DNA of 53,046 nt, from positions 1,495,270 through 1,548,315 of the forward strand of contig NZ_CM002128.1 of NCBI RefSeq assembly GCF_000448565.1. Reading direction: 5' to 3'. Positions 1 to 53,046 of this stretch are shown here, piece after piece (position 1 is the first letter of the stretch; each line of letters opens with the position of its first letter). A program made the position numbers and the translations under genes. A model generated the notes under the pieces. It had not been told where the DNA came from and did no database searches. It saw only the letters and a program-made list of their open reading frames with translations. This DNA comes from Streptococcus sp. HSISM1. GTDB lineage: Bacteria > Bacillota > Bacilli > Lactobacillales > Streptococcaceae.

Positions 1-775
1 GTTGAATCATATATTGAGTTTTTAACAAAATCAAATATAAAATCAAACACTCTACGACGAAAAATCGCAAGTTTGAAGGTTTTTTATAACTATTTAAAAT
101 TTCAAGATATAATTGATGAAAATCCTTTTAATCAACTACGATTTCAATTTCGGAAGGAAAAATATTACCTAAAACCATTCCTTATGATATTTTAAAAAGT
201 GTCTACTCATATTCAGAACAAAAAGTTATCTATTCAAAATCTAAATATCAAAAACAAAAAGCTGAAAGAAATTTACTAATCATTTCCTTATTACTTTCAA
301 CTGGCATTCGGATTTCTGAGCTTTGTCATATTCATCTTAAAGATATTAATTTTTCAAATAGAACACTTCATATTATCGGGAAAGGAAAAAAGAACGTATC
401 CTCTTTTTAGGAGACCAAACAACCTTTAGTTTATTGAAAACATATATAAATAAATACTGCGTCCGACCTAATGACTATTTATTTACTGGTCAAAATCCTC
501 TTAAAGCACTGTCAGAACAAAGCGTACGTCTAATTTTAAAGAAGCTGGTTAAGAAAAACAACTTATCTATAACTATCACGCCACATATGTTTAGACACAG
601 CTTTGCTACAATGCTACTGGATAAAGATGTAGATATTCGTTATATACAGCAAATACTTGGACATAGCTCTATTTCTGTAACTCAGATCTATACTCATGTA
701 TCTCAATCAAAACAAAAAGAAATACTCACTCTGTGTAATCCCATATCTTCCATTCGTTCTCGACCACAAAAGTAA
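1..775 (+). pseudogene. Tyrosine recombinase/integrase, 5'-truncated, two frameshifts
   Basis: Three reading-frame pieces join into one XerC/D-like site-specific recombinase that runs off the left edge. The catalytic signatures are visible: the first Arg in STGIRISEL (about 300-327), then HMFRHSFATMLL and GHSSISVTQIYTHVS (His-x-x-Arg, His, Tyr) near 587-705. The frame breaks at an A5 run (158-162) and an A6 run (384-390). One added A at each restores a continuous 258-codon frame. Both could be real decay or base-calling contraction. The second sits in A AAA AAG, a sequence that can also support -1 ribosomal slippage, but I do not favour that. It lies at the edge of an AT-rich island and may have moved it. 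Confidence 0.8.
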
Positions 776-875
776 AATAACTATAGTTAAATCAAAACAG
801 TTTGATGATTTCCTTCTAGAAATTTTTACTCTATTTATTTTAAAAGAACAAGTATCTAATTTCATTATTATCAAC

Positions 876-908
876 AAAAGGTAGTTCTATATTTTTGAAC
901 TACCTTTT
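876..908 (+). terminator. Intrinsic terminator-like hairpin after the integrase
   Basis: A 12-bp perfect stem (AAAAGGTAGTTC / GAACTACCTTTT) with a 9-base loop, ending in TTTT. It lies about 100 bases after the integrase stop and could terminate on either strand. Confidence 0.6.
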
Positions 909-981
909 ACATATTACAAATATTTTGTATCTTCTATTTTATTTAGATTTTGTGATTTTCTCTAGCCAAAGATACTCTTTT

Positions 982-1211
982 TTATGAACAATCTTCCAGG
1001 AGAACTTTATCAATAATTTCTTATTTTAATTTAGGAAAATAATAACGATTCTTTACTCTTTTGCGATTTCTATTCCATAACGATCAATCAATTTAATCAT
1101 GTACTGAAGATTAGAAATCTTTATCCCAAATTGATTTGAAAGTCGCCTAAAACTCTCTCCTTGCTTTCTTGATTCATATATTTGAACTTTATCTTCAAAA
1201 GTTAATTTCAT
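982..1211 (-). pseudogene. IS3-family transposase OrfA remnant
   Basis: An ATG at 1211 opens a 52-residue frame (stop at 1053) starting MKLTFEDKVQIYESRKQGES and including LSNQFGI and YMIKLIDRYGIEI. This is the helix-turn-helix N-terminus of streptococcal IS3-family OrfA proteins. Similarity continues in a second frame (KNRYYFPKLK, then a stop, then EIIDKVLLED), so the copy carries a frameshift and a nonsense codon. No OrfB is present. Too short for ordinary ORF calling; a genuine decayed insertion sequence. Confidence 0.75.
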
Positions 1212-1218
1212 AATAAAA

Positions 1219-1260
1219 GCACCCCAAAAGTTAGATTTTTCTGTCTAACTTTTAGGGTGC
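1219..1260. repeat. IS-end hairpin / terminator
   Basis: A 17-position inverted repeat with a single mismatch (GCACCCCAAAAGTTAGA / TCTAACTTTTAGGGTGC) directly upstream of the IS3 OrfA start. This is the usual place for the left-end structure of these elements. On the minus strand it is followed by TTTTATT, so it could also end transcription from the peptide cluster whose last gene stops at 1366. Confidence 0.6.
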
Positions 1261-1267
1261 AGTTCAA

Positions 1268-1310
1268 ATCCGTTGCTTTTTTGGAGCTAAAGGACTTTTG
1301 TCCCAGACTC
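1268..1310. repeat. Half copy of a streptococcal palindromic repeat
   Basis: The segment CGTTGCTTTTTTGGAGCTAA followed by AGGACTTTTGTCCCAGACTC is the reverse complement of one half of the element at 46191-46287 and is related to 51133-51194. Only half of the palindrome is present here. The rest of 774-1365 (592 bases without an intact gene) is the terminator, the IS3 remnant and its end hairpin. Confidence 0.6.
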
Positions 1311-1365
1311 ACTAAACATAGAGTACGTAGCATTTAGGTTATCTTTCTTAAAATTAAATAAGTTA

Positions 1366-2118
1366 TTATTTTTTACATATAAATAGCACCCGTTCCGTAC
1401 TATTAGAATCCCATAACAATTCAGAATATCCATCTCGTATCTCTACCGTTTTGAAACCAATTTCAAAAAGTTTTTTCTCAAGTTCTTCAATATTATGAAA
1501 ATAGTTATATATTGTTGAATCAAATCTTAAATAAGGAGTATTTTTATCTATTTTAAATGCACCATGAAATCTTGTAAAACCAACACCATGGATTTCATCT
1601 ACAAACCCTTCCCTAATAGATATTCCATCATCATCACTTGAAGATATAAAATAGTTATTATTTTTAATACCAATTGGAGTATTCATGTCAAAAATAAAAT
1701 ATCCTGAGTTTGATAATAGAGAGAAAACTGTTTTAAATACCTCGTAGATATCTTTATCTGTTTTTAAATGATTAAGTGCATCTGCTGTTGCAACTACTAC
1801 CTGATAATCATCTTTTGAATTAAATTCTACAATATCGCTCTGAATCAATTTAGTTTTAGATAAATTTGTCTTAGCAACCTCTAACATACTCTCAGAAATG
1901 TCAACACCATTCGTTTCCCAGCCTTTGTCTTCAAATTGAACAAGGAGGTTGCCCGTACCACACATTATGTCTAGAATTCTTCCGGTCTGTAATCCGTTTC
2001 TATTTAGAAAACACATTATAAAATTTCCATATTTTTTAGCTTGACCTGTCAAATACTTATTATAAAATAAAGAAAAATTTTTATCGTAATTCTTTTTTTG
2101 ATAGTTGTTATTATTCAT
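1366..2118 (-). CDS. Class I SAM-dependent methyltransferase, last gene of the peptide cluster
   Basis: 250 residues from the ATG at 2118, which has AAGGAG five bases upstream; a longer TTG start at 2133 lacks a better site. Motif I is LDIMCGTGNLL, followed by the acidic GVDISESML that binds the SAM ribose, and a DALNHL loop, which gives a Rossmann-fold methyltransferase. It starts one base after the MFS stop, so it is co-transcribed with the cluster. Target unknown. Context suggests it methylates the cluster's peptide product or a nucleotide-like part of it; a carboxymethyl-type chemistry as in some microcin C clusters is possible but not visible in the sequence. Confidence 0.8.
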   Translation of the reverse strand: MNNNNYQKKNYDKNFSLFYNKYLTGQAKKYGNFIMCFLNRNGLQTGRILDIMCGTGNLLVQFEDKGWETNGVDISESMLEVAKTNLSKTKLIQSDIVEFNSKDDYQVVVATADALNHLKTDKDIYEVFKTVFSLLSNSGYFIFDMNTPIGIKNNNYFISSSDDDGISIREGFVDEIHGVGFTRFHGAFKIDKNTPYLRFDSTIYNYFHNIEELEKKLFEIGFKTVEIRDGYSELLWDSNSTERVLFICKK

Positions 2119-2119
2119 T

Positions 2120-3271
2120 TTATCTCCTTCCAAACTCTATATATGATAATAATGACAATAGCATTAAAGTTGTACAAATTAAACTAATAGTAATTTGCAA
2201 ACTAAATAAACCCGACAATAAACTTACTAAAATTGATCCAAATGTCAACATAATAGAATTGGCAAAATTAATTAGAGATATAGATGATGCTCTAATATCA
2301 TCTCTCAAATCCTCATGAACCGTAGAATCAATTATGACGGACAGCAGTTCGTATAAAATATTAGGAACCATAAAACTTATTGTTACAATTATCGAGTGAT
2401 ACGGGAACCTCCCTATCCCTAAAAATAGTAGCAAAGAAATGAAAAATATAATAACTGCAACCCCTCTACTAGACCATTTACTTGTTAACTTTTCACTAAA
2501 AAAAGATAATACAGATCCTAACACAGATACAATTGCATAAATTAATGATACCTGCCCTGTAGTTAAACTTAATTGCTCTAGAACAACTGGCATATATTGA
2601 TAACTTAACGTTACGGATGACATCAAAAATGCAGACGATACTAATATATACTTGAACTTTTTTGTCGTTTTGACAAAATCATATAATCTTTCTAAATATA
2701 GTTTTATTGCTTTTTTATTATCTGCAATAGGCTCAACTTCTCTTATCTTAGAAACATCAAATGATGTTATACAGATTAGAGCAACTACTCTGAATAATAA
2801 TGATATCAAAAATAACAGTGTCCAAGATTTTTCTGCAATCCAGCCTCCAATTAAATTCCCAAAAGCAACTGATATTATCCCTAAAGAATTAAAAATTCCC
2901 ATATATTTTAGAAATTTATTACCATCTGTAATATTGTATAACAATGAGGTATCAGTCCCAGATATGAGAGATAGTCCTAGTGAAAAACAAATAAATCCAA
3001 TATAAATGACCATTCGATTAAGCGGAAAAAAGTAAGATATTAAATAAAAAATACAGATCAATTCTGCTAACTGCAATGCTCTTTTATAACCTATCTTATC
3101 AGCGATAATTCCTGAAGGAATTTCAAATATCGCTGAAAAAAAAGTGAATATTCCCTGTAAAAGTGCTATCTCAGCAATACTCCATCCAAAATTCTGTAGA
3201 TATATCATCCAAACTATTAGTTCTGGCATCATGTTTGAAAAACTATTATAAACTAAAATTTTCTTCATCAT
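2120..3271 (-). CDS. MFS transporter, probable exporter of the cluster product
   Basis: 383 residues with about 12 hydrophobic segments. The N-terminal half carries the loop GIIADKIGYKRAL, the classic MFS motif A between helices 2 and 3 (G-x-x-x-D-x-x-G-x-[KR]). It resembles Gram-positive drug/peptide efflux MFS proteins. Its start overlaps the end of the M3-like gene by 26 bases, which implies translational coupling. In microcin C operons an MFS protein (MccC) exports the modified peptide and gives self-protection; I infer the same role from position. Substrate not established. Confidence 0.85.
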   Translation of the reverse strand: MMKKILVYNSFSNMMPELIVWMIYLQNFGWSIAEIALLQGIFTFFSAIFEIPSGIIADKIGYKRALQLAELICIFYLISYFFPLNRMVIYIGFICFSLGLSLISGTDTSLLYNITDGNKFLKYMGIFNSLGIISVAFGNLIGGWIAEKSWTLLFLISLLFRVVALICITSFDVSKIREVEPIADNKKAIKLYLERLYDFVKTTKKFKYILVSSAFLMSSVTLSYQYMPVVLEQLSLTTGQVSLIYAIVSVLGSVLSFFSEKLTSKWSSRGVAVIIFFISLLLFLGIGRFPYHSIIVTISFMVPNILYELLSVIIDSTVHEDLRDDIRASSISLINFANSIMLTFGSILVSLLSGLFSLQITISLICTTLMLLSLLSYIEFGRR

Positions 3272-4942
3272 ATTTTCTCATAATATCTGTTACACAACTC
3301 TCTACTAATTTTTCGTAAGATAATTCTTCTCCAAGAACCATATTAAAAAATTCTTTGTCAGATATTCTTTCCCCTTTCTTTAGTAATTCAATCACAAATT
3401 CTAGACTTTTATCTTTCTTATAAAAATCATACGCAAGTATAAATGCAATGATATATCTAAAGTCATAACCATCCATATAAAAATGTTCATGCCTAACCCA
3501 ATTATAGCGATTAATGGGCATTTCCTCGAAATTTTTTATCGAATGGAACTTTGACATTATTTCATACCAAACATCAGAAATGTCCTCATTATCTAATTTT
3601 TGGTTTTTTGATTTAGTATATAACTGATATTCAATTGTACTATAAATAAAGGGTATAATAAAAGAATCTCTAATGAAATTATCAACTTGATCGAAAATGA
3701 TCAATTTTTCTTCAAAATTATTTCCTAAATAGTCGATTAAATACAATGTGCCTAAAATTGAAATAAATTCTGTTTTTAGAATTGATAACTCAGAATATAT
3801 AAACATACCATTTTGAGATGCATAATACTGCCCTATTGCTCCTGAAATCTCATGAGTCAGCTCAAATAAATCATCAAATTCACTATTCCAATTTACTGTT
3901 ATAAATGGATGAACTCCAAAGCAACTAATTGATCTTTGTCCAGGGTGCCGCAAAGTGTTCTTCTCCCTAGATATCCAATTATTAGTTATAACTTCTTCTA
4001 CAGCATTATAAAATTCTCCCCCTTTAACACGGAAAGTATTTAAAATAATTTTTGTAGCCTCGCTAAAAGATAATTTGAAGTTATCGCTATTTTTTAAATA
4101 GTAGAGATCAGAATAGGTAAATTTATTTAAGCCACTACGCTTGATTTTATTGTTTAAGATTTCCTCATGTAATAGAATAATTTTCTGCGTTATATTCTCT
4201 TGGAAGAAAAAAACACTCTGACTTTTATCAAAAATATTATTATAAACAAACATATCATAAGCATTTTCAAATCCATTTTGTTTAGCTATAAAGTTTTTCA
4301 ACTGAAAGTGAGTATTTAAAAAAAATGATGCTAAATTTGAATTTTCTTTTAAAAAAATTTCAACAGATTCATATGCCTCTCTGCGGTAAATTTGTTCCTC
4401 TACTCTAAGATATTGTAGGATATTTTCTTCTGTTATTTTCTCTATCCTATCATTTGTTGTAAATTTACCTATATATTCAAAACTACCATACCAATTAATA
4501 TAGGCATCCCTTGGTGATACTTTTTTATATAAATTTTTGCTATCAAAATCTTTCATACTAACAGAATCAGTCAACTTCTGTTGAAAAAATTGTTCATATT
4601 TTTTAGTTTTTCACTGCTTCTAAGTACCTCCAACGTTTTATCACTATTTAAAAATAGATTATTAAATAGCTTAATTTTTCTGTTAAATAATTGGTAAAGA
4701 GAATAAATTTCATGGATTCGCTTTGTTATATATGTGTTTGCTGAATCTTGCTCTCTTCTAAGCAAACCATAAGTATATAATCTATCTAACTTTTCTGAAT
4801 AATACTCGATTTTAGTAAAATCTTCATCAAGTATTTCAAGTTCAAATTTAAAACTCGGCATCTTCTCAAGAGATACTCTAGTTTCCTTCATTGCCTCTTC
4901 CCATTGTAAATCGTCGTAGTATAGTTTTGTTAAATCCCACAT
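3246..4942 (-). CDS. M3 (PepF-like) oligopeptidase homologue, zinc site altered, one frameshift
   Basis: Two overlapping frames (4571-4942 and 3246-4574) together match oligoendopeptidase F: N-terminal MWDLTKLYYDDLQWEE, then GQRSISCFGVHPFITVNWN before the metal site. The second frame begins only with TTG, and one added T in the T6 run near 4583 fuses them into 565 residues, close to PepF length. The normal HEXXH is HEISG here (residues 241-245 of the second frame), so the second zinc histidine is Gly, while the downstream ligand Glu (SILKTEF) is kept. It is likely inactive or uses altered chemistry, and may bind the peptide rather than cut it. Overlaps the genes on both sides. Confidence 0.75.
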
Positions 4943-6288
4943 AGTTTATCCTTGTTAAACATCTTATTCATATTAATTAGGCCATTATCAGTTAGTTCAA
5001 TTTCAGGTAGTTCAGGATTTTTAATATAGTATTGCCTGAAAACCCCAAAATCTAAAACTCTAGAACTTTTTCTAATTAAATTCACCAGTGCAGTAGTCTT
5101 TATTTCCTTCTCTCTATTATCTGTTGACTTAATATATTCATTTATTAAACCAACATACGTTTGCTTATCTTTCTGATCAATAAACTGGATTTGTTCAATA
5201 AATTCATCTAATTGATTTTTTGTAATTGGTTCAATTAATTCTAAAATCAAATCATATTTCTCCCAATTTTCAGAAAGATAAGCCTTGAAACTGAGAGGAT
5301 AACTCTTAACTTTTATACTATATCTATTCATAACTTTAGTTATAATATCAACAATCAAGTCATTAGGGAAATAGTCTGGATACAAAAATCTAGTCATTCG
5401 TTCCGTATCTGTACTAATTACATTATTGTATCGATAATATAATTCATTGCAATTTACATTAATATATTTTAGCAAATTGTTTGATTTTTTTAGTTCATAT
5501 ATAATTTCATCTTTAATATTAGCGCTATGTTCCTTAATCTCATCGTACATTTTAGCGTTAAATAGTAATCTGAAATGTATGTCAGATTGGAGTTCATAAT
5601 TTTTGTGTCTCAAGACACTATCTTCTAAATTTAAAGAGGTGAATCCAGTATAAGCCATCTTACCAGATTGAATCTGCTGAATTTGATTGTGTATATCTAT
5701 CTCCTCTATAATCTCTACAGCATTCGGAAGTTTATTGTCAGATATATTTTTCTCTAGAATTATCTTCTTATTTGTTGAAAGTTTACAAAAATATCCTCCT
5801 GAAGTAGTTTGAAAGTCAATCTCATCCTGCCTAAATTTTAACGGTGAAAAATTTGGACAGGAAAAAACATCTTTATATGTGTTGAGATTGAAAACATTCG
5901 CAAAAAACACATTGTCTTCAACCCACATCTCTATATTCTCTAGTTTAGCATTACCATAGATAAAATCTTTAGCACCTTTTATAAAGTCCAAATAATAAAA
6001 GCATTTTTTTCTTTGACTAAAAATTAACCTTAGAGTATATAAAAATTCTATAGCTGAAAGACTTGTATTATCAGACCAAAATACCTCATCTGTGAATTTT
6101 AAACAAATTACATTGTCTTTACTCATATCTACAAAATACGGTGATATATATTCACCTTGTAATTTTTTAATAATTGGTGTATATAAGAAACTAACAAATA
6201 GCCTAGTGTTCGTATCCATAGCATCCATAGGTATTAAACTTTCAGGTAAATCATCAACAAAAAAAATTATATTGTTTATTTTATCCAT
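4930..6288 (-). CDS. Cytoplasmic family-5 solute-binding-protein-like protein
   Basis: 452 residues. The stretch FTDEVFWSDNTSLSAIEFLY (about 65-84) matches the signature of oligopeptide-binding proteins (SBP_bac_5), and GGYFCKLSTNKKIILEKNIS matches the conserved G-x-Y-x-L...LEKN segment. Unlike the family norm it has no signal peptide or lipobox; the N-terminus MDKINNIIFFVDD goes straight into the domain. It overlaps the E1 gene by 8 bases and the M3-like gene by 13. An intracellular oligopeptide-binding fold in a peptide-modification operon suggests a carrier or recognition partner for the precursor. SgrR also has such a domain inside the cell, but no DNA-binding domain is seen here. Confidence 0.7.
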   Translation of the reverse strand: MDKINNIIFFVDDLPESLIPMDAMDTNTRLFVSFLYTPIIKKLQGEYISPYFVDMSKDNVICLKFTDEVFWSDNTSLSAIEFLYTLRLIFSQRKKCFYYLDFIKGAKDFIYGNAKLENIEMWVEDNVFFANVFNLNTYKDVFSCPNFSPLKFRQDEIDFQTTSGGYFCKLSTNKKIILEKNISDNKLPNAVEIIEEIDIHNQIQQIQSGKMAYTGFTSLNLEDSVLRHKNYELQSDIHFRLLFNAKMYDEIKEHSANIKDEIIYELKKSNNLLKYINVNCNELYYRYNNVISTDTERMTRFLYPDYFPNDLIVDIITKVMNRYSIKVKSYPLSFKAYLSENWEKYDLILELIEPITKNQLDEFIEQIQFIDQKDKQTYVGLINEYIKSTDNREKEIKTTALVNLIRKSSRVLDFGVFRQYYIKNPELPEIELTDNGLINMNKMFNKDKLCGI

Positions 6289-7213
6289 CTTCAGTAATTT
6301 CCATTGTTTTAAAATTTATTACATGGTAGTCGTAAAAGTTATATGAGGATTTAACTATATCTTTAAAAAGATAATCAAAAACAATCTGACTCAATAAAGA
6401 TGCTGTTACCATATTAGTTGTAGAAATGGAAGCCTTTAAATGAGCTGAAATTTCTTTTGAATCAGATTTATTAAACTGATTGTATCTATCATATATTGGA
6501 TTTATCGTCCCAGTTTCTAGACCAACATGTCCTGATATTACAGGGATATCCTTTTCTGAACAGGCTTCGGCAATTATATATTCAATATTACTAGGTGTAT
6601 CAGCACAATTAATTACTATCTGATAATTAGCTTGATCTAATATATTAAGAACTTGTTCTTCTTTTGTAATGAACTGTTCCCACTTTTTAATAGTAACACC
6701 AGACCAATTTTTTAAAACATTTTCTTCTAAAACATCGATTTTGCCTCTTCCGACATCTTCTTTTGTGTAAAACAATTGCCTATTTAGATTCGTTTGTTCA
6801 ACCTTATCTTTATCAACAATAGTGAAGTTGTTAAAACCAGCTTGTAATAAATTATTAAAAACAATGGTACCTATTCCTCCGCAGCCAATAATTAAAATAG
6901 GAGCATTTAAAATTTCAATAATATTCAAATCAGACAAAACTAGTTTTGAACTAGCGCGATCTAATATATACAAAAGTGTTCGTTCATTTAATAATATATC
7001 ATCCCTGGTCTGCTTATATTCTGGAAAAACCAAATCGTTTTGAATTAAAAATTCACTCAATTCAGAATCCTTTGATAGATTGTGGAGATTTAATAGAATA
7101 TTATAAAAAGTTCTATTATTATCTGTTATTAGAAAAGATTTTGTCCCTGAATTAATAACAACTTTTTTTGATTCATCACTATAATATAAAGCTATATTCT
7201 CTTTTAGTTTCAT
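6281..7213 (-). CDS. ThiF/MccB-like E1 adenylyltransferase, probable peptide-modifying enzyme
   Basis: 310 residues from the ATG at 7213, which has GGAGG four bases upstream; the upstream ATG at 7261 would read through a hairpin. The first ~95 residues resemble the peptide-clamp region found in MccB/PaaA-type enzymes. The Rossmann part shows GCGGIG (110-115), the acidic turn IVDKDKVEQ (132-140), NLNRQ (142-146), Lys158 and NCAD (202-205), the ATP and adenylation residues of E1 enzymes. No paired CxxC zinc cysteines are seen. E1 enzymes activate a carboxylate as an acyl-adenylate; here the 17-residue peptide immediately upstream is the likely substrate. Analogies: MccB (microcin C7) and PaaA (pantocin A). 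Confidence 0.8.
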   Translation of the reverse strand: MKLKENIALYYSDESKKVVINSGTKSFLITDNNRTFYNILLNLHNLSKDSELSEFLIQNDLVFPEYKQTRDDILLNERTLLYILDRASSKLVLSDLNIIEILNAPILIIGCGGIGTIVFNNLLQAGFNNFTIVDKDKVEQTNLNRQLFYTKEDVGRGKIDVLEENVLKNWSGVTIKKWEQFITKEEQVLNILDQANYQIVINCADTPSNIEYIIAEACSEKDIPVISGHVGLETGTINPIYDRYNQFNKSDSKEISAHLKASISTTNMVTASLLSQIVFDYLFKDIVKSSYNFYDYHVINFKTMEITEDG

Positions 7214-7221
7214 GTTCCTCC

Positions 7222-7253
7222 AAAAAAGTATCCTAAGACAGAACTTAGGATAC
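7222..7253 (-). terminator. Attenuator/terminator between the peptide gene and the E1 gene
   Basis: A perfect 10-bp stem (GTATCCTAAG / CTTAGGATAC) with a 6-base loop, followed on the minus strand by six T. It lies after the 17-residue peptide gene and before the E1 ribosome-binding site. Precursor genes of modified peptides often have such a leaky terminator, so that precursor mRNA exceeds enzyme mRNA. Confidence 0.8.
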
Positions 7254-7272
7254 CGATACATATCTTACAATA

Positions 7273-7326
7273 TTAAAGTACAGTACGACGAGTTGATTCA
7301 CGAGTTTCTTTTTCTTCTACAATCAT
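7273..7326 (-). CDS. 17-residue peptide, candidate precursor of the cluster
   Basis: ATG at 7326 preceded by GAAAGGAG at ideal spacing; the product is MIVEEKETRESTRRTVL, then TAA. Far below normal ORF cut-offs. The strong ribosome-binding site, its place directly before an E1-type enzyme and the attenuator behind it argue that it is translated and is the substrate. MccA peptides are similarly tiny (7 residues in E. coli) but end in Asn; this ends in Leu. The Glu-Glu pair near the N-terminus recalls the Glu-Glu that PaaA cyclises in pantocin A. Which chemistry applies is unknown. Confidence 0.65.
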   Translation of the reverse strand: MIVEEKETRESTRRTVL

Positions 7327-7391
7327 TTCTGACTCCTTTCTAAATATTATTTAAACATGTTTACAAAATAATTTATAAAACTCTTTCGAGA

Positions 7392-7529
7392 CTATCTCGT
7401 GTAAGTATTCGCTGGGCCAGGGTCAATCTCATTCATTGGTTTCGGTTTATTTGTTCCACCTTTACCAACAGCTAAAATCAATCCTCCCAACAAAGACATG
7501 ACAATGAGTTTCTTTAAAAACTTCTTCAT
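7392..7529 (-). CDS. Phr/PapR-like secreted signal peptide precursor
   Basis: 45 residues: a positive start (MKKFLKKL), a hydrophobic stretch (IVMSLLGGLILAVG), then a polar tail NKPKPMNEIDPGPANTYTR. ATG at 7529 with AAGGAG upstream. This is the layout of Phr-type quorum-sensing pro-peptides: Sec export, trimming to a short C-terminal peptide, re-import by Opp, and binding to a cytoplasmic TPR regulator. It lies directly downstream of a PlcR/TprA-type regulator, the usual partner. A role as a second substrate of the E1 enzyme cannot be excluded. Confidence 0.7.
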   Translation of the reverse strand: MKKFLKKLIVMSLLGGLILAVGKGGTNKPKPMNEIDPGPANTYTR

Positions 7530-7558
7530 AAGAATCTCCTTTAAATTTTGATAGATTT

Positions 7559-7587
7559 ATTTTAGCACTAAAAAATTTTTATGTCAA
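7559..7587 (-). promoter_or_regulatory. Promoter of the signal peptide and modification operon
   Basis: Minus strand: -35 TTGACA (7582-7587), a 17-base spacer, -10 TAAAAT (7559-7564), about 30 bases before the signal-peptide start codon. A near-consensus SigA promoter. Confidence 0.75.
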
Positions 7588-7607
7588 TATTTTTTATAAA
7601 CCTTTTT

Positions 7608-7638
7608 TATACTTTGTTTTTTATACTTTTTTTGTATA
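7608..7638. promoter_or_regulatory. Candidate operator for the PlcR/TprA-type regulator
   Basis: TATAC, seven T, GTATA (7622-7638) is a perfect inverted repeat just upstream of the -35 box; a further TATAC half-site lies at 7608-7612. The position suits an activator or repressor of the signal-peptide promoter. The link to this regulator is inferred. Confidence 0.4.
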
Positions 7639-7648
7639 TAACGATAGC

Positions 7649-7675
7649 AAAAAAACGATACCCGTGAGCATCGTT
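7649..7675 (-). terminator. Terminator of the regulator gene
   Basis: A 6-bp stem AACGAT / ATCGTT (7654-7659 with 7670-7675), followed on the minus strand by a T tract, 8 bases after the regulator stop. It separates the regulator transcript from the peptide operon. Confidence 0.6.
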
Positions 7676-7682
7676 CCAATAT

Positions 7683-8554
7683 CTAATTTTTAAATTTATC
7701 AGAGATATAGTGCTCCATTGCCAGAGCCTTCTCTGTATTATCTTCAATTTGCTTATACAAAAAATGTGCAGTCTCAAAGTAGGTTTTAACCGTCGTTCTT
7801 TCTGAAAAGTTTTGACTTAGATTTCCCAACAACACAAATGAATCAGCTAATAAATAAGTTGTTCGATAATCTTGACATAGTTTTATAGTGGCAGTTATTT
7901 GTTTAATAGCTGATTCCGTATTGTTTTGTAGCCAAAAATAACGACTAAGATTGTAGTTAAATTTTACGGACAGCTCCAGTTCCTCTATTGTATTTAAAGA
8001 CAATTGCTGCAAATGAGTGGTCAATTCTTCCTTCATCGTATCAAACTTAGCTAGGCTATCTGTATCATAGTAGAAATTAAAAAGCGTATTGGAAATTTGA
8101 AGGTAGTTTATATCTGTCTTATGAGTTGATTTTAATGCCTTTTCTAACCGCTCTATTGCTAGCTCTCTTCTATCGTGAACGTAAAACTCAACCAATGAAG
8201 CTATCCATTCCAGATATATTTTATCTGACAATGATAAGCGATGAGATTTTTTTTCTCTAAATCATAGATATATTTCAAAGATTCATAATTTCTTTGAGTA
8301 ATGAACGTTTTAGATATTTTTTTAAAATCAATAAGCTCTGTACTCTCATTCAAAATTTGCTCGTCAAAAAAATAATCCATACTAACATTGAGTTTTTTAG
8401 CCAGTTGATGCAATAATTCTGAACCCGGTGTATATTCTCCGTTCTCCAAACGACTAATTTGACCTTGCTTACAAATGCCTTCTGCCAATTCTTTTTGAGA
8501 TAATTTCAATTCTTTTCTTCTACTCTTAATCCTAGTAGCTAATAAGCTTCCCAC
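7683..8554 (-). CDS. PlcR/TprA-type quorum-sensing transcription regulator, one frameshift
   Basis: GTG start at 8554 with GGAGG upstream. The first ~60 residues form an XRE helix-turn-helix (KLSQKELAEGICKQGQISRL, then ENGEYTPGSELLHQLAKKLN). The C-terminal part is all-helical with TPR-like repeats (IERLEKAL..., ESAIKQITATIKLCQ), the peptide-binding domain of the RRNPP family. The frame breaks at an A8 run (8247-8254); one added A gives a continuous 290 residues, the normal PlcR-family length. Next to a Phr-like peptide gene this forms a signalling pair comparable to TprA/PhrA. If the frameshift is real, the peptide-binding domain would be lost and the island deregulated. Confidence 0.8.
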
Positions 8555-8640
8555 TCTATTTCCTCCAGTCTATTACTGCTAATTGTATTTTATCACGATT
8601 TATAAAATAATTCAAATACGTTATATTTAAAATGCACTAA

Positions 8641-8853
8641 AATTATTATAGTGATATATCAAAGCTTCTCTCTCCTACCGATAACTATCTTTTATCTTTA
8701 ATGAATCACAGTGCAGTTGAAATCCGATACGCTACAGCTTGTATATTAGGATATAAAGAACAAGCAAATTATTTATTTGAAAATGAGTTTTCCGAAAGCC
8801 AGAGGGAACTCTTTATTGAATATCCGATTTACCACCTTCTAAACTTTTCGTAA
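8641..8853 (+). pseudogene. C-terminal remnant of an unrecognised gene
   Basis: An open stretch of 70 codons ending at TAA 8851-8853, with no convincing start (a possible ATG at 8701 lacks a ribosome-binding site). The residues (HSAVEIRYATACILGYKEQA) look like a helical repeat protein. Codon use and length suggest the tail of a truncated gene, consistent with an island boundary. I do not recognise the family. Confidence 0.4.
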
Positions 8854-8872
8854 TAATACAATCATATTATAT

Positions 8873-8898
8873 AAAAAGAGGCACTTAGGCCTCTTTTT
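8873..8898. terminator. Bidirectional terminator
   Basis: A perfect 10-bp stem AAAAAGAGGC / GCCTCTTTTT with a 6-base loop, 20 bases after the remnant ORF. Confidence 0.8.
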
Positions 8899-9219
8899 CT
8901 CTCCTTCAAATACTCTGTCACTGTCCATTTACTGTCCAATATAATGTAATACATCTATAAATTGTTGATTTTATCGAATGCAAAATCGCTTAAAATCGGT
9001 ATTTTGATAAATAACAAGACTTTAAGAATCTTAAATTAAGTCTTGCATATTCATCATAGTAATGACATTCCTTCCAACTTCTGAAATTTACAGTTCATTA
9101 TACCATTTTTTAGACGCTTGGAAAAGCCTAGGTGAGGGAACTCTGACATCATGCCTGCTGTTTCAGGCAATTTCATGAAGAGAGAAAAGAGTTTTGAAAT
9201 CTGTGGGCCTCATCTTCCC
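8899..9219. other. Gene-free junction between the AT-rich island and the lar locus
   Basis: No ORF with a start signal is seen. The stretch holds a doubled ACTGTCCA-type motif (8932-8957) and a weak hairpin (CAAGACTT / AAGTCTTG, about 9018-9047). Composition shifts here from AT-rich to average, so this is probably the right edge of the island. I found no clear attachment-site repeat. Confidence 0.35.
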
Positions 9220-9744
9220 TTAAAAGCCAGAATGTTCTTTCAAATACTCCTCTTCTTCCTTGGTCGAAGGCCGTCCTAAGATGGCATTCCGATGTGGATA
9301 ACGCCCAAATTGTTGAAGAATGTCCATGTGCATCTTCTCATACTTCAAACGCTTTTCTAAGCCCGGTTGATCAAATAGGCGCAGAGCTTCTTCATGAATG
9401 GTTAAAGATTCCGAATGCATAAAGGGCATGTAGAAAAAGCCTCTTTGTACAACTGGTAATTCTTGAGCTTGTGTTAGGCCTTCTTGGGCCAAGACCAAGG
9501 CAAGCGAATCGGTCATAAAGGCTTGGGCCGTCCCTCGAAAAATATTCCGAGGGATTTGGTCCAAAAGCAAAATCTCTGCCAAGCGCCCTTGGGCGGAAGC
9601 GCGCCAGCTGAACAATTCTCCACGACTGGCCTTCCAATAAAGTTCTTCAAAGCGCACGCGCATTTCTTGATCCAGTGCGTCTGATTTTTTGAACCAATCC
9701 TCTGGCTTCAACTCTTCAAACCAGAACCTTATCACTTCCTTCAT
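9220..9744 (-). CDS. DUF924 family protein
   Basis: 174 residues matching the DUF924 family throughout: the start VIRFWFEELKPEDWFKK, the core LAEILLLDQIPRNIFRGT, then HSESLTIHEEALRLF and the end FGRYPHRNAILGR. The family is a helical, TPR-like cytoplasmic protein of unknown function. It starts 3 bases after the larE stop, so it is in the larR-larE transcription unit; whether it takes part in lactate racemase maturation is open. Confidence 0.85.
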   Translation of the reverse strand: MKEVIRFWFEELKPEDWFKKSDALDQEMRVRFEELYWKASRGELFSWRASAQGRLAEILLLDQIPRNIFRGTAQAFMTDSLALVLAQEGLTQAQELPVVQRGFFYMPFMHSESLTIHEEALRLFDQPGLEKRLKYEKMHMDILQQFGRYPHRNAILGRPSTKEEEEYLKEHSGF

Positions 9745-9747
9745 TGC

Positions 9748-10593
9748 TTAACCTGCCATAATTTTTCTTTGTTTTTCATCCAATGAATCATTCATCCGGC
9801 CGTATTTATATCCAGCCAAATCCAAGGCTACATAGGTAAATCCGATTTTTTTCATGTAGTCATTGATCTTGTCATGCAGTTGGATGGCTTCAAGCAGATG
9901 GTCTTCTTCCACTTCGATGCGCGCCAAGTCTCCATGCACACGCACACGGGCTTGCTCAAAGCCAAGTCCTACAAGGAACTCTTCCCCTTCAAAAACCCGT
10001 TGCACATTTTCTGAAGTGATTTTCACCCCGTATGGGAAGCGTGAGGCAACGCTACAAGATGGCACCTTATTCCAATTGGAGACCCCTCTTTCCTTGGCCA
10101 ATTGACGAATTTCTGTCTTATAGAGGCCGGCTTCTTGCAAGACACTGCGGACACCCGCTTCGTCCCGAGCCTTGATACCAGGGCGGAAATCGTCGATATC
10201 ATCCATAATCATACCGTCCACCAATTGCTTAAAGCCCAGTTCTGTAACTGACTCCTTAATAGTTTGGTACATCAATTGTTTGGTGTAATACCAAATATTG
10301 GGCGTATTGGCAGCAATCCGTGGATCACTCAATTCTCTCATTTCCAGTCCAAGCACAGGTGCTCCTAGCTGATCGGCCAAGTCGAGCGCTAGATCGAATT
10401 CTTCATTTGAAAACATCTCAGAGTTCACGACGGCCGCAATAACATTGTCAGGTCCCAAGGTATCCAAGGCCACCTTCAAGAGATAAGAGCTGTCAATCCC
10501 ACCTGAATAGGTAACGGCTACCTTTCCGATTTTTCGTAAAATATCTTGTAATTTTTCTTCTTTTTCTTTTCTGATTTGTGCTTCTGTTGCCAT
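9748..10593 (-). CDS. larE: LarE, ATP-dependent sulfur transferase of the nickel-pincer cofactor pathway
   Basis: 281 residues from ATG 10593 (GGGAG upstream); an earlier ATG overlapping larR is less likely. PP-loop motif SGGIDSS (30-36) for ATP use, and Cys180 in PSCSVASR, which corresponds to the sacrificial cysteine of L. plantarum LarE. LarE adenylates and thiolates the pyridinium dicarboxylate made by LarB, giving up its own cysteine sulfur. It begins 2 bases after larR and is followed by the DUF924 gene. Confidence 0.92.
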   Translation of the reverse strand: MATEAQIRKEKEEKLQDILRKIGKVAVTYSGGIDSSYLLKVALDTLGPDNVIAAVVNSEMFSNEEFDLALDLADQLGAPVLGLEMRELSDPRIAANTPNIWYYTKQLMYQTIKESVTELGFKQLVDGMIMDDIDDFRPGIKARDEAGVRSVLQEAGLYKTEIRQLAKERGVSNWNKVPSCSVASRFPYGVKITSENVQRVFEGEEFLVGLGFEQARVRVHGDLARIEVEEDHLLEAIQLHDKINDYMKKIGFTYVALDLAGYKYGRMNDSLDEKQRKIMAG

Positions 10594-10594
10594 C

Positions 10595-11260
10595 TTAGAA
10601 TAGCTCCCTTCCGATAAATTCTTCAATCCGTTCATTATCCAAAATCACGATCTTTTGCTGTCGAATATCCAAAACACCTTCTCGTTTTAATTCATTGAGA
10701 ATGCGATTGACACTGTTTCGCGTCGAAATCCCACAAAAACCGGCAATATCTTCATTGGTAATGTTGAAATCAATCAAGAAGCCGTCTTCTTGCTCCACAC
10801 CAAACAAACTGCTTAGTTTTTGCAAATGAAAACAAACCGCCCCTTTTTTACCATTCATCATCATATACTGCTGAGACTCCATACTTTCAGACAGTTTATT
10901 ACGATAATAGTCCCTCACATAGTCCTGCAGCTCTTTATGCTCTTTGACAAAATTCCAAAACTTGACCCGAGGAATACGATAAAAACTTGCTTCTTCTGTC
11001 TCCACTCGCACATTGAAAGGTGAGTCTGTATAGTTGGACACCTCATCACGAATCAAAGAGACAATGTCAATGGCTTTTAGATAGGAAAAGTTAAACTCAC
11101 GCCCATCACGCATGATGACACTTGTCTTGACCACACCTTCTTTCAAGATGTAGATGTAATCCTCTTTGATCCCACGATAGGAGAGGTAACTATGGTATTT
11201 TTTCTTGACGATCGGCGTTCGCCTCTCTTCCAAAAATTTCACTAAAAATTCTGAATTCAC
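10595..11260 (-). CDS. larR: Crp/Fnr-family regulator, probable LarR
   Basis: 221 residues from the GTG at 11260, which has GGGGAGG nine bases upstream; the longer ATG start at 11338 would run through the promoter region. N-terminal cyclic-nucleotide-binding-like beta barrel (EDYIYILKEGVVKTSVIMRD), C-terminal winged helix (ITNEDIAGFCGISTRNSVNR). It is divergent from larA and upstream of larE, the place held by LarR, the lactate-responsive activator in L. plantarum. No cysteine cluster of the Fnr type is seen. The name rests on synteny plus family. Confidence 0.8.
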   Translation of the reverse strand: MNSEFLVKFLEERRTPIVKKKYHSYLSYRGIKEDYIYILKEGVVKTSVIMRDGREFNFSYLKAIDIVSLIRDEVSNYTDSPFNVRVETEEASFYRIPRVKFWNFVKEHKELQDYVRDYYRNKLSESMESQQYMMMNGKKGAVCFHLQKLSSLFGVEQEDGFLIDFNITNEDIAGFCGISTRNSVNRILNELKREGVLDIRQQKIVILDNERIEEFIGRELF

Positions 11261-11345
11261 GACGGTTTTTCCTCCCCATCTGCTCTTTCTTGAAATCACA
11301 CTAATGATACACCTGTTCTTAAACAATATAGTTAACATTTGTTGA

Positions 11346-11385
11346 CATCAATTGATGCACACCTCTTTTTAAAAAGAATTATACT
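11346..11385 (+). promoter_or_regulatory. larA promoter with candidate LarR palindrome
   Basis: CATCAATTGATG (11346-11357) is a perfect 12-base palindrome. TATACT at 11380-11385 is a plausible -10 with no good -35 at normal spacing. The palindrome centre is about 40 bases before the expected start of transcription, where Crp-type activators bind at class II promoters. Binding by LarR is inferred. Confidence 0.5.
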
Positions 11386-11420
11386 ATAAGTATCAGTATT
11401 AATAAAGGAGATCGCAAATA

Positions 11421-12695
11421 ATGGTAGAAATTAAATTACCGTACGACAAAAAATCGATTGTTGCAAAGATTCCAGATGAAAACTTTGCAGGATTGTTAGA
11501 GTCTAAGGCGGAAAACTTCCATAACCCACTGTCTGAAGAAGAAACTGTTGAACGTTCAATGGACAACCCTATCGGCAGCCCTACTTTGGAAGAACTTGCT
11601 AAAGGCAAAAAAGACATCGTGTTGATCAGTTCTGACCACACTCGTCCCGTTCCTTCTCACATCATCACTCCAATCATTTTGCGTCGTATTCGCTCAGTTA
11701 ACCCTGATGCACGCGTGCGTATCTTGGTTGCTACTGGTTTCCACCGTCCTTCAACTCGTGAAGAATTGATCAATAAATACGGCCAAGAAATCGTTGACAA
11801 TGAAGAAATCGTTATGCACATTTCAACAAACGACGATGACATGGTTAAAATTGGACAACTCCCTTCAGGTGGTGACTGTATCATCAACAAAATCGCTGCT
11901 GAAGCTGACTTGTTGATAGCAGAAGGATTCATCGAATCTCACTTCTTCGCTGGATTCTCAGGTGGACGTAAATCAGTCCTTCCAGGTATCGCATCATACA
12001 AAACTATCATGGCGAACCACTCAGGTGACTTCATCAATTCTGATAAGGCACGTACTGGTAACCTTGACCACAACCCAATCCACGAAGATATGCTTTACGC
12101 TGCTCGTACTGCAAACTTGGCCTTCATCGTCAACGTTGTATTGGACGGCGAAAAACACATCATCGGATCTTTCGCTGGGGACATGGTTGAAGCCCACAAA
12201 GTTGGTTGTGACTTCGTTGCAGACTTGGCACATGTGTCTAAGATCGAAAGCGACATCACAATTTCAACAAACGGTGGTTTCCCACTTGACCAAAATATCT
12301 ACCAAGCTGTTAAAGGGATGACTGCAGCCGAAGCTTCTAACAAAGAAGGCGGAACAATCATCATGGTGGCTGGATGTGCAGATGGTCACGGTGGAGAAGG
12401 TTTCTATCGCAACCTTGCTGACGTAGAAGATCCAAAAGAATTCTTGGAACAAGCCATCAATACACCTCGTTTAGAGACTGTCCCAGACCAATGGACTTCT
12501 CAAATCTTGGCACGTATTTTGGTACACCACCATGTTATCTTTGTATCTGACCTTGTAGATCCTGAATTGATCACAGGTATGCATATGGAACTTGCAACTT
12601 CATTTGATGAAGCGCTTGAAAAAGCCTTTGCACGTGAAGGAAAAGATGCTAAAGTAACAGTTATCCGCGACGGACTTTCTGTCGTTGTTGAATAG
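11421..12695 (+). CDS. larA: LarA, nickel-pincer-dependent lactate racemase
   Basis: 424 residues, full length. All key residues of LarA are present at matching positions: His108 (ATGFHRPST), His174 (IESHFFAG), Lys184 (GGRKSVLPG), which carries the pincer cofactor, and His200 (MANHSGDF). It interconverts L- and D-lactate by hydride transfer. AAAGGAG stands 10 bases before the ATG. First gene of larA-larB-larC-larD. In lactic bacteria D-lactate is needed for some cell-wall precursors or lets both isomers be used; which applies here is unknown. Confidence 0.95.
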
Positions 12696-12703
12696 AATCA
12701 AAC

Positions 12704-13471
12704 ATGGATTTTCAACCCAATCTAGAACAGACACTCCGTTCTTTGCAAGCAGGTCATCTCTCCGTCGAGGATGCGCTTGAGCAAATCAATGGAGTTAAAG
12801 AACTAGGATATGCAGCAATTGATACTGACCGGCAACGTCGCAACGGCTTCCCTGAGGTCGTATACGGCGAAGGAAAGACAATTGAGCAAATTGAAGGAAT
12901 CCTGCAATTTCTTTCAGAAAAGGAATTGCCGATCCTCACAACAAGAGTCTCTCTCCAAAAGGGAGAGGCTCTTTCTCAGCGCTTTCCGACTGGCCACTAT
13001 TATCCAGAAGCTCGCTGCTTCGTTCTCAACTCTAAAAAAGAAGAAGCCGATCCTGAACACTACATTGCGGTCGTCACAGCAGGGACAAGTGATGTTCCTG
13101 TTGCAGAAGAAGCTGCAGTCACTGCAGAAACCTTTGGCCATTCGGTTCGCCGAATCTATGATGTGGGAGTCGCCGGTATCCATCGCCTCTTCAATCGCTT
13201 AGAAGAGATCCAAAAAGCCAGTGTGATCATCGTGATTGCCGGTATGGAAGGAGCTCTTGTCAGTGTCGTAGGAGGCCTTGTGGATGTCCCCGTTATTGCC
13301 GTTCCGACCAGTATTGGATACGGAAGCAACCTTCAAGGGCTAACGACCCTTATGAGTATGTTGACCTCTTGCGCTTCTGGCGTAACAGTCGTCAACATTG
13401 ATAACGGATTTGGTGCAGCTTATTCAGCATGTATGATCAATCGACTCAACCACAATCGAAAGGAAAACTGA
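12704..13471 (+). CDS. larB: LarB, pyridinium-3,5-dicarboxylate mononucleotide synthase
   Basis: 255 residues. The C-terminal two thirds carries the PurE/NCAIR-mutase-like core: [54 protein letters not shown]. LarB carboxylates and hydrolyses nicotinate adenine dinucleotide, the first step of cofactor synthesis. It starts 8 bases after larA; its stop overlaps the larC start by one base (TGATG). Confidence 0.93.
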
Positions 13472-14790
13472 TGACCAGTCTATTTTTAGAACCTTTTTCT
13501 GGAATAAGTGGCGATATGCTCAATGGTCTTCTTGTGGACCTTGGGGCAGATGTCGAACTTCTTCATACAGAACTCGAGAAACTGGGAGTGGATGGTTTCC
13601 ACCTCCACGTTCACCGTGTCGCAAAAAGCGCAATTTGGGGAACTGATTTCGATGTTCACCTTCACCACGGGGAGAAAGATACGGGGATTGAAGGTGATTT
13701 TGATCACGAACATCATCACGATCACGAACACCATCACGATCATGAACACCATCACGATCATGAACACCATCACGATCATGAACATCATCACGATCATTCC
13801 CATGCGGATGCTCGCAGTTATGCGGATATCCACGATTTGATTGTCGCTTCTCAGTTGAGTCCTTTTGTGAAACAAAAAAGTCTGGAAGTCTTTCTTGATA
13901 TCGCAAAGGCCGAAGCAGCTGTGCATAACATGCCTGTCGAACAGATTCATTTCCATGAAATTGGTGCAATTGACTCCATCGTCGACATCGTTAGCTTTTT
14001 CATCCTAGTGGAATCGCTCGGTATCGATACAGTTTACTCCACTCCTCTCACTGAGGGAAGTGGGACCATTTCAGTTGCCCATGGAGAAATGCCTGTTCCG
14101 GTTCCCGCTGTGATGCAATTGAGAAAAGGAACGACTATTCCGATTACTCAAGACTTCACAGTCAAAACGGAGTTGATTACTCCAACAGGGTTAGCCCTCC
14201 TTAAAGCATTGTCCCCAATCTTTGAACCAATCCCCTCTCACCTTTCCATCGAAAGTGTTGGCTATGGATTTGGTAAAAGAGAGACTGGAAAATTCAATGC
14301 TTTACGCGGTTCGCTATTGAGAGAGGACACCTCTCACAGCACCACTGTTGTTCATCGCACGGAAGATCAAATCGTTGAGATCACCACTACGATCGATGAT
14401 CAAACACCAGAGCAACTCGGTTATATTATCCACCGTTTCCTGGACGCTGGAGCTTTAGATGTCTACTATCGTAGCGTCGTTATGAAAAAGAATCGCCCTG
14501 GCTTTGAGTTGATTCTCTTGATTCAAGGAAGTCAGTTGGAAGATTTTTCAGCCCTCTTGTTCAAAGAAACCAGTACTATTGGTTTTCGATACCAACAAGT
14601 CGACCGAAAGGTCATGCAACGTCGATTTGAACAAATCGATACGGAATTTGGACCCGTTACGGTAAAAATTAACCAGTACGGATCTACCACTAAAAAAACA
14701 CTTGAATACGAAGACTGTCAGCGTATTGCTACGGAGATGCAGTTGTCGATTCAAGAAGTTTATCACCAATTACAAAAATACATTTATTAA
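13471..14790 (+). CDS. larC: LarC, nickel insertase, with His-rich repeat; single uninterrupted frame
   Basis: 439 residues from ATG 13471 (GAAAGGAAAA upstream); an earlier in-frame ATG at 13429 lies inside larB. N-terminal LEPFSGISGDMLNGLLVDLG and the central HFHEIGAIDSIVDIV are family hallmarks. LarC uses CTP to insert nickel into the thiolated pincer nucleotide. Residues about 78-117 are a His/Asp/Glu-rich stretch that probably stores or delivers nickel. In L. plantarum larC is read as larC1/larC2 through programmed frameshifting; here it is one continuous frame. Confidence 0.93.
   Translation: MTSLFLEPFSGISGDMLNGLLVDLGADVELLHTELEKLGVDGFHLHVHRVAKSAIWGTDFDVHLHHGEKDTGIEGDFDHEHHHDHEHHHDHEHHHDHEHHHDHEHHHDHSHADARSYADIHDLIVASQLSPFVKQKSLEVFLDIAKAEAAVHNMPVEQIHFHEIGAIDSIVDIVSFFILVESLGIDTVYSTPLTEGSGTISVAHGEMPVPVPAVMQLRKGTTIPITQDFTVKTELITPTGLALLKALSPIFEPIPSHLSIESVGYGFGKRETGKFNALRGSLLREDTSHSTTVVHRTEDQIVEITTTIDDQTPEQLGYIIHRFLDAGALDVYYRSVVMKKNRPGFELILLIQGSQLEDFSALLFKETSTIGFRYQQVDRKVMQRRFEQIDTEFGPVTVKINQYGSTTKKTLEYEDCQRIATEMQLSIQEVYHQLQKYIY
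13702..13791 (+). repeat. Five 18-bp tandem repeats encoding DHEHHH inside larC
   Basis: Five direct copies of an 18-base unit (consensus GATCATGAACACCATCAC) with a few silent T/C changes, each encoding Asp-His-Glu-His-His-His. Copy number can vary by slippage without breaking the frame. Confidence 0.95.
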
Positions 14791-14810
14791 TTTAGGAGAC
14801 ATTTATTAAC

Positions 14811-15524
14811 ATGACACATCAATTACTTGCAGAAGTTATGAGTACAGCTTTGATGATTATCTTCGGGGTTGGCGTACACTGTGACGACGTTTTGAAGAAA
14901 ACAAAATATGCTGGAACTGGACACTTATTCGCGATCACAACATGGGCATTCGGTATCACTGTCTGCTTGTTCGTCTTTGGTGGCGTTTCAATGAACCCTG
15001 CTATGGCTTTGCTTAAAGTCCTTCTTGGTAAATTGACAATCGCTCAATTCTTCCCAATCGCAATCGCTGAATTCATCGGTGCCTTCCTTGGGGCAGTCAT
15101 TGCTTACTTTATGTATGCTGACCACTTCAAGATTTCTGAAGGTCAAATTGATGGTGTTGCTATCCGTAACATCTTCTCTACAAACCCTAACTGCCGCAAC
15201 CTTCCACGTAACTACTTCGTCGAAGCGTTCGCAACATTTATCTTCTTGACATCTATCATGGCTGCTGAACACGCCAACGAAGCAATGCTTCCATTCACTG
15301 TTGGTTTGATCGTTTGGGCTATCGGTATGGGTCTTGGTGGTACTACAGGTTTCGCGATGAACCAAGCACGTGACCTTGGACCTCGTTTTGCTTATCAAAT
15401 CTTGCCAATCAAAGATAAAGTAAACAACGACTGGCAATATGGTCTTCTTGTACCAGGTACTGCTCCATTTGTTGGTGCTGTCCTTGCCTTCTTCTTCATC
15501 CGTTACTTCCTTGGAATCATGTAA
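14811..15524 (+). CDS. larD: LarD/GlpF-type aquaglyceroporin, probable lactate channel
   Basis: 237 residues, MIP family, six hydrophobic segments. The first pore motif is intact (SMNPAMA); the second is NQA (AMNQARDLGPR) instead of NPA. The C-terminal half carries GLIVWAIGMGLGGTTGFAMNQ. It follows larC by 20 bases with AGGAG before the ATG, as in the L. plantarum operon, where LarD passes lactic acid across the membrane. A glycerol-facilitator role is the alternative. Confidence 0.85.
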   Translation: MTHQLLAEVMSTALMIIFGVGVHCDDVLKKTKYAGTGHLFAITTWAFGITVCLFVFGGVSMNPAMALLKVLLGKLTIAQFFPIAIAEFIGAFLGAVIAYFMYADHFKISEGQIDGVAIRNIFSTNPNCRNLPRNYFVEAFATFIFLTSIMAAEHANEAMLPFTVGLIVWAIGMGLGGTTGFAMNQARDLGPRFAYQILPIKDKVNNDWQYGLLVPGTAPFVGAVLAFFFIRYFLGIM

Positions 15525-15546
15525 TGAGTTGATTGAAAAATCATTC

Positions 15547-15577
15547 AAAAGCAAGTATCGAAAGGTGCTTGCTTTTT
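15547..15577 (+). terminator. Terminator of the larABCD operon
   Basis: A 9-bp stem AAAAGCAAG / CTTGCTTTT followed by further T, 22 bases after larD. Confidence 0.8.
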
Positions 15578-15608
15578 TGATCCCTTCATTTTCCGAAGCC
15601 AGCCATAA

Positions 15609-16832
<1,224 letters not shown>

Positions 16833-16837
16833 AAAAT

Positions 16838-16860
16838 GAACTCGATTTTCCATCGAGTTC
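16838..16860 (+). terminator. First copy of a duplicated hairpin after the flavoprotein gene
   Basis: A 9-bp stem GAACTCGAT / ATCGAGTTC with a 5-base loop, 5 bases after the flavoprotein stop. The same 23-base sequence recurs at 17128-17150. Here it is followed by GTCTTAG rather than a T run, so this copy is a weak terminator. Confidence 0.65.
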
Positions 16861-16963
16861 GTCTTAGAATGATGACAAACTATTTTAAAGTAAAATAAGT
16901 TAAGTAATTCTACAAAGAAATATAAATGTGGTCCAATTCTTAGAATGAATCAAGAAAATGCCG

Positions 16964-17098
16964 AAACTTTCCGCTGTGAGAAAAGTGCCTGAAACAAAAA
17001 GTTTCAGGCACTCGGAATTATTGAGACCTTAGGCTCAATAATTAGTCATGGAACTTCTACGAAGTTCGCTGACGTCCGTACTCACTTAAGGAAAGTTT
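16964..17098. repeat. Multi-branched structured element (outer stem enclosing three hairpins)
   Basis: Outer stem: AAACTTTCC (16964-16972) pairs with GGAAAGTTT (17090-17098), continued by GTGAG / CTCAC. Inside are three perfect hairpins: AGTGCCTGAAAC / GTTTCAGGCACT (12 bp, 16984-17012), AATTATTGAG / CTCAATAATT (10 bp, 17016-17043) and GAACTTC / GAAGTTC (7 bp, 17051-17067). No ORF runs through it. It may be a structured RNA or a non-coding mobile element. It fills most of the gene-free stretch 16833-17156. Confidence 0.65.
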
Positions 17099-17123
17099 TT
17101 AAGAGGACTTTGTCTTCAATCTG

Positions 17124-17158
17124 AAACGAACTCGATTTTCCATCGAGTTCGTTTTTTT
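17124..17158 (+). terminator. Second copy of the duplicated hairpin, strong terminator
   Basis: A 13-bp stem AAACGAACTCGAT / ATCGAGTTCGTTT followed by T on the plus strand. This copy has the features of the original flavoprotein terminator; it now sits next to the stop of the convergent lipoprotein gene. Confidence 0.8.
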
Positions 17159-17819
17159 ATTGTTCTTTGGTTAATGAAAAACGGAAATCATTGTATTTGT
17201 TGTAGTCAAATGGTGTATTGGTGGCCGTTGTGAAAACAATAGGTGTATAGTGTCCTTCTTCTAAGATAAAACCAGGTTCGAGTCGGAAATCAGCGACACC
17301 TAAGCCTGTGATCCCAGGGAGCAAGGCATCAGCCCCATCAAGACCTTCAGCATCCCAATAGTAGATATTTCCAGTTGCTTGGACAGCTCTTGCCGTATAG
17401 GTCGCTGTCCGAGTCGGTTCGCTATCATTTTTGAAACTTACCACTGTTGTTACATCCCCATTGGCATCGACGGTCATTTTAATCGAATCCGCTTGTGGAC
17501 TAGATCCTACCCAAGTTCCCACCAGTTCTGCAGGGACAGTAGCTTGCGTCGTAGCAGACGCATTCTCGGTCTTACTAGAGTCTTTTGTACCTGTCTCGCT
17601 ACTGGTTTGAGTTGAAGAGCTAGCTGTATCTTTTGCCTGAGCAGAAGATGCTGCACTCTTTTTGCTATTACTTTTGGCTTTTTTCTCTACCTTACTGGTA
17701 GATACTTTTGCGGAGGAGGAAGCTGTCTTTTTATCCTTAGCACCACAACCACCGAGAGCTAGACCAAGTGAAGCAGCCACCAGAACAGCGGCACTCCAAC
17801 GGAAGATTGATTTTTTCAT
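17157..17819 (-). CDS. Ser/Lys-rich lipoprotein of unknown function
   Basis: 220 residues. Lipoprotein signal: MKKSIFRW, a hydrophobic run, then lipobox LGGC with Cys near residue 25. Residues ~30-95 are a Ser/Thr/Lys linker of the wall-spanning kind. The last ~125 residues form a small domain (VPAELVGTWVGSSPQADSIK...) resembling the C-terminal domain of the 46352-47434 protein (SIAGVWQNASGQQIIF). Attached to the outer face of the membrane; function unknown. Confidence 0.8.
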   Translation of the reverse strand: MKKSIFRWSAAVLVAASLGLALGGCGAKDKKTASSSAKVSTSKVEKKAKSNSKKSAASSAQAKDTASSSTQTSSETGTKDSSKTENASATTQATVPAELVGTWVGSSPQADSIKMTVDANGDVTTVVSFKNDSEPTRTATYTARAVQATGNIYYWDAEGLDGADALLPGITGLGVADFRLEPGFILEEGHYTPIVFTTATNTPFDYNKYNDFRFSLTKEQ

Positions 17820-17848
17820 AAGATCACCTCTTTATCTTTCTGACTCCC

Positions 17849-17876
17849 ATTATACCTCAATTATTACAAATATCAA
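17849..17876 (-). promoter_or_regulatory. Promoter of the Ser/Lys-rich lipoprotein gene
   Basis: Minus strand: -35 TTGATA (17871-17876), 16-base spacer, -10 TATAAT (17849-17854). Immediately upstream are two copies of TTTTTTTGTAACA (about 17878-17910), a possible regulator site. Confidence 0.7.
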
Positions 17877-17921
17877 GTTTTTTTGTAACAATTGTAATTT
17901 TTTTGTAACATATTTTTACAT

Positions 17922-18248
17922 TTAAAATGCCAATCGTAATAGAGCGATCAAGACAATTCCAAACAAAACGGTTCCCATAAGGTTTTTGTAACGAAAGGCT
18001 ACAAAGAAGCTAGGAATGGTCACCATGAGGTCCAACCAGTGGAACCGCGGGAGACTTCCCATTTTCCCCTCTACTAAACTCGATATAACCAAGGCAAAGA
18101 TAATGGAAATGGGCAGGTATTTGAGAAAGCGGGTCACAGGAGCCGGCAATCCCTTGTATTTAACTAAGAGGAAGGGTAAGATCCGAGGAATCCAGGTAAC
18201 GAGGGCTGAGGCCAGAATGGCCATGAAGATAGAACTATTCACGCGCAT
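17922..18248 (-). CDS. azlD: AzlD-like branched-chain amino acid export subunit
   Basis: 108 residues from ATG 18248, overlapping the azlC stop by 14 bases. Small, hydrophobic, with the family stretch ALVTWIPRILPFLLVKYKGL and four predicted helices. AzlC and AzlD together form an exporter of branched-chain amino acids. Confidence 0.85.
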   Translation of the reverse strand: MRVNSSIFMAILASALVTWIPRILPFLLVKYKGLPAPVTRFLKYLPISIIFALVISSLVEGKMGSLPRFHWLDLMVTIPSFFVAFRYKNLMGTVLFGIVLIALLRLAF

Positions 18249-18930
18249 CACAAACCACCCCCACAAAACAGCCGATCAAGGTCGCAGCTAGCACAGCAAG
18301 TGGTTGCGAAACAAAAAAGAGTAAGAGAAAGAAACTCACTGCTACTGCTAAGAGCACCATTAGCATGGTCTTGGTCTTTTCTGTCAGTTGCATTCCTTGG
18401 AACTGGGCTGCAAAAATCCCAATAAACATAGCCACTAAGGCAAAATCAAGCCCAAAAGCCTTTGGATCTGGTAGGAGAGATCCCAGAGCTGTTCCGATAA
18501 CCGTCGCACTGATCCAAGCCCCATAGCCTACTAGATTGTTCCCATGCATCCAAGGAACTGTAATGGTGTCCGTCTTTAACTTCTCACTCAAGTAGACCCC
18601 ATAACTCTCATCGGTCAAGAGGCTTCCAATCCCAATGGTATGAGCGAGACTCGCATCCTTAAAATCCGAGGACGTATGCAGACTCATCAACATATTCCGG
18701 AGATTGATCAAACACACGGTCAAGGCCATATTCAAGATCGAAGAGTGGGCCGCAATCAGAGAGATCATCGCAAACTGAGCCGCCCCAGCATAGACCAAGA
18801 CACTCATCAAGGCCATCTCCAAAGGAGAAAGATAGGGAGACGCCACCACACCGCAAGCCAGGCCAATACTGATATAGCCTAGAGCTGTCGGCAGCGCATC
18901 CCTCACCCCCTGCCAAAAATCTTTTTCCAT
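18235..18930 (-). CDS. azlC: AzlC-like branched-chain amino acid export subunit
   Basis: 231 residues from ATG 18930 (GGAAGGAG upstream); the longer frame to 18996 lacks a site. Family signature near the N-terminus: ALPTALGYISIGLACGVVAS, then YAGAAQFAMISLI, LRNMLMSLH and DESYGVY. Multi-pass membrane protein of the LIV-E exporter type. Coupled to azlD by overlap. Confidence 0.88.
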   Translation of the reverse strand: MEKDFWQGVRDALPTALGYISIGLACGVVASPYLSPLEMALMSVLVYAGAAQFAMISLIAAHSSILNMALTVCLINLRNMLMSLHTSSDFKDASLAHTIGIGSLLTDESYGVYLSEKLKTDTITVPWMHGNNLVGYGAWISATVIGTALGSLLPDPKAFGLDFALVAMFIGIFAAQFQGMQLTEKTKTMLMVLLAVAVSFFLLLFFVSQPLAVLAATLIGCFVGVVCDARE

Positions 18931-19039
18931 ACTCTCACTCCTTCCTGAATCATTGACCTCTATTATAACACAAGAAAAAAGTTGAAAAGGGACCAATGAG
19001 AGAGAATGGATAAGCCATCGATATATTTCTATCTCTCCC

Positions 19040-19596
19040 CTACCGATTCACTTTTAAATCCGACATCTCTAATGACATCTTTTCTTCTTGTGTCATGCTC
19101 TCGACAATTTGTTTTTGCTCACTGGATATTGGCAAGGTCAAAATCGTAGCAGATCGATCCGGCAATGCTCCACTGTCACTAATTTTATAGCCAATCCGTT
19201 GATGTTGATAAATGAATTGCCCATCATATTTCCAACTCAATGAAAACTCAAAATCCTTATCAATTTGAAATCCAGCTTTGTTAATCAATAGAAAAATGGC
19301 ATATTCTTGTTGATTGGATGAGAAAGTCACTCCTGTATAGTTGATCGATAGGCTTCCTTGATTTCCAAGTTCTGGATGTTCCTTGGTTAATTTCTTCCCT
19401 AATTCAATTACATTTGATTCTGTTCCTTCATACTGTGGTCCCACCACAAATTGCAAGCCTTTTTCATTTATAACAGACGAGGATTCTTTTGAAGTCTGCT
19501 CCGTTTTGCTCGGTGCAGAATCTTTTGATTCCTGTCGAGACTGGGCACATGCTGTTAATGATAGAAGCGCTACTAATAAAACGATCGTTTTTTCAT
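19040..19596 (-). CDS. Small lipoprotein of unknown function, one frameshift
   Basis: ATG 19596 with GGAG upstream. With one A added to the A6 run (19588-19593) the N-terminus reads MKKTIVLLVALLSLTACAQS, an ideal lipoprotein signal with lipobox LTAC, and joins the frame MQFVVGPQYEGTESN... to 185 residues. The mature part has a Ser/Lys linker, then a beta-rich domain (GSLSINYTGVTFSSNQQEYA). No family recognised. Next upstream is a DUF443-like membrane protein. Confidence 0.75.
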
Positions 19597-19629
19597 GATT
19601 TCTACTCCTTTATTCTTATCAATTTCATT

Positions 19630-20297
19630 CTAGTTACTTATTTCAATGACGATCTCTTCTACACTATCAAGCCTTAAATTCCCTGTTTTAGCTCCTAAAA
19701 GAACTGGAACTTTACCAAATTCGAAGGTCAATAGAAAAGCTGTAAGAATACCGCCTATCACTAAAAAGATCCCTTCTGTTCCATTGTTGGTGAATAAATA
19801 CATGGCTAAACAGGCCAGTAAGACAACATTCAATAGATGGGCATCAAAAATTTGCTTTCTTTCTGCTATCGGCTTGAAAGTCACAATATATCTCTTCCTT
19901 GCTGTAGGAAATAGATTCTTAACCTTTTTGCGAGCCTTTTCTATAGAAAATTGAAAGAGTACAAAAGATATCAGCATGGCAACCACAAATAAGACTATCT
20001 TTAGAAAAATTTGCTGACTAATAGCATAGTCACTGAATAGCTTTTTTAAGAGACTATAAACCACTCCAACAAATGGCTGGACTATGATAGCTGCTGTCCC
20101 CCCATTTATTTTATTGAGGGGTGTGCCTGGAATTTCAACTTTTTTATCTACTTCCATCATCTCAACAGTGATCGCTTCCGTCGGCAACCCCCAATAATAG
20201 AGCTTAGGCTTCATGGTACTAGCATCTAACAGAAATTTTTTGCCATCGTACTCTACCAGTTGGTGATAGAAAATACTTTTTCTTTATATTCTAACAT
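19630..20297 (-). CDS. DUF443-like (tandem five-TM) membrane protein, one frameshift
   Basis: With one T added to the T4 run at 20270-20273 the gene reads from ATG 20297: MLEYKEKVFFYHQLVEYDGK, then FLLDASTMKPKLYYWGLPTE, 222 residues in total. The opening, the KPK..WGLP segment and about four to five hydrophobic segments resemble the DUF443 family of Firmicutes membrane proteins. Function unknown. The start lies 6 bases after the repaired stop of the next upstream gene, suggesting co-transcription. Confidence 0.65.
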
Positions 20298-20394
20298 CCT
20301 ATTTACTTCCTACATGCTTTCAACATAGCATCCAAGACGATACCAACCTGATCCAAATCAGCTTCCTTCAACTCCCGTTCTTCCAGAAGAAGCT

Positions 20395-21360
20395 TTACTC
20401 AGCCAATTCCCCACCTTGTCCGTTGTAGTATTGTTTAAACTCATCATAGGAATGAATCTCATGTTCTTGACCATCTATAGAATACTCTGCTGGTATTGTA
20501 ACATTTTTAAATAAATTCGTTTTTTGACTCACTAAAAGTTGAAGAATTGGAATGTTCGTATCCACACTAGGTCTATCTACCAAAATCCCTATCATAGAAT
20601 GATTTTCGGAAAATAAATCTTTAGTATTTGGGTACTTATCAAACATTACAGCATCGGATTCAGGAAATTTTTTGGTTTTATCTAATGAGATTCTACGATC
20701 AGCCATTGTTAACTGCTCATGAATAGGTAAAAATGAAATATAGTTGGTTGAATCATTCACAACTTCTTTTTCGGTTGCATCACCTTGATCAATTACCTTC
20801 CCTGATTGTAAATCAATGGATTTAATAATTTCCTTCTTATAATGATCCTTGGAACTTTTAAAGTAGATATCCAACAATTCTTTACCCTTACTAATATAGA
20901 TAACATTGTCAATTCTATCTGGTACATATGATTTGTTGTATTCACGAGTCATTTTAAAAAGATCATAATCCTTAGGAGTTAATTTCTTATTTTTTATATT
21001 GTATATAGTAATACCCCAATACTCTTTCCCATCCGGAATATTATGTTTAATATAATTAATATCCTTTAGTTTGTGGTATTCTTTAACAATTTTCGTTTTC
21101 CCAACAATTGGATACGATCGTAAAACGCCCCCATTATTCTTTGTCATATAATAATCGAGTTTATTTGAATAATCCCATTTTGTAACGATAACCTTCCCAT
21201 TTTCAATAAAATCATAATCGACAATTTTTTCTTTCAGATCAATAAACGTATATGGTTTTATATAAATAGAGATATAAGTCATGTAAGACAAACTCAACAC
21301 AAAGCCTAAGCCAATCATGCCAAAGATTAGTTTTTTGACTCGATTCGGTAACTTTAACAT
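20395..21360 (-). CDS. Single-pass membrane-anchored protein of unknown function
   Basis: 321 residues from ATG 21360 (GAGAGG upstream); the frame extends to 21480 but the extra 40 residues are not convincing. One transmembrane helix at ~8-28 (LIFGMIGLGFVLSLSYMTYI), then a large outside domain rich in Lys, Asp and Tyr. After the stop at 20395 another frame continues with coding character (KLLLEERELKEADLDQVGIV, then LDAMLKACRK) to a stop at 20303; one extra base would make a 352-residue protein ending just before the DUF443 start. Family not recognised. Confidence 0.65.
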   Translation of the reverse strand: MLKLPNRVKKLIFGMIGLGFVLSLSYMTYISIYIKPYTFIDLKEKIVDYDFIENGKVIVTKWDYSNKLDYYMTKNNGGVLRSYPIVGKTKIVKEYHKLKDINYIKHNIPDGKEYWGITIYNIKNKKLTPKDYDLFKMTREYNKSYVPDRIDNVIYISKGKELLDIYFKSSKDHYKKEIIKSIDLQSGKVIDQGDATEKEVVNDSTNYISFLPIHEQLTMADRRISLDKTKKFPESDAVMFDKYPNTKDLFSENHSMIGILVDRPSVDTNIPILQLLVSQKTNLFKNVTIPAEYSIDGQEHEIHSYDEFKQYYNGQGGELAE

Positions 21361-21498
21361 GCGTTCGTTCCTCTCTTCCACCTCAGTTTCATTCCTTCTA
21401 TCATACCGAATTTTCTTTCGACTCGCAAATCCGCTACTAGTTGGTGAAATCCCAGCAAAAAAGCCATTGGAATCACACATCCAATTGGCTCGTTTTTC

Positions 21499-22509
21499 TT
21501 ATTCGATTCCTTCAAAGGCTAGGCTTGGTTTGGCATTGAGGTCCCAGCCTGCGAAGTTTTCTTTGTTCCATTCGCTGACGCTGGCATAGGCGATCATCCC
21601 TGCATTATCCCCGCAGAGGCGCAGAGGCGGAATGATGACCTTAATATCCGTGATTTCAGAAGCCAAGCGTTCACGAAGACCTTGGTTGGCTGCGACCCCA
21701 CCTGCGACGACTAGAGTCTTGACCGGATATTTTTCCAGAGCCTTCTTGGTCTTGGCCATGAGAATGTCTAGGACGGCTGCCTGAAAACTCGCTGACAGGT
21801 CTGCATTGGAGAGGCTTTCTCCTTTTTGCTGGGCATTGTGGTGCAGATTGATAAAGGCCGATTTGAGCCCTGAAAAAGAGAATTCCAGATTGTCTTCCTT
21901 GATCATGGCCCGTGGGAAATCGTAGATATCCTGTCCCTCGTGTGCTAACTCGTCAATCTCACGTCCTGCTGGATAGGTCAAGCCCATCACGCGCCCGACC
22001 TTGTCATAAGCCTCACCAACCGCATCATCACGCGTTTCCCCAACAATCTTATAATCACCCGCTTCACTGACATAGACCAACTCGGTATGTCCTCCACTTA
22101 CCAGCAAGGCTAAGAGCGGAAATTCTAAGGGCTCGATGCTTTGAGCGGCCATTAAGTGCCCCGCCATATGATTGACAGGAATCAAAGGAAGGCCGTGCGC
22201 CCAGGCAAAGGCCTTGGCTGCAGCCAAGCCGACTAAAAGAGCCCCAACCAGGCCTGGGCCGTAAGTAACGGCTACAGCGGTGACCTCGTCTTCTGTGATC
22301 CCTGCTTCTTCTAGGGCTTCTTCAATACATGCCGTGATGACTTCCACATGGTGACGAGAGGCTACTTCAGGCACCACTCCACCAAAACGCTTGTGACTTT
22401 CGATTTGACTGGCAATGACATTGGATAAGAGTTGGTCGTCATTTTTCAAGACAGCCACGCTGGTCTCATCACACGATGTCTCAAAAGCCAAAATATATCT
22501 ATCTTTCAT
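21499..22509 (-). CDS. tsaD: TsaD, tRNA N6-threonylcarbamoyladenosine transferase subunit
   Basis: 336 residues, full length. ASKHA-type motifs [16 protein letters not shown] at the start, the metal-binding HHVEV and NHMAGH histidines, and the C-terminal [12 protein letters not shown] and [10 protein letters not shown]. Together with TsaB (and TsaC/TsaE elsewhere) it puts t6A at position 37 of ANN-decoding tRNAs. It overlaps rimI by 11 bases in the tsaB-rimI-tsaD operon. Confidence 0.97.
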
Positions 22510-22939
22510 TCGGGTTCCTCTTCATGATCACGGCATCCTCTATGGGATCGTGATAGTAGTTTTTCCTCCGTGCAATTTCTTCAAAGTGCATTTTTTTGTA
22601 TAGGCCTTGGGCCGGTTGATTGGACACGCGCACTTCTAAGAAAATCTCTTTTTGGTCCGGCAGCTGCGCGAGTAACTGCTGGGCTAGGCCTCGGCCCTGA
22701 AAAGCGCGCTTGACCGCAATCTGCAAGATCTCTGCTTCATAGAGAGTCTCTTGAATGGCGACAAACCCAAGGACTTGCCGCTCCTCATCCAGGGCTATGA
22801 AATAAGTACTTGATGCCTGCTCTAAATCAGCTTGGATCTGCTCCAACTTCCAGGGGCTGTGGGTATAGACATCTTCCATCACAGAGAGAATAGCGGCTGC
22901 ATCCTGAATTCGCCCCTTTTTGATTTCTACTTTGATCAT
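22499..22939 (-). CDS. rimI: RimI, ribosomal-protein S18 alanine N-acetyltransferase-like GNAT
   Basis: 146 residues from ATG 22939, which overlaps the tsaB stop (ATGA). GNAT fold: [20 protein letters not shown], then the acetyl-CoA loop [12 protein letters not shown], and [19 protein letters not shown]. The frame extends to 22987 but would overlap tsaB further without benefit. Acts in the cytoplasm. S18 as target follows from family and position. Confidence 0.92.
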
Positions 22940-23619
22940 AGACGCTTGATGTAGGAGGTCGTTGTTTCCGTGTGGTCTTTGAGCCAATTTTCCTCCGCTT
23001 CGACCCGTTTGAGATAATTGGGGACAAAATCATGGAGGCTAGCAGGCGCTTGTTTGAGGCCGAGACGTCCGATTTTCACTGCATCCGGCAGCGTTTCATA
23101 GCAAGTAGCACTTGGGAGGCTAGAGGCAATCTGCTCCTTAAAGGGAGTGATTTCTCCGACAAAGGTGACCTGCTCACTCGTTGCTGCACGCTCTAGGACT
23201 TCCTCAAATGGAAAATGCCCTTCCGGTGCGACCAGCTGATCTTCTTGGTAAAAACCCGCATAGACGTTGTTCCGACGAGCATCCATGACAGGTACTACCA
23301 AACCTTCTAGATCATCCGGCACTAGAGCTAAGAGGCTTGAGACCCCGACCAATTCAATCCCTAAAGTATGAGCCAAGGTCTTTGCGGTTGCGACTGCAAT
23401 GCGCAGTCCAGTATAGCTCCCAGGGCCTTCTGCCACCACGATGCGGTCCAAGTCCTTGGGTGTCAAGTCGATTTGTTGCATCAAAAAATCGATGACCGGC
23501 ATCAAGGTGATACTATGATTCTTTTTAATGGTTAATGTTGTTTCTGCAAGTAGAGTCTCATCTTCTAAAATCGCTACAGAAAGAGCCTTACTCGAGGTAT
23601 CAAATGCTAATAATTTCAT
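22936..23619 (-). CDS. tsaB: TsaB, t6A-complex scaffold
   Basis: 227 residues. MKLLAFDTSSKALSVAILED and VAEGPGSYTGLRIAVATAKTL are the TsaB signatures; the ASKHA fold is kept without the TsaD metal histidines. Dimerises with TsaD and is needed for t6A synthesis. First gene of the tsaB-rimI-tsaD unit. Confidence 0.96.
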   Translation of the reverse strand: MKLLAFDTSSKALSVAILEDETLLAETTLTIKKNHSITLMPVIDFLMQQIDLTPKDLDRIVVAEGPGSYTGLRIAVATAKTLAHTLGIELVGVSSLLALVPDDLEGLVVPVMDARRNNVYAGFYQEDQLVAPEGHFPFEEVLERAATSEQVTFVGEITPFKEQIASSLPSATCYETLPDAVKIGRLGLKQAPASLHDFVPNYLKRVEAEENWLKDHTETTTSYIKRL

Positions 23620-23772
23620 TTCCTACTCCTCTTGAACTGGATTATATTATACTACAAATTCCCTTCAAATCCCAGCGAAACTCTCCCTTAAAGCGCAGGA
23701 TTTTCATACACCAGACCGCTCAAAAGCTTCTCTATTATAGGTCTTTGCCCCTCTGACTTTTCCAGTCTATCT

Positions 23773-23801
23773 TTTACTTACAGGCGAATTTATGATATAA
23801 T
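23773..23801 (+). promoter_or_regulatory. Promoter of rpoY-rnjA
   Basis: TTTACT (23773-23778), 17-base spacer, TATAAT (23796-23801), about 110 bases before the rpoY start. Confidence 0.7.
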
Positions 23802-23830
23802 AATAATTAATTGTATCGAATCAGGTCCAC

Positions 23831-23875
23831 TAGTTGCGAGTAGAAAACTCTAGTGATTGCACTCCTTCGCAACTA
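23831..23875 (+). promoter_or_regulatory. Stem-loop in the rpoY 5' leader
   Basis: TAGTTGCGA (23831-23839) pairs with TCGCAACTA (23867-23875), 9 bp, enclosing a 27-base loop. It lies in the leader of the transcript that encodes RNase J1. No T run follows, so it is a leader structure rather than a terminator. Confidence 0.5.
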
Positions 23876-23911
23876 ACAAATGGACCGAAATAATGAAAGG
23901 AAAATTACTTC

Positions 23912-24142
23912 ATGATTTACAAAGTTTTTTATCAGGAAACAAAAGAACGGAACCCTCGTCGTGAAACGACGCATGCACTTTATCTCGATATTGATGCACC
24001 AAATGAACGCGAAGGACGCATCCAAGCTCGTCAATTGGTTGAAGCAAACACAGATTTCAACATTGAATTTATCACACCACTTTCTGAGCAACACCTTGCT
24101 TACGAGAAAGAGTCAGGTGCTTTTGAACTAACGGAGTACTAA
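23912..24142 (+). CDS. rpoY: RpoY, RNA polymerase epsilon subunit
   Basis: 76 residues; [20 protein letters not shown] and the end [10 protein letters not shown] are typical of the DUF1447/RpoY family of Firmicutes. Binds RNA polymerase. GAAAGGAAAA before the ATG. Directly upstream of rnjA (3-base gap), as in other streptococci and bacilli. Confidence 0.95.
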
Positions 24143-24145
24143 TCC

Positions 24146-25828
24146 ATGGCTTATACCTTAAAACCTGAAGAAGTTGGTGTATTTGCCATTGGTGGACTTG
24201 GAGAGATCGGAAAAAATACCTACGGGATCGAATACCAAGATGAAATCATCATTGTCGATGCCGGGATCAAATTTCCAGAAGATGACCTCCTTGGGATCGA
24301 CTATGTCATCCCAGATTACTCTTATATCGTTGACAATATCGATCGCGTCAAAGCGGTCCTCATTACCCACGGACACGAAGACCACATCGGTGGGATTCCT
24401 TTCCTTTTGAAGCAAGCCAATGTCCCTATCTACGCTGGACCTTTGGCGCTTGCCTTGATCCGTGGAAAATTAGAAGAGCACGGTCTTCTTCGTGATGCCA
24501 AACTCTACGAAATCAACCAAAACACTGAGCTTCAATTTAAAAATCTTAAAGCAACCTTCTTCCGTACGACTCACTCGATTCCAGAACCTTTAGGGATTGT
24601 GATTCACACCCCTCAAGGAAAGATTGTTTGTACCGGAGACTTCAAATTTGACTTCACACCTGTTGGGGAACCGGCTGACCTCCATCGTATGGCAGCTCTT
24701 GGAGAAGAAGGCGTTCTCTGTCTGCTTTCAGACTCAACCAACGCGGAAATCCCAACCTTTACCAACTCTGAAAAAGTGGTTGGTCAATCTATCATGAAGA
24801 TCATCGAAGGGATTCACGGACGCATCATCTTTGCTTCCTTTGCTTCGAATATCTTCCGTCTCCAACAAGCTGCTGAGGCTGCTGTCAAGACCGGTCGCAA
24901 GATCGTCGTCTTTGGACGCTCGATGGAAAAAGCCATCGTCAACGGAATTGAGCTTGGCTACATCAAGGTCCCTGCTGGAACCATTATCGAGCCAAATGAG
25001 ATCAAAGACTATGCGGCCAATGAAATCCTGATCATGTGTACAGGAAGCCAAGGAGAGCCAATGGCAGCCCTCTCTCGGATTGCCAACGGAACACACCGCC
25101 AAGTGCAACTCCAACCAGGAGATACCGTGATCTTCTCTTCTAGTCCAATTCCTGGAAATACAACCAGTGTGAATAAATTGATCAATACGATTTCCGAAGC
25201 GGGTGTAGAGGTCATTCACGGGAAGATCAACAATATCCATACCTCTGGACACGGGGGGCAACAAGAACAAAAACTTATGCTCCGCTTGATCAAACCAAAA
25301 TACTTCATGCCTGTCCATGGTGAATACCGGATGCAGAAGATCCACGCAGGACTTGCGCGTGATTGTGGAGTAGAAAAAGACAATATCTTCATCATGAGTA
25401 ATGGTGATGTCCTTGCCCTTACAGCCAACTCTGCTCGGATCGCAGGAAGCTTCAACGCTCAAGACATCTATGTCGATGGAAATCGTATCGGTGAAATCGG
25501 GGCTGCTGTCCTTCGTGACCGGAGAGACCTTTCCGAAGATGGTGTCGTGCTTGCTGTTGCGACTGTTGACTTCAAATCGAAGATGATTCTGGCTGGACCA
25601 GACATCTTGAGCCGTGGTTTTATCTATATGCGTGAATCAGGAGATCTGATCCGTGAAAGCCAACGCATCCTCTTCAATGCTATTCGTATCGCCTTGAAGA
25701 ACAAAGATGCCAATATCCAAACTGTCAATGGTGCGATTGTCAACGCCCTTCGCCCATTCTTATACGAGAGCACGGAACGTGAACCGATCATTATCCCAAT
25801 GATTCTCACACCAGATGACGAAAATTAA
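24146..25828 (+). CDS. rnjA: RNase J1
   Basis: 560 residues. Metallo-beta-lactamase core with the zinc motif [20 protein letters not shown] and later [13 protein letters not shown] and PVHGEYRM; beta-CASP region between them; C-terminal domain ends [21 protein letters not shown] 5'-3' exo- and endoribonuclease central to mRNA decay and rRNA maturation. Co-transcribed with rpoY. Confidence 0.97.
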
Positions 25829-25831
25829 CAA

Positions 25832-25867
25832 AACAACCAGTTGAGACCTCTGTTTCAACTGGTTTTA
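25832..25867 (+). terminator. rnjA terminator
   Basis: A 10-bp stem AACCAGTTGA / TCAACTGGTT, then TTAT, starting 6 bases after the rnjA stop. Confidence 0.8.
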
Positions 25868-25890
25868 TAGTGACTTTTTTAGGATCAAAA

Positions 25891-26069
25891 AGAGAGTGGG
25901 ACAGAAATCGGTAATTCGTTAGAATTCGATTTCGTCGTCCCACCTCCGCACAGTTGAGTAGGGCTGTAAAAGCTGATGAAATCAGCGTAGTAGAGCCCAC
26001 TCAACCACTGCGTCTTGCTCGACAATCCAAAAATAATTGAGAGGCTAGGACTTTTGTCCTAGCCTCTTT
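25891..26069. repeat. BOX-like modular repeat, copy 1
   Basis: 179 bases, 4 substitutions from the copy at 28502-28680. Three hairpin modules in a row: GTGGGAC...GTCCCAC with an inner GAAATCG / CGATTTC; GTTGAGT...ACTCAAC with an inner GCTGAT / ATCAGC; and GAGGCTAGGAC / GTCCTAGCCTC. The three-part build recalls boxA-boxB-boxC of S. pneumoniae BOX elements, though the sequence differs. It lies between the convergent genes rnjA and glnA, and its last hairpin may terminate both. Confidence 0.85.
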
Positions 26070-26080
26070 ACTCTTGTTTC

Positions 26081-27426
26081 TTAATAAAGATCTAAATAGT
26101 TGTCTACTTCCCATTGAGATACGAAGGTCGCATAGCTTGCCCATTCGATTCGTTTGGCTTCAAGGAAGCTGGTGTAGATGTGCTCACCCAAGGCAGCTTT
26201 CACCACTTCGTCTTCTGTCAAGGCTTTCAAGGCATTGTGAAGGGTAGAAGGGAGATCTGTGATTCCAGCTGCTCTACGTTCTTCCGGTGTCATCACATAG
26301 ATATTTTCTTCGATCGGAGCAGGTGCTTCGATTTTATTTTCAATCCCGTGAAGGCCGACTTCAAGCAAGACTGCCAAGGCTACATAAGGATTGGCCATTG
26401 GGTCTACGGAGCGCAATTCCAAACGAGTTCCCATACCACGTGATGCTGGCACACGTACCAATGGGGAACGGTTGCGACCTGCCCAAGCGATATAAACGGG
26501 AGCTTCATATCCAGGAACCAAACGTTTATAAGAGTTGACAGTTGGGTTGGTTACGGCTGTAAAGTTGTAGGCATGCTTGATCAAACCACCCAAGAAGTGA
26601 TAAGCTGTTTCTGACAATTGCATGCCCTTTGGATCTTCTGGATCAAAGAAGGCATTGTTGCCATCTTGGTCAAAGAGAGACATATTACAGTGCATACCTG
26701 ATCCGGCAATTCCAAATTTTGGTTTGGCCATAAAGGTTGCATACAAGCCGTGTTTACGAGCGATGGTCTTCACAACGAGTTTAAAGATTTGAATCTTGTC
26801 ACAAGCGCGAAGAACTTCGTCATACTTAAAGTCGATTTCATGCTGACCAACGGCTACTTCGTGGTGGCTGGCTTCTACTTCAAAGCCCATCTTGGTCAAG
26901 ACATTGACGATTTCACGACGAGTGTTATCTGCAAGATCTGTTGGAGCCAAGTCAAAATAGCCACCTTTGTCGTTTACTTCAAGAGTTGGATCTCCATTTT
27001 CGTCCAACTTGAAGAGGAAGAATTCTGGTTCTGGTCCAAGGTTAAAGGATTTGAATCCAAGTTCTTCCATATGACGAAGGGCACGTTTCAAGTTGCCACG
27101 TGGATCTCCTGCAAATGGTTCTCCTTCTGTCGTATAGACATCACAGATCAAGCCAGCTACGCTACCATTTTCATCTCCCCAAGGGAAGACTGTCCATGTA
27201 TCCAAATCTGGGTAAAGATACATATCTGACTCGTTGATACGGACAAATCCTTCGATAGAAGAACCATCAAACATGGCTTTATTTGAAAGAACCTTGTCCA
27301 GTTGCTCATCGGTAGCTGGAATTTCGACGTTCTTCATGGTTCCCAAAATATCAGAGAACATCAAGCGAATAAAAGTAACATTTTTTCTTTTACTTCACGG
27401 CGAATATCTGCAGCAGTAATTGACAT
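26081..27426 (-). CDS. glnA: Glutamine synthetase GlnA, one frameshift near the start
   Basis: True start is ATG 27426 with GGAG upstream: [15 protein letters not shown], then a break in the A6 run 27381-27386. One added A gives [20 protein letters not shown] and a total of 448 residues, the exact length of streptococcal GlnA. Motifs: [43 protein letters not shown]. Makes glutamine from glutamate, ammonia and ATP. Downstream of glnR in one operon. A real break in such a core gene is unlikely. Confidence 0.93.
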
Positions 27427-27465
27427 TTTTGTCTCCTTAAAATAGATTACAAGCTTATGAAATGA

Positions 27466-27825
27466 TCAACGAAATTGACCATATGGCGATGGGGAAGATG
27501 TGAAGCGACTTTGCTGAAGAATGTCACGATGAAGAGCCTTACGGATCTCTTCTTGACTGACAACCTTGGTTTGCTCTTGCTCTTTTTCCGCATATTTCTT
27601 CTTAATATCCGCAATATTGAAGCCATCTGAGATATAATCTTTGATCTCAAGCAGGCGGTCCATATCGTCCAACGAATACATGCGGCGATTGCCTTCTGTC
27701 CGATCGGGAGAAATCAATCCCTGATCTTCATAATAACGAATCTGGCGAGCTGTCAAGTCGGTCAACTTCATAACACTGCCAATCGGAAAGACTGCCAGCG
27801 AGCGTCGTAATTCCTTTTCCTTCAT
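27466..27825 (-). CDS. glnR: GlnR, nitrogen-metabolism repressor (MerR family)
   Basis: 119 residues: MerR winged helix (GSVMKLTDLTARQIRYYEDQ, then GLISPDRTEGNRRMYSLDD) and a short C-terminal tail by which feedback-inhibited GlnA controls it. Represses glnRA and other nitrogen genes when glutamine is ample. A matching operator lies upstream. Confidence 0.95.
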   Translation of the reverse strand: MKEKELRRSLAVFPIGSVMKLTDLTARQIRYYEDQGLISPDRTEGNRRMYSLDDMDRLLEIKDYISDGFNIADIKKKYAEKEQEQTKVVSQEEIRKALHRDILQQSRFTSSPSPYGQFR

Positions 27826-27850
27826 ACCATTCCTCTTTCTATTCTATTAT

Positions 27851-27896
27851 ATCGAAAAAAAATCTATGTCAAGATTAAATGTTATATAATCTTACA
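27851..27896 (-). promoter_or_regulatory. GlnR operator and glnRA promoter
   Basis: TGTTATATAATCTTACA (27880-27896) fits the GlnR box TGTNAN7TNACA exactly. On the minus strand a -35 TTGACA lies 3' of it, and TATAAT follows after only 15 bases across an eight-T run; 17 would be normal, so that run may also be contracted. Confidence 0.85.
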
Positions 27897-28431
27897 TAGG
27901 TTTTTTGTGTTTCTTGAGAAAATCGCGAATGCGATCCACATCCGAATTGACCAAAATCGCAACAAAAACGCCAATAAAGGTCTCAAATATTCGGGCAAAA
28001 ACATACAAGAAGGTTTCTCCGTTAGGAATCGAGAGGGTAATGATCAGCATTGCCGAAACTCCTCCGATAATTCCTGCTTTATTATTCATAGCGACATTTG
28101 TCATAATGGTTAACATGGTCGCAATAGGTACAAAAATCAGAGTCACCCAATACGCCCCATGAAAGAGCGTTTTTAAAAGGAAGAACAATACGGCATAAAA
28201 ACCTCCGATACTGTTGCCCATGACACGCGAAGCCCCGAAATGGACACTCTTATCAAAGTCTTCCCTCAAACTAAAAACAGCTGTCAACGTCCCGATCTGA
28301 AGGCCTCGCCAGCCAAATATTCCAAAAATAAGTAGTACAATAAAAACGGCAATCCCTGTTTTAAAGGTTCTCATCCCCAAACGGAATTTGGACCAATCAA
28401 ATTTGTGTCGTTTAAAGTAATCCATGGTCAC
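27892..28431 (-). CDS. Aromatic acid exporter (ArAE/FUSC-like) N-terminal membrane protein
   Basis: 179 residues; four to five hydrophobic helices and the family region GIAVFIVLLIFGIFGWRGLQ, then SLREDFDKSVHFGASRVMGN. Same position (between pgk and glnR) as SP_0500 of S. pneumoniae. The cytoplasmic C-terminal domain of larger members is absent. Substrate unknown. Its stop overlaps the GlnR box. Confidence 0.75.
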   Translation of the reverse strand: MTMDYFKRHKFDWSKFRLGMRTFKTGIAVFIVLLIFGIFGWRGLQIGTLTAVFSLREDFDKSVHFGASRVMGNSIGGFYAVLFFLLKTLFHGAYWVTLIFVPIATMLTIMTNVAMNNKAGIIGGVSAMLIITLSIPNGETFLYVFARIFETFIGVFVAILVNSDVDRIRDFLKKHKKPM

Positions 28432-28501
28432 CTATCTTTCTATTTCTATTATTCTACCATATTTTCAGAAAGGAGAGAACAGATATCAATAGAAAGAAAA
28501 A

Positions 28502-28680
28502 AGAGAGTGGGACAGAAATCGGTAATTCGTTAGAATTCGATTTCGTCGTCCCACCTCCGCACAGTTGAGTAGGGCTGTAAAAGCTGATGAAATCAGTGTA
28601 GTAGAGCCCACTCAACCACTGCGTCTTGCTTGACAATCCAAAAATAATTGAGAGGCTAGAACTTTTGTCCCAGCCTCTTT
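28502..28680. repeat. BOX-like modular repeat, copy 2
   Basis: Same orientation and length as 25891-26069, with four substitutions. Lies between the exporter-like gene and the end of pgk. The two copies bracket glnA-glnR-exporter as direct repeats 2.6 kb apart. Confidence 0.85.
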
Positions 28681-28693
28681 CATTCTATTTAGA

Positions 28694-29893
28694 TTATTTG
28701 TCTGTAAGAGCAGCCAATCCTGGAAGTTCTTTACCTTCAAGGAGTTCCATAGAAGCACCACCACCAGTAGAGATCCATGAGAATTTGTCTGCACGGCCAA
28801 GGTTGATCGCAGCAGCAGCTGAGTCACCACCACCGATGATTGATTTAACGCCTGGTTGTTTCACGATAGCGTCCATCACACCGATTGTACCAGCTTGGAA
28901 GTCAGGGTTTTCAAATACACCCATAGGTCCGTTCCATACAACTGTTTTCGCACCAGTCAATTCTTGGTCGAATTTAGCGATTGATTTAGGACCGATATCA
29001 AGACCAAGGAATCCTGGATCTACTGCTTCACCTTCAGTGTCTTTCACTTCAGTGTAGTCAGCAAATGCGTTCGCTTCTTTTGAGTCAACTGGCAAGATCA
29101 ATTTGCCGTTTGATTTTTCAAGAAGAGCTTTCGCCACATCCAATTTGTCTTCTTCTACAAGTGAGTTACCGATTTCGATACCTTGTGCTTTGTAGAATGT
29201 GTAAGTCATCCCACCACCAATAAGGACTTTATCAGCTTTTTCAAGCAAGTTTTCGATAACACCGATCTTGTCAGATACTTTAGATCCACCAAGGATAGCT
29301 ACGAATGGACGTTCTGGAGCTTCAACTGCTTCTTTGATGTAAGCAATTTCATTTTCAAGAAGGAATCCAGCAACAGCTTTATCAACGTTTGCAGAGATAC
29401 CAACGTTAGATGCGTGTGCACGGTGAGCAGTACCAAATGCATCGTTTACGAAGACACCATCTCCAAGTGATGCCCAGTATTTACCAAGTTCAGGATCGTT
29501 TTTAGATTCTTTCTTGCCATCAACATCTTCGAAACGAGTGTTTTCAACCAAGAGAACTTGTCCATCTTCAAGAGCGTTAACAGCTACTTCCAATTCAGCA
29601 CCACGTGTAACACCTGGGATAAATTTCACTTCTTGACCCAATTTAGCAGCCAAGTCAGCAGCTACAGGAGCAAGTGATTTACCTTCTTTATCTGCTTCTT
29701 CTTTTACACGTCCAAGGTGAGAGAAGAGGATTGCACGTCCACCTTGTTCAAGGATGTACTTGATAGTTGGAAGAGCTGCAGTGATACGGTTATCGTTAGT
29801 GATCACGCCATCTTTTACAGGAACGTTGAAGTCAACACGAACGAGAACTTTTTTCCCTTTCAAGTCAACGTCTTTAACAGTCAATTTTGCCAT
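28694..29893 (-). CDS. pgk: Phosphoglycerate kinase
   Basis: 399 residues, full length: [48 protein letters not shown] and the C-terminal GGGDSAAA. Makes ATP from 1,3-bisphosphoglycerate in glycolysis. GAAGGAG before the ATG; TATAAT with an extended TG lies at about 29930. Confidence 0.98.
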
Positions 29894-30019
29894 TAGATAT
29901 GACTCCTTCTTTTTTAATACATGATAATTATATCACAAAAGCTGTAAAAGAGGTAGAAAAATCCAATGCTTTTCCCCTCTAATTCACAGGATCCGAACGA
30001 CACTTCTAAATACAAGATC

Positions 30020-30053
30020 AAACCTCTCTGGTTTTCACCAGAGAGGTTTTTTG
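30020..30053. terminator. Terminator between the endoglycosidase gene and pgk
   Basis: A perfect 12-bp stem AAACCTCTCTGG / CCAGAGAGGTTT with a 6-base loop; T run on the plus strand, weaker on the minus strand. Confidence 0.75.
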
Positions 30054-30094
30054 AGAGTGACTTTTTAAGTGAACGAAAGAATCCTGTAAAAGAC

Positions 30095-33000
30095 TTACTC
30101 TTCTTTCTTCTTACCAGCCAAGAGGAAGCCGCCTAAGGCTGCTAGAAGAACAGCTTCAGCTGCAAAGGAAGCTTCTAGGCTTGCCGTATTTGGCAAGTGT
30201 TCCGATTGACTTTCTTTGCTTGCATCTTTTGTTTCTTGCTGAACCGTTGGCTGTAAGTTCACTCCTTGGTGGGCACTTAACAACTGATGGATCTCTTGAT
30301 CAACCATATCCTTGTGTTCTTCCTCTTGATGACCCGGTTGAGTAGAAGTCGTTAGGGTCAACTGATCCACTTGAGAAGACTCTGTAGGCTTCAATGGATT
30401 AGCTGGATCCGAAGTCACTGGGGCAGCTGGTTGGACTGGCTGATTTGGTTGAACTGGTTGAACAGGCTGATCTGGTTTAGCCGGTTCCTCTGGTTGGATC
30501 GGTTGGTCTGGTCCTTCCGTTTTTGCTGGCTTATAGACAATCGCATAGTGGGTAAAGTGAGGAGCGGTAAAGATGACCACATCTCCAACTCTCTCAAAGG
30601 CCAAGGATTGAGGAGCTTGACCTTCAGGGAAGAAGAGGACTTGCTCCACTTCTTTATCCTTATCCACAGGAATCTTCACAAGGGATGGATAGTGCGTATC
30701 GATGTCTTGACCGCTTGCATCCACGCCTTCAATATCAAAGACGATTCCTTCTCGGCCCTTCAGCTCTTCTTTTTCTGCCTGATTGGCTTCAACTTTTGCG
30801 ACTTTTAGTCCTTTGACAACGGTTGGCTCTAAGTTGGAGAATTGAACTTCGACTCCAGTCGCAGGGTCTACAAAGACCGCTGGCTTATCTTCTTTCAGGA
30901 GCGCAATCAAGGTCTCTAGACCTGTCTTAGCTGTTTCAAGCGCTTCAGGCGTGAGCTCTGAAGAAGCTAGGAGTTCTTTATTTTTCTCCAGGAGTGCCTG
31001 TAAAGCTTCACCAGAAGGGTGATTTGGCTTGCTTGCTAATAGAGAGGTCGCTTCAGTTGTCAGAGCAGAAAGTGCTTCTTTTTCTTTTGTTAGATTAGCT
31101 TGACCATCCAAGGCTTTCAAGAGAGCGGTCAATTGGTTCAACTGTTCATTGACTTGATCTTGTGTGCTGGTATCATGCTCTTTCAAGACTTTTTCAGAAG
31201 CAGCCATTCCAGCCAGCAAGGCTTCTTTGACTTCAGGAGTCGCAAAAGTAAAGTCTACTTTGGCTTTTGCAGCTTCAGCTTCAGCCAATTTTTGCTTGAG
31301 GTATTCATCGTTGAGAGCTGGTTTTGGATTGACGAGGACATCAAAGCTTGTGCTAGCTCCTTTGTAATGGATGGTAATGGTTTGACGGCCTTCCTTGCTC
31401 GCATCAAATCCAGTTACTTCTACACCTTCATCTGTCAAGGCGTGCGTCTCGGTTGTTTCATCATCAAAGACAACTGTGAAGCGTCCGCCTTCTTTCTCCA
31501 ATGCTTCTCCGACGATATATTCTACTTTTGGTTTGTCGGTCAATTCTAGACCAGCAACTGCTTTTTCACCTGCTTCCTCTGCACTGACCACAAAAACAGT
31601 GAGGGTCTTATCCAATTTCTGACCAAGGTAAGAGACTTCTAGGTGTTGTTCTCCCAGCTTGCTACTGTCAAACCCATGAATCTCTACACCTGAGTTGGTG
31701 AGGTTGACCAGTTGATCTGCTTGGCCATCTTTATAATGAACGCGGAGAGTCGCCCCTTTCAAGGAAAGGGCATCGCCTTCCCGGTAGACCTTCTTGGTCA
31801 ATCCATCTTCAAATTGAAGTCCCGCAATTTCTTTATCATTCTTTGGAACTTCGATCGCCAAAACATTACTGATATCTTTACCAGGAACTTGCGCGCGATA
31901 GTAAAGAAGAGATGGAGTTGATTCAAAAGCGAGCGGTTTAAATATGAGATTTCCAGCTTGATCGGCTGTCATGGTCGCAATTGGACTAGTGGCTTCTTTA
32001 TCGGCATAAAGAGTCAGAGTAGTATTAGCTGGGACATCTTTGAAACCGACTTGAACAAAATGATTACCTAGGTTTTGCGCTGCAGCATGTTTCATCGGGA
32101 TGTTGACCGTTTCAGTATCCAGACTTTCATACATCTTCCAGTTGTAAATCCGGATGGCTTGCCATGGTGTGCCGTTATCGGCTGTAATGACATGGAGACG
32201 CCAGTCTTGAGCCTTGATCGGATGATCAAGTGTAATGTCAGATACATGGGCTTTATTGCCACGAACTTCCTTGGCTAATTTCCACTCACCGGCTTCGTCC
32301 TTGTAGTAAAGGTCGAAGTCACGGGTGTTCATCTTGCCATCGTCGACAGATTCCCCACCAGCACCGGCATGGTCCATGACCCAACGAACAATGGTCCGAG
32401 GTTGTGTCAAGCGGATATCGACGGTTCCACTCAATTGAGCAGAAGACCATTTATCTGAAAGACTGGTAATGGTCCCATTTAACATGCCTTCAATGCCTTC
32501 ACTACCATCCGCATCTGGGAAGCTCGAACCGATCACTTTGGCTCCGATGACTACGTTTGGCGCTAAAGCTTTTGGTAGACTGGTATCTGACACGGTCATG
32601 CCCCAATCAAAGGCCACGGTTCCCGCATATGAACGTTGACCATTCTTTCCAACTGCCACAACCTTGAGTTTCTGAGTAGTTCCTTCAGCACTTGCTGAAC
32701 GGGTAACTTTTGGTAGATAGACGGTTGTCGCAGAAGACCCTGTTAAGAGACGCCAGTTGTCGCCATCTTTTTCATAGACTTCATAATAATCCGCATCTGC
32801 TACCCCTTTAAAATTGAGGACTGCTTCTGCTTCTTGCGCATTTTGTAGACGTTTTGCACGAACGGATACTTCTGCTGGAGTCGCTGGTTTCTCTTGGTTT
32901 GAAGTAATTGACAATTGGCCGAGATTAAATTTGTAGTCTTTAACATCCGTATCATGGTCAAAGAACATCTTCACAGCATAAATGGTCTTGCCAGCCAAAC

Positions 33001-34885
33001 TTCCCAAATCAAAGGTTTGAGTAGACCAATCCGCACTCGGTGTCAATTCTTTCCATTCGTATTCAGAGTAGTCTTCTTTGGTGGCAACAGCTACCCAGGC
33101 AGCAGCTCCGATCCCACCTTTATGACTGACGCTCAATTTTGTCGTTTCTGTCACAGGGATCTTGGTCGAATAGAGCATGACATTTTGATTGCTATTGGCT
33201 TTCAGATCGCCTTCAAAGGCTAGAGAATTTCCTCCATTGTAGGCTTGATCAAAATCATAGCGACCTTTTAATGGTGTACTATCTTCACTATGCTCTACCC
33301 ACCAACGCCATGTTGGAAGGTAGCCAGAAACAGAACGGTAGTTCCACTCCCCTTCTTTAGAAATCTTGCCATCCACAAACCAGTGTTTTCCGTGACCAGT
33401 ATTGAAGGAAGTATTGAAATCTTCACTTGTAATAGGAGTTTTGTCCACTACTAGATTGGACATACCGTACCAAGATTGGTCTGCTGGTTTTCCTTTAGTC
33501 GGATCTCCTTGGAAACCTGTCCAGAATAGATCTTCATGGGTATGGTAACCTTCTCCCGTCTTTCCTAGCCCTGTAATGGTGTCAGGTGCATAAAGACCAA
33601 GAGATAGACGCAGCTTGCCATGTTCATCTAAAATGGCATTCCAGTCTACTTTAGTTTTATAAGAGCCTCCTTTTTGGAGCTCGAGTCCAGCTAGAACATC
33701 ATAAGGATTCCGATGAATCCATTTAGCTGTACTGATGGAATAATCCACTTCTGATTTGCCCCAGTTAAAGTTAGCAAAGAAGGTATCCACTGGATTTTCC
33801 CCATTTTCTGGCTGCATGAAATTGTAGTTGTATTCTCCCAGCGCATTCTCATGGTAACGGCCATATTCATAGGTCATAGCATCATACCAGGAATACTTAA
33901 TCGGATAGTTCAGACTCTTCGCATATTCCTTGGTATAAAGAAGGAAATCTCTCAATTTTGGCCCCAATGGTTCTACAAGATTTCCGGTCGTTTCTTGGTT
34001 GATAAAGTAACCATCAAAGCCATAGTACTTGGCAAGTTCGACTAATTTACGGGCGATCGGGAAAGTTTTAGAGCCTTCACTATCTTCTTTCAAGGTTTCT
34101 GCAAAATGTTCTTGATCCTTGATGCTGCTAGACCAGTTATAAAAGAGTGTTCCATAAATAGGAACCCCATTTCGGTGGGCTGCATCGATCACATCTGCTG
34201 ATGGAACCAGTCCTTCCCAAAAGACCATGGAATCCAAATATTGCCAGTAATCAAAAGCATAGGCCTTAAACTCTTCCCCGCCGACAGACGCATGATCCTT
34301 GGCTTTGGAATTCATGTTTGACAGCGCTTGGATCTTCGCTTCAGGGTTGGCTTGTTCATTAATTTGTTTCCCTTGAAAGCGGCTCGCAAGTGGAACGCTT
34401 GCTCTGTTCATATCGTCATCCACTCGTTTTCCTGGTTCCCACTTCAAGAGATCGTCCCAGGTATCGAACTTAACTTCTTTGGGTCTTAATTGTTTTTCTT
34501 CATTGGTTGGTAAATCGGCCACTTTTTCTGCAGCAGCTTTCGGTTTTTCAGTCTCTGAAACAGCTGGAGTATCTGTAGTTGTCGAGCTAGCTTCTGTACT
34601 TGTAGGACTAGCCTCCGGAGCGACCGCTTCTGCGACTGGTTTTTCCGTTTCTGCAGCAGGCAAGACCGCATCTGCAGTATAGACGCCAGCTTCTCTCACT
34701 AGATGATTGACATCTTCTGTCGCTACTGAAGATGTTTCTAAGGGTTGTTCACTAGTAGAAACTGTCTCATCTGCAGAGACAGCTCCTGTTCCTAAAAATG
34801 CTAACCCAATCAATGCGGAGCAAACTCCCACACTGAATTTTCGTATACTAAATCGTTCTTTCTTTTCAAATAGATGACCTTTCAT
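30095..34885 (-). CDS. endoD: Cell-wall-anchored GH85 endo-beta-N-acetylglucosaminidase (EndoD type)
   Basis: 1596 residues. Signal peptide with a YSIRK-type motif (RFSIRKFSVGVCSALIG). GH85 catalytic domain ~140-560 with GYFINQETTG, in which Asn296 and Glu298 are the oxazoline-forming pair. Then a beta-sandwich, an FN3-like segment, a discoidin-like (F5/8) domain ~790-935, two bacterial Ig-like domains ~1015-1180, helical linkers, a Pro-rich repeat (EPAKPDQPVQPVQPNQPVQP), and the sortase signal LPNTA with a hydrophobic tail and KKKEE. It cleaves the chitobiose core of host N-glycans after outer sugars are trimmed. Same position next to pgk as in S. pneumoniae. Probably under CcpA. Confidence 0.93.
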   Translation of the reverse strand: MKGHLFEKKERFSIRKFSVGVCSALIGLAFLGTGAVSADETVSTSEQPLETSSVATEDVNHLVREAGVYTADAVLPAAETEKPVAEAVAPEASPTSTEASSTTTDTPAVSETEKPKAAAEKVADLPTNEEKQLRPKEVKFDTWDDLLKWEPGKRVDDDMNRASVPLASRFQGKQINEQANPEAKIQALSNMNSKAKDHASVGGEEFKAYAFDYWQYLDSMVFWEGLVPSADVIDAAHRNGVPIYGTLFYNWSSSIKDQEHFAETLKEDSEGSKTFPIARKLVELAKYYGFDGYFINQETTGNLVEPLGPKLRDFLLYTKEYAKSLNYPIKYSWYDAMTYEYGRYHENALGEYNYNFMQPENGENPVDTFFANFNWGKSEVDYSISTAKWIHRNPYDVLAGLELQKGGSYKTKVDWNAILDEHGKLRLSLGLYAPDTITGLGKTGEGYHTHEDLFWTGFQGDPTKGKPADQSWYGMSNLVVDKTPITSEDFNTSFNTGHGKHWFVDGKISKEGEWNYRSVSGYLPTWRWWVEHSEDSTPLKGRYDFDQAYNGGNSLAFEGDLKANSNQNVMLYSTKIPVTETTKLSVSHKGGIGAAAWVAVATKEDYSEYEWKELTPSADWSTQTFDLGSLAGKTIYAVKMFFDHDTDVKDYKFNLGQLSITSNQEKPATPAEVSVRAKRLQNAQEAEAVLNFKGVADADYYEVYEKDGDNWRLLTGSSATTVYLPKVTRSASAEGTTQKLKVVAVGKNGQRSYAGTVAFDWGMTVSDTSLPKALAPNVVIGAKVIGSSFPDADGSEGIEGMLNGTITSLSDKWSSAQLSGTVDIRLTQPRTIVRWVMDHAGAGGESVDDGKMNTRDFDLYYKDEAGEWKLAKEVRGNKAHVSDITLDHPIKAQDWRLHVITADNGTPWQAIRIYNWKMYESLDTETVNIPMKHAAAQNLGNHFVQVGFKDVPANTTLTLYADKEATSPIATMTADQAGNLIFKPLAFESTPSLLYYRAQVPGKDISNVLAIEVPKNDKEIAGLQFEDGLTKKVYREGDALSLKGATLRVHYKDGQADQLVNLTNSGVEIHGFDSSKLGEQHLEVSYLGQKLDKTLTVFVVSAEEAGEKAVAGLELTDKPKVEYIVGEALEKEGGRFTVVFDDETTETHALTDEGVEVTGFDASKEGRQTITIHYKGASTSFDVLVNPKPALNDEYLKQKLAEAEAAKAKVDFTFATPEVKEALLAGMAASEKVLKEHDTSTQDQVNEQLNQLTALLKALDGQANLTKEKEALSALTTEATSLLASKPNHPSGEALQALLEKNKELLASSELTPEALETAKTGLETLIALLKEDKPAVFVDPATGVEVQFSNLEPTVVKGLKVAKVEANQAEKEELKGREGIVFDIEGVDASGQDIDTHYPSLVKIPVDKDKEVEQVLFFPEGQAPQSLAFERVGDVVIFTAPHFTHYAIVYKPAKTEGPDQPIQPEEPAKPDQPVQPVQPNQPVQPAAPVTSDPANPLKPTESSQVDQLTLTTSTQPGHQEEEHKDMVDQEIHQLLSAHQGVNLQPTVQQETKDASKESQSEHLPNTASLEASFAAEAVLLAALGGFLLAGKKKEE

Positions 34886-34952
34886 CTTGACCTCCTTGTA
34901 TGGTTTTTTTCTTTTTCTTGAGCGATTTCCATTGGCTCCTTTCTCTACGAAC

Positions 34953-34966
34953 TGTAATCGCTTTCA
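34953..34966. promoter_or_regulatory. Catabolite-responsive element (CcpA site) of the endoglycosidase gene
   Basis: TGTAATCGCTTTCA fits the cre consensus TGWAANCGNTNWCA at every position. It lies about 70 bases before the gene start, next to a TACAAT -10-like box, so CcpA would block transcription in good sugar. Confidence 0.8.
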
Positions 34967-35080
34967 TTTTATTGTATTAGAAATCTCCAATCAAGAATAG
35001 GATACCCTAATCTATTTAGCACTGTCAATCTATTTTGCCAATTCCTATAATATGATGAGAAAGCCCTAAAAAAAGTACAA

Positions 35081-35104
35081 AAAAAGAGGAGGTTTCCCTC
35101 CTCT
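35081..35104 (-). terminator. gapA terminator
   Basis: Stem AGAGGAGG / CCTCCTCT with a GAAA loop on the minus strand, then seven T, 15 bases after the gapA stop. Confidence 0.9.
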
Positions 35105-35119
35105 CATCATACGCATGAA

Positions 35120-36130
35120 TTATTTAGCAATTTTTGCGAAGTATTCAAGAGTACGAACAAGTTGTGCAGTGTAAGACATTTCGTTGTCATACCATGAAAC
35201 AACTTTAACCAATTGTTTACCGTCAACGTCAATAACTTTAGTTTGAGTTGCGTCAAACAATGATCCGTAAGACATACCTACAACGTCTGAAGAAACGATT
35301 GGATCTTCAGTGTAACCGTATGATTCGTTTGAAGCTGCTTTCATAGCTGCGTTCACTTCATCAACAGTAACGTTCTTGTCAAGAACAACTACCAATTCAG
35401 TAACTGATCCAGTTGGAACAGGAACACGTTGTGCAGCTCCGTCCAATTTACCGTTCAATTCAGGGATAACCAAACCGATTGCTTTAGCAGCACCAGTTGA
35501 GTTAGGAACGATGTTAGCAGCACCAGCGCGTGCACGACGAAGGTCACCTTTACGGTGTGGACCGTCAAGGATCATTTGGTCACCAGTGTAAGCGTGGATA
35601 GTAGTCATCAATCCTTCAACAACACCGAAGTTATCTTGAAGAGCTTTAGCCATTGGAGCCAAGCAGTTTGTAGTACATGAAGCACCTGAGATAACTGTTT
35701 CAGTACCATCAAGAATATCGTGGTTAGTGTTAAATACGACTGTTTTAACATCTGATCCACCAGGAGCAGTGATAACAACTTTCTTAGCACCACCAGCATG
35801 CAAGTGTTTTTCAGCAGCTGCTTTAGTAGCAAAGAAACCAGTTGCTTCAAGAACGATTTCTACACCGTCGTTAGCCCAGTCGATTTGTTCTGGATCGCGT
35901 TCAGCAGAAACTTTAACGAATTTACCGTTAACTTCGAATCCACCTTCTTTAACTTCCACAGTACCGTCGAAACGACCTTGAGTTGTATCGTATTTCAACA
36001 AGTGTGCAAGCATAACTGGATCTGTAAGGTCGTTGATGCGTGTAACTTCAACACCTTCTACGTTTTGGATACGACGGAAAGCAAGACGTCCGATACGACC
36101 GAAACCGTTAATACCAACTTTAACTACCAT
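35120..36130 (-). CDS. gap: Glyceraldehyde-3-phosphate dehydrogenase
   Basis: 336 residues from ATG 36130 with AAGGAGG upstream; nine more codons to 36157 are not needed. NAD-binding [16 protein letters not shown], catalytic Cys152 in SGASCTTNC, and YDNEMSY at the C-terminus. Glycolytic, NAD-dependent; in streptococci also found on the surface. Own promoter and terminator. Confidence 0.98.
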
Positions 36131-36216
36131 TCGTGATTTCCTCCTTATGAAAATCAAAAAATTTTTTTGTGAAAAGAGTAACTTGACACAGCGCCAAACA
36201 TCTTTTAACAGTCTCT

Positions 36217-36245
36217 ATTATATACTTTATTGCATTAAAAAGCAA
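36217..36245 (-). promoter_or_regulatory. gap promoter
   Basis: Minus strand: TTGCTT (36240-36245), 17-base spacer, TATAAT (36217-36222). Confidence 0.75.
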
Positions 36246-36365
36246 CTATTTCCCAACGAAAAGCAAGATTTATCATAGATCACCACCTCTTTTATTAAAG
36301 TTTTTCACAAAGTCTTGATCGATAGGAAAAGCGCTATTTTACTTGTACTCACTTTTGGAACAAAG

Positions 36366-36396
36366 AAAAACTCTTCCCAAAGTGGGAAGAGTTTTT
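36366..36396 (-). terminator. fusA terminator
   Basis: A perfect 14-bp stem (AAAAACTCTTCCCA / TGGGAAGAGTTTTT) with a 3-base loop, 14 bases after the fusA stop. Confidence 0.9.
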
Positions 36397-36409
36397 AAGC
36401 ATTGGTAAA

Positions 36410-38491
36410 TTAAGCTTCACCTTTAGCTTTTTTAATGATTTCTTCTTGTACTGATTTTGGTACATCTTCGTAGTGGTCAAATACCATCATGAAGGTACCA
36501 CGTCCTTGAGTTGCAGAACGAAGGACAGTAGCGTAACCAAACATTTCAGCAAGTGGGACATAAGCACGAACGATTTGGCTTGCACCGTGTGCTTCCATAC
36601 CATCTACACGTCCACGACGAGCAGTTACGTGACCCATAACATCCCCAAGGTTTTCTTCAGGAACTGTAATGGTTACAAGCATCATTGGTTCAAGGATAGC
36701 TGGTTGTGCAGTCTTAGCAGCTTCTTTAAGTGCAAGAGATGCAGCGATCTTGAAGGCAGTTTCAGATGAGTCGACATCGTGGTATGAACCATCGTAAAGC
36801 TTAGCTTTCACGTCAACCATTGGGTAACCAGCAAGAACACCGTTCGCCATAGATTCTTGAAGTCCTTTTTCTACTGCAGGGATGAATTCACGTGGAACCA
36901 CACCACCGACGATAGCATTTTCGAACTCGAATCCTTTACCTTCTTCGTTTGGAGTAAATTCGATCCAAACATCACCAAACTGACCTTTACCACCAGATTG
37001 ACGTTTGAAGAATCCACGTGCTTGTGTAGAAGCGCGGAATGTTTCGCGGTAAGATACTTGAGGAGCACCAACGTTAGCTTCAACCTTGAATTCACGTTTC
37101 ATACGGTCAACAAGGACATCCAAGTGCAACTCACCCATACCAGAGATAACTGTTTCACCAGTTTCAGGGTTTGTTTCAACGCGGAATGTTGGATCTTCTT
37201 CAGCCAATTTTTGAAGGGCGATACCCATCTTGTCTTGGTCTGCTTTAGATTTAGGCTCAACCATCAATTGGATAACTGGTTCTGGAACTTCGATTGATTC
37301 AAGGATGATTTTTGCTTTTTCATCTGTCAATGAGTCACCGGTTGTAGTATCTTTCAAACCAACGGCAGCAGCGATATCTCCAGAGTAAACTGTTTCGATT
37401 TCTTTACGAGTGTTGGCGTGCATTTGAAGGATACGTCCGATACGTTCACGTTTACCTTTAGAAGTGTTCAAGACGTATGAACCTGAGTTCAAGACACCTG
37501 AGTAAACACGGAAGAATGTCAAACGACCTACGAATGGGTCAGTCATGATCTTGAAGGCAAGAGCTGCAAATGGCTCTTCATCAGATGCTGGACGTTCTTC
37601 TTCTTCGTCTGTATCTGGGTTTACACCCTTGATTGCAGGGATATCAAGTGGGCTTGGAAGGTAGTCAAGGACTGCATCCAACATCAATTGAACCCCTTTG
37701 TTCTTGAAGGCAGAACCACAAAGTACTGGGTAGAATTCAACGTTGATTGTAGCTTTACGGATACCAGCTTTCAATTCTTCGTTAGTGATTTCTTCCCCTT
37801 CAAGGTATTTCATCATCAAGTCTTCATCAGTTTCAGCAACTGCTTCAACCAATTTTTCACGGTATTCTTGAGCTTGTTCAAGGTATTCAGCTGGAATATC
37901 TTCTTCAAGGATATCTGTACCAAGGTCGTTAGTATAGATTTCAGCTTTCATCTTGATCAAGTCAATGATTCCGCGGAAGTCATCTTCAGCACCGATTGGC
38001 AATTGAATTGGGTGAGCGTTTGCTTGAAGACGGTCATGAAGTGTGCTTACTGAGTAAAGGAAGTCAGCACCGATTTTATCCATCTTGTTAGCGAATACGA
38101 TACGTGGAACTCCGTATTCAGTTGCTTGACGCCAAACTGTTTCAGTTTGAGGCTCAACACCTGATTGTGAGTCAAGAACGGTTACAGCACCGTCCAAAAC
38201 GCGGAGTGAACGTTGAACTTCGATAGTGAAGTCCACGTGTCCTGGTGTGTCGATGATGTTTACACGAGTGTCTTTCCATTGAGCTGTTGTAGCGGCAGAT
38301 GTGATAGTGATACCACGTTCTTGTTCTTGCTCCATCCAGTCCATTTGTGACGCACCTTCGTGAGTTTCACCGATTTTGTGAATCTTACCAGTGTAGTAAA
38401 GGATACGCTCAGTTGTAGTTGTTTTACCAGCATCGACGTGAGCCATGATACCGATATTACGAGTTTTTTCAAGTGAAAATTCGCGTGCCAT
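36410..38491 (-). CDS. fusA: Elongation factor G
   Basis: 693 residues, full length. GTPase motifs [24 protein letters not shown] and [10 protein letters not shown]; domains II-V follow, including the C-terminal [13 protein letters not shown]. Drives ribosome translocation. Third gene of the str cluster, separated from rpsG by a 318-base structured spacer. Confidence 0.98.
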
Positions 38492-38549
38492 GAGGTTTGT
38501 TTCTCCTATATTTTTATTTCTATATTCTATTATAACATGATTTAATAAA

Positions 38550-38574
38550 AACGGATAGGCAGGACCTACCCGTT
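38550..38574 (-). terminator. Attenuator-like hairpin upstream of fusA
   Basis: AACGGATAGG / CCTACCCGTT, 9 of 10 pairs, loop of 5, followed on the minus strand by TTTTATTAAA. It would end or lower read-through from rpsL-rpsG into fusA; a TATAAT (38529-38534) just after it may start a separate fusA transcript. Confidence 0.65.
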
Positions 38575-38622
38575 CTCAGTGTTTTCATGCTAAGTTTTGG
38601 TTCCAACTTGTAAGAAGAGTTG

Positions 38623-38710
38623 AATTGAACCCGGGCTAAAGTTAGTTAGCCGATCTGAGCTCAATTGAACCTGGGCTAAAAGCTCAAGTTAACTGATTTG
38701 AACCCGAGCG
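38623..38710. repeat. Short repeats in the rpsG-fusA spacer
   Basis: AATTGAACCCGGGCTAAA at 38623-38640 recurs with one change at 38663-38680 and in part (TTTGAACCCGAGC) at 38698-38710. No ORF. Part of the 318-base gene-free stretch 38492-38809. Confidence 0.7.
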
Positions 38711-38786
38711 AGGCCCGGTGCAAAAAAGATAAACTGCTTTGTGTTCATCGAACACTGCATCAGTTTCCTATTTTTGCCTTGGGCCT
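38711..38786 (-). terminator. Long imperfect hairpin after rpsG
   Basis: Nested pairs: AGGCCC / GGGCCT, GCAAAAA / TTTTTGC, AAACTG / CAGTTT, GTGTTC / GAACAC. On the minus strand the inner part ends in ATCTTTTTT, so it can act as the rpsG terminator. Confidence 0.6.
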
Positions 38787-38809
38787 TTGCCGCTCTTAGT
38801 ATCATTTTA

Positions 38810-39280
38810 TTACCAGCGGAAGTGTGCAAATGCACGGTTAGCTTCAGCCATACGGTGAGTATCTTCACGTTTCTTAACAGCTGCACCAGTGTTGTTCGCT
38901 GCATCCAAGATTTCTTTTGCAAGACGATCAACCATTGTGTGTTCACCACGTTGACGAGCGATTGTTACCAACCAACGAAGTCCAAGTGTTGTACGACGTT
39001 CTGGACGAACTTCAACTGGGACTTGATAGTTAGAACCACCGACACGGCGAGCACGTACTTCAAGTACAGGCATGATGTTTTCCATAGCTGTTTCGAATAC
39101 TTCAAGAGCATCGTTTCCAGTAGCTTCTTTAATTTGTTCGAAAGCTCCATAAACGATTGAAGCAGCTGTACCACGTTTACCATCAAGCATAACGCGGTTG
39201 ATAAGACGAGTAACTAATTGTGAATTGTAAAGCGGATCTGGCAATACATCGCGTTTAGGCGCACGGTTTTTACGACTCAT
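38810..39280 (-). CDS. rpsG: Ribosomal protein S7
   Basis: 156 residues, full length: [38 protein letters not shown], and the end [13 protein letters not shown]. Primary 16S rRNA-binding protein of the 30S head. 19-base gap after rpsL. Confidence 0.98.
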
Positions 39281-39299
39281 TTTTCTTTATCCCCTTTCC

Positions 39300-39713
39300 T
39301 TATGCTTTTGGTTTTTTAGTACCGTATTTAGAACGGCCTTGTTTACGATCGTTTACACCTGCAGTATCAAGTGCTCCACGGACGATATGGTAACGTACCC
39401 CTGGAAGGTCTTTTACACGTCCACCACGAAGAAGAACCACGCTGTGTTCTTGCAAGTTGTGTCCGATACCTGGGATATAAGCAGTTACTTCGATCAAGTT
39501 GCTCAAACGTACACGAGCGAATTTACGAAGGGCTGAGTTAGGTTTTTTAGGTGTCATTGTTCCAACACGAGTTGCAACACCACGTTTTTGTGGTGAAGAA
39601 ACGTTTGTTTGAACTTTTTTATGACTGTTGTAACCAACGTTCAAAGCTGGTGATTTAGATTTTTCTACTTTTGATTTACGCGGTTTGCGAACCAATTGGT
39701 TAATTGTAGGCAT
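39300..39713 (-). CDS. rpsL: Ribosomal protein S12
   Basis: 137 residues, full length: [53 protein letters not shown]. The two lysines whose change gives streptomycin resistance (in TPKKPNS and GRVKDLPG) are wild type. First gene of the str cluster. Confidence 0.98.
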
Positions 39714-39743
39714 CTACATTCTCCTGTGAAATTTTTTATTTTG

Positions 39744-39771
39744 GTGATGGTACACTTGGTGACAGCTACCA
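39744..39771 (-). promoter_or_regulatory. Stem-loop in the rpsL leader
   Basis: GATGGTA / TACCATC (7 bp) with a 14-base loop, about 30 bases before the rpsL start; possible translational control. Confidence 0.4.
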
Positions 39772-39840
39772 TCTGTGTGTACTTTTGCAACATTTGTCAG
39801 CACGTCCCTGTACACTCTTGAGAGACCAAAAGTAAAAAGT

Positions 39841-39879
39841 ACCGTCTATTATTATAACATGACGGCACTTTGATTGCAA
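39841..39879 (-). promoter_or_regulatory. str operon promoter with an inverted repeat across the -10
   Basis: Minus strand: TTGCAA (39874-39879), 17-base spacer, TATAAT (39851-39856). The -10 lies in the loop of an inverted repeat, AAGTGCCGTC / GACGGTACTT (one G-T pair), which may be a protein-binding site. Confidence 0.75.
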
Positions 39880-39916
39880 GATGTTTTTTATTTTTTAAAG
39901 AAGTCGAAAAAGTTCA

Positions 39917-40470
39917 TTATTGACCAGCTTCAGCAGGTTCTTCTGCCCCTGCATTTGCAGCCGGAGCATACTGTTGTTGCTGTTGTGGTTGAACTGTCGC
40001 ATTGGCTCCAGCTACTCCGGCATTGGCATTAGCATTTGCGTTGGCATTAGCGTCTGTTTGAGTCTGCTGTGTTGCCGCTGTGTCGCTCTCATAGGTCAGT
40101 CCATAATAGTTAGCGATGTATTGGATACGGGCCTCAAGCGATTGCTTTTGAGTCGCATCTTTGACTTTCTTCACAGCAGCTTGGGCAGCGTTCACAGAAT
40201 CTTGACTTGGCGTTGTTTCCATTTGAACGACTGCTTTTTCAGCAGCTTCTGTATTTTTCTTTTCTTCCTTCTTTTCTTTTTCTTCCTTTGTTTCCTTTTT
40301 CACTGGAAGGGAACCTGTTTTTTAGCAGGTTGAATTTCTGTCGTTACCTGGGCAGCCGTATTCTTTTTAACGGTATACAAACCAGCTACCAAAATAAAGG
40401 ATAGAGACAGAACTGTCACCAAGCGAATCCACAAAGGACTATTATCAAATCGATCTAAAATTCTTTTCAC
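39917..40470 (-). CDS. Membrane-anchored low-complexity protein, one frameshift
   Basis: GTG start at 40470 with AGGAGG upstream: VKRILDRFDNSPLWIRLVTV, then LSLSFILVAGLYTV, one transmembrane helix. The frame breaks at CCC (about 40310); one added C joins it to the 128-codon frame MKKETKEEKEKKEE..., 184 residues in all. The outside part has a Lys/Glu-rich helix, a possible small folded part (ARIQYIANYYGLTYES), and a tail of Asn-Ala repeats, then Gln/Pro/Ala, at the end. Function not recognised; similar proteins lie near purR in streptococci. Confidence 0.7.
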
Positions 40471-40493
40471 TTTTTGATCCTCCTTTGCTGCTC

Positions 40494-41309
40494 TTAATCA
40501 AAGATATTTCCAACTTCGACGCTCAATTTATTTTCTTTTACATCGATGTTGGTCACGCGCAATAAGGATTTGTGTTCAAAGAATTCCCGGTCAGTTGCAG
40601 CATTATCCGCAAAGACAGCTACTCCTGCTAATTCAGAATCGAATTCAGCCAAGAGACTGACCATTCCATTAATCGTTCCGCCACCTTTAAGGAAGTCATC
40701 GACAATCAAGACCCGGCTTCCTGCTTTTAGGCTCCGTTTTGAAAGGAACATTTTCTCAATACGATCCCCACTTGAGCCTGAAACATAGTTGACACTAACG
40801 GTTGACCCTTCTGTGATTTTCAAATCACGACGGACAATAACAAAAGGAACATTCAAGACATTGGCTACTGCATTGGCTAGAGGAACTCCCTTGGTCGCTA
40901 CGGTCATGACAGCATCAATCTTCTTATCTCGGAAGGCTTTGGCAATGATGCGGCCGATGCGATTCAAAATCTTTGGATTGCTCAACAGATCAGACAGGTA
41001 AATGTAGCCACCAGGAAGGATACGATCACTTTCAGACAGCTGCTTGCAAAGATCCTCGACGATTTCTTTGGATTCTTGATCTGAGATAGACGGTGTAAAG
41101 ATAACACCTCCACCAGCTCCTGTAATGGTCTCAATATTTCCGATTTCCATCTCTTCAAACGCCCGCTTAATGATCACGATATCTTCTGAGATGGAAGACT
41201 TGGCAGACTCATACTTTTCCGCAAACGTATTGAGGCTAGTCAATTCATAGGGATGGTTGATCAAGTAATTAGAAATCACGACCATCCGTTCACTTCTTCT
41301 TAATTTCAT
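40494..41309 (-). CDS. purR: PurR, purine operon regulator (PRPP-binding)
   Basis: 271 residues: N-terminal winged helix (LRRSERMVVISNYLINHPYE) and C-terminal phosphoribosyltransferase-like domain with the PRPP loop RVLIVDDFLKGGGTINGM. In lactic streptococci it activates or represses purine genes by PRPP level at PurBoxes; one lies at its own promoter. Confidence 0.95.
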   Translation of the reverse strand: MKLRRSERMVVISNYLINHPYELTSLNTFAEKYESAKSSISEDIVIIKRAFEEMEIGNIETITGAGGGVIFTPSISDQESKEIVEDLCKQLSESDRILPGGYIYLSDLLSNPKILNRIGRIIAKAFRDKKIDAVMTVATKGVPLANAVANVLNVPFVIVRRDLKITEGSTVSVNYVSGSSGDRIEKMFLSKRSLKAGSRVLIVDDFLKGGGTINGMVSLLAEFDSELAGVAVFADNAATDREFFEHKSLLRVTNIDVKENKLSVEVGNIFD

Positions 41310-41335
41310 TTTCTCACCATGTAGTTTTTTCTATC

Positions 41336-41367
41336 ATTATACCATAAGAAGCGAAAAAACGAACATT
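41336..41367 (-). promoter_or_regulatory. purR promoter with PurBox-like site
   Basis: TATAAT on the minus strand at 41336-41341. AAAAACGAACATT (41355-41367) agrees with the PurBox AWWWCCGAACWWT at 12 of 13 positions and sits where the -35 would be. It overlaps the hairpin that ends the upstream cbf gene. Confidence 0.6.
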
Positions 41368-41443
41368 CTGATTTACAGAAGGCCGTTTTTTCCTGATTAT
41401 TTTATTTTTGGCAGAATCATTCCCGTATTTATCTCTGTTTTTA

Positions 41444-42388
41444 CTAGTCGAGATTCGGTTTATAGAAGGAACGATTTTCCATAGCAAAGATTTTATTGGT
41501 CATCTCGCCAGGACCAATTAAGCCAAGTGCTGTTGTCATCATCATCATTTCTGCATCCAAATTATCGATCATATGAATAATCTCTGCTTCCATGATCTTT
41601 GGACGAACAGGACTACCGTATTCGAGCAAACCATGGTGACTCAAGATCACATGGCGAAGGACGATGACTTCTTCTTTTTGATCATCAATCTTCAAGTCTT
41701 GCAAGACCTTGGTGATTTCTTCATCGATGAGTGCAATGTGGCCGATGAGGTTGCCCCGAACAGTGTATTCTGTATTTTCAGGTCCCGTCAACTCGATCAC
41801 TTTGGCCAAATCGTGTAACATAATCCCTGCAAAGAGCAAGCTCTTATTCAACTGAGGATAGATATCGCCGATACTATCTGCCAAGCGGACCATGGTTGCC
41901 GTATGATAAGCAAGGCCTGCTTCAAAGGCATGGTGGTTGGTCTTAGCAGCTGGATAACTATAAAATTCTTTCTCATATTTCCCATAGAGGGCACGGACAA
42001 TCCGTTGCCAGACTGGATTTTCAATTTTGAAAATCATGTTTGACAAGTATTCATGCAATTCTTTGGGATCTACTGGTGGTTTTTCCTTAAAGTCTGCTGG
42101 ATTGTTGGGCTCTCCTGCTTGGGGCAAGCGCATGTTTAATTGGTTGACTTGCGGAGTATTATTGTAAACTTCTCGACGTCCAGACATATGGACCACGCGC
42201 CCAGCTGTAAAGCTCTCTACATTGTGGGGTTGGGCATCCCATAATTTGCCTTCGATCGTACCGGTCTCATCCTGGAAGACAAAGGCGAGGTAGTTTTTCC
42301 CGGCCCGCGTTTGACGCACTTCTGCTGACTTGATTAAATAGAATCCTTCGAACAATTCATCTTTTTTCATTTGGCTAATTTTGACCAT
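41444..42388 (-). CDS. yhaM: 3'-5' exoribonuclease YhaM (Cbf1)
   Basis: 314 residues from ATG 42388 (several ATGs stand together here). OB-fold nucleic-acid-binding part first (GTIEGKLWDAQPHNVESFTA), then an HD domain with HHAFEAGLAYHT, MLHDLAKV and LRHVILSHHG. A 3'-5' exoribonuclease also called cmp-binding factor. Overlaps the rmuC end by 14 bases. Confidence 0.93.
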   Translation of the reverse strand: MVKISQMKKDELFEGFYLIKSAEVRQTRAGKNYLAFVFQDETGTIEGKLWDAQPHNVESFTAGRVVHMSGRREVYNNTPQVNQLNMRLPQAGEPNNPADFKEKPPVDPKELHEYLSNMIFKIENPVWQRIVRALYGKYEKEFYSYPAAKTNHHAFEAGLAYHTATMVRLADSIGDIYPQLNKSLLFAGIMLHDLAKVIELTGPENTEYTVRGNLIGHIALIDEEITKVLQDLKIDDQKEEVIVLRHVILSHHGLLEYGSPVRPKIMEAEIIHMIDNLDAEMMMMTTALGLIGPGEMTNKIFAMENRSFYKPNLD

Positions 42389-43625
42389 CATCTTCTCCAT
42401 CTTCTATATATACATCTAGTCCCAGCAGGTCCTCATCGCTTTCGATTTGGCGGAGTGTCCGCTCGATGGCACTAGTCCGTCTGGTTAGCAAATCATCAAT
42501 ATTATTGGAAGCATTTTTTAAATGGCGCTGGGTCTTGGCCAGAATCCCTCCAAACTTGTGGAATTCTGATTTTACCGATCCCAACACTTTACTAATATCG
42601 TCTGCACTCTTTTGGATGTTAAGCGTTTTAAAGCCAACAGACAAGGAGTTCAAGAGGGCTGATAGCGTGCTTGGACCAGCCACTAAAATTTGTTCGTCCC
42701 GACGCAAGCGATCGAAGAATTCTGGATTGCGAACCACTTCGGAATAGAGGCCTTCAGTTGGCAAAAAGAGAATTCCGAAATTAGTCGTCGCTGGTGGAAA
42801 GAGGTATTTTTGTTGAATATCTTTAGCAAAACGCTTGATACTAGCAAGAAGGGCCTTGCGGTAACGCTCGATCTCCTCTTTCTCTCCTGATTCATAAGCT
42901 TCTTCCAGACGATAGTAGTCTTCCAGTGGGAATTTAGAGTCAATCGGCAGATAGACTGGCTCCTCTCCTTGTCCTGGAAGCTTAATAGCATACTCCACGC
43001 GCTCACTGGATTGGGGAACGGTAACAAACTCCCGCTCATACTGGGCTGGGGTCAAGATATCTTCAATGATTTGGCCCAGCTGCAACTCGCCCATAATCCC
43101 ACGCGTCTTGGTATTGGAGAGAACTTTATTAAGGGTTCCGACATCCCGCGCCACTGTCTGCATTTCTCCCAGCCCTTTGTTGACCGACTCCAATTGTTTT
43201 GAAACCGTCTCAAAGGAGGTCTGCAAGCGGTGCTGCAAGGTTTTCTCCAATTTTTCTTCTACCGTTTGGCGCATCTGTTCTAGCCGCACTTCATTGGACT
43301 CTTGGATCTGGCGCATACGCTCATCTGTTTTGTCCCGATTTTTAGTAAAGTGCTCATTCATCTCAGCGCGCAGAGCCGTCGTCTGCTGGTGGATCTCCAC
43401 TCGCATCTCGGTTAAGCGATCTGTCAGGGCGATCTCTAACTGCTGATTGGCAATCTGGCTTGCTTGTCTTTCTTTTTCAAAACGATAGTCCAACTGGTCT
43501 GTCAAATGATCCTCATGGTCTTCCAGCATCTCTCGTAAAGCCGGTCTTGTGTCATCTGACCGTTGCAAGAGATAGATGAGGAGACCCAGATTGAGCAGGC
43601 CAATCAGAAGCAGAATGATATTCAT
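42375..43625 (-). CDS. rmuC: RmuC-family DNA recombination protein
   Basis: 416 residues from ATG 43625 (AGAGG upstream, start 2 bases after the thiN stop). N-terminal membrane helix (MNIILLLIGLLNLGLLIYLL), long coiled coil to ~170, then the RmuC core (RGIMGELQLGQIIEDILTPA, LPIDSKFPLEDYYRL, LVAGPSTLSALLNSLSVGF). Limits inversions/rearrangements at repeats in E. coli. Confidence 0.93.
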   Translation of the reverse strand: MNIILLLIGLLNLGLLIYLLQRSDDTRPALREMLEDHEDHLTDQLDYRFEKERQASQIANQQLEIALTDRLTEMRVEIHQQTTALRAEMNEHFTKNRDKTDERMRQIQESNEVRLEQMRQTVEEKLEKTLQHRLQTSFETVSKQLESVNKGLGEMQTVARDVGTLNKVLSNTKTRGIMGELQLGQIIEDILTPAQYEREFVTVPQSSERVEYAIKLPGQGEEPVYLPIDSKFPLEDYYRLEEAYESGEKEEIERYRKALLASIKRFAKDIQQKYLFPPATTNFGILFLPTEGLYSEVVRNPEFFDRLRRDEQILVAGPSTLSALLNSLSVGFKTLNIQKSADDISKVLGSVKSEFHKFGGILAKTQRHLKNASNNIDDLLTRRTSAIERTLRQIESDEDLLGLDVYIEDGEDDGQN

Positions 43626-43626
43626 A

Positions 43627-44259
43627 TTAACCTCTGTCTTTACTATAAACAATGACAAGATAGCCACGGTCAAGACTCACTTGAATCGGTTGATCCAAAA
43701 ATTCATTGGAGCCATACATGGCCTTCAAAAAATAATTCTCCTGATGGAGCGGATACTTGGCTCCTGTAATCTCTAGGTGGCCTTGTCCGACAGGCATAAA
43801 GCCAACATAAGACATGGCTGGATCTGGCTGAATCTCATGGCAACCAGCTGGTCTGTAGATCAAGCGATTTTGACCATCGACTAATTGGATCTGCTCCATG
43901 TAGGGAGCTAGGTCTGGATCGGTCGGCAAAAAGATATTGGACAAAAAGTGATCCAAGCGACCACCAAAGGCACCGTAAACAGTGACAACAGCATCTGGAT
44001 AGGCCTCAAAGACCGCTTTCAAGGCCAATTCCAAATCCGTATCATTCTTTTCAGGAACGGACTGAACAACCTGCTTGGCTTGGGTTCGGATCTGATGCAA
44101 ATCAGTCTCAGAGACAGAATCGAAATCCCCCACAGCTATATCTAAAGGCAGGCCTTGTTCCAGTAGCTTCAAACAGCCACCATCAACGCCTACATAAGCG
44201 TCATGATCTTTTGGCAAGAGCGTGCTGTCACCTCCCGCCAGTATTGCGATGTTACCCAT
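43627..44259 (-). CDS. thiN: Thiamine pyrophosphokinase
   Basis: 210 residues. VGVDGGCLKLLEQGLPLDIA, VGDFDSVSE, EKNDTDLELAL and GAFGGRLDHFLSNI are family motifs. Makes thiamine diphosphate from thiamine and ATP. Overlaps rpe by 8 bases. Confidence 0.95.
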   Translation of the reverse strand: MGNIAILAGGDSTLLPKDHDAYVGVDGGCLKLLEQGLPLDIAVGDFDSVSETDLHQIRTQAKQVVQSVPEKNDTDLELALKAVFEAYPDAVVTVYGAFGGRLDHFLSNIFLPTDPDLAPYMEQIQLVDGQNRLIYRPAGCHEIQPDPAMSYVGFMPVGQGHLEITGAKYPLHQENYFLKAMYGSNEFLDQPIQVSLDRGYLVIVYSKDRG

Positions 44260-44902
44260 TTACTGCATCTCGGAGCGTTTGAACGCGCTCATTAACATCT
44301 CCATTAAAGACATAAGAACCTGCTACAAAGACATTGGCCCCAGCTTCTTTTGCTTGCGAAATAGTTTGGTCATCAATTCCACCATCCACTTCGATATCAA
44401 AGTCGAATCCTTTTTCTTCACGAAGAGTGGCTAATTCGCGCACCTTGTCCATGGTTTCAGGCAAGAAGGCTTGGCCACCAAATCCTGGATTAACGGTCAT
44501 GACCAAGACTTGATCCACCAAGTTCAAGACATGTTTGATACTGTCTACAGGAGTTCCTGGATTGATCACAACACTCGCCTTCACACCTGCTTGACGAATT
44601 TTTTGAAGAGCTCCGTGGATATGAGGAGTCGCTTCTACGTGAATGCTGATGATATCCGCACCTGCACGGGCAAATTCCTCGATATGGTGTTCAGGATTGG
44701 TGACCATCAAGTGGCAATCAAAAACCAACTTGCTATGTGGACGCATGCTCTCTACGACACCAGCTCCAAAGCTGATATTGGGCACAAAATGGCCATCCAT
44801 GACATCGATATGGGCATAGTCAGCTCCTGCTGCTTCTAAGCGTTTCAACTCACTTTCAAAATTGGCATAATCTGCACTCAAAATTGAGGGTGCTAGTTTC
44901 AT
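44252..44902 (-). CDS. rpe: Ribulose-phosphate 3-epimerase
   Basis: 216 residues from ATG 44902 (or 219 from 44911). TIM barrel with KLAPSILSADYANF, HIDVMDGHFVPNISFG, HLMVTNPEHHIEEF, MTVNPGFGGQAF, EVDGGI. Pentose phosphate pathway. In the rsgA-rpe-thiN-rmuC-cbf unit. Confidence 0.96.
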   Translation of the reverse strand: MKLAPSILSADYANFESELKRLEAAGADYAHIDVMDGHFVPNISFGAGVVESMRPHSKLVFDCHLMVTNPEHHIEEFARAGADIISIHVEATPHIHGALQKIRQAGVKASVVINPGTPVDSIKHVLNLVDQVLVMTVNPGFGGQAFLPETMDKVRELATLREEKGFDFDIEVDGGIDDQTISQAKEAGANVFVAGSYVFNGDVNERVQTLRDAVNG

Positions 44903-44925
44903 TGTTTTCATTCTTCTATTGTCTC

Positions 44926-45804
44926 CTATTTTGGCATTTTTTTCGAAACTTTTTTATAGGTTTCGCGACGATTTTCAATCTCACTTAGAAATTGCAAGTA
45001 ATCCTCATATCGAAAAGTCGCAATTTCCTCCGTTTCAACGGCTGGTTTTACCGCACAAGCAGGCTCATGCGTGTGGGTACAGGTACGAAATTTACAAGAG
45101 TGGCTCACGTCCGCAATCTCTGGAAAGGCTTGATTTAAATCTTCACTGGTTGTCACTTCATAATCAAGGGATGAAAAACCTGGTGTATCCGCAATCTTTC
45201 CTCCATTTAAATGGTAAAAGCTGACAGCTCGGGTCGTGTGTCGACCACGCCCCAGACTATCTGAAATCTCACCCGTTTCAAGCTCCAGGTCCGGAGCGAT
45301 TTTATTGAGCAAGGTCGATTTTCCCACACCAGTCTGTCCCATAAAGACGGTAGTTTTATGGCTTAAAAGGGGCAAAAGTTCCTCAATCGACAAGACAAAA
45401 TCATAGCCAATGGCCTGATAGATCCCTTGGTAGTAGTGGATATCTTCCATATCTTCTAACAAGTCCAGTTTTGAAATATAGACAATGGGATGAATCCCCT
45501 TGTGCTCCAAAAGAACCAGAAAACGGTCTAAAAGATTGGCGTTGAAATCCGGTTCCTTAGCTGACATGATCACTACTGCCTGATCAATATTGACAATAGG
45601 AGGGCGCACGAGACTATTTTTTCGAGGGGCAATACTCAAAATGTAGCCTTCTGAATTCTCTTCAGCAGAGAACTCCACCTGATCTCCCACATAAGGAGTC
45701 TGTCCTTTTTTTCTAAAATTTCCACGAGCCCGTGTCTGGTAAATATGGCCGTCTGACTCCACATAGTAGAAGCCAGCCAAGGCCTTGACGATGGTTCCTT
45801 GCAA
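44926..45804 (-). CDS. rsgA: Ribosome small subunit GTPase RsgA
   Basis: 292 residues: OB fold, then a circularly permuted GTPase (G4 [10 protein letters not shown]1 [15 protein letters not shown]3 DTPGF), and the zinc-finger end [16 protein letters not shown]. Assists late 30S assembly. Confidence 0.97.
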
Positions 45805-45966
45805 ATCGCACTCCTTTGAGATTAATACTATCTATTATACCAAAAAATGAGAAATAAGGCTGGATTGCTTGATAAGAAAATCTGCTAGCACTTCCGGTAA
45901 CAGGTTGTAGTCTCATACTGTCTATGGTTTTCATGTTAGGGACTTTGACGTGTTTCCTTTTTTTCC

Positions 45967-45994
45967 TTGGCAATTTTCCTAAAAAGTGTATAAT
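45967..45994 (+). promoter_or_regulatory. Promoter of the two tRNA genes
   Basis: TTGGCA (45967-45972), 16-base spacer, TATAAT (45989-45994), 8 bases before tRNA-Leu. Confidence 0.75.
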
Positions 45995-46002
45995 AGAACT
46001 AT

Positions 46003-46085
46003 GCGGAGGTGGTGGAACGGCAGACACGCATGCTTCAGGCGCATGTGCCCCTTCGGGCGTGAGGGTTCAAATCCCTTTCTCCGCA
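46003..46085 (+). tRNA. tRNA-Leu (anticodon CAG)
   Basis: Acceptor GCGGAGG pairs with TCTCCGC; long variable arm (TGCCCCTTCGGGCG) typical of class II tRNA; anticodon loop TTCAGGC gives CAG; T arm GAGGGTTCAAATCCCTT. CCA is not encoded. Confidence 0.95.
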
Positions 46086-46089
46086 TCTT

Positions 46090-46178
46090 GGAAAGGTGGC
46101 CCAGCTTGGTACGGCACCGGACTCGAAATCCGGCAAGTGGATTTTCTTCACGCGCGGGTTCAAATCCCGTCCTTTCCT
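46090..46178 (+). tRNA. tRNA-Ser (anticodon CGA)
   Basis: Acceptor GGAAAGG / CCTTTCC; anticodon loop CTCGAAA gives CGA; long variable arm, T arm GCGGGTTCAAATCCCGT. Four bases after tRNA-Leu, so they are co-transcribed. The gene next to an accessory insert suggests a possible integration target, though no att repeat was found. Confidence 0.93.
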
Positions 46179-46190
46179 TACGATACAGAT

Positions 46191-46287
46191 AAGAGTCTGG
46201 GACAAAAGTCCTTTAGCTCCAAAAAAGCAACGGATTTGCCGTTGCTTTTTTGGTACTAGGCGACTATTGCCCCAGACTCTTTTTTTA
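46191..46287. repeat. Palindromic repeat element / tRNA terminator
   Basis: Outer arms AGAGTCTGGG / CCCAGACTCT enclose an inner hairpin AAAAAAGCAACGG / CCGTTGCTTTTTT-like; a T run follows. Related copies at 1268-1310 (half) and 51133-51194. The plus-strand T run makes it a good terminator for the tRNAs. Confidence 0.8.
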
Positions 46288-46351
46288 ATTTATGGGATAT
46301 TATTGTCGACGTACTTTATTTATATAAGTCAGTAATTGGAGGAGTAGCTGA

Positions 46352-47434
46352 TTAATTCGATATATGATAATAGACATCGGAGGTGTCAATTGGCTGTGAT
46401 TGAACAGCCATAATTCTAATTTGATTTTTATCAGAATTATCTATACCACTTCTCGTAATAATGCTAGTTCCAATAGGGTATATAATTATACTACCTCCTG
46501 AAGAATTTGAACCTACTTGTAAACCAATTATACCATTAGTTCCTCCAGCATTAGCACTGGTAATAGTCCCTAAATTTACCAACCCTTTATTATCAAAGAT
46601 AATTTGTTGCCCTGATGCATTTTGCCAAACTCCTGCAATGCTTGTATAGTCTCCTCGTAGGATTGCATCGGTATCAATACCCTGTATCTCTGGTTGTGGT
46701 GTACTTTCTTGTTGCTGTAATTTTGGTGTTGGTGCTGGTATAGCTTCTGTGACCACCCAAAATTGAAATTTCTCAGAATCTTCCATGATTTTAACTGTGA
46801 AAGTGATTTTCATTCCTTCTGTCCAGCCTGTGGTGAGTGATTTCATGATTTGGATCTCAATACCTGAGATAGGAGCATTGCTAGCCTTAACCCAAATGGA
46901 GTAGTAAGGATTAAGTTTCTTGAAATGTCCCGAATAATCCGCCCATTCGCTTTGTCTAAAAAGTTCTGCTGTGAAACGGTATCGTTGCCCCGTCTTAAGC
47001 GTTCCATCGTTCTCCATATCTCTTAGAGCCTCTGCTGAGGTTTCAATCACAGGTGCCTCTGGTTCACTGCTAGAAGAGGAGGAATTTGAGGAAGAACTTC
47101 TGTAAGAAAATTCAGAGGTGTTTTTCTTTGAAGAACTTTGCTTTGTGACAACTTGTGTGGAGTCGTCCCTGTGATTGAGAAACCAAAGACTTGTACCGCC
47201 TATCACAAGAGCTACAATTGTCACTATCACTGTGTAAATCCATGGCTTACGTTTTTCACGCACTTTCATCACTATGATTTGATCTTTGTTCTGGTAAACC
47301 TCTACTATATCATTGACTTTGGGCTTGAATGAAAGTTCATTCAAGGCAACTTTTGTGGTTTCACCTGTGTTGAGAAGGATATGTGCGTGTGTAACCGTGA
47401 TGCTAATGATTTTGTGTTTAGATCTTAGTTTCAT
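46352..47434 (-). CDS. Membrane protein with shared N-terminal module (paralogue 1 of 4)
   Basis: 360 residues. N-terminal ~55-residue module (KIISITVTHAHILLNTGETT, then KVNDIVEVYQNKDQIIVMKV) is a diverged form of the module in the next three genes. One transmembrane helix ~67-87, a Ser-rich linker, then two outside parts: ~130-235 (GQRYRFTAELFRQSEWADYS) and a C-terminal domain (SIAGVWQNASGQQIIFDNKG) like that of the 17157-17819 lipoprotein. Function unknown. Last of a four-gene minus-strand array. Confidence 0.75.
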   Translation of the reverse strand: MKLRSKHKIISITVTHAHILLNTGETTKVALNELSFKPKVNDIVEVYQNKDQIIVMKVREKRKPWIYTVIVTIVALVIGGTSLWFLNHRDDSTQVVTKQSSSKKNTSEFSYRSSSSNSSSSSSEPEAPVIETSAEALRDMENDGTLKTGQRYRFTAELFRQSEWADYSGHFKKLNPYYSIWVKASNAPISGIEIQIMKSLTTGWTEGMKITFTVKIMEDSEKFQFWVVTEAIPAPTPKLQQQESTPQPEIQGIDTDAILRGDYTSIAGVWQNASGQQIIFDNKGLVNLGTITSANAGGTNGIIGLQVGSNSSGGSIIIYPIGTSIITRSGIDNSDKNQIRIMAVQSQPIDTSDVYYHISN

Positions 47435-47442
47435 GATATTTC

Positions 47443-48477
47443 CTAGTTTTCGTATATGAATCCAATCATAAATGGAACAGGTTTTGGTAGTTCGATTCCT
47501 TCGGTAAGGGATTCATTGTCGTCAGATAGACCTCCTGTATTACCATATAGAGTAATTTGGTCACCTAGATGAATTGGTTCCTCGTAATTAACGTCAAATA
47601 TAGTAACTAGAAGTATTTTATTTTCGTCATTATCTACGGCAATTTTTAGAGTACGGCTAGCAAATCTTTTGACTTCTTGCAATACTTTTCCTTTAACTTT
47701 AGCTTGTGTTCCGTTAGGGATTTCGTTATTGCTCCACTTTTCAAAATTAACTGGTATATAGTCAGATTTATTCTTCTCTGTAGTTGACAATTCAGATGAA
47801 GAGTCATCAGCAGAAGAACTTGAAGTAGGGTTATTTATATTCTTAGCTGTATAGTAGTTATCTGCGATAATTTCTTCAATCTGTTGCTGAGAAGTTTTAC
47901 CATTGATACCAATAATGTCATCCTTATGTACATCACCTAAATACTTACTTTTAGGTATTTTCACAGTAGCTGTAACAAGATTTGTATGTTCCTTGTTAAA
48001 GATGTTATTTGCATTGTTATTAAATATAAACTCATCCAGCTCACCGATTTGGAAAGTTACATAGTTACCAGATTCCTCTGGTTCACTCATAACTTTTCCA
48101 TAACCTTGTACAGTGAGTCCTCTGGCTCTGAGATAGTTATCTATGGTTTTAAATCCTTTGGTAGAGTCCACATGGTTAAATGTTACTAAGTAAAAGATAC
48201 TAAAAACTACTAGTATGCTCAGAGCAGATAATATTGAATAACGTAAGAACTTTGACTTGTTTTTGGGGGTTGATTTTACTATGGGAGAGTTTTGCCGTAA
48301 TTTTTTTGTAGAATGGAGATTAGATGATTTAATGATAATATCTCCATAAACTTCAACTATTTCACCGATTGTGAACTCTGAATCTAGCGATGAATGAGTA
48401 AATTCTTTCATCGTACCGTCATTAAAACCAACGTAGATATTTGTATCTGTTATCTTAATAATTTTTCCTATATTCAT
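47443..48477 (-). CDS. Membrane protein with shared N-terminal module (paralogue 2 of 4)
   Basis: 344 residues. Module: MNIGKIIKITDTNIYVGFND, then GTMKEFTHSS and GEIVEVYGDIIIK. One helix ~76-100, then two outside segments, the second OB-fold-like (GTQAKVKGKVLQEV...LGDQITLYG). A Ser-rich linker separates them. Unknown function; 8-base gap to the next gene. Confidence 0.75.
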   Translation of the reverse strand: MNIGKIIKITDTNIYVGFNDGTMKEFTHSSLDSEFTIGEIVEVYGDIIIKSSNLHSTKKLRQNSPIVKSTPKNKSKFLRYSILSALSILVVFSIFYLVTFNHVDSTKGFKTIDNYLRARGLTVQGYGKVMSEPEESGNYVTFQIGELDEFIFNNNANNIFNKEHTNLVTATVKIPKSKYLGDVHKDDIIGINGKTSQQQIEEIIADNYYTAKNINNPTSSSSADDSSSELSTTEKNKSDYIPVNFEKWSNNEIPNGTQAKVKGKVLQEVKRFASRTLKIAVDNDENKILLVTIFDVNYEEPIHLGDQITLYGNTGGLSDDNESLTEGIELPKPVPFMIGFIYEN

Positions 48478-48489
48478 TTTTATTATCTC

Positions 48490-49668
48490 TTAATCTTTTC
48501 GTTCTACGCCCTGAACACTTCCACTATTATTAGCACTTAACACATTGACACCATCAATAGTGACTACAGAACCGAATAAATTAACTGTATCTCCCACTTC
48601 CATTTTCCTATAGTGTTTTTCGATATATTCTTCTGTGTCTCTTGTGAGCAATATTTTTAATTCATCTTCATTTTTGAAGTAAAATTCATTAATTTCTTTG
48701 TCTTCCGTTAAATCAAACCATATCGGTCTTACTTTGATAATAGTACCAAGAATTGTATCAGTGTCTTCAATCTCTTCAACCACACCCAGTGTCTCAAAGC
48801 TATCTTTCTCTCGATTAGATATATATTCATCAAATGTCATATCAGCGGTAAAAACATCAATTATCTTAATAGCTATTGAGTCAGAATCTTTTACTATTTT
48901 CCCTTCCATGGTTACCCATTTGTTTCCAGATGGGGAGTGTTCATCTGGATTTTTTATGGTATTGATTTTCAGTGTTTCTCCCATATATTTTGCACCATAG
49001 TCGACTCCATTTACTTTTAACACCATAATATTCTTAATTTCAGTTGGACTGTCCTCCATCATCGGTATATTGAACTCAGCTTGTATAGATATACTTTTAC
49101 CGATGTTATCTTTGAGCAACTGATTTAGTTTGGAAGAACTAGAGAGTTCTTCTGTTTTGCTTGTCTCCATGCGACTAGTTGAGTTATTTGTATTTGTTAA
49201 TGTGTGGTGTGTGAGTGAAGCAATGATTAGGATGGCTAATGAAAGTACAAGATATATGACTGTAGTTAGTCTAGGGAAGAGATTTTTCTTGAATAGGGAT
49301 AGAATCAAAAGAAACAGATTTAAGATACTAAGCACAAGAGGGAATAAAATGAAAACTATTGTTAGGATATTGTGCAGATAGTTAGTAAAGTCTGTAAAGG
49401 CGAGCTGTAGCATTGTAAGAAGAACAAGGAGTATGAAAATAACAATGATATTGATTCTAGTTGTTAGAGATAGTCTCTTGAATCTATTTTTAATAGAGTC
49501 TGACTTAACAGGAAGATTAGATTTTGTTACAAAATCTCCATAAACCTCTACAGGATCTCCTAATACAGGTTTAAATTCAAGAGATGTGCGTGAAATTTCC
49601 TTGACAGCACCATCTTCATATCCAATATATACTGTTGTATCTGTGATTTTAATTATTTTTCCGTTCAT
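48490..49668 (-). CDS. Membrane protein with shared N-terminal module (paralogue 3 of 4)
   Basis: 392 residues from ATG 49668 (GGGGAT upstream), overlapping the previous stop region. Module: MNGKIIKITDTTVYIGYEDG, then AVKEISRTSLEFKPVLGDPV. Three hydrophobic segments ~70-165, then a large outside part with two OB-fold-like stretches (VTMEGKIVKDSDSIAIKIID and VGDTVNLFGSVVTIDGVNV). Unknown function. Confidence 0.75.
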   Translation of the reverse strand: MNGKIIKITDTTVYIGYEDGAVKEISRTSLEFKPVLGDPVEVYGDFVTKSNLPVKSDSIKNRFKRLSLTTRINIIVIFILLVLLTMLQLAFTDFTNYLHNILTIVFILFPLVLSILNLFLLILSLFKKNLFPRLTTVIYLVLSLAILIIASLTHHTLTNTNNSTSRMETSKTEELSSSSKLNQLLKDNIGKSISIQAEFNIPMMEDSPTEIKNIMVLKVNGVDYGAKYMGETLKINTIKNPDEHSPSGNKWVTMEGKIVKDSDSIAIKIIDVFTADMTFDEYISNREKDSFETLGVVEEIEDTDTILGTIIKVRPIWFDLTEDKEINEFYFKNEDELKILLTRDTEEYIEKHYRKMEVGDTVNLFGSVVTIDGVNVLSANNSGSVQGVERKD

Positions 49669-49669
49669 T

Positions 49670-50086
49670 TTATCCCCAAGTAGTAGCACCGATAAGTGCA
49701 CCTATCCAAATACCTAGAATCATTGTTCCGATTGAAGCAATCATAATGATAGTCCCTTGTTCCTTATCTCCTCTACTACGCACAAGATAGCCTAAGATGA
49801 TGCCAATAATTCCAAAAACTAAAGGTAAAAGTAGAAGTGAGGTGCCAGTACAAATCCAACCCCAAACTTTTAATGCAGTTGTATTGCTTGGTTTATTCTC
49901 AGCGGTTTGTTGAAAAGTAGATTTTCGCTTGATAATGTAACTGCCCTCTGTGCCATAAACTTCCACTTCATCTCCAACTTCTGGGAGAAAATCAAAATAT
50001 TCCCTTTCAATTTCAAGGAGAGTTCCATCGGTTTTTCCAAGGTATATGGTTTCGATATTGTCTTTTAAAACTTTATAAACATTCAT
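49670..50086 (-). CDS. Small membrane protein with shared N-terminal module (paralogue 4 of 4)
   Basis: 138 residues from ATG 50086 (AAAAGGA upstream). Module: MNVYKVLKDNIETIYLGKTD, then GTLLEIEREYFDFLPEVGDE and VEVYG; two transmembrane helices (WGWICTGTSLLLLPLVFGII and TIIMIASIGTMILGIWIGAL). No outside domain. First gene of the array, divergent from an XRE regulator. Confidence 0.75.
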   Translation of the reverse strand: MNVYKVLKDNIETIYLGKTDGTLLEIEREYFDFLPEVGDEVEVYGTEGSYIIKRKSTFQQTAENKPSNTTALKVWGWICTGTSLLLLPLVFGIIGIILGYLVRSRGDKEQGTIIMIASIGTMILGIWIGALIGATTWG

Positions 50087-50401
50087 TTGATTTTCCTTTT
50101 CTATTTTTCTAGTCAACTTTTTTAAAGATTCCCATGCTTTAACTAGTGTCGTTGGTAAATAGTTTGAATATCATTTTTTATGACTCTGTATTGTACTTTC
50201 TTTTTTACATTATGACTTTCTATAGTAGTTTTACATATTAAAAGTATGTTTTTTATCATAAAAAGACTTATTTGTATTTAATTATATCATAAAAACACAT
50301 CTAGAGTATTTTTTATAAAAAATAAATACAATAACGCCCTGACGTTTTGAGCGAATAAAGGGTAGCCTATATCTTATAGAAAGAACATAGGAGAATAAAG
50401 C
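50087..50401. promoter_or_regulatory. Divergent intergenic region with a repeated motif
   Basis: 315 AT-rich bases without a gene between the paralogue array and the XRE regulator. ATCATAAAAA occurs at 50255-50264 and again at 50286-50295, 31 bases apart (about three helix turns), a candidate operator pair. Binding by the neighbouring regulator is inferred. Confidence 0.35.
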
Positions 50402-50719
50402 ATGTCGTTGAGCGAAAATGTTTCCAAACGAATCTATGAGTTAAGGACAAATAAAAAGATGACACAGGAGAAGTTAGCAGATAAAGCAGGCATGGATGTC
50501 AATGCTCTGGGACGAATTGAACGTGGGCAAAATAGTAATATCAAGTTGGAAACTTTAGACAAAATTATCCGTGCTTTGGAGATAGACTATAGAACCTTCT
50601 TTTCATTTTCTGTGAGTGAGGACACTTTTTCTAAAATTGCGTCCAAGCTATCGCTAGTAGCTGACGAGGAAAGATTTCTGGAAATATTTGATAGAATACT
50701 GGATATTGAGTTAAAATGA
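50402..50719 (+). CDS. XRE-family transcriptional regulator
   Basis: 105 residues; helix-turn-helix MTQEKLADKAGMDVNALGRI, then ERGQNSNIKLETLDKIIRAL; the C-terminal ~35 residues form a short helical tail (EERFLEIFDRILDIELK). AGGAG before the ATG. Divergent from the four-paralogue array, so a likely local regulator. Confidence 0.85.
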   Translation: MSLSENVSKRIYELRTNKKMTQEKLADKAGMDVNALGRIERGQNSNIKLETLDKIIRALEIDYRTFFSFSVSEDTFSKIASKLSLVADEERFLEIFDRILDIELK

Positions 50720-50814
50720 GTAGAAATTAGGTATAAATAAAAAGTACCAAACAGTAATTTCTACTTGCCTGCTGAACTCATCAGTAATGAGAATTTTTGT
50801 ACTCTTTTTGTACA

Positions 50815-51069
50815 CTTTGGAGTAAAGTCTAGTATTTTTTTAATTTTTTATCCGGAGAAAATTCCTTGTGAATAGTCGAATAGAAGAGTAGCTAAAAGCA
50901 TTTATGGGGGATAAGGTGGGCGACCAAAGTCATGACATAGGGCGTAGAAGCGACTATCCTCCAATGTATTCATTACTTTTTCAATAGTAAAGACGAGATA
51001 GTCTTGTGGCAAGAAAGAACTGATTTTTAGTGGTAAAGTTTTTTGATTTGTGTCATAGCGAATATGCAT
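50815..51069 (-). pseudogene. IS1182-family transposase remnant
   Basis: From ATG 51069 a 55-codon frame reads MHIRYDTNQKTLPLKISSFL, then PQDYLVFTIEKVMNTLEDSR, the N-terminus of IS1182 transposases. After TAA at 50902 the same frame continues MLLATLLFDYSQGIFSG, another stop, then KIKKILDF. Two nonsense changes and loss of the rest show a decayed copy. It fills much of the gene-free stretch 50720-51196. Confidence 0.8.
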
Positions 51070-51132
51070 GAGATATATTTTTTAAATGACTTACTGATCA
51101 ATTCTATTTGACCAAGGCTATCGAATCCATGC

Positions 51133-51194
51133 AAAAAGCAACGGCAAATCCGTTGCTTTTTTTGAGCCAGGGGATTTTTGTCCCAGCCTCTTTC
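51133..51194. repeat. Palindromic repeat related to 46191-46287
   Basis: Hairpin AAAAAGCAACGG / CCGTTGCTTTTT (12 bp), then GATTTTTGTCCCAGCCTC. It lies just after the ksgA stop and, with 46191-46287, brackets the accessory insert. Confidence 0.7.
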
Positions 51195-51196
51195 TT

Positions 51197-52072
51197 TTAT
51201 TTTATTCCTGCTTCTAGAAGACCATCTGCTAAGCGGGCGAAATCTTCTAAGCTAAGAGCTTCTCCTCGCACAGATGGTTGCAGGCCTGCAGCTTCAATCC
51301 CTACTTCTAGTTTGGCTTTGATTTCTTCGGTCTTGCCAAAGCGACTAGTCAAGTTGTTCCAAAGCGTTTTGCGGCGGTGGACAAAGCTAGCCTTGCTGAC
51401 AGAGAAGAAGAAATCTTCATCCTTGACGGCCACTGCTGGTTCTTCGCGACGCACCATCTTGAGGATGGCAGAGTCGACATTTGGCGCTGGCACAAAGACG
51501 GTGCGTGGTACGATAAAGGCCACCTTAGCTGTCATATAGTATTGGACTGCAATAGACAAAGACCCATAAGCCTTGGTGTTGGGCTCAGCTGAAATACGGT
51601 CGGCCACCTCTTTTTGCATCATGACCACAAATTCTTGGAAAGGAATTTTAGACTCAATCAAGTGCATGAGGATGGGAGTCGTGATGTAGTATGGAAGGTT
51701 GGCTACTACCTTAATTGGAAGTTCTGGATTTTTAAACTCTGCGATGTACTGGTTGAGATCCACCTTGAGGATGTCTTGGTTGACAACCGTCACATTATCA
51801 AAATCACGCAAGGTATCCGCTAAGATGGGAACTAAGCGGTCATCAATCTCAAAGGCCATCACTTCTGCCGCATTTTCTGCCAAAAACTCAGTGAGAGCTC
51901 CAATTCCGGGACCGATTTCGATGACATTGACCTGCTTATCAATCTCAGCCGTATCCACAATTTTTTGAAGGATGTTGGTATCGGTCAAGAAGTTCTGACC
52001 GAAGGATTTTTTAAAGGTAAAACCGTGACGCTCCAGCACTGCCTTGGTCACGCTATAATCTGCAATTCTCAT
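51197..52072 (-). CDS. ksgA: 16S rRNA dimethyladenosine transferase KsgA (RsmA)
   Basis: 291 residues: [23 protein letters not shown] motif [16 protein letters not shown], catalytic [10 protein letters not shown]. Dimethylates two adjacent adenines near the 3' end of 16S rRNA. Downstream of rnmV, as usual in Firmicutes. Confidence 0.97.
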
Positions 52073-52105
52073 TTTTTCTCTTTTCTATTTCATACACACT
52101 AGAGG

Positions 52106-52711
52106 TTAGTCATTGACATCTGAATAACCTGCCATAGCATCCTCAACCTCAGCCAAACAAATTCCAAACAACTCCAAACGTTTGATCAATTGCTTGCCAT
52201 TGCAGTAGCCGATGCGCAAGGCTTCGCCTAGATATTCCCGTCGTTTGCGACTATCGCTTCCCATCAAAAGACCGAGACGCATCAAGTCGGTCTTTGTGAT
52301 ATCAAAGAAATTTTCATCTTCGTAAGACCCGACCAGTCCAGCTAGGGCTTTTTCTAAGTCTTCAAAACTGGCATGCTCCACTCCCAAGGAACACCCCTTA
52401 GTCTTGGATTTGGGGACTGCTTCGCCACGATTTAAAAAGGCATGCTTGGCCTGGGGCACCTCTTGCATAATGATCTTGCGAATTCGCTCGCCATTGTAGT
52501 CTGGATCCGTAAAGACAATGACCCCACGCAACTCTTGCAAGGTAGCAATTCGTTCCAAGTCATCTTGATCGATCGCAGAACCTCGGGTTTCATAGGTATC
52601 CACCTCATAAAAACGGCGGAGATTGGCTGTGTCGTCCTTGCCCTCCACGACAATCACTTCCGGTATTTTTCTTTTCTCAGTCAAGGCCAAATACCTTTCT
52701 TGCATTGTCAT
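52106..52711 (-). CDS. rnmV: Ribonuclease M5
   Basis: 201 residues; Toprim domain with VIVVEGKDDT and IVFTDPDYNGERIR. Matures 5S rRNA. Its start overlaps the tatD end by 35 bases. Confidence 0.96.
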   Translation of the reverse strand: MTMQERYLALTEKRKIPEVIVVEGKDDTANLRRFYEVDTYETRGSAIDQDDLERIATLQELRGVIVFTDPDYNGERIRKIIMQEVPQAKHAFLNRGEAVPKSKTKGCSLGVEHASFEDLEKALAGLVGSYEDENFFDITKTDLMRLGLLMGSDSRKRREYLGEALRIGYCNGKQLIKRLELFGICLAEVEDAMAGYSDVND

Positions 52712-53046
52712 AGGTTGCCTGAGCCACTTCTTCTGTTGTTAAGCCACGTAGTTCTGCAATAAAATCTACCACATAACGAGTGTAGGCTGTTTTATTTTCT
52801 CGACCACGTTTGGGAACTGGTGCCAGGTAAGGGGCATCTGTTTCAACCAAGATCTTGTCTAACGGAAGGCCAGCTGCCGCTTCTTGGACATCTGTGGCTT
52901 TCTTAAAGGTCACCACTCCAGAAAAGGAAATCATCATTCCCAAATCCATGAAGCGTTTCGCTTCTTCTAAACTTCCTGAGAAAGAATGCATGATCCCACC
53001 ACGAGGACCAACTCCTTCACTCTTGATGATGCCATAAGTATCTTCT
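52677..53046 (-). CDS. tatD: TatD-family metal-dependent hydrolase, 5' end beyond the window
   Basis: The last 122 codons are present. GGIMHSFSGSLEEAKRFMDL, ISFSGVVTFKKA, and ILVETDAPYLAPVPKRGREN are TatD metal-site motifs. The frame is open to the window edge, so the ATG near 52991 is internal. Precedes rnmV-ksgA. Confidence 0.93.
   Translation of the reverse strand, partial: EDTYGIIKSEGVGPRGGIMHSFSGSLEEAKRFMDLGMMISFSGVVTFKKATDVQEAAAGLPLDKILVETDAPYLAPVPKRGRENKTAYTRYVVDFIAELRGLTTEEVAQATYDNARKVFGLD

Follow-up and report, generated by a model that had tools for sequence, protein, structure and literature searches.

Microcin C operons (mccABC in E. coli, and a cluster of genome G342 with the heptapeptide MHRIMKN) combine an MccB-type E1 enzyme with a tiny precursor and an operon-borne MFS exporter, and that of E. 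coli also has a SAM enzyme. In the sections of PMC6495379 available to us, a terminator hairpin lies after the precursor gene, between mccA and mccB, all precursors of the major, heptapeptide MccB clade end in Asn, and longer MccA precursors with an MccB subfamily of their own are also described. In the pantocin A (PaaA), GRC (GrcB), enterofaecin (EnfB) and IndF systems an E1 enzyme likewise adenylates a carboxylate on a short peptide of ribosomal origin; some ThiF RiPPs of streptococci and enterococci sit near quorum-sensing genes, and SBP or M3 partners go unmentioned in the available parts of these papers (PMC12250964; PMC12150305). The cluster considered here, judged from its sequence, is a microcin C-related RiPP lineage that lies next to microcin C, a variant of the MccB-type peptide clusters that seems to direct production of a short, chemically altered peptide in an oral streptococcus. 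Relative to microcin C, its SBP and M3 genes are additions, and no description of it was found in the literature searched.

The window analysed is the whole stretch of 53,046 nucleotides from Streptococcus sp. HSISM1, and every named element of the cluster sits on its minus strand between 1366 and 8554. A preliminary description, made from the letters of this stretch, had proposed a single minus-strand run of regulator, signal peptide, 17-residue ORF, E1, SBP-like, M3-like, MFS and methyltransferase genes; the run is real, and its five downstream genes do overlap or abut (E1/SBP by 8 nt, SBP/M3 by 13 nt and M3/MFS by 26 nt, with MFS and methyltransferase overlapping or abutting according to the methyltransferase start chosen). 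The same description took the regulator and the M3-like gene to be single genes, which fails in the window, where a frameshift makes two ORFs of each. S. parasanguinis S32 has both genes intact (290 and 565 aa), and in the first 9 kb of its match with the window, the part inspected for indels, the window copy lacks a single base at five of five (the same match has 13 further gaps beyond 9 kb), so that the split genes may equally be due to assembly error or to decay. The cluster is AT-rich as described, with a GC content of 28.4% that is below all 75 overlapping segments of equal length downstream of 8600 (37.7-45.1%). A tyrosine recombinase remnant (1..775, plus strand; Phage_integrase 1.5e-23 for 434-775), intact in S32 at 299 aa, adjoins it and bears out one of the two flanking remnants proposed; the other, a candidate IS remnant, is a short ORF at 1053-1211 called by eye only. 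The proposal of horizontal transfer is supported by the low GC and by recurrence on plasmids across genera, a recurrence that also marks the cluster as more than chance.

The E1/ThiF adenylyltransferase (6281..7213, minus strand; ThiF 5.6e-36) is MccB-like: its best PDB matches are MccB structures (3e-16), and hhalign of the cluster E1 family (A3) with the enzyme of E. coli ATCC 25922 gives a probability of 99.4 over 228 columns. The E1s of the cluster lineages form one clade (support 99/96), joined at 97/85 by E. coli MccB and the E1 of G342 in a midpoint-rooted tree that has several long branches and leaves out PaaA, GrcB, EnfB and IndF. Before E1 stands the gene for a 17-aa precursor, MIVEEKETRESTRRTVL (7273..7326, minus strand), with an SD-like site. 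By tblastn the peptide alone found the L. plantarum ORF (7e-05) and the L. garvieae ORF (5e-04), and the small ORFs of S. aureus and G766 were not found at 1e-3. By position, an SD-preceded ORF of 15-18 residues lies before E1 in all five lineages and bears at its C-terminal end the motif [ST]RxxxxR[TS], picked after the peptides had been seen and present in 0, 0, 0, 0 and 1 of 3000 Markov shuffles for the five. Given its counterparts in four other lineages and the synonymous codon changes in four aligned precursors, a chance ORF was rejected, and sequence supports a conserved precursor; one broken S. aureus plasmid has the small ORF out of frame too.

A terminator-like hairpin (7227..7254, minus strand) with an 11-bp stem and a T run follows the peptide gene and precedes E1. 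A hairpin holds this place in 5/5 lineages, although its folding energy is not exceptional in the window (z-score -1.36, with folding as good or better in 18 of 200 shuffles) and is weak in L. plantarum too (-1.95); the peptide gene with its attenuator-like hairpin, as earlier described, is real. The likeness to microcin C operons held as well, in that the E1 groups with MccB and the peptide, hairpin and MFS are shared. The precursors differ: those of microcin C mostly have 7 residues and end in Asn, a rule that the available text of PMC6495379 states for the major MccB clade, longer precursors being known, whereas those of the cluster end in VL, LF, T, T or S and never in Asn. Read directly, the five precursors lack or fail to conserve the core motifs of enterofaecin, Ind, GRC and pantocin (WWIVI; NWYFI; Glu..Cys; Glu-Glu); Glu-Glu occurs in the window and L. 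garvieae peptides without being conserved among the remaining three.

Two further proteins, picked out in the preliminary description as unusual members, are indeed so. The SBP_bac_5-related protein (4930..6288, minus strand) is assigned to its family by homologues: the window copy alone has no significant Pfam or PDB match, and neither it nor the L. plantarum copy matches SBP_bac_5, but the S. aureus (9e-10) and G766 (2.7e-41) copies do so above the curated cut-off and the L. garvieae copy below it, and the profile of this family (A2) matches ORFs of OppA size (538-634 aa). Inspected by eye, none of the five SBP copies has a signal-like N-terminus, whereas two OppA controls of genome G738 carry lipoprotein signals; an ordinary OppA was rejected on this ground. 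OppA-like ORFs near E1 in G674, G738 and G708 were also set aside, those of G738, the one examined, carrying lipoprotein signals and standing divergent from E1. The E1/SBP overlap is 8 nt in three lineages, consistent with translational coupling; for S. aureus the figure is 0 nt, and for G766 59 nt, where the start is uncertain. The M3/PepF-like protein (3246..4942, minus strand, split into 4571-4942 and 3246-4574) matches pepF TIGR00181 with both halves (2.7e-38 and 5.5e-07, under the curated cut-off in each case); its window ORFs have no Pfam match, and the S32 copy matches 2qr4 at 2.8e-25. Its motif is HEISG, without the second zinc His, and HExxG recurs in all four lineages that have M3 (one partial sequence), whereas a PepF control and 2qr4 have HExxH. 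Ordinary PepF, an M3B protein, is rejected by this difference, and, since HExxH is missing, the protein, a PepF relative that has lost a zinc histidine, is probably not a peptidase, a reading drawn from one motif. Both proteins have apparently lost their original jobs, peptide import in the one case and peptide digestion in the other.

The MFS exporter (2120..3271, minus strand; MFS_1 2.7e-30) is 40% identical to the L. plantarum and 43% to the L. garvieae cluster MFS. Each of the five lineages has an MFS gene, homologous in four by comparison among the cluster proteins, the S. aureus protein being divergent and unrelated to the others. The SAM-dependent methyltransferase (1366..2133, minus strand; Methyltransf_25 1.1e-13) is 49% identical to its L. 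plantarum counterpart and resembles the SAM enzyme of E. coli, which we take to be MccD, over a generic motif only (30.8 bits, 48 residues). A Mad2-like methyltransferase match (1.6e-16) was taken as generic SAM similarity. Instead of a methyltransferase gene, a GNAT or JmjC gene occurs elsewhere, a GNAT gene following in S. aureus.

The check proposed with the preliminary description was positive: E1 co-occurs with the SBP-like and M3-like genes on plasmids of Lactiplantibacillus plantarum, Lactococcus garvieae and Staphylococcus aureus and in S32. Co-conservation, whose absence that description had named as refuting it, is present. E1-SBP-M3 are collinear in S. parasanguinis S32, on L. plantarum pLL441-1 (with MFS and methyltransferase in the same order), on S. 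aureus pC314_1 and in L. garvieae; two more S. aureus plasmids hold copies in pieces, and G766, of the Bacilli, has E1-SBP with MFS and no M3. Among 284 genomes of the genus, E1 gave 13 matches at 1e-15, near-identical in its own genome and in G144 (taken as S32) and at most 39% identical in the rest; SBP gave six in 323 family genomes at 1e-3, the same two strong and four weak, and two of the 325 genomes of the order matched at 1e-5. A scan of the genome contigs returned one locus, that of S32. An E1 profile trained on cluster members exceeded 400 bits in 3 of 398 class and 1 of 239 phylum genomes, the own genome being in both sets, and reached 1e-30 in 33 and 2, respectively. Outside S. parasanguinis the clade turned up in G766 and, among 72,556 records, on five plasmids; with each species represented by one sampled genome, its rarity on chromosomes should be taken as indicative only. 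The viral contigs held 44 weak ThiF-domain loci for E1, and no SBP relatives were found in the viral contigs or phages searched. An anti-phage E1 system was rejected, PADLOC E1-E2 matches being weak (best 2.4e-14), with none for SBP or M3. Separately, a second E1 match of the same genome sits, by eye, in a CBASS-like locus.

Upstream lies a PlcR/TprA-type regulator (7683..8554, minus strand), split into an HTH part (8201-8554; HTH_3 1.3e-15) and a C-terminal part (7683-8231); the intact S32 protein matches PlcR 2qfc (6.3e-14, residues 5-276). It adjoins the gene for a PapR/Phr-like signal peptide precursor of 45 aa (7392..7529, minus strand), itself preceded by a sigma-70-like promoter, TTGACA-17-TAAAAT (7559..7587, minus strand; 11 of 12 consensus positions), from a consensus scan whose 7 sites in the region do not exceed shuffles (mean 7.4). 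By eye, 36 of its 45 residues are identical to PapR of S. thermophilus JIM8232, the C-terminal part of which was detected by MS according to the available text (PMC12445099). Regulator and precursor thus resemble the PapR/TprA-like quorum sensing of S. thermophilus; the target operon differs as far as seen, and control here is putative. The cassette is present in the S. parasanguinis copies, was not found in six plasmid stretches or the G766 stretch (tblastn, 1e-3), and in the same or a related form stands before ThiF clusters of quite another kind in other streptococci. It is a local regulatory module outside the conserved system, and the quorum-sensing control claimed earlier is an inference.

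The reading that we prefer, at about even chances, is a mobile RiPP cluster in which E1 adenylates the peptide C-terminus and SBP and M3 carry or shield the peptide in the cytoplasm before export. The hairpin would raise the peptide message above the enzyme messages, and E1 would adenylate the C-terminal carboxylate of the precursor and couple it to a nucleophile, yielding either a ring closed on a side chain, as a macrolactone or macrolactam, or a nucleotide adduct like that of microcin C. SBP without its signal peptide and M3 with its deficient zinc site may be cytoplasmic binding partners of the precursor or activated product, presenting it to E1 and shielding it from the cell's own oligopeptidases until MFS export. 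The methyltransferase (GNAT or JmjC elsewhere) would tailor the peptide, and in S. parasanguinis the PapR/TprA circuit would switch the operon on at high density; the function would likely be competition, as for microcin C. Somewhat short of even is our confidence in the further step of a RiPP class of its own, where an MccB-like E1 would work together with an uptake receptor relocated to the cytoplasm and a peptidase lacking its zinc site, both retooled to hold the activated peptide for new C-terminal chemistry on a Thr/Ser-ended core while protecting the producer.

The main rival, which we hold possible at clearly lower odds, is that SBP and M3 serve immunity rather than synthesis, as mimics of OppA and PepF, to which the binding and processing of an incoming Trojan-horse peptide would fall; they would sequester peptide or product returning by way of the oligopeptide permease. 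Their folds belong to proteins of peptide uptake and of peptide breakdown inside the cell, with location and catalysis apparently lost; no S66 (MccF-like) peptidase is among the annotated neighbours, whose gene tables are incomplete; and a GNAT gene follows in S. aureus, MccE, a GNAT-type gene, being known to detoxify microcin C. An E1 partner is nonetheless favoured over a stand-alone immunity protein because SBP directly follows E1, with the 8-nt overlap in three lineages, and is kept where M3 is absent. Equally tentative, and compatible with either role of SBP and M3 since it concerns chemistry, is a true microcin C-type peptide-nucleotide, in which a nucleotide is added to the C-terminus by E1, giving a poison of an aminoacyl-tRNA synthetase whose target amino acid would not be Asp. 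The grouping of E1 with MccB, the mcc-like set of tiny precursor, hairpin, MFS and SAM enzyme, and the separate MccB subfamily that goes with longer MccA precursors (in the available text of PMC6495379) are consistent with this; a C-terminal Thr, Ser, Leu or Phe in 5/5 lineages, never Asn, and the merely generic resemblance of the methyltransferase argue against it. That the modified peptide signals rather than kills, as a pheromone or as cargo for the control of conjugation or competence, is unlikely. The quorum-sensing cassette of S. parasanguinis, the plasmid location of other copies and the proposal of ThiF products as quorum effectors, in the available text of PMC12250964, would suit it, but the annotated tables show no conserved receptor gene beside the cluster, and the cassette was not found in the plasmid and G766 stretches searched.

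If the preferred reading is right, the MccB-type peptides gain a lineage with a different precursor rule. To our knowledge no earlier RiPP pathway employs an oligopeptide-binding protein and a dead oligopeptidase, and this would then be the first case. Further, a food bacterium would be at hand for tests of the cluster, with a conserved peptide whose modification by a single enzyme is directly assayable, and the five-lineage E1/SBP/M3 signature may let genome miners find more.

Expanding on the composition of the cluster, the minus strand of the window at 1366-8554 carries the run set out in the preliminary description. In order of transcription it opens with a PlcR/TprA-type regulator and a 45-aa signal-peptide precursor, continues with a 17-aa ORF and a hairpin, and ends in genes for an E1 (a ThiF/MccB-like adenylyltransferase), an SBP-like protein (related to SBP_bac_5), an M3-like (PepF-like) protein and, last, an MFS transporter and a methyltransferase (MT). 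The AT-richness ascribed to it is likewise evident: its GC content is 28.4%, compared with a range of 37.7-45.1% over 75 overlapping segments of the same length farther along. The host is related to Streptococcus parasanguinis, and the E1 of S. parasanguinis S32 is 100% identical to that of the window. Frameshifts in the window break the regulator, the M3 gene and the adjoining recombinase, all three intact in S32; given that every one of the five indels separating the two copies within the first 9 kb is a one-base gap on the window side, these frameshifts may be either assembly error or decay. A LarC-like ORF (13429-14790, by eye) carries histidine-rich HHHDHE repeats whose number differs between the window and S32.

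The wider surroundings hold further genes, assigned by eye. Upstream of the window in its own genome (stretch L072), CBASS-like genes lie close to the cluster at 12405-15665 (CD-NTase-like, E1-like pieces and JAB-like), and LanM-like lanthipeptide synthetase ORFs, apparently in two pieces, occupy L072 2203-5192, within the same island. In S32, TIR-like, SIR2-like and SPASM-type radical SAM ORFs (L017 15302-19120) adjoin the intact integrase, so that the site has the look of a hotspot where genes for defence and for peptides collect.

The co-occurrence of E1 with the SBP-like and M3-like genes, which the preliminary description proposed looking for, was found on plasmids of L. plantarum, L. garvieae and S. 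aureus. Among 72,556 plasmid records searched at the protein level, the window SBP matched 4, and 5 were matched when its homologue from S. aureus or L. plantarum served as query; the E1 query matched 8, with the same five plasmids on top. These five also rank first among the best 20 of 122 records matched by M3, the other 15 among the matches listed scoring 81-102 bits and being annotated mostly pepF. Gene order on L. plantarum pLL441-1 (E1-SBP-M3-MFS-MT) is that of the window, E1-SBP-M3-MFS spans the record origin in L. garvieae, and on S. aureus pC314_1 E1-SBP-M3-GNAT comes after a divergent JmjC-MFS pair, with copies in pieces on two further S. aureus plasmids. Predicted blaZ and cadD lie near the pC314_1 cluster (L036 1-2564 and 12792-13406), so this copy rides on a resistance plasmid. 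In the Bacilli genome G766 (L071 13925-17547), JmjC, radical SAM (B12-binding match slightly below cut-off), DUF5825 and MFS genes stand alongside an E1-SBP pair, with no M3 within the stretch read. A JmjC homologue (31%) is common to the G766 and S. aureus clusters.

In a midpoint-rooted E1 tree of 42 rows (two duplicate loci left out, several long branches, and none named PaaA, GrcB, EnfB or IndF), the five lineages fall together in a single clade (99/96). The suggested resemblance to microcin C is upheld, as E. coli MccB and the G342 genome's E1 group with this clade (97/85), the latter E1 preceded by a heptapeptide ORF, MHRIMKN. The Arg, Lys and Asp aligning with MccB (hhalign) are invariant in 5/5 E1s. 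SBP and M3 profiles were also run against 40 other E1 loci (mostly 1.5-kb flanks, some of them near copies or the same place) and ten larger stretches around ten of them, giving an OppA-like ORF in the flank of three loci and an ordinary PepF in one stretch; four larger regions, around G342, G1053, G104 and G931, matched neither profile. In the literature, seen partly in excerpt, no paper was found in which an SBP or M3 protein accompanies a ThiF RiPP enzyme, the most closely aimed query yielding none at all, and supplements could list such a cluster; in a term search of the two papers on L. plantarum LL441, "adenylyltransferase" is absent from both and "thiF" from PMC6107846.

Upstream of each E1 in the clade lies a short ORF that has an SD-like site and encodes MIVEEKETRESTRRTVL in the window, MLVDEKETREMHRRTLF in L. 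plantarum, MEIEEKESREMHRRT in L. garvieae, MKVTKKTSREMVKRT in S. aureus and MKIKRIKPTSSRPMAVRS in G766. All five share [ST]RxxxxR[TS], at the C-terminus or two residues before. In 3000 Markov shuffles per upstream region (S. parasanguinis, L. plantarum, S. aureus, L. garvieae and G766, in that order), the motif fell within an SD-preceded ORF 0, 0, 0, 0 and 1 times, and 5, 1, 1, 2 and 10 times without the SD condition, counts that support rather than prove the assignment because the motif was defined once the peptides were known. A motif-free tblastn with the window peptide recovered the L. plantarum (7e-05) and L. garvieae (5e-04) ORFs and, at 1e-3, neither the S. aureus nor the G766 ORF. Synonymous codon differences separate the four aligned precursors; the ORF of pC205_2 equals that of pC314_1, and that of CP141500 is out of frame.

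A hairpin follows the precursor ORF in 5/5 lineages (folding z-scores: window -1.36, L. plantarum -1.95, S. aureus -12.88, L. garvieae -3.16, G766 -5.23). That of the window is therefore not exceptional by energy; it carries a terminator-like T run, and passages of PMC6495379 place a terminator between mccA, the microcin C precursor gene, and mccB.

Quorum-sensing control, claimed for the cluster as a whole, may hold for the S. parasanguinis copies; at 1e-3, neither regulator nor signal-peptide precursor was detected in the G766 stretch or in any of the six plasmid stretches. The intact S32 regulator matches PlcR (6.3e-14), and the window signal-peptide precursor is close to S. thermophilus PapR, whose C-terminal part was detected by MS in concentrated culture supernatant (PMC12445099, in excerpt). 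In other streptococci (L022 6138-11895; L021 6651-8838; L027), this PapR/TprA cassette or one related to it, with precursors 89% and 37% identical, precedes different ThiF clusters, which makes it a swappable switch.

SBP_bac_5 matches exceed the Pfam cut-off in the S. aureus (9e-10) and G766 (2.7e-41) homologues and fall below it in L. garvieae (7.6e-06); the window and L. plantarum SBPs have no match to this Pfam family. By inspection, 0/5 SBPs have the signal-like N-terminus present in two OppA controls; the hydrophobicity score by itself is 2.01 in S. aureus, a narrow gap from the lower control (2.13), and 1.09-1.30 in the other four. The M3-like family matches PepF, but below the NCBIfam cut-off, and has no Pfam match. 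In 4/4 lineages (L. garvieae as partial sequence) its second zinc His is Gly, with His-Glu and the downstream Glu retained; a streptococcal PepF control reads HEIGH.

Passages of PMC12150305 and PMC12250964 describe known ThiF RiPP enzymes as adenylating a peptide carboxylate, which a nucleophile then attacks. Here, E1 would activate the precursor C-terminus and the SBP, whose gene overlaps that of E1 by 8 nt in three lineages, would act as a peptide-carrying partner, the chief rival being that it confers immunity through sequestration. Because the SBP gene directly follows E1 and is kept where M3 is missing, we favour the reading as a peptide-carrying partner of E1.
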